From Meghimatium bilineatum (lineage: Eukaryota > Mollusca > Gastropoda > Stylommatophora > Philomycidae): 64,000 nucleotides of DNA. A program made the position numbers and the translations under genes. A model generated the notes under the pieces. The model worked only from the letters and a program-made list of their open reading frames with translations, had not been told where the DNA came from and made no database searches. Positions 1 through 64,000 of the stretch are shown piece after piece. The stretch lies in assembly GCA_034231615.1 (NCBI GenBank), contig CM067299.1:19744498-19808497 (forward strand), written 5' to 3'. The stretch's first letter is position 1, and each line of letters opens with the position of its first letter.

Positions 1-2
1 AC

Positions 3-198
3 CTGTAAATATGGCTTTTCACCGTCATACTCAAGTGTAACATCCTCAGCTCCAGCATTAATAGCCATGTCAACGTACTTGTCTAAGCGGAAATTGTCAG
101 GATCAGACTGGGCAGAAGTCAATTCTTCACCAGACAGCTCCACGTCAACGATACCTTTGTGTTCAAACAGATCATCTACAGGATTGTGTAAGTTGAAC
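3..198 (-). CDS. TACO1: TACO1 exon 4
   Basis: Acceptor cattcag ends at 199 and donor CAG|gt lies at the window edge. One base completes the Gly codon left by exon 3, then 65 codons follow, including FEHKG and AINAGAEDV, the most conserved part of the YebC C-terminal domain. It ends in phase 0. Confidence 0.92.
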
Positions 199-3100
199 CT
201 GAATGGAAAAAAATGATACAATACTAATATCTGTTACTTCACTTTTATGTGATCAATCTGGTGTTATCTTCACCATAAACCAGCAACAAATCACAAAACA
301 GCACAAAAATCACTTGAAACCAAAGAAATTCACATAAAAAGTTTTTTTTAAAAAGAAAAGAAACACAGTGCAAATATATATAACACTGGTTTACACAAAA
401 AAATTAAATTGAAAGTTGTCTATAATTTTTTTAATGAATTAGGAGCATTCTGTGTGACTGAAGCCAAAATGACATCCATTTTTCTCAATCAGGTCAGGTT
501 TTTTTTCTAAAATGATTTAAAAAAATTATATTCTGACTATAGCCTTCTATTCATAGCTACATTTTGTCGATATTTGTAGTTGATTTATGTGTTACATTTC
601 TCACATAAAAAGTATATGAAGAGAAGACATTGAAAAAGGTAAGGACATGTAAATTATGTCATCACTGCAAAATTCAAGACATAAATTTCAATTTCTTCGA
701 CTTTCTCGAGTGCTCAGCAGCAGGGATGTCTCTCTTCAGAGTCCAGCAGTAATCAGCCATCATTACTGCTCCAGCAGTAATCAGCCATCATTACTGCATC
801 CTAATGTCCTTGATACCTGGTCTCCATCTCTTTTATGTCCTGATGGAACCTCTCTCCCTGCTCGTCACTCATTGATCCAAGATTCTCGGGAAACCGATCC
901 ATATGAGAAAATACATAATGCATTTTTATGCTCATTTTGCATCCAAGGTTTTTTAAAGCAGTCAGCATATTGTTGACAACTTCTTCATAGTTACTGGCTA
1001 TGGTGGTGCCCAAAAATTCTTCCCAACCAGAACAATTCATGCTTCCAATTTCAATTTGTTTATTGATTTTTCAAACTCAGGATCTCTGATGAGCTGACAA
1101 ACTTGAGGACCATAAAAAAATGCCACCTTTAACCTCTCTATGGTTAATCCTGGAAAAGCGTGGCACAAGTAAGTGAAGCAGCCACCATCCTTGTCCAGGG
1201 CTTTGGTGAACTGTTTAATCAAGCCAATTTGAAGTACAGGACATCGTGCTGATTCAAGATCAGGATACTTGAGGATCTGTTAAGGGACACTGATCTACTA
1301 TGGGCATTCCCATAGTGCAATGAGTTCAGTTCATAACAATAAATTAAATTCACTATAAATATAACATGATAAATTAAATGTACTATAATTTATCATCATC
1401 AGTTGCCATGTCAGCTGATGTAGGTGATCATGGCTCTCCACAGCTCTCTGTCTACAGTATTATGTATCAAGATTGTTGTTGTTTCCCTGCCGTGCCAGGT
1501 TGTCAAACTGTCTCTGTTGCCTTCAATCTTGCCTGTTGTTACTATGTTCTCCAAACCTCCCTGTCTCATGAAGTGGCCAAAAAATGAAGATTGTCTTTTT
1601 CTTACATTATTGATTAAGGTCAATTTCGCATTTGAGTCTTTCAAGACCTCCACATTAGTTTTTCTGGCAGTCCATGGTATTCTCAGCATGCTCCTGTAAA
1701 ACCACATCTATATTGCCTCTAATTTCCCACTTTCCTGTTTATTTATTGTCAAAGACTTGCATCCATATGTTAGTATAGGAGTTATATAGCACTGCAGTGT
1801 GTTGCCTGGGCCTGAAAGAGGAGCAAATAATAGCAACACTGTTTACCTACCATGCATGTCGTAAAAGGCGACTAAGGAGGTTATGGGATGGAGTTGGCTG
1901 TCCCATCCAATATAGGGTCAGTGACCCAAAGCTATGCCGAAGTCGGATGTGTCAGGCTGAAAGACGCAGATATCGCAGCAATGCTGTAAACCATGACACA
2001 ACTCATTCCATTCTCTGGACTACATCCTGCTAATCTGCAGGAGTTTGAGAAAGAACGCAGAAGAAGAAGAATATAGCACTGCAGAACTCTCTCCCTCACC
2101 TCTAATGACGAGGTCATATTACACAATACATTTTTCATTTTTCTGAATGTTTTTGCCTGCCCTAATCTGTTTCTTATTTCTGTTGAACTTCTTCCATCTG
2201 CTGTAATCATTATACCTAAATATTTTAATTGGTGGACCTGTTTTAATACTATATCATTCACTTTGATCTTGCAAGGTGTGGTATTTTGTTTCTTTGAAAT
2301 AACCATTACTTCTGTTTTCTTTCTAATTAGGAAGAGGCCTTTCTCTTTACTTTCAGTGACTACTACATTAATTAAATATTGAAGGTCTTCCTCACTTTTT
2401 GCAATCAGAACAGTGTTATCCATATATCTCAAATTATTGATGTTATCTCCTGCCACTGATATTCCTGAGATATCAACTATTGCATGCATTATGTTTTCAC
2501 TATATAAAGAGAACTAGTCTGGTGAAAGTACACATCCCTGTCTAACTCCTTGTTTTCTTTGTTGAAAAGGGCCAAATTGATTTCCTACTTTTATTGCTGC
2601 TGTTTGTTGCCAGTACGTGTTCTTGATGATTCTTAAATCCTTACTATCGATGTTCAAATTCTCTAGCATGTATAACTTCATTATGTTTAACTTTACCAAA
2701 TAGTTAGTTAGTCGCTAGATCATCGTCATTGCACTCCAGACAAGTCCATAGGTGTTCAGATCTCTCATTGAGTCTGTCCGCCATTACACGTTGACTGATG
2801 GTCCCAGTACGCCGTTGATTGACCATCATTCTTTCTTGCCCACGAAACCGTTCCTTTCTAGCGGCACCACATTTCAAACCAAACTCCCTTATTCTAGTAG
2901 TCATGGAACAAGCGTCATCGTCACTTGTACAGTCATTTGTTCGTGTGTTTTCACATAGGGCATTCAAAATGTCTGCTCGCGATCCATTGCTTCACCAACA
3001 GTCGTAGTAGCAGAGTTGGCGGACAACCTATCTTTCTCTCATTACCCCGGACTTCTGCATGTCCCGGCACAAAAATAAAAGTCACTTTACGCACACAGGA

Positions 3101-6100
3101 ATTCTTCACTGCATCCAGCCACTGCTCCCGAATGTACCCCGCCTGAACTTTCACAATGATGCTCATGAGTCACTGATTATACAGGCATGCTCGCAGATAG
3201 CCTGTGAGCACACCCATTTAAAAGTTTGGGTTACTGCCAAAACCTCCATTGTCATGCTGCTTATTGTCTGAGCAAATGCACCATTTTCCTCTCTGATGGA
3301 CTCCCCCACTTTTGAGCAATGAAGGCCCAGGGACTCCTGATGTGTCTCTCAACCGACCCATCTGTATATATAATCATATCCACCTTCCCTGGAATTCTCA
3401 CCGATCAGAGCGAGCACCTTCAACTCGACCACTGATGGACACCATTCCGTGCACTCTCTGAGTGTTATTATTACTTCGAAGGCTGTTGGACAATCTGAGG
3501 GCACCAGACTCCATTCGGCACCAGGTAGTACATCCTCCAATCTGCACAAGCTCTGTATAACGTCCTCTGCACGCTCCATCCACAACTCTCCTCTCTTAAG
3601 TCGATTGCCTTTCACTTTGATACAGGGTGTAGAGGGTGCTCTTTATCAGCATTGATTTGTAGGTAGTCCAGCACCCTGCACATTTGTATTTTTTGCTCTG
3701 CAGTTGGGCAATCAAGTAAGTAATGTATGGCCCGTGCTGACGTCTCTCGTACAACCCAAAATTATTCACATGCCTCATTCTGGATTCTATCCAATCTTTC
3801 TGTTTGAGTCTGACTCAGTGTCAGAATTGCCAGTGGTACTCTACCATCACCGCTACCAATCCCTGATACAGCAGAAATAGCAGCCTCTGTTCACATTGAG
3901 CAGCAGCCATAACTTTCATTGCCGCAAGACCTTTAAAAGCCTTTACAATGATGTGATCAAAATGATCTTTGAAACTCAGACTTAGGTCCAACATAACCTC
4001 TAAGTACTTCATTATGCTGATTCTCTTGAGGACATCCCCTTTCAAAGTAACCGATGGCGTGGACGTGTTTACTATGTGATTATTTATGGAAAACCATGTT
4101 ATCGATGCTTTTGATGGATTAACAAAAGCTCCAGAATTACTGTACCATTCTCCTATACGATCAAGCTCCCTCTGCAAATTGCTGGTGATCGTTTTTCTAT
4201 CTCTGCACTGCCTATATATCAAGATGTCATCAGCATAGGACATGGTTCTCCTTGGTCCTGACAGCTTGTAATTTGAACTGTATACACATGAAATAATACT
4301 AGGGACAGAGGTGACCCTTGTGGTAGTCCTGGGTTTATGACTGTTGGTTACGAAGACCAACTCCCACATTTAAGAACAACCTGTCTCTGAAAAAGTGCCG
4401 AGACAATCGACCTGACAACAAAAGGACTTACTTGTAGTTTCAGCATCATGGTCATCAAGAAATCCCAGGGCACTCTGTTATAAGCACCTTCCAGTTCTAT
4501 TGCAGCACTTCACGTCTCCATTCGTTCGTAAAACTCTTCGAAAACGGCTGGGTTGTGCCAAGTCTTCTTACCTGGACGATAACCTCCCAAAGTTGATGGC
4601 AGTCTGTTATTCTTTTCTAGATGTAGGGACAATTTCCACGCAACAATTCTTTTCTAATAGCTTGCTGATCGTATTCTGCATGGTTATGAGCCTGAAACCC
4701 TGTATCTTTGCATGACTTTTGACAGACTTGGGTAGTGGGATCAAGTAACTATGTCTTCTATGGTGCCATTCGCTAGGCTCTTGTTGAACAACATTGCCAG
4801 CTCCTTAAGGTCCTCGTCTGACCTGCCTCTGAGATCATCATACCTAATGTCATTAGGTCCTGATGCAGACTTTTACCAAATGCTTTTGTGTAATCTATAA
4901 AATAGAGGTACAAGTCTGTTTTTACCTCTATAGACCTCTCTATTATTGTTCTCAAAATATATATAGCATTGTTGGTACCTTTGCCTTTTACAAAGCCACA
5001 TTGTTCTGGACATATTTCTGTTTTTATTTTGTTTCTCACTCTCTTCATGATGATTCTGAGGATATTTGTTATTTGGCTCATGAGGCTGACTATATGTGTT
5101 CTTCACATTCGGTTGTCCCTGGTTTCTTAGGTAAGGCTATAAATGTGAATTTTGTTAAGTCATCAGGTAAGTGTCCACTATTATATACGTCATTCAGTAA
5201 TTTTGTGATTATTTCAACTCCGAAGTCACCCAAAGTTACTAATTCCTCTAATGTAATATTTTCTGGTCCTGGGGCTTTGCCATATTTCATGTGTCTTAGG
5301 GCCTTCATTACTTCTGCTGTGGGTATTGATGGACCATTGCCGTTATCTTGTGTGTTTAACTCTGGTCTATTGTCATCATAAAGTTCTATATATTCCGACC
5401 ATCTCTGTACAATATGATCTTTGCCAATTAACACCTGCCCTGTCTTAGATTTTAGACACCCTGTAACTGTTTGTGTTCTTTTCCATGTTATCACATCAAT
5501 TTGCTTATGTGGTAATGTTGTGTCTTGATTGTAATGCCAGATTTATTTTGCTGCTTTGCATTTCTCTCTTATCTCCTTATGTATTTTCTGATATTCCTCT
5601 ATCTTGTGTTAATTTTTTCTTCTGATGCTCATCAATTTTAATATTTCTTCAGTCATCCATTTTTGTTTTGATATGTTTTACTTGTGGTATTATCTTTAGA
5701 TGTTTATCTAAATATGGCATGGTAAATTAAATGATTCTTTATGAGCCAGCATCACAGCACTGGGGACATTCCCATTAGTTGTTAGTTCTCTGGATCTTTC
5801 CAGATAGGAAGCACTTTCTTCCCTCTCCCTTGATCATTCCCATTTCTATTTCTATTATTCTCTGAATTTGAACATTGTCTCTTTCAGCCACCTCTTTATC
5901 ACTTTGTAGTGCAACCATAACTGTCCGAATTGACTAAAATCGGTCTCTTCTTATCACTGACCCATCCATTATAGTATTACCCACCGATTCATCAGATCCA
6001 TCATTGCCTCTAACTCTTGAATGACCTGGATAGTAGATCTATGTGATATTTTGAAAGTTGCAGAGAAGAGCAACACGCTTCTTTCTTATCAAGAACATTT

Positions 6101-9100
6101 CTATTTTGCAAAGAATGCTCTGAGAGTCTGATAGAATCACAGTGTGTTGGTATCGTCAGCCAAATGAGAGCTGCTGTAACTACCTCTATCTCCATTTTCA
6201 TACTCGATGTTGTTACTGAACAAGCAGCAAATTTTTCTGTAACTTTCCTACATTTTTGGTAGAGAACAAAACCTCATCCACACCTGTTTTCTTTCTCTTA
6301 TTACTGAACCATCTCTGCTGATGACTGCATGTTGTGGTTTTGAGTTCTGCTGGGAGAGTTCTTGTATTATCTTGAAGCTCTGGTGGCAGCCCAATCACTG
6401 GGTATATATTAAATGAGTAATAATGTCACATAATAAATGAATCCAGCAGATTAAGATGACAAATAAGTAGTACATACCCAAATTTTTTCACAACACTCTG
6501 TATCATGCCTTTGGTGTGTAGCGGCCTGAGAGAGTAGCACTCAACTATTATACCAGTATTAGAAGGACCTCGACCACCAAATGCTGTTATACAATTTGGA
6601 TCCTTCAGCTTTATCTAAAAGTTAAACAGAATATAATCTGCAGGTGAAAAGTGAAAGCATAGGGTAATGAACATTATTGTGATACACAGGAAGTGCCACC
6701 ATATACTCATTCATAAGTGGCACCCCTAACACATTCACCTGTATCATCACTACAATTTGGTTCATCAGCTTTTGAATTACAAGCTAGTTTGACAGAGTTG
6801 TGTTTGCTAGACCTACCACCGAGATTTAATTATATATTTGCCATTAATTGATGACATTTTTCATGTCATATTGCTTGTTTATGTAAATTGCAGTGCATAA
6901 TACATTATAAGCATCTAATTAACCTAAAGAGGCAATGTTCTCTGCGCCCACGTACAAGACTTAATCAGAAGTAATTTTTGCTTCAATTGTTTGACTAGCA
7001 CTAGTGATCTGTCACAAACTGGTTTATCCAGTTTTCAATCCTACTTTCACCTGAATGTATCTTTGGCAAGCTCTTCATAGTCCTGTTGTATTCATGTTTT
7101 GTGCCTGAAGATTACATATGCAGATGTCTTTATAACAAAGGAAGAGCCCTTCCTTCAGTTGTTGCCAGAGGTCAGTTTTTCATTACAGAATATCTACATG
7201 AGTTACATATTTTCTATTCAGCATATGTGGATAAGTCATCTTATATAACAGTGATGGAGAAGAGTGCCATGCTTGGAATTCTACCAATCCAAAAGCTTAT
7301 TATACCAGGGGACTTCAAGTAAGCACTTAAGCAACTCATGTGAAATGCACTCATTTTCTCCTGTTTCCCATCACAGTTGGTTACTCTTACTTTTAACTTT
7401 GAGTTCCAGATTAGTGTTTCTGTTACTTTTTTTATGGGGAGGTTTTCCACAACTTTTAAAAATCTCAGATGACTGTTTGACTCAATGTGGCCATAGAGTG
7501 GATTGCTTGAACTGGACAGTCTTCGTACTCTGAATAGAACTTTGCTATGATGTTCTTGCAATCTCAAAGCATTTTACAGATAAAAGGATTTATTCTGTCC
7601 CAGCATAAGCCTTCATCACAGTCAAGGTCATAACGTAGGGCAGCCAACCCTTCTTCTTCTTCTGCGTTCGTTCTCAAACTCCTGCAGATTAGTAGGATGT
7701 AGTCCAGAGAACGGAATGCGTTGTGTCATGGTTTACAGCATTGCTGTGATATCTGCACCTTTCTGCCTGACACATTCGACTTCAGCATTTATTTCCTCTT
7801 TATTTTCAGCTATTACAGGCATCGCATGCGATAATATTTTTATTCTTTACGTTCCTGTGGGGCCCAATATCACAGAGGCATGTACATACTTACACTCAAA
7901 CATACATAATGATATTTTGTACATTTTACCTGTCTATCAATAGCATTATTTATAACATCATTAGTCAGGTTATTTGATCTTGCCCATTTGATGATGTTTG
8001 CTAGTTCTGTATTTAACTTTGGATCTGTTTCAGGATTCTTTGCTGCAGAGAATTAATCATGTAAATAAAGTGACCAAATAAATAGATAAGACATAAAACT
8101 TTAAACAAAATATGATGACTGTATAATTTGGATACATGTAAATACATATATACAGATAGATAAATTATCCCTGGATCATGAAATTTGGATACATGTAAAT
8201 ACATATATACAGATAGATAAATTATCCCTGGATCAAGAAATTTGTATGACGATTGGCACAGCATTAACAACAATGAATAGACTAACAAAAAGTGTTCTGG
8301 GGAAACAGAAAATTGACAATAAAAATTAACCTCCAGGTTTATCAGAACTATGTCCTCAGCACCCTCCTATACACCTATATGCACCAAGAGAGACAACCAA
8401 ACATCTTTCACATGCAGTGTCTATGTAGAATCTTGAAGTTAGGTGGTAGGACAACTCTATGTATTGGAAAGTACAGGCAATATCACGAGACTAACGAAAA
8501 TTGAACCAGTCCGTTCTAATCGCACTGAATCGCCTGGCAACTTCAGTAAACAGAATTTTCCATACTTAATTTATCCTCTTGCTTCCTACTTGAATTTACT
8601 TGTATAGGCAATATCACAGTATTTTCTATGCTCAGTCTGTGCAGACTCTGTGTGAATATCGAAGGTTCTACTTTATGGAGAATTACAGTCTGGGAAAATA
8701 TCTCAGGGTCTACCTCTACTTCAGTACAAAGATGTATGCAAACAGGATATGCATGATACAGGCATTGATATGGAATCATGGGAACATGCTATAATGGTTA
8801 ATTTTGTTTGGAGAGGAAAGATCAAGAAGGGTATAAAGACAAAGGAGAAAGTGAAAGCAGAGAATTCAAGGACTGCATGTCTAAGAAGGCACTAAATAGC
8901 ACATGGTGGTATTAGCATGCCTGTGATTCAGATTGGTATTGTGAGTCTCATCCATCATTACTATGTATCATAGATTATATTTTTTCTTATAGTACAACAA
9001 TAAGGCTACTGTCTGGAAAGATGGAAATGTGTCTACTACAGATAAATACACAATGATGAAAGTGGATCAGCTTCCATTTATAATGATGAGCTGTTGATTA

Positions 9101-12100
9101 AAATTCCTTATTTCTGTCTTCAATTATGTCTCAATTGGTCCATTCTAAGTGACTCCAGTACACAGTTTGAATGTCTTGACAAAATCACATCTTTTTTTTT
9201 TGGAAATGCAGTTAGTCAAGCATGGAAAAACCTGTTTACTCTAGTTGTCAGACGATTTGGTGCCATCAGAATGAACTGGTTGAATTCCCGTTGGTCTCAA
9301 GCAATATCTTGCACAAGGTTGTATTAGTTCCTACCTTGTTGTAACTGATAGGACACTGCCATGACAATAGATCTAAATTTTCTACATTTGCAAATGTGAC
9401 CAGATTTCTCTTGTTTTGTCATAAGTGGCTGATTAACTTTAAAAAAATTTAATTTAATAAATTATAAAACAAGCAAAGAAAGGAAATCTGACAATTACAA
9501 TCATTGTAGAGGGATCAGCTTTTAGTAAAACATTAGACTGAATAATCAACAACAGAATTTTCAAAGAAGTTGATAAATAATAAATAGAAGTGGAGATATC
9601 CTTTATAAAAATGACACAAGGTGCAATGATTAGAATCTGCTTTGATCAAGGAAAGACAAGAAACATTGTCGCAGACACCTTCCAGACATTAGTATTATTA
9701 TTGTGCAATAATCCATGGCGACGGTGGATGCGACTAGCAAGAAAAATCTGAGCTAAAATAAAGTCTTCCTCAGTAGGTATAAGTGTCTCCACTCATCAGA
9801 ATGGCTGAGGGCAGAGATATTTGGAGGGCGTTTGCGCTGATGTCTCCAATGTGGCACCCCTACAACCCTGATAGGTTATGGGCTTATTATTATGAGAAAC
9901 TTCAGGTCCACATTATTATTTTGTGCTGTTGTGCGTTCTCAAGTGTACAGTCTTTGTACTATCTGTTATAACTCTCACCTTTGCCTTAATACTAGTTAGG
10001 AATCAATCTTCAACAATGAGGAATATATTTTTTCCCTATGTTCAATCTATTTTTTTGTGCAACTCCTCGCACTTTGCCTGCTGTTATCATGTATTCTTTT
10101 AATGTTTAAACTGAAATATATGTTGTGCTGTTAAGTTCTTAAGCACGTTATCTTGTCAGGCAATTTTGTTTTTTTTATCAGAATTTATGATAGTTGCTAA
10201 AATGTGATTTAGAGTAAAATGGTGCACGTTTATTGGGGCAAGGTTATTATTAATATATTAAAAAATATATGAAGAAAATGCTAATGTCATGAGGAAGCTT
10301 CCAATGCCAATTTAAAGTTGGGAGAGACTAATATATATGTTTATAACAATCATCCAACCTTACAAAGACACTATCAGATTTAAAACGGAACTTACAAACT
10401 ATTTTTTTTATTCAAACTTTTTTTTTCCAGATTAAGTTATGAAACTAAGTCTATTATTATTAGCACCCACTTACACACTGCCGGTTAGACCTGTCGCTAA
10501 GATGATTTCCCTCAAATGTATCACCTTTTTGCCCATAGGGTAAGATGGTGTTTTTTTTTACATATGTTCAAAAAATCGCACTCTACTGTATACACATAGC
10601 GGTATGTTTTCAATACCCTCACTAATGTAAGATGGATGGATAAGTTATACACTGATGGTAATTTGGTCTCTTATAGTTAATTCTAGTTGTCAGAATAAGC
10701 TAAAACATTAAAAGTGTGCTATCTCGCCCCCACCTAAGTACTTTGAGAGATACCGGTAAGCATTTGTCTAATATTGTCCAGTGCTAGACATTCAAAACGT
10801 TTTGTAAGGATGGAGTTAAAAAACATGAAGTTTAGCAGAATGCACCACCACCAACTAAATTTATACTGTAGCCCACTGGTAGGCAACACCACTGTCATCC
10901 ATTGACTAGCTTAGATGGTATGTGTAACTAGGCAACACCACTGTCATCCATCGACTAGCTCTAGATGGTATGTCTAACTAAGCAACACTACTGTCATCCA
11001 TCGACTAGCTCTAGATGGTATGTGTAACTAAGCAACACTACTGTCATCCATCGACTAGCTCTAGATGGTATGTGTAACTAAGCAACACTACTGTCATCCA
11101 TCGACTAGCTCTAGATGGTATGTGTAACTAGGCAACACTACTGTCATCCATCGACTAGCTGTAGATGGTATGTGTAACTAGGCAACTCTACTGTCATCCA
11201 TCGACTAGCTGGTTGGTTGGTTGCTGATCCAGCGGTCCATGGGCTCATGCCCTTTGACCTAATGCCATTAAATGGCATTACATTGCTGGGAAGTATGTGG
11301 ATTTTCTGCACACCCCGGGACAGAGCCAGAGAATAACTATCACACCTCCAGGAAGGTATGTTTCAACCTATGCACTGCAGCCAAGATAGGGTTCACTGTG
11401 CTCATTCCCCGCCACCAATTGACTACTGGTTATGCCAAGCTTCTCTAATGCTCTAGGCATGAAAGCAAATGTTCAAGTCAAAAGGATTGTCACATTCTGA
11501 GTCACTGTGCCTCTATGATGGGTCTAAGCCATAGGAATAAACAGTGCTGTCAGTTTCCTCCTCCCCAGTGCTGCACAGTACATATCTGGCTCCCTCCCAA
11601 CCACAGAGTGTGCATACATATATATTCAGGTAAACATGAAACACATTTCAACAACAAAATAAAAGCACAATTGTATAGATGACATGCCATGAAGCTTCTC
11701 TAAGAAGATAACCTCAATATAACGGCATGTCATCCACTAAGGTTTTCTGTTACATGGGTGGTTTGTCTAGTGGGCAATTGGTGAGACCCACAGACGCAAC
11801 CACATGCGTATCGACTAGCTGTGGATGGTATGTGTAACTAGGAAAGTAACAAGAGGATATGTTAACATAATTAATACTTGTCAACATAAAATAATACAAA
11901 ATATGATTTACCAAAAATAAGCTGCAATTTCCGAGATAGTAAGCTGCTTTTTAATCCTCTTTCTCGATCATGGGCTGCTTTAATATGTTTGATATTCTGC
12001 CACTTGCTGTGTCCTGCTTCCAAACTGCTACTGGAATGAATCCATCTAACACAGCCTATTTTTACTGCTGAGACTGTGTCCAGACATCTAAGCGGTTGTG

Positions 12101-12230
12101 TACAATTATGCAACCTGATGAACTGCCTGGGCCCAACAGTGTTAAATGATGGAATAAATTTTCTATGGAAAATCTGATAATATTTACTACCAAAATGTTT
12201 ATGGAAGCTGACTAGACATCCAGAGGTCAT
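3..12230 (-). CDS. TACO1: TACO1-like translational activator of cytochrome c oxidase (four exons visible, 3' end off the window)
   Basis: Joined exons 12230-11912, 8042-7930, 6614-6478 and 198-3, with introns in phases 1, 0 and 2, all GT-AG, and a donor at positions 2-1 in phase 0. They give about 255 residues of a YebC/TACO1 protein; human TACO1 has 297, so one C-terminal exon of about 40 residues should lie to the left. Residues 1-70 are basic and serine-rich, like a mitochondrial presequence. AGHSKW (72-77) opens the YebC fold, followed by HIKAAHDRERG, a GRGP motif, FEHKG and AINAGAEDV, all family landmarks. In mammals TACO1 binds COX1 mRNA in the mitochondrial matrix and supports its translation. 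I assembled the exons by eye from family resemblance. An in-frame ATG at 12236 is an alternative start. LINEs and SINEs fill the introns but no exon is damaged. Confidence 0.9.
199..655. other. AT-rich intron sequence, no feature seen
   Basis: Part of the 6.3 kb TACO1 intron 3 (199-6477). I recognise no coding remnant or repeat in this stretch, only A/T runs. Confidence 0.5.
656..1262 (-). pseudogene. Fragment of a repeated invertebrate protein family of unknown function
   Basis: Minus-strand frames read ALDKDGGCFTYLC, then GPQVCQLIRDPEF, then CKMSIKMHYVFSHMDRFPEN, EQGERFHQDIKEMETRYQG and, further on, DYCWTLKRD-like sequence. From memory this order (GPQ..L, MS.K.HFLHSHL..FP.N, GERFHQD....E.RYQG, DYCW.LKRD) marks a family found in many copies in hydra, aphid and other invertebrate genomes, usually annotated as uncharacterised. 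The reading needs frame changes near 1040 and 800, and a 28-bp tandem duplication breaks the 3' part, so this is a dead copy. It starts without an obvious upstream domain. Whether the family is a gene family or part of a transposon I cannot tell. Confidence 0.6.
742..797. repeat. 28-bp perfect tandem duplication
   Basis: The unit at 742-769 (tccagcagtaatcagccatc then attactgc) is repeated exactly at 770-797. It lies in the decayed coding fragment and, not being a multiple of three, shifts its frame. The perfect identity suggests it is recent. Confidence 0.9.
1798..2070 (+). mobile_element. SINE with gaagaag tail, full-looking copy, inserted in the RTE LINE
   Basis: 273 bp flanked by a perfect 14-bp duplication atatagcactgcag (1784-1797 and 2071-2084). 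The head starts tgtgttgcctgggcctgaaa. The body carries gccgaagtcggatgtgtcag and ctctggactacatcctgcta, and the 3' end is gaacgcagaagaagaaga. I do not find a clear tRNA-type A/B box pair, so the head origin is unknown. It serves as reference copy for the family in this window. Confidence 0.88.
2702..4871 (-). mobile_element. LINE with RNase H (I-group), 5' truncated, inserted in the RTE LINE
   Basis: 2170 bp bounded by a 10-bp duplication, tttaccaaat at 2692-2701 and 4872-4881. The minus strand reads ASGPNDIRYDDL, LPQGSPLS-like RT core, YADDILIYRQ, NPSKASITWFSINNH, GLAAMKVMAAAQCEQRLLFL, then RNase H (TMEVLAVTQ, FVPGHAEVRGNE) and a C-terminal EHLWTCLECN motif, ending ctaactaac. This is the domain order of I-group (Ingi/Vingi/Nimb-like) elements. 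It has many frame breaks. It is younger than its RTE host. Confidence 0.88.
5735..6400 (-). mobile_element. Second I-group LINE 3' fragment (RNase H to C-terminus)
   Basis: Minus strand reads SVTTSSMKMEIEVVTAALIW, the start of the RNase H helix that carries a catalytic Glu in this family, then a damaged DSM region and, towards 5735, an end resembling a WxCPxC finger. Same family as 2702-4871 but older, with frequent stops. It sits in TACO1 intron 3, directly beside the RTE 5' remnant. Confidence 0.65.
6478..6614 (-). CDS. TACO1: TACO1 exon 3
   Basis: 137 bp between acceptor aacttttag and donor GG|gtatgt. It reads IKLKDPNCITAFGGRGPSNT and continues to VVKKFG, covering the YebC GRGP motif and the following helix. 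It starts in phase 0 and ends two bases into a Gly codon completed by exon 4. Confidence 0.92.
6620..7325. other. TACO1 intron 2, unassigned
   Basis: About 700 bp of AT-rich intron. I see no exon, no recognisable transposon coding and no tandem repeat here. Confidence 0.45.
7330..7646 (-). mobile_element. LINE 3' end with degenerate CxxC-HLR finger (older copy)
   Basis: Minus strand reads LQEHHSKVLFRVRRL, HIESNSHLRFLKVVENL and LIWNSKLKVRVTNCDGK. It aligns by eye with 52257-52690 (LQESHSKVSSKVEDCKVCG, HNVSVSHLRSAQDMSNF, TFWSLKSNS). The better copy keeps C..C and an H near HLR, like the terminal finger of Jockey- or L2-type ORF2 proteins. The outer edge runs into the SINE at 7647. Confidence 0.5.
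7647..7800 (-). mobile_element. gaagaag SINE, partial
   Basis: Reads, in reverse, the tail ttcttcttctgcgttcg, then ctcaaactcctgcagattag and gcgttgtgtcatggtttaca, the 3' half of the family at 1798-2070. It ends 130 bp from TACO1 exon 2. Confidence 0.8.
7930..8042 (-). CDS. TACO1: TACO1 exon 2
   Basis: 113 bp between acceptor ttctctgcag and donor CAG|gtaaaa. The split Ala codon (G from exon 1, CA here) is followed by 37 codons reading KNPETDPKLNTELANIIKWA and ending NNAIDRQ. This matches the PNP..N..LA.II..AR..N helix of YebC proteins, where animals carry GGPNPEHNSNLANIL-type sequence. Ends in phase 0. Confidence 0.92.
8126..8239. repeat. 57-bp tandem duplication
   Basis: Two copies (8126-8182, 8183-8239) of a unit starting aatttggatacatgtaaata and differing at about one base. 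It lies in TACO1 intron 1, 85 bp upstream of exon 2. Confidence 0.9.
8485..9300. mobile_element. Fold-back transposon with about 80-bp inverted arms and LINE cargo
   Basis: The left arm starts acgagactaacg and contains ttgaaccagtccgttctaat; the right arm ends cgttggtctcaa and is its imperfect reverse complement over about 80 bp. An 8-bp direct duplication gcaatatc flanks it at 8477-8484 and 9301-9308. The 640-bp loop holds a LINE 3' fragment. A second copy, nearly all hairpin, lies at 33890-34085. An 8-bp duplication would suit a hAT-type or Merlin-type source, but no transposase is present. Confidence 0.75.
8590..8960 (+). mobile_element. LINE 3' fragment inside the fold-back element
   Basis: Reading with frame changes gives LQYKDVCK-like sequence, then DTGIDMESWEHA, NFVWRGKIKKGIK and TACLRRH. 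The pattern RYKDVCKRD....I....WE..A.DR..WR is the familiar 3' end of ORF2 in Jockey/L2-like LINEs. A second copy lies inverted at 47690-48085. Confidence 0.55.
9310..9770. other. Unassigned intron sequence
   Basis: AT-rich TACO1 intron 1; nothing recognised on either strand. Confidence 0.4.
9775..9900 (+). mobile_element. LINE 3' terminus (about 125 bp)
   Basis: Reads LIRMAEGRDIWRAFALMSPMW then HPYNPDRL, the common ORF2 ending of RTE-X-like LINEs (compare LIRIAEDRIRWRTL and VVPLRP at 25275-25600, minus strand). Only the extreme 3' end is present, as expected from strong 5' truncation. Confidence 0.65.
9975..10875. other. Unassigned intron sequence
   Basis: 900 bp without a recognisable ORF or repeat; AT-rich, in TACO1 intron 1. 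Confidence 0.4.
10881..11210. repeat. 50-bp minisatellite, about 6.6 copies
   Basis: Unit begins aggcaacactactgtcatcc and contains atcgactagctctagatggt. Copies differ by a few bases. A further partial unit lies at 11810-11842, so the array was split by the insertion at 11211-11809. Confidence 0.93.
11211..11809 (-). mobile_element. 599-bp non-autonomous retroposon ending in (AACC)n, inserted in the minisatellite
   Basis: Flanked by an 11-bp duplication atcgactagct (11200-11210 and 11810-11820). On the plus strand it begins ggttggttggttgctgatcc and ends caaccacatgcgt, so the minus-strand reading ends with an (AACC)n tail, as expected for a LINE-mobilised element. No long ORF. The 3' part recurs at 59727-59946 and briefly at 37533-37590, starting with the same ggttgctgat segment. 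Confidence 0.8.
11810..11842. repeat. Detached minisatellite unit
   Basis: Continues the 50-bp array of 10881-11210 on the far side of the inserted retroposon; its first 11 bases are the target duplication. Confidence 0.85.
11912..12230 (-). CDS. TACO1: TACO1 exon 1 (presequence and start of YebC domain)
   Basis: Starts ATGACC at 12230 (second in-frame ATG at 12236) and ends G|gtaaat at 11911-11910. It encodes 106 codons plus one base: a basic leader rich in His, Lys, Arg and Ser, a likely presequence cleavage zone near VRWIHSSSS, then AGHSKWQNIKHIKAAHDRER. The open frame runs upstream to 12437, but the extra residues come from a SINE, so I start at the ATG just before the leader. Confidence 0.88.
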
Positions 12231-12333
12231 TTTCATAATAGATTCATTCAATCTCTCTAGAAAGATATAAAATAATCTGATACATGTATCACAACTAATA
12301 TATATTGTCATATAGATTATTAAACCTATAAAA

Positions 12334-12493
12334 CTCTGCCGAAGACGGATGTGTCGGGCCATTGGCGCAATTAAAACGGCGACACAACGCATTTCCATTC
12401 TCTGGACTACATCCTGCTGGAAATATAGTAGGACCATTGTCCTGTTACAAGAGATATCCAGCGGGAGATTGAGAATGAACGCTGAAGAAGAAG
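12334..12493 (+). mobile_element. Short-variant gaagaag SINE about 100 bp upstream of TACO1 ATG
   Basis: 160 bp between 12-bp duplications aaacctataaaa (12322-12333 and 12494-12505). It lacks the family head and carries gccgaagacggatgtgtcgg, ctctggactacatcctgctg and a different middle (taggaccattgtcctgttac), ending gaacgctgaagaagaag. It sits antisense to TACO1, in the 5' UTR or promoter. Confidence 0.87.
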
Positions 12494-12525
12494 AAACCTA
12501 TAAAATAAAATTTGAGACAGCGTAA

Positions 12526-12772
12526 TGGATTGACTTTATTGTACTCAGCTTATCTCATATGTACTCCGCCCCTCTCAACGAAGCAGTACGCCTTCTGTCA
12601 AGAGTAACACTCATGGTACATAACTCTGCAGATTCAATTGATAATCCCCAGTGATCTAAAAAAATCCACTTTTTAAACAAGATGTCAGAAATGGGATTTG
12701 AACCCACAACCTCTTGAGTACAAAGTGAATGACTTAACCAGTATGCGAGGGAGATCTCCAAAAAATGTAATA
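12526..12772 (-). mobile_element. tRNA-derived SINE
   Basis: Minus strand opens ggagatctccctcgcatact, has an A-box-like tggttaagtc and B box gggttcaaatccc at the spacing of a tRNA head, then a non-tRNA body (gacatcttgtttaaaaagtg). A relative lies at 45742-45985. No acceptor-stem pairing of a true tRNA gene is visible. Confidence 0.75.
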
Positions 12773-12779
12773 AGAGAAA

Positions 12780-13215
12780 GATGGATAAATGACAATGTGA
12801 TGATGTTGTATGTGATCAAGAAGAAAATGATCAGACTGCATAAAGAAAATGTCTTCTGTGTTCATTTTTAGACTCTTGTAGATTATGTTGATTATCGTCT
12901 TCACAAACTGGACATATCCATAGGGGCCCATTTCACTTCAGTAAATCTCTCAGGGTGTAGTAACTGATAGTTCCGGCTCTATGTTGGTTGAGTATTATTT
13001 TTTTTCAAATTATTGTGAGGTATGCCAATCCTCACTCTAAATTCACGCATTCTTGATACTGACTCATGTTTGTTTACCTCAAAATCCTCTGATAGTGCAG
13101 ACTATTATAGAGCATTGAGTATGTCTGCTCTGTTCATAGGTTGACTACCTGCTACAGAAGCAGAACCAGCCAAATTATCAGTTAGCTCGTTTACTTCCAC
13201 ACCTACCATATATTT
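12780..13215 (-). mobile_element. I-group LINE 3' fragment
   Basis: Minus strand reads NELTDNLAGSASVAGSQPMN then RADILNAL, and further SVSRMREFRVRIG, the stretch after the RNase H domain in the family at 2702-4871 (NERADELAG..). Frame breaks follow. Confidence 0.6.
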
Positions 13216-13339
13216 TTTTTAAATGTCTAAAAAATAAGATGAAAGTGCTTTTGCGCAGTGTGACAAAATTCTTAGAACTTTCCAATGACGCCACCCATTT
13301 CTTACACACTTAACCTGTTTTGACTTTCTGAATCATACT

Positions 13340-14585
13340 TTTTACTTTTAATATGCCAATGACATCATGGTGTATAGGCAGGGTGAAATCGAGAAGAGTG
13401 CATCGTGGAACTACATGGGGAGCTGGACAGACTGACGAATTGGTGTAAGGATACGAGAGCAGTAGTAAATCCTTCTATGGCATTCACAACTTGGTTTTCC
13501 TTTAACAATCACACGGTAAAGACACCAATACCACATGATTCGTTGGCCGGAAATAGGTTAAAAAGAACCAGCACAATGAGATACATGGGTGTGTTTTTTG
13601 ACAGAAATCAGAGTTTCAGGGAACAAGTTGATCATGTTATCAAAAGGGCATGCAAAGGCTTAGCAGCAATGAAGGTTATGGCTGCTTCGCAGTGTGAGCA
13701 GAGGTTGCTATTTCTTTTGTTCCAGAGTTTGGTGGTGGCTGTGGTGGAATATGCACTGGCAATTCTGACTCTTAGTCACACTCAGATCGAAAGACTGGAT
13801 AGAATCCAGAAATGTGTATCATTCTTGGGTGCACGAAGAGACACATCGACAAGAGCTATGCAGTACCTACTTGACTGTCCAACTGTAGAGCACAGATTAC
13901 AGTATTGTCGTGCACTGGTGTACCTTCAAATACATGCAGACAAGGAACAACATACGCATTCCGAAATTCAGAAAGTTAACAGTAGCAGACTTAAGAGAGG
14001 GAAATATTGGATTGGACATGCTGAGGATGTCACACAAAGCGTGTGTAGATTGCAAGATGTAGCAGCAGGTGTGGAATGGATAATCTACCCACAGATTTTG
14101 AAACTTGTATGGGGCCTTTGACGTGACTTCGAGTAGCATGACCATGGAGATTATGGCAGTAACCAGGGCATTTGAGTGGGTAGGCACACAGGTCTGCATC
14201 TTAATTAACTCTAGGAGTATGATTACAAAGGCACAAGTGGGTCTCATTCACGAACAGCGGATTGAGGCATTGAGAAAGGTGAGGTTGAAAGTAATTACAT
14301 TTATTTTCGTACCTGGATATGTGGGTGTTCGAGGTAATGAAAGAGCAGATCAACTGGCATCATGCACGATTGTGGCGCAGAGCGATGGGGCAATGGATCG
14401 AGCTGACGATTCGAACTTCATAAGTGATACAGCACGCGAAAATGAGACTAGTGTGGATGATTCCTCTTTGATGGCTAGAATTAAAAAACAGTTTGAAATG
14501 CAGTGTTGCTAGAAGTGAACGTTTTGGAGGGCACAGAAGAATGATGGCAGTTTGCAGTGATGATGATCTGATGACTAACTAACGT
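13340..14585 (+). mobile_element. I-group LINE, RT C-terminus plus RNase H, best-preserved copy
   Basis: Begins NMPMTSW just past the RT active site, then ORF 13405-14121 (VVNPSMAFTTWFSFNNHTVK, GLAAMKVMAASQCEQRLLFL, ERLDRIQKC, RDTSTRAMQYLLDCPTVEHR) and ORF 14105-14512 with RNase H (SSSMTMEIMAVTRAF, FIFVPGYVGVRGNERADQLA). The 3' end is ctgatgactaactaac, as in the copy at 2702. The two ORFs overlap because of a break or deletion between them near 14100. Confidence 0.85.
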
Positions 14586-14849
14586 TTTTATAACATAGCA
14601 GCTATAAACTTTCGGTCGATGGTGGTTTGCTATCTCTGCTTGCCGAAAAAGAAGTCAAGTTTTTGTGTTTCAGTGTTATCTAGATGGACTATGTGATTTC
14701 CTTTCTGAATGGGATAGATTAGAACATGGTTTAACCATTTGGAGTCACTGAACTGTGACTGACAAACACTGTGACTGGCTTAGCAAACTAACAGTGTAGA
14801 AACTAGTACTATTTGGAAAAAATGGAGAGTTCTCAGTTACCAGTATTGG

Positions 14850-15105
14850 AACATGAAAATACAACAGATCAAGGGGTATTCACACGCTTCCAGACTACCA
14901 ACAGACAGCATGCCACAAATGGCCATGACACATAGACATAACGGCTATAAAGCCAGAGGCAGACTATGTAAAAGATGGATTACAGAAATCAAAGAAACCA
15001 CAGGAACAAGTTTACAAAAAGGAAGGCCATCTCCAGAACTCATCTACCCAGCATGGCAAACAAGGGATACAGTGTATAGATAGCGGCTATGATGATAGCC
15101 ATAGG
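14850..15105 (+). mobile_element. RTE-like LINE 3' end
   Basis: Reads HASRLPTDSMPQMAMTHRHN, GYKARGRLCKRWITEIKETT and GTSLQ, the C-terminal end of the RTE-like ORF also seen at 18575-19335 (minus) and 19425-20690 (plus). Confidence 0.75.
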
Positions 15106-15300
15106 CTCTACTTAATTTTAATCAACCTATTTAAACCATTTCATTTAGATAAGTTCACCAAGTTACAATCATTCTATTATATTATATTGCTCATAGGCCA
15201 GGTCCTTAGTATCATATACATGATACAGTCTTCATCACTTGTATTAAGGTACACTAGTACGCACATTACTGTCTGACTACAGTTGTTACTAAAACTACTA

Positions 15301-15455
15301 CAGTAGAATCCCTCTATAGTGCATTCTTTTATAACAAATTTCCCTATATAACAACACTTTTCAAAATCCCCAATTTCATTTATTCTGTATTGTTTACATT
15401 AACATACATATTTCATCAGTTCTGACCAAATTGTTATAATCAAAGGAATTTGAAT
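15301..15455. mobile_element. pogo-like MITE, copy 1
   Basis: Starts cagtagaatccctctatagt after TA and contains ataacaaatttccctatata, as in the better copy at 56422-56595. The right terminus is decayed. Confidence 0.65.
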
Positions 15456-15459
15456 GTAA

Positions 15460-15940
15460 TACTAATCATAGTTCATACTATACTAACTGCGACTGGAATA
15501 TCTTAGAGAGAAATAAGAACATAGTAGTTTTTAAAATACTGAAATTAAATGAAGAGTGACTTCTAATTACAATCATAAGAAGGAAGATACAGTTTTCTAG
15601 TTTAAGAGATATAGGCCTATGGCATGGAAAGGCTAATTCTTGAGGATAAAGAACCAGGAAAGAGAAGAGGCAGACCAGCAATATTGAAGCATGTTAGAAA
15701 TGTAGGAACAGGTCTCTGACCATGCAGGCCTGCTCGTCTGGGACAGGGAGGTCAGAGTATCCACGATTAAGACAACGTTCTGGAAAGAATGTCACTGATG
15801 AACATAGTAGGCATACTCAATTGAAATTGATACTCAAAGTCAAATGAGATTCAGACTACAATACTGGCTCTTCCATTTTTGAATCTCAAGCTCAGCTACA
15901 ACACATTTAAAAAAAAATATTAACTCTGTAAATAAATACT
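15460..15940. other. Unassigned
   Basis: No coding similarity recognised except a short aaaccaggaaagagaagagg / agaccagcaat stretch near 15650-15690 resembling the G(K/R)RGRP segment of LINE 3' ends. Confidence 0.35.
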
Positions 15941-15944
15941 GAAA

Positions 15945-17240
15945 TTAAATGAACGGTCCCCATCGAGGCTAACACCTTGAAGTTGTGATGGGGCTTAGTT
16001 CAGCCATCAGGAGCTGGAAACTAAGACTGGTCGGGTAGTTCCGCTCGAGCAGGACCACAGTCCTGCACAAGTAAACAGGGTGCTGAAGACGGCTATATCC
16101 AATAATAGTTATGGTGCTTGCCCTGTGACGGATGGTGCCAGGCCCTATACCTCAAAAGGACCTCCAATTACTGGAGGTCTCTAAATTGCCCAGAGGAGCC
16201 AGATGGTAAGAGAATAGAGTCACTGACCAAACATACCAACAACCAATAAAAATAATGCACTGGAATACTGAGGGTGTCAAAAGCAAATGTGATAGATAGA
16301 TACAGTAAAAATTGAAGCTTGAAAATATATGTGAAGAACAAGTTAATATATGCTGTATTCAAGAAACACACCTCAGCAGCAATATAGCCTTTAAAACCAA
16401 AGACTACCAGTGCTACTGACAATACAGACGAAAGGGTGAAATTCTAACACTTGTTAAAAACAATATCAATGCATGTCAGCTGGAAGTGTATATGGAGGGG
16501 GCAGAATACCAGAAGCTCCTCCTAAAAACAGACAGTACAGAATTCCACCTCCTGAACTACTACTACCCAAATGATAGACCATTGGCACTAGATACAATCC
16601 CAAAACAAATAGAGATTTATGGTATGTGGTGACTCCAACAGCCACTCTCAGAGCTGGGGCTACGATCACATGGATAAGAGAGGTGAGGAACTTGAGAGCT
16701 GGCAGGATGAAAATAAGCTCATACTTATTAACCAGCCAGCAGACCCACCAACCTTCTACTCGAGAGCATGGCACACCACCTCTACACCAGATCTGGCATT
16801 TCACTCACCAGGCCTTGAATGGAACATCACACGAGGAGTTGGAAAGCAGCTTGGAGGTAGTGATCACAGACCAGTATTTTTAGAATCCACAATAAATTTA
16901 TCAAGGACAACTGCACACTTACTAAGTGGAACTATAAGAGCGCAGATTGAAAAATGTACCAGCATTTAACCAGTGTTCTAGCTAAGGACATAAATATGGA
17001 CAAAGACATCAATAGAGTAGTGAGTGAATTTAATAGATGCATTCCAACCTAGCCAAGAACACCACAACGTCAACAAATATCAGCAAACAAAGGCTAAATT
17101 TCAAAGAGCCAAGTTACAAGCCAGACAGAGCAGCTGGAAAGAAATAAAAACGGAATCACTGAACCTTTAAAGAGACACTAGGAAATTATGGAAACTGGTA
17201 AAACAACTAAATGATGAAGGTACAGGGAGAAATACAAGGA
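15945..17240 (+). mobile_element. LINE 5' part: UTR and AP endonuclease (RNase-H LINE family with CPCG tail)
   Basis: A GC-richer leader (from gaacggtccccatcgaggct) precedes a decayed APE endonuclease: CCIQETHLS, LKTDSTEFHLLNYYYPND, then ORF 16619-16969 with SHSQSWGYDHMDKRGEELES, LILINQPADPPTFYSRAWHT and GGSDHRP. QETHL, SWG and SDHRP are APE signature motifs. This is the only endonuclease clearly visible in the window. It is 3' truncated near 17240. Confidence 0.85.
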
Positions 17241-17249
17241 TCAAACTTT

Positions 17250-17580
17250 AAAAAAAGAGGCTATTGTTGAGTGTTGACGTTGTGAATCTCCGGCAGGAAA
17301 GAGAAGAGGTAGACCAAGAAGACGACGGAAGGGCGCTACATAAACTTGATAAACATAACCTCTCATTATAGTATTAATTTTTCCGCATTCCTAGAATATC
17401 ATTTATAATACAGCACATACTATTTCATAAACAGTTGACTTTTCTTTCTGCGAAGTACACAATGCGTAACACTAACACATGAACTCAACATACACGGTAC
17501 AGCAAGGACAGTGCACTCTTTATGAAAAAGAGTTAGAAACATTCAGTGTTGCCATCTCATTTGGTAAAAATTAACTAGTT
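17250..17580. other. Unassigned
   Basis: A short GKRRGRPRRR-like reading (caggaaagagaagaggtaga) at 17290 suggests another LINE end; the remainder is not recognised. Confidence 0.35.
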
Positions 17581-17584
17581 TCTT

Positions 17585-18150
17585 GTCTTCTTCATCGTTC
17601 TTCAGTCAGATGTCAGGTCATAGCGCCCAATAGCTTCAATGAATTATGCGATTCGCTTCAGGTCATCCATGGAATCACTCAGGTCTCGAAGTAGTGCCAT
17701 CTCAGTAAGCCATATTTTCTCCTCCTTTCTTGGTAGAGTTGATATCCATGAAGAATGTGTTCTGCAGTCTCTGCACTCAGTCCACAGGTCTGTCTCGTCA
17801 ATTTTCAACTTTCTGAACATGTGACCTCACGTTCTGTTGTGGCCAATTCGTAGTCTGAAGATGATTGTTGATTCCTTGCGTGAAATTTGATGGTAGATGT
17901 CATTTGATTCTGCAGATGGATGCATCTGCTTCCACTTTTTCTTATATTCTGCTTTTAACATAGTCTTAATATTCATACATTTACAGTATGTATTATCACT
18001 TTCTATTTGTTCTAGTGATCCCCCTTTCCTTGCCAGGAGATCAGTTTTTTTTCTCTTTCCAGCATGCCACAGTGACCAGGGGTCCACTGCAGTAATATTT
18101 CTTTGGTAGTACTTATTAGGTGTAGTAAGCAGGTCATAGTTCATCCAAGA
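17585..18150 (-). mobile_element. RNase-H LINE 3' fragment (CPCG-tail family)
   Basis: Minus strand reads VDPWSLWHAGK (degenerate WIPSHCGI), GGSLEQIESDNTYCK, AEYKKKWKQMHP, FRLRIGHNRT, then the C-terminal finger and a 3' end with gaacgatgaagaaga. Relatives at 57520-57813 and 58186-59260. Confidence 0.75.
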
Positions 18151-18237
18151 TCGTGTTCTTTGGATCTTTCACTGGCTGCAAGGTTCCTGTCTAAAAAAGT
18201 ACATATTTTGTTTAAAGATACTCTTCGTGGTTCAATA

Positions 18238-18552
18238 CAGGGATCAGTGGCCAAACACGTAATTTCGGTCCAACTTATAAATTGCATATTTTTTTTTGCA
18301 ACGTACTTCCGTCCATCTGGGATTTAAAAAGTTGTAACTAAGGATACGATCTAGCACTTTGTGTGAAAAGCACTGGTCATCCACCTCCCTCTCCCACTCA
18401 TTGTGTAGCGCGTATATCGAGTGATCGGGGGCTCTCATCGCGTAACACGTAGAACGTTGGCTGTGTCGGTATATGCTTCTTTATCGGAATTTCGTTCCGT
18501 TTAATTTTCGTTTTAGCTTATTGTTCCGTAGAAACCTGGTCACTGATCCTTG
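18238..18552 (+). mobile_element. CAGGGATCAGTGACC MITE, copy 1
   Basis: 315 bp with 15-bp inverted ends cagggatcagtg(g/a)cc and ggtcactgatccttg, preceded by TA and followed by CA. Interior shares aaaaagttgtaactaaggat and tatcgagtgatcgg with the copies at 41405, 49444 and 61314. No ORF. Confidence 0.82.
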
Positions 18553-18574
18553 CAAAGTATCCATTTTATATATC

Positions 18575-19335
18575 TATCTATCTATCTATACGATGTGGCC
18601 CTTGCTTGCCTTGCGGCGTCAGGGGTGGAAGAGTTCTCTGGAGATGGCCTTCTTGTGTGCTGTTTGTAAGCTTGTTCCTTTGGTTTCTTTGATTTCTGTG
18701 ATCCATCTTTTACATGGTCTGCCTCTGGCTTTATAGCTGTTATGTCTATGTGCCATGGACATTTGTGGCATGTTATTTGTTGGTAATCTGGAAGCGTGTG
18801 AAAACCACTTGATATGATATTTTTTTATGTGTTCCAATACTGGTATTGTTTTGGTTATCTGTCTGATGTTATCATTTCTAATTCTTTCTTAATGACACTC
18901 CGAATATTCTTAGTAGACGTCATTACTGCTGTCCCTATTTTTCTTTTGTCTTGTGCTGTCATTGTCCAGGTTTTTTTTCCACTGGTAGCACAGTGATGGA
19001 ATGATACTAGTCATTTATAATGCAACTTTAGTGTCTATGTTTACATTTTTGTTCTTGCAAATACGTGTCATCTGTCCTAGGATCTGGTATGTTTTCGTGC
19101 ATCTATTTTTTAAAATCTCTTTACTGGTTTTCTCATCACTCGATATAATGATACCTCGGATGAACTCATTTACCTGTTTAAGGTGTTTATCCTCAATGGA
19201 GATAGTGATATTTCTTTCTTTCTTTGCTATTGCCATTATTTCTGTCTTTTCAATATTAATCTTCATGTTGAATTTTTTACATGTTGTGTGGAGTTTGTTC
19301 ATATGTTCTTGCAATTGTTCTTCTGATGTTCTTTA
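18575..19335 (-). mobile_element. RTE-like LINE 3' part
   Basis: Minus strand reads KKFNMKINIEKTEIMAIAKK, KHLKQVNEFIRGIIISSDEK, WTMTAQDKRKI, KWFSHASRLPTNNMPQMSMA and GYKARGRPCKRWI-type sequence to the 3' end. Several frame changes. It stands head to head with 19425-20690. Confidence 0.8.
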
Positions 19336-19340
19336 TATAT

Positions 19341-19364
19341 CAATATTATATATATATATATATA
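19341..19364. repeat. (TA)n microsatellite between two opposed LINEs
   Basis: Alternating ta run separating the 5' ends of the minus-strand and plus-strand RTE-like copies. Confidence 0.9.
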
Positions 19365-19424
19365 GGGCCTATATCTTTGATATCCATAGCTGGCAAAATA
19401 TTAGCTCATGTAATGCTAAAAATA

Positions 19425-20690
19425 AATACTTAACATCATCAATATTCATACCACTACCTAAGAAGCACAGGGCTGTGGACTGTACAGAATATAGAACAAA
19501 AAGTCTAATGAGTCATTTAACTAAAATACTCCTCAAGATAATACACGAAATAATTAAAAACAAGATAGACACGGAGGTCGGTGAAGAACAATTCGGTTTT
19601 AGGAAAAACATAGGAACCAGAGAAGCTATACTTAGTATCCGACTAGTGATAGATAAATATATAGAAGTCCAAAAAAGTATCTATATTTGCTTCATAGTCT
19701 ACAGCGAGGCCTTTGACAGAGTCCAACATTAAAAATTAACCAAATGTCTTCAAGAAATAGGCTTGGATGAAAAAGACATCAGACTTATTAGAAATATATA
19801 TTGGGACAGACGGCTTCAATAAGTTGTGAAAACAGCTACTCACCATACATAGAAATAAGAAGAGGGGTAAGACAAGGCTGCATTTTATCACCAAGCCTAT
19901 TTAATATATACACAGAGAATATCTTTAAAAATATAGAAGAAAAGTCAAGACTTAAGATCAATGGTTACATGTCCCAACCAAACAAGTTTACATCGTTCCA
20001 CTACTACCAATAGTGCATCTTTATATTATGCAAGTTGTTTATTTGTATGTATCTATTGTCTCTTCTCAGTTTTTTCTGTAACTCGTCGCAATAACATAAA
20101 CAGGTGAAATAATTCATTTATCTTGGAAGCATCATATCATAGAATGGTAAAAACACCAAATAAATCAAACATAGATGTAACATAGCATACCGGATCTTGG
20201 GACAGATGTCTCATATTTTCAAAAACAAACATGAACACTAAAACTGTACAATATAAAACCATCATCATACGATCACTATGCTGCCAATGTCAAACGTGGA
20301 TACTAACAACATAATACAAAATAAAACTTGTTACACCAGAAATGACTTGTCTACATAGAATCCTCGGAGTAAAAATAAGAGATCAAATCAGAAACACAAA
20401 CATCAGAAGACTAACAAACACAATGTCAATGCTGGATTACAGCATAAAACAATAGATTAAGTTGTTTTCGCATGTTTCCAGACTACCATCAGACAGTGCC
20501 TTTCAAAAAGCAATACTATACAGATACGATGGATACATAGTCAGGGGCAGACCTTGCAAACGATGGATTACAGAAATAAAAGAGTCAACGAAAACAAACA
20601 AATATTAAGCACACAAAAAAGCTATCTCCTGAGAACTCTTCTACTCCTAACTCGGAAAGGAATAAAGGAGTATAAAGGGAAAAGAAAGAA
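19425..20690 (+). mobile_element. RTE-like LINE, RT to 3' end
   Basis: Reads SIFIPLPKKHRAVDCTEYRT, SLMSHLTKILLKII, EEQFGFRKNIGTREAILSIR, YSEAFDRVQH, RRGVRQGCILSPSLFNIYTE, then HRILGVKIRDQIRN, FSHVSRLPSDSAFQKAI and RGRPCKRWITEIKES. The YADD box region is lost and frames change about six times. The ORF that starts at 19001 is a chance fusion of antisense sequence with this element. Confidence 0.85.
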
Positions 20691-20694
20691 AATA

Positions 20695-21783
20695 AAGGGT
20701 CGCAGGATTGAATGACGATCAGTTTTCGGGCCATGGCACGCTTAGTCGCTTGATATACAGCAATATTATGACGTCTCAGCATGTCTGTAGCTCCTTCAAT
20801 CCACGTTCTTCGTGGTATTCCTCTGTATCTAGCTGTTTCTATTTTCATGTTGTATGATCTCGCCAATAAGGATTCATTCTCATTAAGTGAATAAATTACC
20901 ATTTCAGTCTCTGTTTAAAAAAAAATTATATATTTGACCACAGATGTTGTTTCAACAGTTCTTGTTATCTCTTCATTCCTCACATGAATTCTTTTTGTTA
21001 TTTTTACCATTTTTCTTAGACATCTCATTTCACACTTAGTAAGCATTCTCTTTGTTCTTTTTTTAGTTTCCATTATTTATTTTCTGCCGGAAAAATATAT
21101 TTGTCTTGTGTTCTATTCGCCTAAAGCTAATTCTTAACATAGGTCTATAGCACTTGTTTTTAAAAGCCTAAATCATTCTTTCTATGTCTGCATTGAGTGT
21201 ACAACACCCATTGGAGAGAATTCAAATCGAATAATAAAATTATATAAGAGACACATCAAAATTTAATCACAGATGTTATCAGAAAACGCCGTTGGTCCTA
21301 CATCGGGCATGTCCTACGCGCACACATCAACAGAATACACCACCAATCTCTCGAATGGATACCTACAGGCAAAAGAGCCAGGGGTAGACCAAAAGAAACA
21401 CTCAGAAGAACAATACTTAGAAAAAATAAAACAATCAATATCCATATTATTCAAGAACTGCACAGAATAGCGTTGAACAGACAGAATTGGAGAGATCTGA
21501 CCTCTGCCCTATGCGCTATCTTCTGGGCAAAATGAAAATGAATGAATGACTTGAGTGTACAACATCCACATCCGTACAGAAATATACTTAACACTAGCGA
21601 TCTGAATAGATTGATCTTTACTGTAATGATGATCTTATTTTTTCCATATTATATTCAACCTCGTCATGGCAGTCATTGCCATCTCGAGTCTTTGCTTAAT
21701 CTTATTTCCCGAGTTGCTATCATCAAATATTTGTAACCCGGGATATTTGAAGGTAGTAATCTCTTCACGAAGATAGTTTTTCA
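20695..21783 (-). mobile_element. LINE 3' part, interrupted by a younger LINE end
   Basis: Minus strand 21783-21569 reads EEITTFKYPGLQIFDDSNSG, MAMTAMTRLNIIWKK; 21192-20940 continues AFKNKCYRPMLRISFRRIEH; and 20902-20700 gives RYRGIPRRTWIEGATDMLRR. This is the ORF2 order of a Jockey/CR1-like LINE. It is cut at 21193-21568 by the insertion listed next. Confidence 0.7.
21211..21550 (+). mobile_element. 5'-truncated LINE 3' end inserted in an older LINE
   Basis: Reads RRWSYIGHVLRAHINRIHHQ, SLEWIPTGKRARGRPKETLR and ALNRQNWRDLTSALCAI, then stop and an (aatg)n tail. Flanks ttgagtgtacaaca(c/t)cca at 21193-21210 and 21551-21568 form an 18-bp target duplication with one mismatch. Confidence 0.87.
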
Positions 21784-21789
21784 GTGCGA

Positions 21790-22160
21790 TATAACTCACT
21801 AACATATGGATTAGAGTCTTGGACAATACTGCTGAGAATATCATGGACTGCCAGAAAAATTAATGTGGAGGTGTTGAACGAGTCAAATGCGAAACGAACC
21901 TTAATCAATAATATAAGAAAAAGACAATCTTCATGTTTTGGTCACTTCATGAGACAGGGAGATTTGGAGAACATAGCCACAACATGTAAGATTGAAGGCA
22001 ACAGAGACATATGGTGACAACGTGAGAATAATATTCGTTTGACAACCTAGCACTGCAGGGAACCAACAACGATCTTGATACATAATACTGGAAACAGAGA
22101 GCTGTGGAGAGTTATGATCACCTGCGCCAGCCGGCATGGCACCTGATGATGATGAGATAC
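21790..22160 (+). mobile_element. RTE-like LINE 3' end (tga-tail family)
   Basis: Reads GLESWT, LLRISWTARKINVEVLNESN, KRQSSCFGHFMRQGDLENIA, LWRVMITCASRHGT-like end and gatgatgatgag tail. Same family as 1390-5725 and 60949-61276. Confidence 0.8.
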
Positions 22161-22199
22161 GAATCTGAAAATGAATTGCACCGAAACACACACACACAC

Positions 22200-22540
22200 T
22201 GCGAACAATGCGACATGAATTTAAACATATCTAAAACAGATATGATTAAATTAAGCGAATAACAGGCTAGTTAAATCTACCTGTCAATGGTACAAAACTA
22301 AAGTAGGTTTCAGTGTGCAAATATTTAGCAAGCGTCTTTACAGCAGAGAGGCACCCTGGAAAGAAAGATCGAAACATGATGCCAGAAAGATAATGCTGTG
22401 AGATGTGACTAATCAGCTATCGCCAATACTCAAACACCCATCAATTTGCACTGATTTAAAAAACACGACAATTGATAACAATATTTTTCTACGAATTATA
22501 TGTTACTAATGTCAAACATAGCCCTTGATAAAAAATATAG
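22200..22540. other. Unassigned
   Basis: No recognised coding or repeat beyond a short (ca)n run ending near 22200. Confidence 0.35.
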
Positions 22541-22549
22541 CTAAAAAGA

Positions 22550-23200
22550 TCACAGTTTAAAATGAGATGTTTGAGGAGAGCTATAAATGTTACAAGAAGC
22601 GACCGACGAAGAAATGAAGATATCAGGAAATAAATAAAGACCATCTCGTCAAGGCTACATCGAAAGACAGCAAACCAGGTGGTTTGGCCATCTCATGAGT
22701 ATGGAACCAGCGCAACAAGCCATTCGTGCAAACATCAGCAAAAGATCGAAGTACAAGACGAGTGGAAGACGAAGAACTAGATGGGTGATAATTAAAGAAA
22801 CCCTAAAGAGACACGAACTGACCATGTTCAACCCCAAACCCCACCATTCCACGACGATTAACTTAACAGTACAAGTGGAAATGACAGTAGATACATAGTT
22901 AGGTTGATTGTTTATGCCAAAGACATTTAGTGAGGTCTTCAACGAATCACTGTGGTGCTCCCGTTAATCACCCAGAGAATGTATTCCCTTTTGCATCTCA
23001 CTATAGAGGAGGAATTGTAAGTGGGAGAAAAATATCATGGGTTGGACAGGCTACAGTTTAGCAGAGTGCATCACCAAAACAAGAGACAGGAGATGTTGGA
23101 GGTCCGTTGCAGTCAATCTTCGTTGCAGAGACGGCATTTGATTATTGATGATAGAGGAGTGCCTTTAGTAGACTGTATCTTGTTAAAAGCTGTTAGATAA
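22550..23200 (+). mobile_element. LINE 3' fragment(s)
   Basis: Reads RRNEDIRK, QTRWFGHLMSMEPAQQAIRA then GRRRTRW, and from 22995 KISWVGQATV followed by CITKTRDRRCWRSVAVN, the ORF2 ending of RTE-like elements. The two halves may be different insertions. Confidence 0.6.
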
Positions 23201-23429
23201 GGCTGGTTATTATCGACTTTTATTATGAATCGACTTCATTACACTTAGCGTAAACCTATAGGTACTTTATAACGCATCGGTCCTTTCTGTTGTGTTTTGT
23301 GGTTATATATCTGATTTTATGATTTATGGCTTTACATATATCGATATTTATCTATATAACATTGTATATATTGTGTAGAAAAACAGTGGCACAAAAAATA
23401 AATTGCGTAAAACAGATATTTTGAGAAAT

Positions 23430-24590
23430 GTCTATTGTCTATCATCAGGTTGTGGCGTTGTTGTAGTTTCCACACTACCCGTTGAGCGTAGGTGTTTGTG
23501 AAGAAGGTGTAACATGTGTTCCAGAACAGGGTGTGTTGTTCTGGTTGAGATGTAGTCATGTTTGTTCAGGATCGTCTTGATGTCATCTATCCATCTTTTT
23601 CCAGGCCTGTCCTTGGCTCCGTATCCTGATACCATTTTGTTCTAAGCTCTTATGGGAAGTTGATCAATCATCCTCATAAGATGTCCAAACTATTCTATCT
23701 ATTGTTTATTTATATATCATATGCATGATGTTATATGCCTATCTATTATCATTCTGATGTTCTCATTGCGCAGGTTGTCGAGTCTGGCGGCTCAAATAGC
23801 CTTCCTTAGACATTTCATATAGCAAGTTCCTATATTCTCTTATGTGTAGATGACAGTTGCCATGTCTAACATTGGTAGCATAGTGTTGGTATAAAGATGC
23901 TCTTAATCATTTGTTTCTGTACTTCCATATTGATTTTTGGGTGCAATAGCAATGGTGACAGCTGATATGTCAGCATTTGCCTTTTGACATCTTGTTTCTA
24001 GCTCTCTATCGAGTGTTCCGTCTTCTGGTAATATACTTCATGGGCACTCGAACTCTTTGACTTGTTTTATTTTTGTGTTCTCTATTTGGATGTTTAGTCT
24101 GTTTATCCCGTTATTTGCATAGTTTCTGTCTTTTGTGTGTTAATCCGCATGTTGTATTTATTGCCTATGTGAGTTTGCAGTTTTTCTTCATCATATATGA
24201 TGATTTGAATGTCAGCGAAAAGCAGTCTATTGAGTTCGTTGTTAAGTTGTTCAATCTCTGTTGTTTTGTTATAAATCTAATTTTGTGTTTCTTTTATAAT
24301 TCTGTCTATGTAGATCTTGAATAGAATAGGTGACAGCACACGCCCCTGTCTGACTCCAGTTTTTGTTGTGAATAGTTCTGATGTTCTCATCCTGTTTAGA
24401 TTTTGTTGTTGTGCATAACACTTTGATGTTGCGTAGTAATTGTCCCTTGATTACGTATATTTCTAGCGTTTCCCATAGCCATTTCTCTGTTTATTCTATG
24501 GAACGCTTTTTCTTTGTCGACAAATATGATGTTTGACTTTTTGTCATATTCAATAGTTTTTTTCGCTTCGCTGTCTAAAGGTAAATGTTA
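23430..24590 (-). mobile_element. RTE-like LINE, RT to 3' end, heavily decayed
   Basis: Minus strand reads NIIFVDKEKAFHRINREMAM, GVCCHLFYS-like RGVRQGC box, KIKQVKEFE, SILPEDGTLDRELETRCQKA and RPGKRWIDDIKTILNKHDY. At least eight frame breaks. Confidence 0.7.
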
Positions 24591-24699
24591 GATGACAAAT
24601 AGTACACTACTGGTTACTAGCATCAAAAGAAGAAAGCACAAATTCTTTTGGACACGTCATAAGACGGGAGCTAGTGACAGGGAGCGCACCGCTCCATGG

Positions 24700-24840
24700 A
24701 TTTTCAGGGATCTCACTGGCGCAGTTGCTAAGTCGCTTGTCCTGTGCTAAGAGGTTACGGGTTCGAAGCACGGATATCGCTTGAAGGTACGTGTTAGTGA
24801 TACTATCGGAAAGCGACGTTCCGTTTCTTTGAGAAAAGAA
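24700..24840 (+). mobile_element. tRNA-derived SINE, second type
   Basis: Starts gggatctcactggcgcagttgctaagtcgc with a B-box-like gggttcgaagc (near 24758), matching the head of 45742-45985, but with a different body. The B box differs from a functional tRNA consensus at its end. Confidence 0.6.
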
Positions 24841-24859
24841 TGAGTACATTGATAAGGGT

Positions 24860-25270
24860 AAGTCCGCAGATAAGTGGGATTTTGATGGTTAAATCCCGTC
24901 CCCCCCCACCTTTCCTAAGATAACCACAGTGTGACGTCTAGTACTAGGAAGCAAACCAAAAATGCGGATACAAACCCCCTCCCAAGGAATGGGTTTTCTA
25001 TAAAATGGCCACAAGACTAAAAATAAAAATAAAACAATTAAAAAAAAACAACTAAGAAATGCGTTGTGTTTAAGGTAAAGCACACTAGCATCCTTTTTTC
25101 CAATGAAGCATACATTTATCTGCATTGAGGAAACCAGAGTACCATGATGTCAATCCACTACAACTTTTGAACACGGTGACAACAAGAAAGTTGAAGAGCA
25201 ATAGCGACAGATCAAGAGATAATATGCTTGGCATACTGACATAGAGGGAACATCGCTATCAGAAATGATT
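24860..25270. other. Unassigned, with a C8 run
   Basis: Contains a run of eight or more C near 24900 and A-rich stretches; nothing else recognised. Confidence 0.35.
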
Positions 25271-25274
25271 GTTA

Positions 25275-25600
25275 ACCAATCAATCAAGCAATAAACCCGT
25301 AACCCTTCAGGGTCGTAAGGGTACCACATTGGATGCCTCAGCACACAGAGTTCTCCAGCGAATTCTATCCTCGGCGATGCGGATGAGTGTGGAATTATCT
25401 TGCCCTGTCCATTCCTTGATGTTGTCTGTCCATGCCTTTGATCCCCTCTGCTTCTTCCACCCTCGACAGTTCCCTGCAGTATTGTTTTTGACAAGGAATC
25501 GGGCCTGCATACATGTCCGAACCATGCTAGTTTTCGTATTTTTAATACATAAATCAGAAGGTTGTGAACATGCACGATAACAAGCGCAACAATGCATGTG
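25275..25600 (-). mobile_element. RTE-X-like LINE 3' end upstream of PWWP2
   Basis: Minus strand reads WTDNIKEWTGQDNSTLIRIA, EDRIRWRTL, NVVPLRP, then a 3' tail built on attgattg. It ends 130 bp before the PWWP2 start codon, so that gene's promoter region abuts mobile DNA. Confidence 0.8.
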
Positions 25601-25732
25601 CTGATAACAAGATACAAGATGAAGTACGCAATGCTGAAGAAAATAATTTTCCTCGATGGAAATTAAAAAAAGTTATATTAAAGTTGTTCATGCACTTATG
25701 CAAACTTTTATCATAAAAGAACATGAAACAAA

Positions 25733-25881
25733 ATGGCGAACACAAACATTGAAACAGAAGTAGTAATGACAGGAGTTCGCCTTACAGTTATTGTGGAATA
25801 CTCTTTTGAAAATATAATCGCCGTATATCTTGTTCACAATGGAAAAGAATATAGAGGGGTATTATTAGAAAATGATACAGG
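25733..25881 (+). CDS. PWWP2-like exon 1
   Basis: 149 bp from ATGGCG, in a good context (acaaaATGG), to donor GG|gtacga. It gives 49 codons plus two bases, and no upstream in-frame ATG is apparent. Too short to appear as a long ORF; found by its resemblance to the PWWP2 N-terminal conserved block and by its splice phase. Confidence 0.83.
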
Positions 25882-28800
25882 GTACGATATATAATTTCAT
25901 TTTGCCACTGTGTTTAAAAAAAGGATAGTCGACTTTTGTTTGTGTTGATGTGGTCAGGTGGAAGTGTCGATCCCAGACTGAAAGAAAGCAATGAATTGAA
26001 AATGAAATGCATGCTTTTTGTCGTTATTCTATAGACATACAAAGAATAGAATGCGAATAACAATATGTTAATGTTTAAAAATCAAAACACAAACACACAA
26101 AATGTGTAATCTAGATTTAGGTCTAGTCTACTATTTTATTTTCATATGATGATGATTGTCTAAGTATTGTCATTGATTGATACTATCTCATCTGACTATT
26201 ACTATTGATACATTTATTATTTATTAACATCTGCTGGAAATCTAGTAGTAGGGGAACTATTTGATTCGTAGTCCTGCTACAAGAGAGTAGGTGTAGATCT
26301 ATAAATAAACCGTGTAGTGTATAATAATAATAAAAATACAAAGGTGGATTAGGGCTATTAAATTATGAATGACTAGGGCTTAAAGGCGCCTATAGAATAT
26401 TACTAGTAATATAATTATTTAAACAAGCAGCTATGGTAAAGTAATATTTCCATGGTGTGCAGAATACAACTCAATTTTACTGCACATTTAAAAAAAAACT
26501 GTTTTAATTTCTGTAATCTGCCATGTTGATGAAGTTCAGCAGATTAACTTGAATTTAATTTATTTTCCCCAATTGTACAAGCAAAAAAATCTTGATTAAA
26601 GTTCTGTCTGTCAAACATCAGCCCCTTCCTAGCTAGGCTTAGGGCCTATAATCTTAATTAAGCTAGAATGCTTTGTTTTCTTTTCCAATATCAAGGAACC
26701 CCACAAGTTCAGTACACATTATTATGTCAGTCAAAAATCTTAGCGAGGCACAAAAATCTTTTCCTCAATGCACCCCCCCCCCCAAATTCATATCAATAGA
26801 GATGAATTCACACCTACCATTGTAACTGAAAAAAACAACAACTACAAAATGTCGGCTACTTTGAATATCTTGGGTTAACCATCAACACCACTGTAGATTG
26901 TACTGCAAAGATTAGGAAGAGATTAACAATATCCTTAAAAAAAAATCACAGATAAAAAATCTATGGCAAGGGGCAAACAGAAAAATAAAGTTACCAACTA
27001 TTAAGAAGCAATAGTTTTCCAATGGCAACATATAATTGTGAGATGTGGGCAATGACACCTCCAATGGAAAAGAAAATGTCATCATTTGAAATGAAATGTT
27101 ATAGAAAGGTCCTAAGAGTATCATGGACGGAAAAATGAACCAATGCAGACATCTGTAAAGACCTGAACATAGAAGAAGAATGGTTCCTAAAAACTATCAA
27201 AAAATGCCAGGGCATCAGCTCTCTCATTTTAAGAGTTCAAGGGTTAGTGCATATAGTGATAGTAATTTTATATCAGCCCCTAACTGGCCACGTAAAAAAG
27301 ACTTTGGGCAGACTTTGTCTACCCCTGGTCTAGCAAAATACTTGTCCACATCTGCTGTATCACCTGAGAACTGATTGAGAATATATGAGGATAGCAGGTT
27401 GTCATTACATGTAGCTTTTTGAGGGTATCCTTATCAGAACATGTGGGATCACCTATTTTTTCAAAATGAGCAAACATAGTTTCGTCAGGAACATTACTTC
27501 TCTTATTTGGAACTTCAAAGCCCTGCTACTGCTTAGTTCAATTTCTAGTTAAATTGTATTTTTTAAAATTTCTTTCTTCTTCCATTTTTACAAGTAGGCC
27601 TAATGACTCTTGTGGTACTGAGACCTAATGGCATATACTAGTGTTAAATGTTTGTGGTCCACAAGGAACTTATACACCTGTTCAGTGAGTGTATTGTTGT
27701 TGTTGCCTGTGTGTCGATTGACCAGTCCATATTCATAGTAACTTGAAAATATAAACATTGGAAGTCTTGACTAAAATTGAATTTTCTTTTTAGAGAAGCA
27801 GTGTGGTCGAATTCTGAAAATGTATCAACTCAAGTTGTGAGCTGAATGTGCCAACTGAACAGAACTGGTTCAAATCCATTCTACTGCCTTATGATGATTT
27901 CTTCCCGTAGTAATCTTGGCTAAAGTTTTTGTATACTATGACAACAGCTTATAATTTGTATTGATGTAATGATTGTAAAGTATCCATTTTCCATGCTACT
28001 GAGGCATTTTGTAGAATATGGTGTTAGATCCATATTTGTTTTCATTGGGTAATGCCATATGTAAGGATGAAATGGTTAGTATCACACACATTACCTTGAC
28101 GATCTGGTATCCATTTTCTTAGGCTGGTTTAACTTAGGGGAGCGACAGTAAAATAACTGTCATTATTTACACACTGCTTACACACTGCATGTCTTGTCTC
28201 AGTTTTTCTTTTTTGTCAAATGGTCTACATGGATGACAAAAAGATGCAGGACAGTGGACAGTGCACCTTTGTCTTTTTCTGGGAGACTTCTAGGTGGCAG
28301 GAAATTCTAGATGTGCCATCACTGTAGATGAGCCAACATATCTGACATAATAATGCTGAACTAGTTGTAAGGCCTGTCCCACATTTGCCTCTTTCAGGAT
28401 GTCTTCGTTAGATTTTTTAGCTGTCCATTCTTCTATAGAATCACATCTTTGTTGGGGTGCAAAGGGAACGCATTGCTCTAGGCGGACCCAGGGTTAGCAG
28501 ATAACCAAGATCCCAAATGTACCTCCACGTGGTGCACCCTGGAAACAGAAATACAGCAGCTCGTGCTGATTCTGGCCAAATCTTTTGGGGATCGTGTCCG
28601 AGAATGTGGAGGTAGCAGATGGAAAGAGATTTGACTGCACAAGAGACAGACAATATCTCCGACACCACCAGCATCACTACATATAGCAACACTGTCGACA
28701 TACAGTGAAGCTAGTCAGCCCAGTCCGAACATTGAAGGGGCGGCCAATGTAAAATGCACGTAAAGGTAAATGCATGGCGAGAGACAAATATGTTTCACAC

Positions 28801-31800
28801 AGAGTACAATGAAACAATGAAAGGGCAGAACAGCGCTAGAGGGCAGCGCGAACTGCAAATAGAAAGTGAAAAGTCCCTAGGAAAGGGAACTACAAGATCC
28901 GTCAGCTCGAGACGGGCTTCTAGTTACCAGAGTTCCTAACAGGCAGAGACCCAGACAAATCCATCGGCGTTTGGTAAAGCAAAAGACCTAACCCAACTCT
29001 AATGTCGAGCCTTCCTAAACCGGAAATATGCTTGCAAAGAGAAAGGGTTCTGTACCCGATGGGTGTAGGCAAGAAAGGGACAACGATGGCAGTCCTGGCC
29101 CAACTCTACTGTCAAGGTTTCCTATACCGGAAGTAACTTGCAGAGAGAAAGGGTTCTGTACTCGATTCGCTCAGGCACAAAAGGGACAACGATTTAGCCC
29201 TGGCCCAACTCTACTGTCAGGTTTTCCTACACCGGAAATACACTTGAAGAGAGAAAGGGTTCAGTACCTGATGGGCTCAGGCGCTATTGGGACAAGGACG
29301 CTCAGCTCGAGAACGCCTTGCTCTCAAACGCGTGGTGTGAGACTCGAACTTGGACGAGGGGTACACGATGTCGGTGAATGACACCTCGGCTAAGAGGGCG
29401 AAAGAGCCAGGGTCCAACTCCTCTGTTGAGTTCTTCCCCTTAAGGAACCAGGCTCACGGATGAGAAACGGTTCAGTACCCAATGGGCACAGGCACAGCAC
29501 GTCCAATTACACGAGACAAGTTCATAGACAGTGGAACACCTCGTTTGAGTCAGACTAAGAGCAAGAAAATAGTCTGGGCGAAGAGTCTCCACTACTCGTG
29601 CCTGGAGACAGATATAGAGGCTGTCACAGGCTAAGGGTAGCCCACCCGAATTGTCAAGGCATGCCGAAATCGGATGTGCTAGGCCTACAAGGCGCATAAC
29701 GGTGGCACAACGTAATCACGCTCCCGGCGGAAATCGCACGGATATCCGTGATGGTTACAATGGAGCGAACGAAAAACAAACAAACAAACATCTTTGTTGC
29801 CTCTAATTTTCCCTTATCCTTTTAATTTATTGTCCATGGCTGACATCCATATGTTAGAATATGTGTTATGAAGCTCTGAAAACATTCTCAGCTCTATTGA
29901 CAGGGACATATTACACAGTATATTTTTCAGTTTTTGGAATGCTGCTTTTGCCTGCCCTATTCTGATTTTTAATTTCTGTTGAACTTCTTCATTCTGATGT
30001 CCTCATTGTTCCTAAATGATGTGTACACAAGTTATAAAGGGTAAATTATCAACACTACTAGATCAATGGCAAGATAATAGAAGTAAGTAAATGCACACAC
30101 AGCTGCTAGTCAATCAGGATATTGAAAACTGGCAGTAACCGTAGCAAACATAAATCAGTGTTATTTGATACAATTTAAATCAATCTTTATATTTTCAGAT
30201 TTTTTCCACACGGAGTCCCTTTCTCCGGTAGACCAATGACAGAACAAAAAACTTCAAGCATCCGAAGCCCATCAAGATCTGCTCTGGATGCTAAACCAGG
30301 AATGGAAAATAAACCCCCAGATTTAAATACTTGTAAAGATGTTAAGTTTGAACTATCAGCATCACTCTGCAGATTCTCCTACAATACAAATCCATTCCTT
30401 ATTAACCCTAGACCTGTGCCTGATACACCAACAGTAGAAATGAAATCTGTTCCGCACCGCAGAAAGACTGTTAGAGACATTCGATTGCGGCCGCGGCAAA
30501 CACTTTGCTTCAAATGCAAAGCAGCAATTCATGAAAGTCACAAAATTCATATCTCACAGGGCAACTCTCATAGTACTGTTAACAATACAGCATTGAAGCT
30601 GATACCACCAAACACATACACTTTTAGAAGCAGTGCTGATTCTTCTGCTCACTCTATACCTCCTTTGCCACCTGTTACTCGGAAAAGAAAAAAGTCGCTT
30701 CAATCACCCATGGTTCTTCTAGAAGATATACAGTTAAAGTCCAATAAAATTTCCCAGGAAAAGACTTCAAAAGAGCCCAGTAACACAGGTGACTCATCTA
30801 GTCAACTTCCTAGCAAAGGTGTGAAAAGGAGTAATAGCGGTAACAAACTTGCAGACTTTGGAAATAGAAAACCAGCAAGTGCCAAAGTCAGAAGTCATCG
30901 TTCATCAAGCTCAGGTAGTGTCAACACAGGAAATGATTTCATACAAATTATTGATGATTCTGAAAGCAGCAAAGGAAATTCAGTCAATAGTAAAAGCAGT
31001 AAAAAGAAATGCATAATTTCTAATGCTTGTAATGCAAAGCCATCTCCAGCAATCAAAATTACAATTGGTGATGGTGCTATCATCAAAATACCACCAAGAC
31101 TCCCAGATAGAGCAGCTGATCATAATGATCATGAACTTCCAATACCAAAGCTTAAAATTCTTGACTCCTCTGGACCAGTTGAGCATCATGCACATAAAAA
31201 GGCAAAGAAAGCAGCTAAAAAAGCAAAAGAACGTGATAAATGTAAGACTAGTGCTAGTAAAACAGAAACTTATACAGACCTAAAACAAGATGAAATGGTG
31301 CCTTCTAAATCACAGAAAAAGCATAAAAAGAAACATAGACATCGGCATGATAGCCCTGTGCCATTACATGCCTATAGTGAAGATGATGTTCAAGTATCTT
31401 CATGCCCAAAGAAAAACAAAAGTGATACTGATGTTATTTTTCCTAGCAATGATGGCGTAGAAGATCAGATCAGTGATGTGAAAGTGAACAGTGTCTCCTT
31501 GTGTAGAGATGCAGAAAATTATGAAAATACATTACCAGTTGTGGATAATATAAACAAACCCAGACCAAGACTTGTTTATACATGGAGGCAAAATCAAGGA
31601 CTCTCACGAGTATCATCTTCACCTAGAGAATCAGCTCCTAGTGTATCTCCAAAGTATTTGATTAAAAGTTCGCCCAGTATTATACCCATAGGCAGTTCCC
31701 CCCACAGAAGAAAAAATGCCTCTCCAGCTCGAGTAGTAACAGCATCACCAAATTGGCATTTTGCAGCATCTCCAAAATGCATGCTCAAAGATTATCCTCT

Positions 31801-32407
31801 CCAGAACTTGAGTGACAGCACATTTTCATCTGGCCGCAACTCGGAACCTGTGCAGTCTTCCAATTATGGAATAGTGCATACTTCTGAAGACAGCCATTCT
31901 CAATCCAGTGAAGCAGAATCTCATTTAAGTGACTTTAGTGATGATTCTGGTGATGACTGTATAGATGACTTTTTTCCTGGACCACAGTCACCACCTAGAG
32001 AGGAAGATGACAAAGACATTATTAAACCACTGATGATGAAAATTCAAACACAGAATGTTGATGGATGTGTTCTAGAAGAAGGGCGTGAGATTCGAGTTGG
32101 TGATATTGTTTGGGGAAAGATTCAAGGATTTCCATGGTGGCCAGGCCGTGTGTCTAATATAACAGTAACACAGCGTGACAATGATGTTGTCATTACTCAG
32201 GTAGCAAATGTAGCATGGTTTGGGTCAAATACAGTTTCACATATGCATTGTTCAGATCTGTTTCCATTTATGGAAGATTTCAAAGCTCGTTACAATAAAA
32301 AAAAGAAGGGACAATATAGATTGGCTATTAAACAAGCAACCACAGCAGCCCAAAGATTAGCTGCGGAATCACATAGAGAATTTTTGATTGAAGATTATGA
32401 ATTATAA
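25733..32407 (+). CDS. PWWP2A/PWWP2B-like PWWP-domain chromatin protein, two exons
   Basis: Exons 25733-25881 and 30199-32407 (stop TAA) join in phase 2 to 785 residues. Exon 1 encodes VRLTVIVEYSFENIIAVYLV and HNGKEYRGVLLENDTG; the joint reads DTGFFPHGVPFSG. Vertebrate PWWP2A has the equivalent YGEKIFTG-L-D, GP-GIP order at its own exon 1/2 boundary. Next comes a basic stretch with CFKCK (about 153-157), a long low-complexity Ser/Lys middle with a nuclear-type KKAKKAAKKAKERDK, and an acidic patch before the PWWP domain at about 680-770 (FPWWPG at 694-699). Vertebrate PWWP2A/B bind H2A.Z or methylated nucleosomes and recruit MTA1-HDAC; I infer a similar nuclear role. Human PWWP2A has about 755 residues. 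I cannot decide between A and B; an invertebrate single-copy ancestor is likely. Confidence 0.9.
25890..26820. other. PWWP2 intron, AT-rich, unassigned
   Basis: First 0.9 kb of the 4.3 kb intron. A C10 run lies near 26770. Nothing else recognised. Confidence 0.4.
26830..27225 (+). mobile_element. CR1/Jockey-like LINE fragment in PWWP2 intron
   Basis: Reads GYFEYLGLTINTTVDCTAKI, then MATYNCEMWAMTPPMEKKMS, FEMKCYRKVLRVSWTEK and DLNIEEEWFLKTIKK with frame shifts: the F.YLG, C..W, FEMWCYRR.LR.SWT and N..VL pattern of ORF2 C-termini. Confidence 0.7.
27240..27830 (-). other. Coding-like remnant of unknown identity
   Basis: Minus strand reads VPDETMFAHFEKIGDPTCSD, then after a frame change LLSSYILNQFSGDTADVDKY and FARPGVDKVCPKSFLRGQLG. 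Composition looks protein-like but I do not recognise the family. It could be a transposase remnant. Confidence 0.3.
28455..29787 (+). mobile_element. 1333-bp GC-rich non-autonomous retroposon with internal repeats and (AAAC)n tail
   Basis: Bounded by a perfect 12-bp duplication acatctttgttg (28443-28454 and 29788-29799). GC- and CpG-rich against AT-rich flanks. Four related internal units of about 105 bp start near 28992, 29099, 29204 and 29413, each with cccaactct, accggaa, agagaaagggttc and gta.c.gatgggc-like segments. Near the 3' end lies tgccgaaatcggatgtgcta, shared with the gaagaag SINE, then gcgaacgaaaaacaaacaaa. The longest ORF (29028-29381, 117 codons) just follows the repeats and resembles nothing I know. 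It looks like a single complete insertion, mobilised in trans. Confidence 0.82.
28992..29510 (+). repeat. About four diverged ~105-bp internal units of the retroposon
   Basis: Units begin with (c/t)ccaactct(a/c)(a/c)tgt at about 28992, 29099, 29204 and 29413. The first three are contiguous; an extra 110 bp separates the fourth. They diverge by roughly 15-35 percent by eye. Confidence 0.75.
30199..32407 (+). CDS. PWWP2-like exon 2 (long terminal exon with PWWP domain)
   Basis: Acceptor tatattttcag ends at 30198. The frame is open from 30199, so the first ATG (30236) is internal: FFPHGVPFSGRP precedes it and belongs to the conserved block. The domain core RVGDIVWGKIQGFPWWPGRV is intact, with WFGSNTVS and FKARYNKKKKGQYRLAIKQA following, as in vertebrate PWWP2 proteins (RFNKKRKGLYRKAI). 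Stop at 32405-32407. Confidence 0.93.
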
Positions 32408-32461
32408 ATGAAAACAATTTTAGCAATGATTTAAAATAATCTTTCAGAACAAAATTAATTG

Positions 32462-32625
32462 TATAGACTGCCAAATTCAGATGCTGCCGGGCCATTGTTA
32501 CAAATAAAATGGCGATACAGCACGTTACCATTCTCAGGACTATATCCTGCTAAAAATGTAGTAGAAACATTATTCTTCTATAAGAGAGATCCACCAGGAG
32601 TTAGAGAATGAATGCAGAAAATAAT
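32462..32625 (+). mobile_element. Short-variant gaagaag SINE in PWWP2 3' UTR
   Basis: Contains gctgccgggccattgttaca, aatggcgatacagcacgtta, aggactatatcctgctaaaa and gagagatccaccaggagtta, matching 12334-12493. It lies 55 bp after the stop codon, in sense orientation. Confidence 0.82.
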
Positions 32626-32629
32626 AATT

Positions 32630-33885
32630 CATAATGATAATACAGAGTTCACAAGTGAAGACGTTCTTAATTTAGCCTTGAATACATTTGATAGTACTTC
32701 CAGCGTAGAGACAGTTGTAAGTTATTTTTACAAAATCAACACAACACTTCAATGTTGTGAAACAAGTTTTAATTAAAAATGTTAAATTAACAAACATTAA
32801 AATTAAATTCACACTAGACCCTGAGATAAAGTTACATTTAAATATATATAAGATACATTGTCTTTCATACTCTCTGTCAAAAATGGTAATCATACATTTA
32901 TTTCTTAGGGTAATCTTTTCACCTAAAGGCATATTTCTTGTTTGGGTATCCAAGGTTATATATTTAAAATGATTTTACTGTACATCAGTAATGATGAAGG
33001 TCATGTCCTTCAACTATAGAAAAAGCAGAATAACAGTTGTATTAACGTTATTGATTATTTTGCACAGATCTTCTTGTTCCCTTTGCCTTTCATATACTTT
33101 TTGAAGCCAGCATGTAAGGTTGCTACCTTGTTCAGATAAATTGTTGCTCATCCCTTATTGCTGCACTTTTGAGACTATGATATTAATTCAGATTTGAAAT
33201 GCTTCCTTTTGTACTTTTTGTATCATGTGCTTCCTGTGTCAGAAGAGGGTATATACTGTGTTGTTATGTACTAAATTTATAGTTTCATGCTCATTTTGTT
33301 CATAAACAAAACTTCTAAATTTATACATGCTGTTAATTTCCTTATCCTTGCTTGTTGTACATTATTCAAGTGTAAAAGTTTTTTTTAAATGTTTGTGTTT
33401 GAATCATTGTTCTGTGAATTGAATACATAAAATTTCTGTATGATCTAGGTCTATGATATTAGTTATGAGTCTTTATTCGATGATGATTCAAATTGTAGTT
33501 TAATATTGTTCCAGGTAATAAATATAACACTTTGCTAAGTTCGACAATAATCAAATTTCTAACTAATTGAAACTAATATAATACCACACCCAGCATTGTA
33601 ATAAATACAATTTAGCTCCTGAAATAACTCTGGATGTTTAAAGTTCATTCAGAAAATGCAAACTTTTATTATAACAGATTGAAAATTTCAAAACTTTAAG
33701 TCAAAGATTGATTTTATACATAGGCCTATCTTTCAAGATAACACTGTTGGATGTAAAAAAAACTGTGGGAACATCCTTGGTAATGGAAGATAAGTAGGCT
33801 CATGATTTCTGGTCAGATTAATATTAAGAAGAGTGTAAAGTCCTTGTTAACACTAAGTTAACACTAAAGAGGATAAATTAAAAAT
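32630..33885. other. Probable PWWP2 3' UTR and beyond
   Basis: AT-rich, no coding seen. Candidate AATAAA polyadenylation signals near 33517 and 33600; which is used cannot be told. Confidence 0.4.
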
Positions 33886-33889
33886 TCTT

Positions 33890-34085
33890 CATACTAACGG
33901 GGATTTAACCAGTCCATTACAAAGGTAAAAAAACAACCACCTGGCGACTAGAGTAAACAAGCTTTTCTGTACTTGACTAACCTTTGGAAATGCAGTTAGT
34001 TAAGTACAGAAAAATTCTGATTACTCTAGTTGCCAGGTGATTCAGCGCCATTAGAACAGACTGGTTCAATTCCTGTTAGTCTCAA
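33890..34085. mobile_element. Fold-back MITE, compact copy
   Basis: An almost pure hairpin: left arm catactaacgggg...ctgtacttgactaac, right arm its imperfect reverse complement gttagttaagtacag...cctgttagtctcaa, with a loop of about 13 bases (ctttggaaatgca). Arms of about 90 bp match those of 8485-9300. No clear target duplication remains. Confidence 0.82.
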
Positions 34086-34150
34086 GAATTGTTAACACCA
34101 TTGAGACTAAGGGGAATATGGTGTTGAAACAGTATTTTTCTGTGAGTGGC

Positions 34151-34436
34151 GAAGTGAATGATTTGCTGTCTGCTTACACAAGTATAGACAGAAGTGAATA
34201 ATTTGCTGTCTGCTTACACAAGTATAGACAGAAGTGAATGATTTGCTGTCTGCTTACACAAGTATAGACAGAAGTGAATGATTTGCTGTCTGCTTACACA
34301 AGTATAGACAGAAGTGAATGATTTGCTGTCTGCTTACACAAGTATAGACAGAAGTGAATAATTTGCTGTCTGCTTACACAAGTATAGACAGAAGTGAATG
34401 ATTTGCTGTCTGCTTACACAAGTATAGACAGAAGTG
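34151..34436. repeat. 40-bp minisatellite, seven copies
   Basis: Unit gaagtgaatgatttgctgtc then tgcttacacaagtatagaca. Copies nearly identical, with g/a variation at one site. Confidence 0.95.
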
Positions 34437-34439
34437 CTA

Positions 34440-35080
34440 GTGTGTTGTACAAGTCATGGCAGAGCTTACTGTCATAAATAATTTGATGCTAGCAAAGCTA
34501 ATACTAGACAGATAATGTAAATATCTAGTGAAATGTATACATTCACTAAAGTAGGAGAAAATAAGGAAAATGTAACCCAAAATCAAGCTCATCTGAACAG
34601 AGGTGATCTCTTGCTGCATTTAAAGTAAGTGCTAGCATTCTGTTAACTAACATAACTAACACACCAAAATAGCTTCATCATTAGTCAAATCATTCAAACA
34701 TGTCTCCCATAAGTAAGTAACATGTCTCCCATAACTTAGTAACATGGACCTAGATCATGTGGAAACAATTTTTTCCTAAATTTTTCTCTACTATCATATA
34801 CCACAAGGCCTAGCAGTTAGTGGGATACTCTTAAGTCTCAACTCTCGCAAACTAGCTCTGAGTTTGAGCACAGAGGAAGTTAAGTGGTTTAAATATTATT
34901 GTCAAGGTTATTGAAGTTGTGCCTAAAAGTTCAATAGTAGTTGAAATAACAATTACCAATACAGGATATGCTTTAATTATGAGAATAGTTTGAAATTGTT
35001 TACCTCTGATGTGATAGTTTCAATAGTATGTAAAATTAATACACAACCTGTATATTATCTAAAATCTGAGAGTATTCTTT
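34440..35080. other. Unassigned
   Basis: No ORF or repeat recognised. A weak tRNA-like head (tagcagttagtggg ... gagtttgagc) occurs near 34810-34875, too decayed to call. Confidence 0.35.
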
Positions 35081-35084
35081 CTCA

Positions 35085-36020
35085 TGAAGTGTCATTATTT
35101 TTCAACTTAGTCACCATCCCAGTCTACACAAAAATATCAACATCAGACTAATGGTTGCATTCTGTTGAGGAAGAAATCTGAAGTCTTTCCCACAATCAGG
35201 TATGCATATCTTCTTGAACCTCATCATCAGAAGTATAACTGTATCCCTTGAGGTCTTCCTTCAAATTAGTGGAGGTGGGGGAGGAGAAGGCACATGGTGC
35301 CTGATTGGTACAGTAAAACTCATGTAAATGAGCATTGTATGTTGAAGAATTGCGTATTAGACAGTACAAACACACAGCAATCTTTTGAGGAGTTTCTGAA
35401 AAGTTATCACACAGTGAATCATGCTAACAGTAATGCCTTTCTTCAAAAATTCTGTATTTTCTATATATCCTACACCTTTAGAGTCCCAAAAGATAGTAAT
35501 TATCACTTTTCTAACCTAAGCTATAATTGTTTTGGGGTCAATGAGCTATTATGCCTATACTCCATAGATTGGCGCTTTTTTTCTGGATCCTAATTATGGC
35601 ACTCATAATTCATCACCAATAACAATTCAATCAATCAATGCATCACCTTGTGTTAGAAATTCATGATGCCTGCTGTCAGCACTGTTTCATTTTGAGTGTC
35701 AACATGCATGGGACTCATCTCACACACACTTTCTTATACCAAAACATTTCATATATAATGTGATGGACTCATTCAGTCAAAATCCCAAGAATTGTAGTGG
35801 TATATTTCTGCTTAGCACTGCAGTTGACACAATCAGCTCATTTACATAAGCTTTATGCTGTATATCCATGGTTGTGATCGGTTGTTCACTATGTGCATTG
35901 TCATGTAGGTTTGTTGTGGCTGGATTGCCACCTTTTATAATCCATGCCCACCTGACAGTAATGACATCTACACAGATGTTACTGACATCTACATAGATGT
36001 CATCATATACTGCAGTCATT
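35085..36020 (-). mobile_element. mariner-family DNA transposon remnant
   Basis: Minus strand reads NLHDNAHSEQPITTMDIQHK then YVNELI (the SGRP..T helix-turn-helix region), KVCVRWVPCMLTLKMK, a decayed DE core, HDNA, and LKEDLKGYSYTSDDEVQEDM followed by HTWLWERLQ near the C-terminus. Order and spacing fit a mariner transposase of about 345 residues. It carries many stops and frame changes, so it is long dead. TIRs not located. Confidence 0.7.
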
Positions 36021-36179
36021 CTTCAATTGCATGTTGATTGACATACAACCTTCCACTGTCATAAATTCAACCACACTACATTAGTGTTACTGTTTCTCCA
36101 TGTACACATTTTACTGTCTGCTGTGTGCATAATCACATTCCTTGTAAATACCATTGCACAGCACTAAAACCATTAGGCA

Positions 36180-36631
36180 GTCATTTTTACAGACTCCGTG
36201 GAAGTTGTGGTAGCACGTAACCAGAACCCATATGAAAATCAAGATATCCTCTACATAGCAAAAGCAGTGTTCAGTCTTAACTCTTTATATTCAATCAGAG
36301 TGTCCCTGCAATGGATCTCTGAACATAACCATCTAGCAGGAAATGAAACAGTAGACAGACTTGCAAAAAGAGGAACCTCAAAACAACAAAAACAAAAACC
36401 TATTGCAGTAGGGAAACAGTGAAGTAGATTCTCAGTAACAATACAAGGGGAATCTGGCTGAACAAATTCTCAGCTCAAATTGGCTGACTGGTCAAAGTGT
36501 ATGTAATAAAATGACACAACCAACAACGACAACATAAATAAACTCTTTGCAGGAGATACCAGTCCAATATCTATCAGTTTCAAACAGGACGTGCAAGAAT
36601 TAATAGCCATTTAAACCATATCATCTCCCAG

Positions 36632-36666
<35 letters not shown>

Positions 36667-36960
36667 ACTGCTATCATCCCAATAAAACAGTCATACAGCT
36701 CCTTATTGACTGCCCTTCCCTCTCAACTGTCAGGAAAAAACTTTTACAGACAGCCTTAACAGTCACTAACTCACTGTATGGATTGCTAAATACTTCAGAA
36801 GACCTGCATATTTCTTTTAAGAATGGCATTGAGCTTCCAAGAGTATAACTACTCAGCAGCAATTGGATATTGACAGAAACAACAATGCCATCACATGTAC
36901 CGAAAGTTACTTGATTAAATATAATTATCACATAGGCTTCATTGACACTTTTGTTATTAT
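36180..36960 (+). mobile_element. RNase-H LINE 3' fragment (third family)
   Basis: Reads NPYENQDILYIAKAVFSLNS, SLQWISEHNHLAGNETVDRL, then a finger region TVIQLLIDCPSLSTVRKKLL after a (TA)n run at 36640-36662. Same family as 60155-61905. RNase H landmarks: NE.VDRLA with preceding W(I)xxH. Confidence 0.75.
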
Positions 36961-36964
36961 TGAC

Positions 36965-37492
36965 ATCTAGGCAAAACATCTAGAATTGTCCCCATATTAA
37001 TGTTTATCATATACCAACTTTAGTATTTGTGTGATTTCATTATTTTTAAGAGTCCTAAAGTATCATAACAATTCTTGTAATTATCATAAACCATAGCCAA
37101 CTTACTTATGGCTCTTTGACTTGAATGTTTCCGCTAAATAGAGCTCATCCAGATATTCAACTATTTCAATTAAACGGGTTGCAAGCTTGTGTCTTATTTA
37201 TTGTCCGTTGAAATTGTGCAAGGTTGTAAGATGCTTCCTTATAGACTGCTGTTACATATGTTTTTCTTCTATTTCTATAACACCTCAAGTGTTTCAAGTC
37301 ATTTTTCTGCATTCACAATTTTCATATGTATTTGTATGCATTGTTGACCATTCTGTACATTTTACACTTCATGTGTTTATCTCATCTGCATCTGTAAATT
37401 ATGTATTTATCTTTATTGATTCATCTAATGTTTTGCTAATATTTTATATATTTTTTGTATCATGCCATATTTTAAAACATGGATTATACTTT

Positions 37493-37525
<33 letters not shown>

Positions 37526-37530
37526 CTATT
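36965..37530. other. Unassigned, with (TA)n at about 37490-37516
   Basis: T-rich, no recognisable coding on either strand. Confidence 0.35.
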
Positions 37531-37532
37531 TC

Positions 37533-37590
37533 ATGGTTGGTTGCTGATGCAACTGCCCATGGGCTTATGCCTTTTGACCTAGGTTACTGT
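37533..37590 (-). mobile_element. (AACC)-tail retroposon, 3' stub
   Basis: Matches the 3' end of 11211-11809: ggttggttgctgatgcaact, catgggcttatgccttttga. Only about 58 bp remain. Confidence 0.7.
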
Positions 37591-37722
37591 TTCATAGAAT
37601 TAAATCTGATTAAATAGTAAAGAAATAGCTATGGGAGCTTCACATGTACACGGGTATCATAACAGATACCAACATATATTACAGTGCATAGGCTGATCCG
37701 CGTGTAAGCAGAGTATAGTACT

Positions 37723-38210
37723 TGTTCTTCATTCTCTGTGTCCATTCTCAAATTCTTGCAGATTAGCAGGAGACATTTCAGAGAATGGAATATGTTTTAT
37801 CATGGTTTACAGCTTAGCTGCAATATCTTATTTTTCACCTTGGCATTTTGATTTCATCATAGCTTGTGGGTGGAGAGCATGGCTGTCTGCTTAGAATGTC
37901 GTTCTCAGACTCTTGAGGTCTCCCGGGTTCAATCCATGATTGGGACAGGATTTTTCTTTCGGAGGTACAATCAAAATCCTTTCTTTACATATTGCAGCAT
38001 CTGCTATGGCAAAGCAGCCTTTATTTCCACAGCCTATAGAAAGCTTCCTTCACAGGAAAAAATGCAGTAACGAAAGTTGTTTCTGTGTCACTGTGATTCT
38101 TTTTGGGATGGGATGGCCAAGTTCACCCCAAAATTTCCTTATTCACCCCATAAAACATGCATAGCAGCTAACATTGTTGCTATTTTGTGCTTCCCTTTCC
38201 ACTTGGCATT
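37723..38210 (-). mobile_element. gaagaag SINE, split by a tRNA-derived SINE
   Basis: Left part 37723-37865 (cattctcaaattcttgcaga, tatcatggtttacagc, catagctt) and right part 38085-38210 (gtgtcactgtgattc, gggatgggatggcca, acatgcatagcagc, ttgttgctatttt) are adjacent in the intact SINE. The 219 bp between them are a different element. Confidence 0.72.
37866..38084 (+). mobile_element. tRNA-like SINE inserted in the SINE at 37723-38210
   Basis: Starts gtgggtggagagcatggctg and has a B box cccgggttcaatccatgatt at about 37922. Body unlike the other tRNA SINEs here. No clear target duplication. Confidence 0.6.
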
Positions 38211-38334
38211 GCATTTTACAGCCATATTGAGTAAAACATTATTATGAATTTTACAAAAATCTCTGAATAAAAAAACAACCTATCAGAGAGAATGTCATAG
38301 AAACACAAACCTAGAAACATTGGTAGCATATCAT

Positions 38335-38690
38335 ATTTAGGGTGTATCCATCAACCCAGCATTTTTCAGCTGTAGAGATTTTTTGGCAGTATTTCAACAT
38401 TATCTCGTGACATATTCTTTCCAGAATTTTGTCTTTGTAATTGATGTCCTGAACCCGACCCTATCCTGTGCCAATCTGCTTGCCTCCTCCAATGATATTG
38501 TAATACTTTGATATCATCTGTCCATCTCTTTCTAGGTCTACCTCTTCTTTTACTTCCCGTAATTCTACCCTCTAATATGCATCTTGTATGCCATTGTTAC
38601 TTTTTATATGTCCAAAATGGCAGTATTTACATTCAGTAATTTGGCATGCTTTCTAAATGATCTGGATGCAACTCTGTGACGGATATTTAA
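38335..38690 (-). mobile_element. LINE 3' end
   Basis: Minus strand reads HFGHIKSNNGIQDAYXRVEL-like sequence, then EVKEEVDLERDGQMISKYYN, where homologues have GKRRGRPRKRWTDDIK. C-terminal ORF2 remnant. Confidence 0.6.
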
Positions 38691-38695
38691 CCCAG

Positions 38696-39085
38696 TCCAG
38701 CGAAGTTTCATTATAGCAGATACGTTTATAACAAAATTTCCTATATAACAAAGTTATTCAAAATCTCTGATTATTTTTATTCTTTATTGTTGTAATTGTA
38801 TATAGTTGTTTTTATCATTTTGATCCCCAGCAATTATGAGTGATTAGCTCTTATTCTCTATGTGCAATGTGGGGTGGTTTCTCCACAGATTTTTTTCATA
38901 CCCAGAAGACTAACTCTCAGCGGTGTGCATCAACTCTCAGCAGTGTGCACCAAAGTTCAGCAGTATTCAGTGCTTTGAGAAGAATACTCCTACTCAGAGG
39001 GGTAAAATTGTATATAGAGAATTGCTGTTATTACATAAATATTTTGTCAGCCCTGACTAATTTGTTATAAGGTGACACTACAGTA
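38696..39085. mobile_element. pogo-like MITE, copy 2, with internal insertion
   Basis: Contains ttataacaaaatttcctata, ataacaaagttattcaaaat, attgctgttattacataaat and atttgttataaggtgacact, in the order of 56422-56595, with about 200 extra bp in the middle and decayed termini. Confidence 0.6.
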
Positions 39086-39119
39086 CCTTAGCTGCCAGAG
39101 ACATGCTCTGTACCTCTGT

Positions 39120-40385
39120 ACCAGATGCTCACATGAAATAATACACACAACAAAACACAGATATAATCATACAAGTAATACACAGGACATAATCGATGTT
39201 TCGACCAAAAGGCCTTTATCAAGATAAGCACATAACATCAAAAGATGACAGGTAGAAATGATCACACTACACAAATATGTACGGGCAAAATGTGGATGCG
39301 AGGTACAGAAGAATAGGAAGAGGAAGTACATAAAACATAAATATAGGTGGAAATGAAATGAACAAAAAGATTATGTAAATTTTGGAACAAAATGAATAAA
39401 GGCATCGAACACAATGATCAAGAATTAGACAAAACAGTGGTCAGAATTGAGTCCAAATGGCTTGAGGGTACCCAACTAAAAAAATAAGACGATTTTCTAG
39501 AGTGTACCTAGATCTACCATTGGTGGTGCAGGATCTGATGGCAGTGACCTGAATATCAAGAACACCATGGTGGCCATCACTGTTGAAGTGTGTGGCAACT
39601 AGAGTAGGTGTTTTGTGCTTGATGGCATGAAGATGGTTACAGAGACGGCCACAAAATCTTAAGCAGGTTTTCCCATACACTGCTTGCACTGCAGCGTTTA
39701 CATATGATCACGTAAATAACATTACAGGATTCACATGTAAAGGCCTCATTGATGGAGAAAGTGGCCTTGGAAAATTAAATGGAGCGCATCTGAACCACAT
39801 AAGGACATGTGTAGCAACATCCGCGTCAGCAACAAAAAGTACCGAAATGGTTGGGAACAGAAGTTCTAAGGTGGCTGTGGTCCAAGACGTCCTTCAGATT
39901 TTTGTCGTGCCTATAGGCAACCAGAGGCAAGTCCTGGAAAGTGGCATGGGTGTTAGGATCAGACTGGAGAAGGGAATAATGTTTAAGCAGAATGCGTCGG
40001 ACAGGGGAGTTATGGGGATTAAAGGCCAAACAAGTTTAACTCTATCAGAGGAGTAGGAAGAACCCTGGGAATTAGTCTCGGTATCAAGGTGAGAACTGGC
40101 GTACATGGAGCCAAGCCAATGAAAGGATGCTGTCAATCATCTCAGAGGATTTGTTGAGAAAGTCATCATCATCACTACATAAGCGATGAAGGCGCTGGGA
40201 CTATGGCACAGAGGTGCGACAAGCCGGAGGATGAGAAGAAGTGCAGAGCAGAAAGCCCTGTGCATCAGTAGGTTTATAGTAGGTGGATATGCTGGAGTAA
40301 GGGAGATTAATAGTGACAATGATGTCAAGGAGGTTGACAGAGGAAATGGAGATGTTAGATGTGAATTTAATTGAATTCACATCTA
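39120..40385 (-). mobile_element. Penelope-like element fossil (RT C-terminus, GIY-YIG domain, 3' UTR)
   Basis: Minus strand carries the late RT region (VNLLDIIVT, YKPTDAQGFLL, SSHPPACRTS), the linker (FNPHNSPVRRILLKHYSLLQ, LPLVAYRHDKNLKDVLDHSH), then GIY-YIG-like YGKTCLRFCGRLCNHLHAIK and a cgatgtttcgaccaaaaggc motif in the trailing sequence. It is broken in several places and looks moderately old. It abuts another LINE at 40386. Confidence 0.82.
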
Positions 40386-40386
40386 A
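40355..40386. repeat. Perfect 13-bp palindrome at an element junction
   Basis: Arms ttagatgtgaatt and aattcacatctaa, spacer taattg. It lies where the Penelope-like fragment meets the LINE on its left flank in minus reading. Confidence 0.9.
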
Positions 40387-41345
40387 TTCTTTCTCCATAC
40401 TCGATTATAAGCCTGTTGGAAGTCAAAGAAGACGGCTACAGTGTGTCTGTTTTCTTGGAATCCATCATGGATTGTGTCCGTCTTCTGTGCAACTGTCTTT
40501 TCTAAAGCCTACCTGTTCATAGCAGACTATGTTTCTCAAGGAACCAGTAATGTAGCAAAATATCACACAATAACCATTCTTTCTGCCAATTTCCCAAGAC
40601 ATGATGTTAGGGATATGCGGCAGTAGCTTTTGGGTTCATCTGGAAGTTTGTTACTTTTCAGGATGGGAAATATGTGAGCCTTTCTCCAGTTTTTAGACAG
40701 TTTTCTATTTCTCCAAGTCATATCTATTAGTTTATGGCTACAGTACTTCTTTCCCTAATGTGCCCATTTTTGTTAACATTTCATTATAAATTTTCTCTAG
40801 ACCAGGAGGCTTTCTAGGCTTTAACTTCTTCAACCCTTATTGGAGTTCCTGCATATTGAAGTTATCTTGAAATATAGATTAACTAGTAGTTTGGACCTTT
40901 TTTTGCTGCTTCAGTAGGTACAAATGCTTGTTGCCAGCCTTGGACAGCTTCCCTACTCTGTTCACACTGACAAAAGAAAGCGATTAAAGTGTTCTGCCTT
41001 TTTCCGGTCTTCTGTAATTGTTCTGCTTCCATCCATCACAGGTTTATCATTTGTTCTTCTTTTCTGAGACAAATTGTTGATCGGAGTCCAAGCCTTTTTA
41101 CCTTTTTTAACTTAGATCTAAATTAGTGCATGTTTTTGCCAATTTATCATATTTGGTCTTCTTCACTATCACTTTAGCACATGTTTTGTTGTAAAGAATT
41201 TTTGCTTCTTGTGATGCCATAATCTCAAGGGCTTCTTTTGCTTGTTTTCCTTTCAAGAATACCAGCTTGCATTTCTTTATTGTAAAATGGTTTATAGGAT
41301 CTTCTACTGCCTCTTGGGAAGCTTTGTGATGTAGCATTGAAGATA
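40386..41345 (-). mobile_element. Jockey/CR1-like LINE, RT N-terminal half
   Basis: Minus strand reads KKLKPRKPPGLEKIYNEML, KGSHISHPEK-like PI.K..K, VGFRKDSCTED, TAYNRVW-like end, with an upstream helical segment 41337-41107 (FLKGKQAKEALEIMASQEAK). Truncated at the palindromic junction. Confidence 0.72.
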
Positions 41346-41404
41346 GCTTGTTTCTACATCATTGCTGTTGATATTGCAAAAGCAGGAAATCAGATGGTTC
41401 AGTA

Positions 41405-41686
41405 CAATAATCTTACCAAATCATGTGACAACAGTCCAATTTTTAAATTTCATATGTTATTGCACAGAGCTTCTGTGACTCAGAGATTTAAAAAGTTGTA
41501 ACTAAGGATATTGATATTGACCATCCACCCCCCACTCAGTGTGTAGTGTGCATATCGAGTGATCGTGAACTCTCATTGCGTAACGCATATAACATTGGAT
41601 ACGTTGGTATATGAGTCTTTATTGAAATTTTACTCCATTGAATTATTTTAGTTTTTTGTTCCATAGAAACCTGGTCACTGATCCCG
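41405..41686 (+). mobile_element. CAGGGATCAGTGACC MITE, copy 2
   Basis: 282 bp between TA dinucleotides. Right end ggtcactgatcccg is clear; the left end caataatcttacc is decayed. Interior aaaaagttgtaactaaggat and catatcgagtgatcg match the other copies. Confidence 0.75.
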
Positions 41687-41689
41687 TAG

Positions 41690-42050
41690 AGTACCCAGAT
41701 GTTTCTTGGAATAGTTTCCAATCTGCCTTGCTAAAATTCCAGCATGTTTTCTGTTTGAAAAAATGTTCTTATAGTTTATAATTAATTATCAGTTGGTATT
41801 CATCACTTTCACATCATTATGAGTAAAATTGATTCATAAATTCAAATATTTTGCTGGCTTATTTTTGGGGCAATTTTATATCGTAAATAGTGTCCTGGTT
41901 CTTATATTTCTAAAATTTGTCATTCTAGTCAGGAGCGAATCTATGCCGGTAATATGCTCAAGTTTAGGGTACTAAAAAGCAGTACACAAGGACACTATGA
42001 CCGAAATTAATTTAGTTTATGTAAAGTTGATTCTTGTTTAATGGCAATAA
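41690..42050. other. Unassigned
   Basis: AT-rich; nothing recognised. Confidence 0.35.
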
Positions 42051-42054
42051 ATTG

Positions 42055-42300
42055 ACATTATTGCACTCTGGGCAGACATATTAGTGCTTAGTCTCCCCTG
42101 GGAGGTGATGAAGGGTATGGTTCCTGTGGCTCGCTGGTTGAATGTACTTCTTAATCTGACACTCATGTGTCCAGTTCTACTAGTTCCACATGTAATACCA
42201 AATTCCACAAATCTCAGCTCCACCATTTCATCAATCTTGGTGTATGCATCCATCAGGCACTCACTCATGAAGTAGTTTCAGCACATCCCTCGATTCCATT
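42055..42300 (-). mobile_element. I-group LINE 3' end
   Basis: Minus strand reads LRFVEFGITCGTSRTGHMSV then RLRSTFNQRATGTIPFITS and a final MSAQSA (degenerate W.C..C), the post-RNase H end of the family at 2702-4871. Confidence 0.6.
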
Positions 42301-42439
42301 GTCAACTCCTCATGTATTGGTGCCTATATGCAAGCATGTCTGCTCTTTATTACAGTGAACATCCACATGTAGATCCATGTGATACTTGGGTTTTGGATAT
42401 AGCTAGCTATAGATGCCATACACTCATATTGACACCTGC

Positions 42440-43470
42440 CGTTTTGGATCTTTCAGAACATGGCCTTGGAGTCTGACACAATAACTACTTTAGTGAGTGA
42501 GGTCCCTTGCCTCTTTTATTCCGGTGATCCATCATTGAATGGTCGGCCTCTAGGTCTGCCTTTACTGTATCTGTGTAGCATAGTTTGCTGTGGTATGCTG
42601 TCTGATGATGTGTGCAAACCATTTGATGTGTTGGCTCATAATATATTCCAAGATTGGGGTGCTGCCTGTTCTTTGTCTAATGTCCTCATTTCTCACTGTA
42701 TCTCTTAGTGATATTCCTAGGATTCTGCGTAAGCATTCCATTTCAACTGTCACAAGAGTATGTTTGTCTTGTGCTGTCATTGTCCATGTTTGGCATTGGT
42801 AGCACATCATTGGTATAATAATCATTTTGAATAGTGTTATCTTGATGTTTTAATCTATAATTTACATATATATATATATATTGGTGTTTCTTTCTGTTCT
42901 TCCTATCTTCATTACTTCGGTCTTTTCTATGTTTATCTTCATGTTAAAGGTTTGGCATGTTTGATGTAATCTGACTATTTGTCTTTGTAGTTGCTCTTCT
43001 GATGATGCTACTAGTGCTTGGTCGTCTACAAATAGCAATTCGTTTAAGTTATCCTTCAGATTGTTGTCTTCTGTTGTCTTTGCTACTTTGCAGATGTGAT
43101 CTAGGTATGTTATAAACAATAAGGGGATAGTACACAACCCTGTCTCACTCCTGAGTTGATTTGAAAATTATCGGATGTGCATGCGCTCGTTCTTACTGAG
43201 TATTGACTATTGTTGTATATGCTCAGATATTGTGGAACTCCATATGTCTGTAATGTTATCCATAATTGTGCTCTATCCACTCTGCTAAAAGCTTTCTCTT
43301 GGCCCATGAAAGCTAAATATAAGTCTTGGTTATGTTCCGTCGTTCTTTCTGCAAGTTGTTTGAGAGCGAAGATTGCATCTGTACATCTTTTATTTTTTCA
43401 AAAACCCATCTGTGTGTTGTTGAGCTGTGGTTAGATGTGAGAAAACAGATGTGAAATTTGAAAAAGTAAA
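42440..43470 (-). mobile_element. RTE-like LINE, RT core to 3' part
   Basis: Minus strand reads EKAFSRVDRAQLWITLQTYG, INSGVRQGCVLSP, LNELLFVDDQALVASSEEQL (FVDD active site), FNMKINIEKTEVMKIGR, then CYQCQTWTMTAQDK, RRILGISLRDTVRNEDIRQR, KWFAHIIRQ. A (TA)n run at about 42866-42880 interrupts it. Few breaks for this window, so one of the younger copies. Confidence 0.85.
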
Positions 43471-43564
43471 AATAAGTGAAAATGATTTAAAATATATTCT
43501 GAGCTATCCCAGAAGTAATTATAGTAATTATAATTATGGCAAGGTAGTTTTTTTTGGTCAGTAT

Positions 43565-43825
43565 TCTTTGTTCATTCTTAAACTCTTGCAGATCAGCAAA
43601 ATGTAGTCAAGAGAACCTACTCCTGCTGGTTAGTAGGTTGTAGTCCGGAGAGTGAAGTAAATTGTGTAATGGTTTAGGCACATTATGCTGTGATATCTGC
43701 CTTTCTGCCTGACTTCATTATCATTTTTAGAATGGGACAGTCAATCCGTCTCTCAAAAACTCTTTGATTTTGCCATACGACATGCATGACAGTTCACAAT
43801 GTTGCTATTCTTTGCTCCCCTCTCA
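43565..43825 (-). mobile_element. gaagaag SINE with partial internal duplication
   Basis: Reads gttcattcttaaactcttgc, then the cctgctggttagtaggttgtagtcc segment, which occurs twice in altered form (aaaatgtagtcaagagaa, ggttgtagtccggagagt), then gacatgcatgacag and gttgctattctttgctcccc. Confidence 0.75.
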
Positions 43826-43869
43826 AGTCCGGCAGCACATGGATGGAATCAAAAGTAAAAGTTTGATTT

Positions 43870-44255
43870 TCTTCTTCTTTCATTTTCTAGTCATGTCTAT
43901 ATCTGTAGTGTTGTTTCTTGTATAAATTACACAGTATTTTCCATTTCTGGTTTTGTTCCATAGAGTTTATCATTTATAGGTGTATCAGAAGGCCAGTATG
44001 TGTACCTTAATGTGTCATAATTTGCACATTCTTAAGGATATGTTCTGAAGTTTGGTTGGCTTGCTCACACGTACACTTTTAAAAGTTCGATATATGATGT
44101 ACATTGTACTTGATAAATATCCAAAATCTGTCCAGTCATAAGTTGCCCACCCTGTATCTGTATGAATGATATATGATAGGAAACATCCAAACTGTCACCA
44201 CACACACGCACGCACACACGTGTGAGTGATTCTATGCACATTCTGGTGAAATATA
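43870..44255. other. Unassigned
   Basis: Nothing recognised apart from a short (ca)n/(cg) run near 44200. Confidence 0.35.
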
Positions 44256-44261
44256 GTCTCT

Positions 44262-44400
44262 TCTTATTCTGCTTTGTTCTAAAACTACTACAGATTAGCA
44301 GGGTAGAGTCCAAACAGCACAGAATGCTTTGTCATAGTTTACAGTTTCACCATATCTGTGCCTTTTGACCTGACACAATTTACTCAGCATGACTTCTGAG
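44262..44400 (-). mobile_element. gaagaag SINE, partial
   Basis: Reads ttcttattctgctttgttct, aaactactacagattagcag, ggtagagtccaa and tttgtcatagtttacagttt, then ccttttgacctgacac, matching the 3' half of the family. Confidence 0.75.
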
Positions 44401-44422
44401 TAAATTTAACCATCTATGGGAT

Positions 44423-45486
44423 AGTAGCAGAACATATTAGTAAAACATATTAGTAGAACATATTAGTAGAACATACTAGCAGAATATATTAGCAGAACAT
44501 ACTAGAACATAGCAGAACATGCTATCAGAATATGCTATCAGAACATACTAGCAGAACATACTAGCAGAGCATATTAGTAGTAGAACATACTAGCAGAACA
44601 TATTAGCAGAACATACTGGCAGAACATACTGGCAGAATATACTAGCAGAACAAACTAGCAGAACATACTAGCAGAATATATTAGCAGAACATATTAGCAG
44701 AATATACTAGCAGAACAAACTAGCAGAACATACTAGCAGAATATATTAGCAGAACATATTAGCAGAACATACTAGCAGAACATATTAGCAGAACATATTA
44801 GCAGAACATAGAAGCAGAATATACAAGCAGAATATACAAGCAGAATATACTAGCAGAACATACTAGCAGAATATATTAGCAGAACATACAAGCAGAATAT
44901 ACTAGCAGAACATACAAGCAGAATATATTAGCAGAACATACAAGCAGAATATACTAGCAGAACATACAAGCAGAATATACTAGCAGAATATATTAGCAGA
45001 ACATATTAGCAGAATATATTAGCAGAATATATTAGCAGAACATACTAGCAGAACATATTAGCAGAACATACTAGCAGAACATACAAGCAGAATATACTAG
45101 CAGAACATACAAGCAGAATATACTAGCAGAACATACTAGCAGAATATATTAGCAGAACATACAAGCAGAATATACTAGCAGAACATACAAGCAGAATATA
45201 TTAGCAGAACATACAAGCAGAATATATTAGCAGAACATACAAGCAGAATATACTAGCAGAACATACAAGCAGAATATACTAGCAGAGCATATTAGTAGTA
45301 GAACATCTTAGCAGAACATATTAGTAGAATATACTGGCAGAACATACTGGCAGAACATATTAGCAGAACATACTAGCAGAATATACTGGCAGAGCATATT
45401 AGTAGTAGAACATATTAGCAGAACATACTAGCAGAATATACTGGCAGAACATATTAGTAGCACATAGCAGAACATACTAGCAGAAC
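44423..45486. repeat. 13-bp minisatellite, about 80 copies (1.06 kb)
   Basis: Unit catactagcagaa with variants cata(t/c)tagcagaa, catacaagcagaa and tatattagcagaa arranged in higher-order blocks. The longest tandem array in the window. Confidence 0.96.
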
Positions 45487-45489
45487 AGT

Positions 45490-45735
45490 CACTTACAAAA
45501 TCTTAGAATAATAGCCTCTAATCAGAACTCTATTCAAAGTGTCAATAAGAAGATGAGTGTCAGGATTTTTACCCCAAAAAAGAAGACAAAATAAATGTAC
45601 GGAAAAGGATGATAATGTGTGCATGTGTTGTACATAAAGATGGACTGCTAACAAAACTGTTTTAATATTGATACCTGAAGGAATGTATTAACATGAAAGA
45701 CCAAGAGCTGTTTTCTGGAGGGGAAGAGTGAGACA
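45490..45735. other. Unassigned spacer
   Basis: Between the minisatellite and a tRNA SINE; nothing recognised. Confidence 0.35.
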
Positions 45736-45741
45736 AGTTAT

Positions 45742-45985
45742 GAAGATCTCACTGGCATAGTGGTTAAGCCTTGGCTATTTGTTCAAGAAGTCACGGGTTT
45801 GAATCCCACCCATGACATCTTGTTTATAAAGTGGATTTTTTGGAGATCTCTTTGGAAGCGGAGATCCTGCTCTAAGCTACATAGTTACGTGCTATGAGTA
45901 GTACTCTTGGCAGGTGGTGTGCCACTTCATTGATAGGGACAGAGTAAATGTGGGGTAACTTGAAGACAATGAAGTCAATTCTCTA
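45742..45985 (+). mobile_element. tRNA-derived SINE
   Basis: Head gatctcactggcatagtggttaag (A box) with B box gggtttgaatccc at about 45787; body gacatcttgtttataaagtg, then gtagtactcttggcaggtgg, ending acaatgaagtcaattc. Same family as the minus-strand copy at 12526-12772. Confidence 0.78.
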
Positions 45986-46251
45986 AGCCTTTTGAAGTTC
46001 TGAGAAATACAAACAATAGTTGAGGCACAGTACAGGAAGAAAACAGCCAGTGAAAAGGAAGAATGGCATACTTTTGTTACTTCTAATTGGTTATTTATTA
46101 TGAATGATGCAATTTTATTTGGAGCAAAACCATATTTGCTCAGTTTTCCCCAACAGGTGTTGAAGGATATGCATAATAATTGCTTCTGTGATGCTGGTTG
46201 AGCAAGTTGCCCTATGTGTGCAATCTACTACTCATGCCACATTTAAAACCC

Positions 46252-46515
46252 TCTTCTTGTTCTTCTGCATTCATTCTCAAACTCCTGAATATTAGCAGGA
46301 TATAGTCCAGAGAACTTAATGAGTTATGTCATGGTTTACAGCTTGACTTCAATTCTGTTAGCTGAACATGTATAATTTCAGCATGACTTCTGGGTCACTT
46401 TGGTCCTCTATGCGATAGGACAGCTAACCCCACTCCCAATACCTCTTTAGTCACCTCTTATGACATGCATGACAGTGTTGCTATTATTTTCTCTTCTTTA
46501 GGACCAAGGTAACAC
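46252..46515 (-). mobile_element. gaagaag SINE, near full length
   Basis: Reads tgcattcattctcaaactcc, gaatattagcaggatatagt, tgtcatggtttacagctt, tctgggtcactttggtcctc, gataggacagctaacc, gacatgcatgacagtgttgc and tcttctttaggaccaagg: the family order from tail to head. Confidence 0.85.
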
Positions 46516-46519
46516 AGAT

Positions 46520-47190
46520 TAAATGTAATATCAAATTTCCTCAATTTTTGCCTAAACATATCATTTGTTGCAGTGAATACATTCAGTATATAATTACCAA
46601 AACTCATAGAAGATCCAACAATCAGGTATGGGAAGTAGTAAAAAAAAATACCAAAGTAATAGTTGTGAAAACTGTTCTCGTTTTGATCAAAGATCTCCGT
46701 CTGAATGAACATATAATAATTAAAAAAATAATACAGAAAAATATTAATTTTTAGAAAGATGTACCGGTAGGTATTTGTAACTTATTTACATATTCAGTCA
46801 GACTTATATTTTTTTAAAGATGTTTTCAAATTAATATTTTATCTGTACTCATTTTTACAATTATGTGTTCATTCAAATGAAGATTTTTAATCAAAACGTT
46901 GACCATTATCATACTTATTTATTTTATTATAATTGTTATTAATCATTTTTTTATTACTACTTGTAGGTGTTTTTAACACATACTAACTTATTCACTGTTT
47001 TCACATCCAGTAGAAATTCCCTCAGGATATCTCCCTTTATACTTTTTTTCAATTTATTAACTATTGATAGACTGTAGTGGAAGTCAGCCAGTTTTCTCAC
47101 TATTTCATATCACAAATGCTAGCATGTCCAGGGAACCAGATCCATGTGATACCCGAAAAGTTGAAAGTAGCAAGTCTTTTCATATCAACT
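46520..47190. other. Mostly unassigned; short RNase H trace
   Basis: Near 47090-47165 the minus strand reads TWIWFPGHASI, an RNase H motif from a LINE; the rest is AT-rich and unrecognised. Confidence 0.4.
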
Positions 47191-47194
47191 TCTT

Positions 47195-47625
47195 TTGAGT
47201 CTGTTGTAACATGAACTTCTTAGAGCCATTTCTGTCATATGAAAGTGAATCATGGACAATAAATAAACAAACAAGTAGAAAACTAGAGGCTACAGAGATG
47301 TGGTTCCTCAGAAGAATGAGAATACCATGAACAGCTAGAAAAATCAATGAAGATGTACTGAGAGAGATTGACATCAAAAGATGTTACTTATCAACATCAG
47401 GCAAAAAATCCACATTTATTGTCCACATTCTTCATGAGAAGAGGAGGTTTAGAACTCGGTGTAATAACAGGACAAATTGTGGGAAAAGAGAGAAGATACA
47501 CAATACATTGTATTGTGATAGAAAGTCAGTAGTGAAGAGTTCAGATAGCATGGCAGGTAGAATTTTTTGAAGATCAATGATCACCTATGTCACCAGGCAC
47601 AGCACATGATGATGGTGAAGCATTT
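47195..47625 (+). mobile_element. RTE-like LINE 3' end
   Basis: Reads SYESESWTINKQTSRKLEAT, EMWFLRRMRIP, TARKINEDVLREIDIKR, then AGRIF and MITYVTRHST with tgatgatgg tail. Family of 1390-5725. Confidence 0.78.
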
Positions 47626-47689
47626 AGTAGGCATCTTTCCATACAATAATATTATTGTTGTACTATAAGAAATATACTCTGATATTGGA

Positions 47690-48085
47690 GATGATAGGTA
47701 TGACTCTTAAGACCAATCAGGCCCGCTTGTACCATTGTGTGTTGCTTCGTGTCTTCTTAGATGTGCAGCTCTTGAACTACCGGTAACTGATATCACTTTC
47801 TCCTTTTTCTTTATGTCATTCCTGATTTTTCCCTTTCATGGAACATGATCCATGGCATCCTGTTCCCATGATTCTGTATCAATGGTATGTATATAAGGAT
47901 TCTCTATGTTATGCGTATCGCATTTGCATACATCTTTGTACTGAAGCAGAGGTCAACCCTGAGATCTTTTCCCAGACTGCAAATCTCCATAAAGTAATCC
48001 TTCAGTATTCTGCCTTCTTCCATCCTCCTTGTGTCATCTTAGTCTATTCAGAGGAGCATAGAAAATACTGAGGTATTGACTATTA
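47690..48085 (-). mobile_element. LINE 3' fragment matching the fold-back cargo
   Basis: Minus strand reads KDYFMEICSLGKDLRVDLCF, STKMYANAIRIT and, in another frame, RVDLCFSTKMY equivalents of the 8590-8960 copy. Aligns with that copy over about 390 bp in opposite orientation, but without the fold-back arms. Confidence 0.6.
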
Positions 48086-48299
48086 TTTCCAATACATTAG
48101 TGTTGGTGACTCTGTCCTGCCGCCTCAACTCCAATAATTCTATGCAGGCAGAAAAATTATATTTGAAAGCTGTTTAGTCATCTTCTGGTGCATATTGCTT
48201 GCCCATGTTTCACTGCCATAGAGGATTGTTTTGAAATAAATTATGAACTTAGAATAACACAATAACTGATTTAGTAAATGAAGTCTCTCAGAAAGTCAT

Positions 48300-48610
48300 T
48301 GAAGAATGACAATAATTGTTTCAACTTCCATCCTAATGGTTGAAGTAGTTCTGTAGTCGTAACCTTCGATAACAGTTATCATGTTGTTCCGACAGGCCGA
48401 CGTTGTGCTTGAACTAGTTACGGGCAAGGCGTTGGTGGGCGGAACAACAAAGAAACCTGTCGCAAGGCCAGAGTTGTGCTCTGATGTCGACGTCTGTTTC
48501 GGCAGCATTGGACTCGAAACACCATTGAGTCGAATGGCTGCTGGAACAGAGGGCGGAGCACTTATGGGAATGCCCCATGTGCCGTGAAGCCAGTTTTCTA
48601 ATCAAGAATC
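48300..48610 (+). mobile_element. I-group LINE 3' end, GC-richer
   Basis: Near 48540 reads EWLLEQRAEHLWECPMCREA, the closing W.CP.C motif of the family, preceded by damaged sequence. GC content is higher than the flanks. Confidence 0.65.
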
Positions 48611-48614
48611 ATAG

Positions 48615-49290
48615 TAGTTGTTCTGCATACCTTATTGTCTTGGAAAGAAGCCTGACAAATAAACCAGACAGCTGATGGACTGAAAACAGCAGAAAATAGG
48701 AAAGTTGAAAGACAGAGGAACGCTTCACAGAAATTGTGGGCCATTCTGTTGCACAGTGTGCAGCAAAGTTAGGACAGTCTTGCAGTATATCTTCTGCTCT
48801 CTGTGATGTTGCTCCACAGATAAAAGCAGCACAGTTGATGATGTGAATTTGGTGTACATGCTTTTAGGTTTAACCACTGTTTTTTTTTCTAGCTGTGCTC
48901 TTGAGCGACATTTTGACTGCCTACCATTTCAGGCGTTTAGTACATATATTTGGTTGTGTACCATAAACAACCTGTCTAAAGTTCATTGCCACTTGGGCTA
49001 GTGTTCTAGGACTTTGACCATGGTGTAGTATCTTGTAATATGTGCTAGAAAACTGGTTTTAATGAACTTCCTGTAAATTTACTTTTTGTGAGAATACAAA
49101 AAACGTTCTGTAATGAAAGAAAAACTTTTTGTCCATGTTGCCATCTTGGTACACCCTGGTACATCTTGGATGTCCAAAAATACTTACTAATAAATACTAA
49201 TGATCAATGTGGGCATATTCAATTAAATCTGATTATTTTTTGTACAAATAGAAAAAGAGAAAATCTGTACATATTGACAGGTATAAGTAA
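48615..49290. other. Unassigned
   Basis: No recognisable repeat or coding. Confidence 0.35.
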
Positions 49291-49293
49291 ATC

Positions 49294-49790
49294 CAAATTC
49301 TTTTAGTCTCAAAATTATATTGTGTATGGTAATTCCAAATTCAATTAGTGACCGTATTGTATTGTGTATGATAATACTAAATTCATTTAGTCACAATATT
49401 GTATCTTATATGGTATTTCCAAATTTATTTAGTCAGTTCAATACAGGGATCAGTGACAAAATCATCTGACAACAGTCCAACTTTTAAATTTCATACGATA
49501 TTGTACTGAGCTTCGGTGGTTCGGAGATTAAAAAATTTGAAAATAAGGATACCAAATAAGCGATTTGCGTGCTATGCACTGGCTATCCACCCCCATTTAG
49601 TGTGTAGCGTGCATATTGAGTGATCGGGGACTCATCACCATAACGCATAGAATGTTGGCTGTGTTTGTACATGCATCTTTATAAGAATTGCGTCCTGTTG
49701 AATTATGTTAGCTTTTTGTTCCGTAGAAACCGGGTCACTGATTCTTGTAGTCATAATATTGTATCTTGTATGGTAATTCTCTCTTCTAAT
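49294..49790. repeat. 42-bp minisatellite, about four units, split by a MITE
   Basis: Unit aaattcatttagtcacaata then ttgtatcttatatggtattt cc. Units lie at 49294-49434 and resume at about 49748-49790 after the MITE at 49444-49747. Confidence 0.82.
49444..49747 (+). mobile_element. CAGGGATCAGTGACC MITE, copy 3
   Basis: 304 bp, ends cagggatcagtgac and gggtcactgattcttg, TA on both sides. Inserted in a 42-bp minisatellite; tagtca occurs on both flanks. Confidence 0.85.
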
Positions 49791-50035
49791 ATGTTTTTCT
49801 CAAACTCCTGCAAATTAACAGAAGTTAGTCCGGAGAATGGAATGCATTGTATTATGGTTTACAACTTTGCTGCAATATCTTCTCCTTTTGGACTGATACA
49901 TATGACTTATGCATGGCTTCTGGGTCACTTTGACCCTCTATGGAATGAGACAGCCAATCCCACTCCTAAAACCATCTTAGTTTTCTCTTATGACATATAT
50001 GCAGATAACAGTATCATTAATCTTAACTTCCTTTT
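49791..50035 (-). mobile_element. gaagaag SINE, near full length
   Basis: Reads ctcctgcaaattaacagaag, atggtttacaactttgctgc, ttctgggtcactttgaccct, gagacagccaatcccactcc and cttatgacatatatg in family order. Confidence 0.82.
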
Positions 50036-50136
50036 CTGTCCTTGACAACACACTAGTGGGGCAGAGTATTATATTGCATCATGTATCTCCTACTAAGTGT
50101 TGCTGACCTAACACCCTTAGGTCTTGGCGTGTAGTT

Positions 50137-50295
50137 CTTCTTCTTCAGGATTCATTCTTAAACTCCTGCTGAAATTCTCTTGTAGCATGACAATGGTCCT
50201 ACTAAATTTCCAGCAGGATGAAGTCCAGAGAATTGAAATGCGTTGTGTCTCCGTTTTATTTGCGCCAATGGCCTGACACATCCGTCTTCTGTGGG
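50137..50295 (-). mobile_element. Short-variant gaagaag SINE with target duplication
   Basis: 159 bp between 11-bp duplications ggcgtgtagtt (50126-50136 and 50296-50306). Contains catgacaatggtcctactaa, tttccagcaggatgaagtcc and catccgtcttctg, matching 12334-12493 in reverse. Confidence 0.88.
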
Positions 50296-50309
50296 GGCGT
50301 GTAGTTAAT

Positions 50310-51845
50310 GTTAGTGATTTCCCTTCTTGCTAGATAGACGTACTAGCTTTCATTTCTAGACCATTATCCCCTCTGAATGGAAAGCTTCTCAAATCATTGC
50401 ACATCACTGTGTTGGAGTGTTCTTATTATAAAATACAGCTCTGGAGAAACCTTCCCATTACACAAAAGGATAAGATCACCCTATTGTTGATAATTTGCTA
50501 GGAATAAAAATAAAAATTATTGCTAGAACTCAATATCTAATACAGAGCTGTAGATATGGAGGGGAGGGGTGTTGAAGGCCACCCCGACCCCTTAGGCAAA
50601 TAGAACATGAAAATACCCACCGAAGTTGAAATGTCACCAGTCTTGAAGCATCACCAACCCTTGTGGCATTGAGCAATCGGATACCCACTCTCATCTGTTT
50701 AAACAGAGGAATACAGAAAGAAAAAACATTAAACTTAAATTCAAAATTGAAGTCAAGAACAAGCCCAAAAGTTTGCATATTTACAACAAAATTAATTTTT
50801 GAATAAAATTCCTAAAAGAGTCCTCCAAAAATGTGGGGGACTGTTTTTTTAACAGTGCTCTTTATAATATTACATCTGCAGCCCTGCCTGAATGTCTGTT
50901 TCTATGTGAATCAAAACACACCTAAATCAATGAAACAATCATAGCAATGTTTTGTTGTATAGTCAGTTCTCTTAACAGTTTGTATCAAGCGTGTGGAAGG
51001 GATGTTTGACTCCTTCTCCCTTGGAAACTAAAACATAACACTTAATACACGAAACACCTCCCTCCAACCCCATTGATGGATTTCCTGCAAAATGGTCATT
51101 AAGAGCCCCACTAAAACCAGGTGATTAGTTTTTAATTTTACTTTAATAGATAAACCAACACCACCTTCCCCCCCCACCCCCATCAAATCCTTTTCTGAAA
51201 ACATATCTCTAGCCCTCATCTGTACCATTGCAACACTGTGCATATATCATCATTCATTTAGACGATTAAAAAGAGTACAAACTATGACTATATTGAAATG
51301 TTTATGACACATATTTTATTTTAATTGTATATCTATTCTACCTGACTATCGTCACAATATGTTCATATATGTATATATATATTTCAAACAACACATCTCT
51401 AGTCATTGTGTAAAATATCTAGTTTCTATTTATATAGAACTATTGTCCATGAACTGTTTTCATACTGAGTCCTCATACATTGATACTTTGTGTATATTTT
51501 GTAACTATGTATATCCTGCACAATTTGTATTAAGCAAAAGTGCTGTTGTGTATATTTTAGTATTCTCATAAGCTTTTTCATATGAGGAACATACCTTTTT
51601 TTCTTGACATGCCATGAATACAAGGTTTGAGAATTAGTTGATCTAATTGTAGCTACTTATTTTGAATGTTCACAGAACAAAAAAATTGTGTACAGGTGAC
51701 TATCTCATTCTTTCCACATTGTCTTGTTGATCACGATTTTTAAGCAACTATGTTTTGATTTGTTTACCTTTTTTAAAAAAATATTAGAAAAATATCATAA
51801 GAGTCATACTTTATGAATTGAGGTGATGTTAATGAATCTGAGGTC
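50310..51845. other. Unassigned 1.5 kb
   Basis: AT-rich with C-rich runs near 51165-51180; no recognised coding, tandem repeat or SINE. Confidence 0.35.
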
Positions 51846-51849
51846 ATAC

Positions 51850-52255
51850 TACTGAATAACTTGATTGTCCAAAGTATTATATGGATATATTGCTTTGGTC
51901 ATGTGGGAGTCAGAGGCAACAAAAGAGCAGACTCATTGGTGGGCAATGCTTTGGTTGATGACACAGTATTGAAGAGAGATAGGGTCAACCTAATAAAGGC
52001 AATCATTGATTTAATACAGAGCGAAGAAGATGATGTAGGAGGTGAGGTGATTATATGCACATACAAAAAAAATGACATACGGGGATAATCAGGGGTGTGG
52101 GGAGAAAGTGTGTCTTCTCACGAAAGGTATTAAGATCACATAATCAACATCTGACTGGGACTTTGAGTCTGCCTACTCTTGGATGGTTGCTAGAACGAAG
52201 AGTTTATCACTTATGGGAATGTGCAGTGTGCAATGATGCTGGTTTCTAATAAAAA
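51850..52255 (+). mobile_element. I-group LINE RNase H and 3' end
   Basis: Reads IIWIYCFGHVGVRGNKRADS, LVGNALVDDTVLKRDRVNLI, then GVWGESVSS and, near 52190, a YHLWECAVCNDAG ending with tgatgatg tail. Confidence 0.75.
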
Positions 52256-52256
52256 A

Positions 52257-52690
52257 TTAGAGTAACATGATGATGATGGAATGCTGAAGAAGTGCAAGTT
52301 TATCACTCTTATTCCCTATGCCAGGTAGTGAGTTTGACTTTAAGCTCCAGAATGTTGTTTCTCTGGCATTATTTTTTTTAATGTGGAAGTTACTCATATC
52401 TTGTGCAGATCTCAGATGGCTGACCGATACATTGTGGCTGTAGGATGCATTGCCACAGACTTTACAGTCTTCTACTTTAGAAGAGACTTTGCTGTGACTT
52501 TCTTGCAATAATAAGCTGTGGATAGAAAGTTTAATTCTCTCCCAGCATTCCATGGTATGAGTTTTCATCACAGCTGAGATCATGGGGTTGGATAACCAAC
52601 CCAAAGCCCAACCTCCTAAGTTGACATGCATGTCAGGCGACAACATACCATACTATTATTTGTTCCTCTTTCTGGCCTCAGTAACAGAAT
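52257..52690 (-). mobile_element. LINE C-terminal finger segment with SINE-like head
   Basis: Minus strand 52646-52257 reads MLSPDMHVNLGGWALGWLSN, ECWERIKLSIHSLLLQESHS, VEDCKVCGNASYSHNVSVSH, then HLRSAQDMSNF. The outer 100 bp (52590-52690) resemble the head of the gaagaag SINE (gacatgcatgtcaggcgaca, ctattatttgttcctctttc). A relative lies at 7330-7646. Confidence 0.5.
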
Positions 52691-52725
52691 CTAAACAATG
52701 GTAGTCCAATGCTGCAGGTCCTGTT

Positions 52726-52933
52726 GTATGTTTAGTACCATACTGTAGGAGTGTGTAGTGTATGTTTAGTACCATACTGTATCAGTGTGTGGTGTATGTT
52801 TAGTCCTATGTTGTATGAGGGTGTGGTGTATATTTAGTCCTATGCTGTAGGAGTGTGTAGTGTATGTTTAGTACCATACTGTAAGAGTATGTGGTGTATG
52901 TTTAGTCCTATGCTGTATGAGTGTATGGTGTAA
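52726..52933. repeat. 34-bp minisatellite, about six copies
   Basis: Unit gtatgtttagtaccatactg then taggagtgtgtagt, alternating with tcctatgctgta variants. Confidence 0.93.
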
Positions 52934-52939
52934 GTTTAT

Positions 52940-53095
52940 ATTTTTTTACTGAATTAATATTGACACACTCTGGGCAAACCTATAGGTGCTCATTCTCTTT
53001 CAGCTCACAAGGAAAAGTATGCATGCTGATCCTTCATGTAGCTTGGTTGGTACATACACTTCTTCATCACCCTCAAATACCCTGTTATGCTCATG
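52940..53095 (-). mobile_element. I-group LINE 3' end trace
   Basis: Plus strand ttgacacactctgggcaaac and aggtgctcattctctttcag are the reverse of an EHLWVCPECV-type ending. Confidence 0.45.
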
Positions 53096-53099
53096 CTAG

Positions 53100-53865
53100 G
53101 GGTAATTCCAAATTTCTTTTAGTGGCAATATTATATCTTCTTCCAGTATTGTTTCCTCATTTAGAATGGTCATGTATTGATTTGTCTATGACATTCTTGT
53201 TCACAATTAACTATTGCAGAGTTGTTGATTTGGCATAAGCGTGCTTTTAGAGGCAGTGTCTCTGGCTCATTAAAAATATTGTGACTTGTTTATTTATGTT
53301 AAATTTGTTAACGTTGTCTTGTCCAGGTCTATATTTTCTGTTTAGTTAGTTCTGTTCACTGAAGTCACATAGATTTTTTAACACAGACTTTATTTCTCTA
53401 AAGCTTTGATTTACACTTACAAAAGTTTTGGAGAAAAAAATAAGATTAAGTTAATGAATAATCTTACACCTGGAGAGAGGTGGATAAAGTTTCAGAGATG
53501 AAAAATACAGAATCATAAGCTTATTAACACAAGGAATTTGGTGTATTTGTGTGTGATTTGTCCAACCAAGGTAACATAGATGGATCCTACATTAAAACAT
53601 CTATTCATTTTCAATAACATTATATAACATGCTATAAAACATTGTACAACTTGCTTTAATGACAGCTATATAATAATTACATCTTTAATAATTTATCAAT
53701 ATACAAAATGGAACATTCTATTTATATAGAATTGTAATATGCCCCCATATCATTATTGTTTACATTTTTGACACATAATTAGATCAAAACTCAAGAAAAT
53801 CATATAAAAGTAGACATTATTAAAGAGATATTAATTAAACTAAGTTTTTGTGTACTTTCATAATT
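53100..53865. other. Unassigned
   Basis: Nothing recognised; AT-rich. Confidence 0.35.
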
Positions 53866-53869
53866 ATTG

Positions 53870-54690
53870 TTTTTATCAACAGATTTTCTGTTATTGAATA
53901 CCTTCTGATAATCCTAACTCTTAATCATATACAAATGGAAAGACTAGGGACTGTGCAGAATGAGGCAATGTGCATCATACGTAGATGCTCTAAGGGCACA
54001 AAATGTGTAGCAATGTACTACCTCCAATATTTTCCAACAATTGAAGAGAGAATAAGGATATACTAAGCATGTTCTTTCCTTCGAGTTAGTGCAGACATAA
54101 ATCATCATAAGAACTGAGAAATCAGGAGAATAACAGGGAGATGGCTTAAAATAGGAGAATCCTGGATGGGTCATGTGGATATTCAACATGTATGTCCACC
54201 CAACGATATAAATCGTGATGAAGAATCGGAGAGTGTGTCGACTACAGGCTCCACAGTATTCATATTATAGACAAAACTAAACTTCTTTCTTCTTCTGTTT
54301 TCTTCTCAAATTCCTGCTTGTTAGCAGACTGAGTTCAGACAGTGAAATGTGTTGTGTCATAGTTTACAGCTTGTCTGCAATATATTTCATATATATCAAT
54401 ATATTTTCAACCTGACACAAGTAAAAGTGATAGTTATAGATTTTCTACAGAATGACGAAGATGAAATTGGAGATGATAGATAACACATACATACAAAGTA
54501 TGATAGAAAATAGAAGTGATCAGGAGTGAGGGGGAAAAAGTGTGTCTTCTCCAGAAAGATCAGAAGATCACATAATCTGCCTTTGACCAGGACTTTGAGT
54601 CTTCATACTCTTTGGAGGATGCTCGAACAGAGAACGGAGCACTTATGAAAATATCCCCCCTGAGCTATCATGTTGGTTTCACTTTCACAT
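53870..54690 (+). mobile_element. I-group LINE 3' part, split by a SINE
   Basis: 53870-54250 reads RFSVIEYLLIILTLNHIQME, RLGTVQNEAMCIIRRCSKGT, AMYYLQYFPTIEERIRIY, then LKIGESWMGHV; 54426-54690 reads VIDFLQNDEDEIGDDR, KKCVFSRKIRRSHNLPLTRT, LEQRTEHL. Together they match the 13340-14585 copy. Confidence 0.78.
54275..54425 (-). mobile_element. gaagaag SINE inside the I-group LINE
   Basis: Reads ttcttcttctgttttcttct, caaattcctgcttgttagca, tgttgtgtcatagtttacag and ttcaacctgacacaag. Confidence 0.75.
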
Positions 54691-54887
54691 CCAGAATTTT
54701 TGTGGAATATGAATTGTGTCCTGACTGATTTGTTCAATTTATCAAAATTATGTTTTGGATGCAAATTACAGCTAATAAATACATGTAAATGCACTACATA
54801 ATGAGTGTATGCTCAGGCTTTCTTCAACTTTTAATTTGATGTGATTTATCAAACCATATATGTTTTTTGTAAAGTCTGGTTTAAGGT

Positions 54888-55335
54888 AGAAAGAAATTGA
54901 TGACTTGAGGCATGTGTTTGATGATATATTTGTTTGATGATTTGAGACATTTGCTTATTTGATAATTTGAGACATTTGTTTGTTTGATAATTTGAGACAT
55001 TTTTTTTAATGATTTGAGACAATTTTTTTAATGATTTGAGACATTTGTTTGATGATTTGAGACTTTGTTTAATGATTTGAGACATTTTTTTGATGATGAG
55101 ACATTTGTTTGTTGATGATTTAAGACATGTGGTTGTTGAATTATTTTAGACATTTGTTTGTTTAATCATTTGAGACATTTGTTTGTTTGATGATTTGAGA
55201 CTTGTTTGTTTAATGATTTGAGACAGTTGTTTGATGATGATTTGAGACATGTGTGTGTTTAATTATTTGAGACATTAGTCTGTTTGATGATTTGAGACAT
55301 GTTTTTTTGATGATTTTAAAAATGTGTTTGTCTAT
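54888..55335. repeat. Degenerate 20-25 bp array (gatttgagacatttgtttg)
   Basis: About 20 units of (t)gatgatttgagacatttgttt with length changes. It creates a spurious minus-strand ORF of repeated SQIIKQ. Confidence 0.9.
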
Positions 55336-55339
55336 CTCA

Positions 55340-55725
55340 TAATACACATTTTGTTATTGTTTATAATACTTTAGACCAATAAGGGGCAAAATCCAGCATA
55401 CAAGATATTTTTCTGGCCTTCCAGGTATTTCTAAAAGTATTATATCCACTGACCCCAGAAAGCACTAGTTGAAACTCCAAATGACTTTTAAAAAGGACTT
55501 TGACCCCATACCACAAAAAAAGAATCCAGTGCATTGACTCAAAAAGTCTGCACACATCTGATTTCGACAGACATATAGATGTGCACAATTTTCTTCTCAT
55601 ATTTCCTACAGAGATAATAAGACAAATGTGTACATATGAAATAAAATTAAACATAGCTTATGCTTGCACTGAAAATATGCGAACATTTTCTCAAGGACAT
55701 GAATTACATCTTGTACAGAGGTGAA
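55340..55725. other. Unassigned; open on both strands in part
   Basis: Two overlapping opposed ORFs (55361-55654 minus, 55500-55724 plus) show no similarity I recognise. They may be chance in AT-moderate sequence. Confidence 0.3.
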
Positions 55726-55729
55726 ACGG

Positions 55730-55915
55730 GTCTACAAGAATCACTTCTTTCAATAGTAAAATGGTAAAAACCAACAGGGTTCAAACATGTAAGCCGCCAT
55801 GATTCCCTGCCAAAAACAATCTGGAAGGGAACAGTCAGGATTGAAGGAGTGGAAAAAGACAAAGATAATCATGGACAGACAATGAATGAACTGGTCATAA
55901 TTATTTCTACATGTG
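55730..55915 (+). mobile_element. LINE 3' end
   Basis: Reads HDSLPKTIWKGTVRIEGVEK then NHGQTMNEL, degenerate KTILQGTVEGGRRRGRP and W.DNIKEW of RTE-X-like elements. Confidence 0.6.
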
Positions 55916-55965
55916 ATCTACATCGCTGAATATATAAATCGCTTGCGGACTTTGTGTGCTGAAGC

Positions 55966-56350
55966 TGATACATGCAATGTAGTATACGTTATAACAGTGA
56001 CTGTATTTTGGTACATCCAATGTACTATTCCTATGACCCTGACTCTGTGTCTTGATGCATCCAATGTAATATTCCTATCACTATGACAGTGTGGTGATAC
56101 ATCCAATGTAGTACTACTATGACTGTGACTGTATTATGATACATCTAATGTAGTATCCCTATGACCCTTATGACTCTTTGTTGATACATCCAATGTACTA
56201 TCAATACAACAGTGACTGCATGTTGATACATCCAATGTACTATCAATACAACAGTGACTGCATGTTGATACATCCAATGTACTATCAATACAACAGTGAC
56301 TGCATGTTGATACATCCAATGTACTATCAATACAACAGTGTTGATGCATC
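55966..56350. repeat. 42-bp minisatellite with open frames
   Basis: Unit tgactgcatgttgatacatc then caatgtactatcaatacaac ag. The right half (56180-56350) is nearly perfect, the left half degenerate. Because 42 is a multiple of three, both strands stay open (for example repeated CIDSTLDVSTCSHC on minus). Confidence 0.92.
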
Positions 56351-56421
56351 CAAAATAGTGTCTCTAAGACCATAGCTAGTTATGGATTTATAGATATGGA
56401 TAAGTGTACAGTCTGTTTATA

Positions 56422-56595
56422 CAGTGGAATCCCTTTATAGCATATCCTTTTATAGCATATTTCCCTATGTAACAACATCTTTCAAAATCCCATATTATAT
56501 TTATTTTTTATTGGTTATTCTGTATATAGAAATTTTCTGTTATTACATACATATTTTATTGGTCCAGACCAAGTTGTTATAATGGGGTTCCACTG
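56422..56595. mobile_element. pogo-like MITE, best copy
   Basis: 174 bp between TA dinucleotides (56420-56421, 56596-56597), ends cagtggaatccc and ggggttccactg. The CAGTGGAACCCC-type end and TA target match pogo/Tigger elements. Confidence 0.88.
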
Positions 56596-56599
56596 TACT

Positions 56600-57185
56600 A
56601 TTTTTAGGAAGCAACATAACAGTGATGGAGAAACAGATATGGGAATACAAATGATGATTAAAATAATAATTTTTTAGTGCTAAAAAATGTCAGACTCTGT
56701 GGCAGAGTCATACAGAGCCTGTTTCTGCCAGTAAGGTACCATGTACAAACCATGCAGCAGACTCTGTGCATCCCGGCTGCTCAGAAAGCAAACCTACTGA
56801 ACATAAATATTAACTAAATATCACAACAGTCAAAAATGTTTGGTTGATTTTTTTTTTTACATTATATTAAACACATAATCTTTCAGGGTTATGGGGGGTG
56901 CCACCCTGGAAACATCAACACAAAAATCCCACCTTACCTCTCTGTTCTCAGTTCCTTGTTTAAGTGTACATAGTCTTAATCATGTCCAATCCTTAATATT
57001 ATCAATCTGTGAATCTATACTATTTTTGATCTCCTCTTCTTCTTACACCCTCAAATTTCCCCTGCAGAATAATTTAAAAAAAATAAATAATGCCTCATCA
57101 CATGGGCAAACCACACACATTTCTAACATTTCACCACTGCAAGATATTCTTGCTTACCTGCAAGAGCATTTATGTTTCTCGCGTA
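56600..57185. other. Unassigned
   Basis: Nothing recognised. Confidence 0.35.
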
Positions 57186-57189
57186 TATA

Positions 57190-57360
57190 CTGTGAAATCT
57201 CGTTATAACATTGTCCGGGCCGAAAATATATGTATGTAATAACAGAAATTCGCTATATACAGTACAAGCATTATAGAATAAATATAATTTAGGATTTTGA
57301 GAAGTGTTGTTATATAGGGAAATTTGTTATAAAAGAATGTGTTATAGAGGGATTCCACTG
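57190..57360. mobile_element. pogo-like MITE, copy 4 (reverse)
   Basis: Starts ctgtgaaatctcgttataac and ends gttatagagggattccactg; interior gttgttatatagggaaattt is the reverse complement of the other copies. Confidence 0.8.
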
Positions 57361-57519
57361 CATAAATGTACATTGGTTTTTATTTTCTTTATAATGGATG
57401 CGCAATACTTGCCTGTAACATTTGTTTTTAAAATCCTCTCCATTTACACTGTAATTGTCCAACTCTCATATATGTACAAAGGAATAGGTATTATTAATTA
57501 GAGATTAATATAGGTTGAT

Positions 57520-57813
57520 CTTCAGCATAGGACTTACTCTTCCATATAGTCTGTTGGGTCACCTTTACCGATTGAGGATCTCATACACAGATGAATGTCC
57601 GTGTGGATCCGGAACGCAGACTCTGGAACACATACTTCAGGACTGCCCAACATACAAAGAGCAGAGACAGCAGACCTGGCCAGAGGATACAGACTTGAGG
57701 CAAAAGCTATGGGGCAGCCGCTCTGACCTGGAGGCCAGTGGAATTCGTCTTGATGACAGGCCTGATAATATAACATGACCACAGAGGCTGAACGCAGAAG
57801 AAGAAGTATTCAA
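57520..57813 (+). mobile_element. RNase-H LINE 3' end (CPCG-tail family) with gaagaag tail
   Basis: Reads LLGHLYRLRISYTDECPCGS, GTQTLEHILQDCPTYKEQRQ, QTWPEDTDLRQKLWGSRSDL to a stop, then accacagaggctgaacgcag and aagaagaag. CPCG...H....C is the terminal zinc-finger-like motif. The tail equals that of the SINE family. Confidence 0.85.
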
Positions 57814-57814
57814 T

Positions 57815-58185
57815 CTTGACATTGCTGCTGAGGCTGTGTAAAGTCTAGTCTTCATTTCTTTGCTGGTGCTTCCATCACTGCTCATGTAAGACCCTTTGCA
57901 TCTTTCAGTCAAGCACATCTGATTTCGTCATGTAAATAAGGAATGCTACCGTTATGAAATATATGGGAATCAAAATAAATCTAGTTCAAAACTGCAAGTC
58001 AGTCCTCATAACCAACTGTGAGATATGAAGAGCACTATTACAAATTATTTTTCTAAAAAGATAGTCTTTCAAAATTGATTGTTAACACACAGTAACAACA
58101 GATAATATGGAATGACTTCATCACTAATAGGAGTTAATAAAAAAATAACAAGGCACCAAAACAAGGTGAGATAATGATATTTATC
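57815..58185. other. LINE trace, else unassigned
   Basis: Near 57820-57920 the minus strand reads YMSSDGSTSKEMKTRLYTAS then AAMSRL, an RTE-type F.YLGS.I..DG....EI..R segment. The rest is unrecognised. Confidence 0.45.
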
Positions 58186-59260
58186 TTCTTCTTCTCGTTC
58201 GGAGTTTGACATGTCTACACAGCAAGTCCTGCTTTCCTAATAAATGCTGCTGTATTTGAAAGCTCCTCAGTGCTCCCATACATCTTTCTGTAGATATCCG
58301 TCTCTGTGGGTCAGTGTTCTTCCCTTAACTGGTTTAGTGTACTGCAGTCTTGCAGGATATGTTCAGTGGTCTGTGCTGCCTGCCCACAAGGACACCTTGG
58401 TGATGGGACAAATCTTAGCCTATTTAAGTGGCTGTTTAATCTGTTGTGTCCTGTTCTGAGGCGGAAGATAATAACCTGCTCTGCTCTGTCGAAATAGTGG
58501 TAATTGTCCTTTGGGTGGTCGACTTTCCTTATGGCTTTGATGAGGGTCTTCTTTTCTTGGTAGGTGATTTCTTCGTCTTTTTGTTCCTGTGTTGCTCCAT
58601 CCTTTGCTAGTCTGCCTGCCTCTTCATTTCCTGGTATGCCACAGTGGGATGGTATCCACTTTAGTACTACCCTTCTTTGGATGCTCACTTCTTGCATGGC
58701 TTTCTTCAGGTCTGGCAGCTTATCGCTGTCAAGGGCTTGTAGGACAGACATAGCATCAGTAAGAAATACCACCTGCTGGCAGTGGCTTGTTGTGTTTTTA
58801 ATTATTTCTGCAGCCATTTTTAAAGCCTGTACTTCTGCAGAGTAGTTGGAGCAGAATATTCCAATTGGTGAACATGTGGATTCATTTTCTTTTTCTTGAT
58901 ATTTTATGTACACGCCAGCACCTCCATTCTTCACTGCTCTGGTTGCTGATCCGTCGGTATATACTTGTATCCATGCTTCTATGGGGTACATATCTTCAAT
59001 CATGTTGCATACTATTGTTTTATTTTTGAAGATTATTCAGTTCTATCATAGTGTGGTAGTTGTTTATGGTGGTTCTGATAGTGAGATTTGGGTATTGCTC
59101 CCACGGAACTGGAAAAAGTGTTGGTGATATCTCTTTTGTTATGTCTGGTAGTTCATCCATATATTTTCTGTTTAGTTTTTTGGATCGGTGTATGAAACTG
59201 CTCCTCTTCAGTCTTCCACTGGCTAGGTCACTGTGTCTGTCCCTCATTGCATATATTTAT
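58186..59260 (-). mobile_element. RNase-H LINE, RNase H and C-terminal finger, long intact ORF
   Basis: ORF 59003-58311 (230 codons) reads AWIQVYTDGSATRAVKNGGA, SAEVQALKMAAE, VVFLTDAMSVLQAL, LKWIPSHCGIPGNEEAGRLA, FRLRTGHNRLNSHLNRL and CPCG..AQTTEHILQDCS. RNase H catalytic residues are visible: D in YTDGS, E in AEVQAL, D in LTDAMS. Upstream, 59247-59020 reads LKRSSFIHRSKKLNRKYMDE. The 3' end is ccgaacgagaagaagaag. This is one of the youngest LINE copies; RT and endonuclease are missing (5' truncation). Confidence 0.9.
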
Positions 59261-59334
59261 CTTCATAAGGGTTGTCTACCCTTCCATAATGTATTTAAAA
59301 GTCATTATAAAGAAAAAAAAATTACAAACTAAAA

Positions 59335-59725
59335 AAGAAAATTAAAAAATGCTACATCTATTCTATATTATTGTATAGCTCAGAAACATGGACAATGAAC
59401 AAACAACTTGAAGACAGAATTGATGCCTTTGAGATGTGGATATATAGAAGAATAGGGAGAAATTAATGGAAAGAGAAGAAAACTAACAAAGAAGTTCCAA
59501 CAACACTTTATATTAACAAAGAACTGTTAAAGGAAATAAAGATCAAACAGATAGAGTATTTTGGACATATTAAAAGATATGACACCATGTTGAAGATCTT
59601 ATTTAAGGATAGAGTCAAGAGTAGGCGAGCAAAAGGTAGGAAGAGATACAAAGTGGGAGAGAAACATCATGAGATAGACATGTTGCAGTCTACAGGTTAC
59701 AGCAAAGTACACCATCAAGGGAAGA
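59335..59725 (+). mobile_element. RTE-like LINE 3' part
   Basis: Reads LLYSSETWTMNKQLEDRIDA, FEMWIYRRIGR, KEVPTTLYINKELLKEIKIK, QIEYFGHIKRYDTMLKILFK and GRKRYKVGEKHHEIDML. The stop after IGRN and a short indel show decay. Confidence 0.75.
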
Positions 59726-59726
59726 G

Positions 59727-59946
59727 TTTGGTTGGTTGCTGATCCAGCGGTCCATGGGTTCATGCCCTTTGACCTAATGCCATTAAATGGCATTATATTG
59801 CTGGGAAGTCTGTGTATTTTCGACCCACCCTGAAACAGAGCTAGAGAATAACTATCACACCTCCAGCAAGGTAGGTTTCAAGCTATGCACTGTTCCTAGC
59901 CACTGTAGCCAAGATAGGGTTCACTTTGCTCATTCCCCACCACCAA
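59727..59946 (-). mobile_element. (AACC)-tail retroposon, 3' part
   Basis: Matches the plus-left 215 bp of 11211-11809 closely: ggttgctgatccagcggtcc, ctaatgccattaaatggcat, gagaataactatcacacctc, ccaagatagggttcactttg. Confidence 0.85.
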
Positions 59947-60097
59947 TATGCCCCAGAAGTGATGATGAAGTCAGATGTGTCAGCCCAAAAGGTGCAGATA
60001 TCTCAGAAAAACTGTAAACCATGTCACAGTGCATTCTATTCTCAGGACTACATCCTGCTATTCTGCAAGGATTTGAGAATGAATGCAAAAGAATACG
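59947..60097 (+). mobile_element. gaagaag SINE, 3' part
   Basis: Reads gatgaagtcagatgtgtcag, aaactgtaaaccatgtcaca, tctcaggactacatcctgct, gatttgagaatgaatgc then aaaagaa. Confidence 0.75.
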
Positions 60098-60948
60098 ATT
60101 TCATCCAAGGTACAAACATTATCTTGTAGTCAATCAAGGCTGAAGTAAGCTGTTGTCACTAAGGTACCATCTGTGCATTATCTCTGCTGTTGGGGCCTGA
60201 AATGTGAACATAAAAAAAAAATAACACCTCGTCATAAGATGTGACTTGGGAAGATTGTGAATATTGTTGGCTTCTCTTGTAAAAGGTCAAAATAATCAAA
60301 AATGTTTTGCAGATTTTGGATATGTTGCTGTTGTCAATATCCAAATGCTGAGGAGTAATACTAATCTTGTTAGCTCAATGCATTCTTAAATAAGTCTTCT
60401 GAGGTTGACTTAGTGACATAAGGGTGTCTTGTAGTTTTTTTCCTGGCAGTTGAAAGATAAGGGCAGTCAATAACGAGGTGTACCACTGTTTCATTGTAAT
60501 GAGAGCAGTGTCTACAAGTGGGTAGTTGCTGGGGTTTGATACGGTTTAAATCACTATTGATCCTTGCATGTCCTGTTCGAAATTGAAAGATAAAGGATTG
60601 GTTTCTCCTCCAGTTTGTTTATGTTGTCATTGTGCTTTGGTTTTGTCATTTCACTAAATACATTTCAACCAGTCAGCCCATCTGTTTAGCCAGATTTCCC
60701 TGGTGTTGTTTCTGAGAATCTGTTTGACTGTTTCCATACTATAAGGTCTTTGCTTTTGTTGTTTTGAGGCACCTCTGTTTGCAAGTCTGTCCACTACTTC
60801 ATTTCCTGCTTATATCGCTATGTCCAGGGATCCATTGCATAAGCACACTGGTTGGATATGCAGAGATAAGACTGTGCACTGCTCTTGCTATTTGGAGAAT
60901 ATCTTGATTTTCATATGGGGTATGTTTAAGTGCTTCCAAAACTGACAT

Positions 60949-61276
60949 CATCATCATCAGGTGCCATGCCGGTTGGAGTAGGCGGTCATGGCTCTCCACA
61001 GCTCTCTGTCCACAGTATTATGTATCAAGGTCATTGTTGTTTCCTTGCCGTGCCAGGTTGTCAAACTGTCTAATATTTTCTCACATTTTCGCCCTCTGTC
61101 TCTGTTGCCTTCAATTTTGCCTGTTGTGACTATGTTCTCTAAACCTGCCTGTCTCATGAAGTGGCCAAAAAAAGAAGATTGCCTTTTTCTTATATTGTGT
61201 TGATTAAGGTCTGTTTTGCATTTGACTCTTTCAACACCTGTACATTAGATTTTCTGGCAGTCCATGGTATTCTCAG
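60949..61276 (-). mobile_element. RTE-like LINE 3' end inserted in the RNase-H LINE
   Basis: Minus strand reads ENTMDCQ-type SWTARK region, FGHFMRQAGLENIVTTGKIE, GNRDRGRKCEKILDSLTTWH, DRELWRAMTAYSNRHGT, then gatgatgatg. Flanks caaaactgacat (60937-60948) and caaaagtgacat (61277-61288) form a 12-bp duplication with one mismatch. Confidence 0.87.
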
Positions 61277-61313
61277 CAAAAGTGACATAGTCTATAAAAA
61301 TGACGGTATGCTA

Positions 61314-61611
61314 CAGAGATCAGTGACCAGGTTTCTGTGGAAGAAAGAGCTAATGTAATTAAACGGAACGAAATTCCGATAAAGACGCATATACTGACGC
61401 ATCCAACATTCTAAGTGTTACACGATGAGAGCCTCCGATCACTCGATATGCATGCTACACACTTTTTGGGGGGTGGATGGTCAGTGTGTTGCGCGCAAAT
61501 CGCTAGATCGTTATCTGAAGTTACGACTTTTTAAATTTCGGAGTAATGAAAGCTCTATGCAATAGTGTATGAAATTAAAATGTTGTTACGTGATATGGTC
61601 ACTGATCCCTG
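61314..61611 (-). mobile_element. CAGGGATCAGTGACC MITE, copy 4, inserted in the RNase-H LINE
   Basis: 298 bp, ends cagagatcagtgacc and ggtcactgatccctg, TA on both sides (61312-61313, 61612-61613). An outer aaatgac also occurs on both sides (61298-61304, 61621-61627). Confidence 0.87.
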
Positions 61612-61909
61612 TATTGAACCAAATGACTGATGAGATCAAACTGTTGGTGTATTAACTCAATCGCTGTCTTGATGGCCTCAGCCTCTGCTTCATAATTTGA
61701 GCAATTTTCACCACAAGAACAACAGAACTCGTAGGCAGATCCATCAAGGTATTGTATATGGATGCCATATCCTGCAAAAAAGGTGGCCTTGAAAGTTAAT
61801 CCATCAGTGTAGGCCTTGATTGCTGATGATGGGTAGCTGTTTATAGTTTCTAGGGCACCTGTCCTCAGGATTGTTGGTAGTATTTCTTTACTGGCCATTT
61901 TATCTAATA

Positions 61910-62325
61910 ATTTTGTTTGGATAGTTGGTTTCCCAAAGGGGTGGTCCGGGGTATTTGTTTCCTAGTTCTCTCTCTTGTGGTAGATGGTGTCATCTTCCTA
62001 TCTGGATATATCCAGTAGAGACAGTTGTTTTAGACTTTTTATTTGTTTCCAAGTGTCAATAAGTATTTTATTTGGATGGTCTTATTTGGTCATATTCTTA
62101 TTTGGATTTTATTATGTTGGATATGTCAGGCCTAAAGTTTTAGATAGTGAATGAAATTTTTTTAAATCAATTTTCATCATAAGTCACATTACCTAGAAGG
62201 TAGGTTTATATCTATGAGCTGTTTCAAGATTCTTCTTTTTTTCCTCATTCTCCAGTCAAGACTAATTTAAAAAAGAAATAAAAAAGAGTTGGATGCTGAT
62301 TTCTTCAATTAACTGTACAGTGGTC
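61910..62325. other. Probably decayed LINE upstream region, unassigned
   Basis: No clear frame. It may continue the RNase-H LINE linker before YTDG, but I cannot show it. Confidence 0.3.
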
Positions 62326-62329
62326 ACTA

Positions 62330-62600
62330 GCCCAGTGACATTGCCATAGAATATGTCCATCAAAGCTGTTTTAGATGGTTACAGTTTTTTCTTGTGGTCT
62401 TATAAAGTGGGCAGTTCTGTAAAGTATGTTCTGTGTTTTCTGCAGATTGTCCACAGGGGTACATATTGCTGTCGCCAATTTCAAATGGTTAATAGTGTGT
62501 CTTAAGTAGTTTGTGGTAAAAATAATTTCACAGCCACTTGTGACTATTCTCAACAACATGTGAAAAGAAGTTTTACATTAACTCTTTACTAGGAAAAGCC
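62330..62600 (-). mobile_element. RNase-H LINE C-terminal finger fragment
   Basis: Minus strand reads FEIGDSNMYPCGQSAENTEH then TLQNCPLYKTTRKNCNHL, the CPCG..AQT.EH.LQ.CP.Y motif (first Cys lost to Tyr), with more decay upstream. Confidence 0.72.
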
Positions 62601-62604
62601 ACTT

Positions 62605-63280
62605 TAATTTTCAGTCACCATTTTTACTAGAAGCCACATGAAATTGAAATGTTCTAAATAGTAGTCTTTCATAAGGAAGCGCAAACCATGTTTCTAGCCT
62701 GAATGTACTTTAGAGTTAAGAATTCAAATAAGTATTTTAACTCCTAGATTGTAAGTCTTCATATACTGTTAGTTGCTGCTTCTTTATCATAACATGCAGA
62801 GTTTGACTGGAGACACAGCACATAACAATCATCAGGTTTTCATCTGATCTGCTTATAATCTATTCTCTTGGCCTTTCCTATCAAATATATTCCACAATTA
62901 TTTTTAAAGTGTTATTTTTTCAGAACAGTTTTTTTGAACAGTTTAGTTACTCTGAAAATTTCAGGATTCAGGGAAGTTCACTAGCTGCAGCCAAGGACAA
63001 ATCTAAACACTGAAATATCTCTTGTCCATCATGACATTGGATGGCCCTTTTCCCTGCTACCAGCAACCATACCGTCCATTACTAGTTGTTCTTTCTTGCA
63101 TTTATATATTTTTTTATAAGGCCAAAACACCTCAGCTTTCTTGCAATAATGTTGTAGTCAACCCTCTTCCTAAATTATGTTTAATCTTCTTCTCGTCCAC
63201 ACAGGTATTAGTTATCATATCTGTTCACATACTTTTTTATATGAAAACAAATTTATCCTTAGTACAAAAAAAAGCATTAA
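62605..63280. other. Unassigned
   Basis: Nothing recognised on either strand. Confidence 0.35.
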
Positions 63281-63487
63281 ATGTATTTGAATATACTCGA
63301 CATCAAGACTGCTGACCATATTGAAGGCCATGCAATATTATGGGCTGTGTGGTCAGAAGTCGGCCAACATTTGATACCTCCAAATCATGTAGGCTTTCAT
63401 GCGATTAGATACTTCTGGACACAAATACAGAATGAAAGAACATGCCTTTCACATACAGCCTCTCATATGCATCCACATACACGCTGA
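63281..63487 (+). other. Possible terminal exon or chance ORF
   Basis: From about 63310 reads TADHIEGHAILWAVWSEVGQ, HLIPPNHVGFHAIRYFWTQI then a stop at 63487, with AATAAA near 63544. An AG acceptor candidate (catcaag) precedes it. Protein-like composition, but I recognise no family and find no partner exon. Confidence 0.25.
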
Positions 63488-63489
63488 GT

Positions 63490-64000
63490 ACGATGCTTCT
63501 TAAAGCATTGCTGCCTTTGAAAATTGAAGTATTTTGGGTATGAAATAAAGCTCTGGAAACTTTCCTCAAACCCATTGTAAATAGGAAACAAAAGTGTTAT
63601 TGATCGTAATTTCCATGGATTGAAATAAACAAATATTAAGATTGTGTTAAGTGATGTACGTCTAGGCTGCAAGAGACTAAGATATTGCTTTATTCATATG
63701 AAACATGTACATAAGCTCATATAAAATAATCACTGTTATTTATGTTGAAAGTTGCCAATTTTATGGTACTAAAATAAAAACTTTGATGTCCTTATTATGT
63801 TTGTATTTGTTTTTGATAGTCATATTTTGTATATGTCAACTTCAGTGGCATATAGGATAGTGAGAAAACCTCACAAAACTAATTCGTGCGAACTGAGTCA
63901 TAGTTTCAACTATGTTGCGAACATAGTTGCGAACAAGTCATAGCTGGATGTCCATTTTACTAACAACTTGATTGGTCATATAAGTGGTGCCTAGTGTTTC
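63490..64000. other. Unassigned right edge
   Basis: AT-rich; a small palindromic stretch (aactatgttgcgaacatagtt) near 63908-63928. Nothing else recognised. Confidence 0.35.

Follow-up and report, generated by a model that had tools for sequence, protein, structure and literature searches.

A retroposon copy of 1334 bp, which lies in a 64-kb stretch of the genome of the gastropod Meghimatium bilineatum (the window), belongs to a family of non-autonomous, LINE-mobilised elements that very probably carry an HDV-like self-cleaving ribozyme, predicted from their sequence, at the exact 5′ end. The element looks like a chimera, composed of a ribozyme head, a body of tandem units, and the 3′ end and tail of a SINE (Table 1). 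Its mobilisation is evident from target duplications, a site preference, and 5′ truncations.

Table 1 Features of the retroposon copy and of its predicted 5′ ribozyme (window positions).
Feature	Position	Strand	Basis or remarks
Whole retroposon copy	28454–29787	+	1334 bp; target-site duplications, uninterrupted related repeats (empty site), full-length copies
5′ target-site duplication ACATCTTTGTTG	28443–28454	.	Final G common to element; compared over 49 copies
3′ target-site duplication ACATCTTTGTTG	29788–29799	.	
Predicted HDV-like self-cleaving ribozyme	28454–28593	+	Sub-threshold Rfam drz-agam-1 match, descriptor scans; predicted cleavage 5′ of G28454
P1 5′ strand GGGGUGC	28454–28460	+	Partner 28534–28540 (GCACCCU); G1-U wobble at predicted cleavage site
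J1/2, 48 nt	28461–28508	+	Two predicted hairpins (P1.2-like), alone −13.9 kcal/mol
P2 5′ strand GAUCCCAAA	28509–28517	+	Partner 28584–28593, one bulged G
P3 (ACC/GGU) and L3 UCCACGU	28521–28533	+	L3 CC 28525–28526 for P1.1
P1 3′ strand GCACCCU and P1.1 GG (28541–28542)	28534–28542	+	
P4 stem-loop	28546–28574	+	
J4/2 GCCAAAUCU	28575–28583	+	Predicted catalytic C28576
P2 3′ strand UUUGGGGAUC	28584–28593	+	
Three tandem units, ~106 bp each	28984–29300	+	Copy length differences
Fourth, diverged unit	29409–29512 (approx.)	+	
3′ module	29661–29787	+	Stem-loops, (AAAC)n tail; also occurs alone as a short SINE
(AAAC)n tail	29772–29787	+	

An earlier note on this DNA had described a perfect 12-bp duplication at both ends of the element, and we find it at both places. 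Because 20 of the 20 top copies compared from the M. bilineatum genome start with GGGGT, G28454 is part of the element and the best limits are those given in Table 1; this G possibly lies within the duplication as well, the length of which is here 11–12 bp. When the flanks are joined they match two related repeats, L011 and L045, at 78% and 77% over 252 bp (only 27 bp of which lie left of the joint), and a third, weaker match (70.5%) extends 65 bp to the left. These L011 and L045 matches run unbroken across the joint, and a further copy of the target repeat in the window (1687–1794 and 2095–2221, with a SINE between the two halves) overlaps a minus-strand RVT_1 ORF, in agreement with the proposal that the host repeat is a LINE that resumes exactly at the joint. 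The element is richer in GC (0.50 versus 0.367 outside) and in CpG (observed/expected 0.74 versus 0.35) than its surroundings, as the note had claimed, but its CpG richness is not unique, since values of up to 0.83 occur elsewhere in the window. We found no ORF signal, as had been supposed: the longest ATG ORF, of 117 aa, is equalled in length by 43 of 300 shuffles.

The first 40 bases of the element have 5004 exact copies in the source genome and a 41-mer at its 3′ end has 3847, with 0 for the reversed control in each case, and in a search for further copies all 40 of the candidates scored (out of 4985) match at 99% or more. Target-site duplications of 11–14 bp flank 43 of 49 copies and, among copies with any perfect duplication, T is found at −2 in 37/46 and A at +1 in 37/46. 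Thirty copies were picked by the exact 3′ 41-mer; 27 extend to the 5′ end and three are 5′-truncated. The 11–14 bp duplications, together with the occurrence of 5′-truncated copies, indicate that a LINE enzyme moves the element. The traits of a LINE-mobilised (TPRT) retroposon are present (variable target duplications, a simple-repeat tail, and 5′ truncation), and the earlier description of a long non-autonomous, RNA-borne element is right. With thousands of copies, fixed ends, and varied duplications the element constitutes a true family; in the genome it is neither single-copy nor variable in its end points. We considered whether the surplus of exact 5′ over exact 3′ ends reflects a further element that shares this head, and dropped this idea on finding that three such loci are ordinary copies whose tail or 3′ part has changed. 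One exact 23-mer of the family had 0 matches in a collection of viral contigs and 0 in a collection of genome contigs, and the open-access literature on mollusc SINEs gave no lead to the family.

P1, P2, P3, L3, P1.1, P4, and J4/2 of an HDV-like ribozyme are all present in the sequence, and P1 begins on the first base of the element, directly 3′ of the predicted cut. P2, P3, and P1.1 would, by predicted pairing, form the nested double pseudoknot. The sequence of L3, together with GCCAA in J4/2, agrees with the HDV and R2 cores, and C28576, from its position relative to the HDV core, is presumably the catalytic C. Passages of PMC3774820 and PMC4908430 describe HDV-like ribozymes with a P1 of 6–7 bp and cleavage at its first base, and L3 here retains the G and U named as conserved in PMC3774820. 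According to part of PMC4908430, Agam-2 ribozymes are activated by large J1/2 helices. Primers for the catalytic region of Drosophila R2, as given in part of PMC3414825, contain CCTCCTCGTGGT, the counterpart of which in the element is CCTCCACGTGGT. The earlier suggestion of a structured non-coding RNA therefore stands in a specific form, as a predicted HDV-like ribozyme at the 5′ end and a structured SINE module at the 3′ end.

Judging from the portions of the literature cited here, the closest known systems are the R2/R1 hybrid SIDEs of Drosophila and NARTc of trypanosomes. Like our element, the hybrid SIDEs (as described in part of PMC3414825) are non-autonomous, combine an HDV-like ribozyme at the 5′ end with a 3′ end from another mobile element, share the core CCUCC.CGUGGU (known from primers), and make LINE-type duplications, theirs of 14 bp at the R1 site. 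Unlike our element, which is dispersed in thousands of copies and ends in a SINE module, they occupy 28S rDNA and depend on co-transcription with 28S. NARTc/SIDER of trypanosomatids, short retroposons, are likewise non-autonomous and carry an HDV-like ribozyme at the 5′ end but, by the account in part of PMC4035085, are truncated or degenerate L1Tc/ingi LINEs; exact patterns revealed no such parent here. With drz-Agam-1 and Agam-2 of Anopheles (PMC4908430, in part) the element shares the core sequence and, with Agam-2, a structured J1/2 (P1.2), here with two predicted hairpins, and an extended P2, of 9 bp here and 12 in Agam-2; the Rfam match to drz-Agam-1, however, is sub-threshold, and here no coding LINE lies downstream of the ribozyme. 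Metazoan non-LTR retrozymes, which are known in a mussel, are also non-coding, non-autonomous, and ribozyme-bearing, but passages of PMC7229834 and PMC7761336 describe hammerheads in short tandem repeats and RNAs of ~170–400 nt, many of them circular, whereas here a single predicted HDV-like ribozyme heads dispersed single copies of 1.3 kb with their own duplications. The Rfam scan of the window found no hammerhead.

The four diverged ~105-bp internal units noted before are present, three in tandem and a more diverged fourth, and in the C1 set 10 of 26 copies are shorter by about one tandem unit; the units have no Rfam match. The final 127 bp of the element also exist as a separately mobile short SINE, known from independent copies, and share a covarying stem, altered in both of its strands, with the gaagaag SINE of the window, which confirms and extends the earlier observation that the two have a 3′ segment in common. 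SINEs typically have an RNA polymerase III promoter in a tRNA, 5S, or 7SL head; we found no tRNA in the window and no Rfam family above cut-off. Nor does Rfam support a twister or hammerhead where the SINE begins. SINEs are usually shorter than about 600 bp, a size that the element, at 1334 bp, exceeds.

As to how the head and the SINE 3′ end came together, one reading, which we hold at somewhat below even confidence, is that a SINE lineage acquired its HDV-like ribozyme through fusion or template switching rather than from a LINE by deletion, could thereby cut its RNA out of whatever host transcript contained it, and so spread to thousands of copies. Rather unlikely, in our estimation, is that the element is a strict SIDE, derived by internal deletion from an autonomous LINE of this genome that bears the same ribozyme and 3′ end. 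Such an origin has precedents in the R2 SIDE (PMC3414825) and NARTc (PMC4035085), HDV-ribozyme non-autonomous elements which passages of those papers present as of SIDE type or hybrids. Exact matches to the ribozyme core outside the family, however, are near chance (17 versus 10 for a control), the exact 3′ 24-mer preceded by four other bases has 0 matches, the three 5′ ends without the exact 3′ 41-mer are the ordinary copies described above, and it is short SINEs that the 3′ module matches. Exact patterns, which would miss a diverged LINE, found none that shares the ribozyme core or the tail; we scored 150 of 82272 RVT_1 candidates and examined one family, of RTE type, closely and at both ends. 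Agam-1 is located in RTE-type LINEs. The RTE family examined, a possible partner, is intact: in two copies that agree at 99.7% over 2960 bp, the ORF is open for 986 and 1026 aa. It has a (GAT)n tail that differs from that of the element, duplications of 7–11 bp (judged by eye in five copies), and irregular 5′ joints; the descriptor finds no ribozyme at its 5′ end, and Rfam matches nothing there at E up to 3.

It is quite improbable that the element is a long SINE-like or composite retroposon of the ordinary kind, in which the HDV-like fold is a coincidence or a dead relic and a promoter start sets the 5′ end. In keeping with that explanation, the Rfam drz-agam-1 match at 28499–28589 scores 21.1 bits (cut-off 37, E 0.27), the folding energy of the 5′ 157 nt, computed with a fold type that cannot include a pseudoknot, is unremarkable (z −0.27), cleavage activity is a prediction, and bases 61–141, the remainder of the ribozyme, are conserved no better than the body (diversity 0.0315; 26 copies). 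In addition, helix covariation was not seen in 46 copies of a family whose divergence is low; one changed P1′ position, 37, gave 97 pattern matches genome-wide, and the single compensating double change sought, for the C-to-A form, gave 0. Against it, no part of the core is missing, and P1 starts at the first base of an insertion end that was mapped independently. Furthermore, a descriptor drawn up after the element sequence was known had one match in the window and none in 8 Mb of random sequence or in a further 10 Mb (18 Mb in all), and in the fetched loci it matched 44 of 52 element 5′ ends and nothing elsewhere in 298 kb. A stricter sequence pattern is kept in 38 of 50 copies, substitutions common to at least nine of 46 copies fall only in L3, P4, and J4/2, and the first 60 bp are the least diverse of 14 segments (26 copies). 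A genome-wide search with Rfam RF01787 gave nothing among the 56 scored of 79616 candidates, and no control match either. That the element descends from a processed non-coding RNA of the host, as the note had ventured, fits a long, GC-rich, non-coding sequence but is very hard to credit, because no Rfam family reaches the cut-off and the parts identified beside the tandem units, a predicted ribozyme and a SINE module, are those of mobile elements.

On the reading that the ribozyme is functional, RNA read through a copy from a host or internal promoter would form the ribozyme at its leading end and cut itself directly before the first G, releasing a transcript whose 5′ end is fixed. A LINE reverse transcriptase would then take up the structured SINE module at the 3′ end and the AAAC tail, nick TTY/AC-like sites, presumably prime on the tail, and leave duplications of 11–14 bp.

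HDV-like ribozymes of retroelements, in the papers cited here, lie at the 5′ end of a LINE or of a hybrid or deletion derivative of a LINE, chiefly in rDNA or in trypanosomatids; in the open-access literature we found none from a gastropod and none in a dispersed SINE-like animal element. The predicted ribozyme of this family stays under the Rfam cut-off, a blind spot of that resource. The element is dispersed, very abundant, apparently young, and non-coding, and, if its ribozyme is active, would show that a self-cutting 5′ end can help a non-coding RNA to become a successful genomic parasite. Thousands of natural insertions are material with which to ask whether intronic ribozymes damage host transcripts. 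If ribozyme capture is the true origin, each sense intronic copy is a possible site of pre-mRNA self-cutting, including the copy described here, which likely lies within an intron of a PWWP gene. The note had named PWWP2, and a PWWP gene does adjoin the element: the ORF at 30179–32404 (+) encodes a PWWP domain (E 4.6e-15), and an acceptor-like TTTTCAG is found at 30192–30198.

The 1334-bp element at 28454-29787 (plus strand) of the window belongs to a family with thousands of copies in the source genome, with fixed ends and varied target duplications, which confirms and extends the earlier note's observation of a retroposon insert. When the source assembly (1.61 Gb, 32 contigs) was searched with the DNA of the element and 40 of 4985 first-look candidates were scored, all but the window's own copy matched at 99%. 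Bases 1 to 1333 were spanned by 34 of these 40 matches (window copy included). The exact first 40 bases occur at 5004 places genome-wide and the exact 3'-terminal 41-mer at 3847, counts that are lower bounds on copy number; reversed control patterns for the two ends gave 0 matches genome-wide. All of the 20 best copies start with GGGGT. Set against their majority sequence over 1317 columns, 19 of them have 1-4 differences and the window copy has 9; because these copies were picked for similarity to the window copy, they exaggerate the youth of the family. In the C1 set, which is made up of the first 30 loci of contig C1 that carry the exact 3' 41-mer, 27 copies reach the 5' end and three are 5'-truncated, two of the latter with visible duplications. 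Long matches in this set are mostly 91-99% identical to the window copy. Patterns located both ends in 26 copies, of which 10 are shorter by about one internal unit and one has a larger deletion.

A perfect 11-14 bp target duplication accompanies 43 of the 49 copies examined; of the other six, three show longer matches running into the flanks and three have no duplication of 7 bp or more. The copies examined for duplications show an insertion site preference, TTY/AC. Duplications, site preference and truncations together are the pattern left by target-primed reverse transcription by a LINE enzyme. Two copies near 5.54 and 6.00 Mb of contig C1 in the source genome (loci L034 and L035), 454 kb apart, have identical flanks and target duplication; as the flanks are common to both, they represent a single insertion event, and the pair reflects either duplication of the segment or a duplication in the assembly. 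Two other copies, L087 and L088, are placed within or next to short tandem repeats, seen in the 3' flank, with a target-like unit.

Within the window, several features that had been claimed from sequence inspection confirm both the insertion and its ends. A perfect 12-bp repeat lies on both sides of the element, and four units of ~105 bp lie inside it. The longest ATG ORF (117 aa) was equalled or exceeded in 43 of 300 shuffles and is thus not exceptional, in keeping with the claimed absence of a recognisable ORF. The claimed contrast in composition held for the element against the rest of the window (GC 0.50 vs 0.367; CpG o/e 0.74 vs 0.35), but its CpG level is reached elsewhere in the window (up to 0.83). 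Finally, the joined flanks align with no break at the joint to two other genomic repeats, in loci L011 and L045 (78% and 77% over 252 bp, just 27 of which lie left of the joint), as expected if the flanks resume exactly there.

The element's 3' end is a SINE module. Its segment in common with the gaagaag SINE, proposed in the earlier note, was borne out and includes a shared stem. The pattern TGCCGAARNCGGATGTG, which largely avoids the full element, occurs at 1362 places (control, 0). Among the first 30 of these are 25 of gaagaag SINE type, one without its 3' end, and three short AAAC-tailed copies (L052, L054 and L058) whose start, by eye, falls near the ATGCC of the element; L029 is, again by eye, a fourth such independent copy. 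In an alignment of 30 sequences (30 loci minus two without an end, plus the element and the window SINE), almost every row can form the stem GUGnnn...nnnCAC: at one pair, 22 rows have U-A and 6 have C-G, with one gap, and at the adjacent pair 17 rows have C-G, 6 have U-G and 3 have U-A, while 3 are unpaired and one has a gap. This structured module would probably be the binding site of the LINE enzyme. The gaagaag SINE itself (window 1795-2072; loci L051-L080) is abundant, ~165 bp long and GAAGAAG-tailed; its TGCCGAARNCGGATGTG domain has the covarying stem in common with the AAAC-tailed element, and the copy in the window is longer on its 5' side.

At the other end, the suggestion of a structured non-coding RNA was upheld by a predicted HDV-like ribozyme at the element's 5' terminus. 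In a permissive Rfam scan, drz-agam-1 matched 28499-28589 with 21.1 bits (E 0.27), short of its 37-bit cut-off, and this match leaves out P1. The first P1 pair is a G-U wobble, as it is in the HDV ribozyme.

Parts of the predicted HDV-like ribozyme in the element RNA
Part	Sequence or extent	Remark
P1	element bases 1-7 GGGGUGC with GCACCCU directly after P3	read by pairing
P2	GAUCCCAAA/UUUGGGGAUC	single bulge
P3	ACC/GGU	
L3	UCCACGU	
P1.1	CC of L3 with GG following P1	
P4	two helices, 5 bp each	
J4/2	starts GCCAAA	
J1/2	48 nt	two hairpins when folded alone, -13.9 kcal/mol

The element's CCTCCACGTGGT differs by a single base from the core CCTCCTCGTGGT included in Drosophila R2 catalytic-region primers listed in PMC3414825, and the element has both the conserved L3 G and the L3 U with which it pairs in the HDV-like ribozymes described in PMC3774820. 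On this model, the element RNA may cleave itself. Position 130 (window 28583) separates subfamilies with A from those with T; with T, the J4/2-P2 border carries TTTT, which might stop polymerase III.

A structural descriptor built from these parts had a single match over the two strands of the window, at 28454, and matched at 44 of 52 element 5' ends in 94 fetched loci (298 kb), with 0 matches outside element 5' ends in those loci and 0 in random sequence of element composition (8 Mb) or window composition (10 Mb); since it was written with the sequence known, these figures overstate the surprise somewhat. That P1 begins on the insertion's first base is independent support beyond the descriptor. 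Over the first 170 nt of 46 copies (20 of them the similarity-selected ones), three substitutions are common to at least 9 copies, in L3, P4 and J4/2; P1, P2 and P3 positions are changed in 0-3 copies each, and two of the three changes in P1' (the P1 3' strand) convert the G-U pair to G-C. Diversity in the 26 C1-set copies is lowest at the two ends, with 0.0076 for bases 1-60 and 0.012 for the final 170, but is body-like (0.0315) at bases 61-141, the remainder of the ribozyme. A pattern with P1' position 37 changed matched at 97 places genome-wide; among 22 of these, one is not the element, 11 are C-to-A and 8 are C-to-T, a change that retains a G-U pair. A double change compensating the C-to-A was sought genome-wide and found at 0 places. 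The average diversity of bases 61-141 and the missing compensation count against the ribozyme. The nested fold of the first 157 nt has an unremarkable energy (z -0.27). The ribozyme prediction is based on motif and position and not on covariation.

R2 SIDEs and their R2/R1 hybrid counterparts are described as requiring no more than a ribozyme at the 5' end and a 3' end to which a LINE protein binds (PMC3414825), and trypanosomatid NARTc and SIDER are described with a 5' ribozyme of the same kind (PMC4035085); the element may work in like manner to both. We do not class it as a SIDE, because exact-pattern searches did not find descent from a resident LINE; for a SINE it is too long and has no known head. 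In the open-licence literature, we found HDV-like ribozymes reported neither from a gastropod nor from a dispersed, SINE-like element of an animal.

Self-cleavage of the element RNA, the route by which that RNA would be transcribed and the LINE partner are inferred. An RVT_1 search (150 of 82272 candidates scored) found RTE-type LINEs with ORFs up to 1027 aa. Two loci, L081 (1225-4302) and L082 (1345-4302), each hold a copy of an RTE-type LINE, its frame staying open for 1026 aa in the first and 986 aa in the second; the copies are 99.7% identical over 2960 bp, and this LINE is apparently young. Its family has a (GAT)n tail, with no ribozyme found at its head by Rfam or the descriptor. Genome-wide, the exact ribozyme core outside the element family gave 17 matches against 10 for the control, near chance; when preceded by four different bases, the exact 3' 24-mer gave 0. 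A COX1-like nuclear fragment resembles its counterpart in pulmonate gastropods, and the host is probably a stylommatophoran. One slug genome is reported to have 31 chromosomes, to which ~1.78 Gb is assigned, and to be dominated by RTE elements (PMC12506671). The sole COX1 match of the family search, L090 (G000 C2:121989780-121990450, in the source genome), is a portion of mitochondrial COX1 copied into the nucleus.
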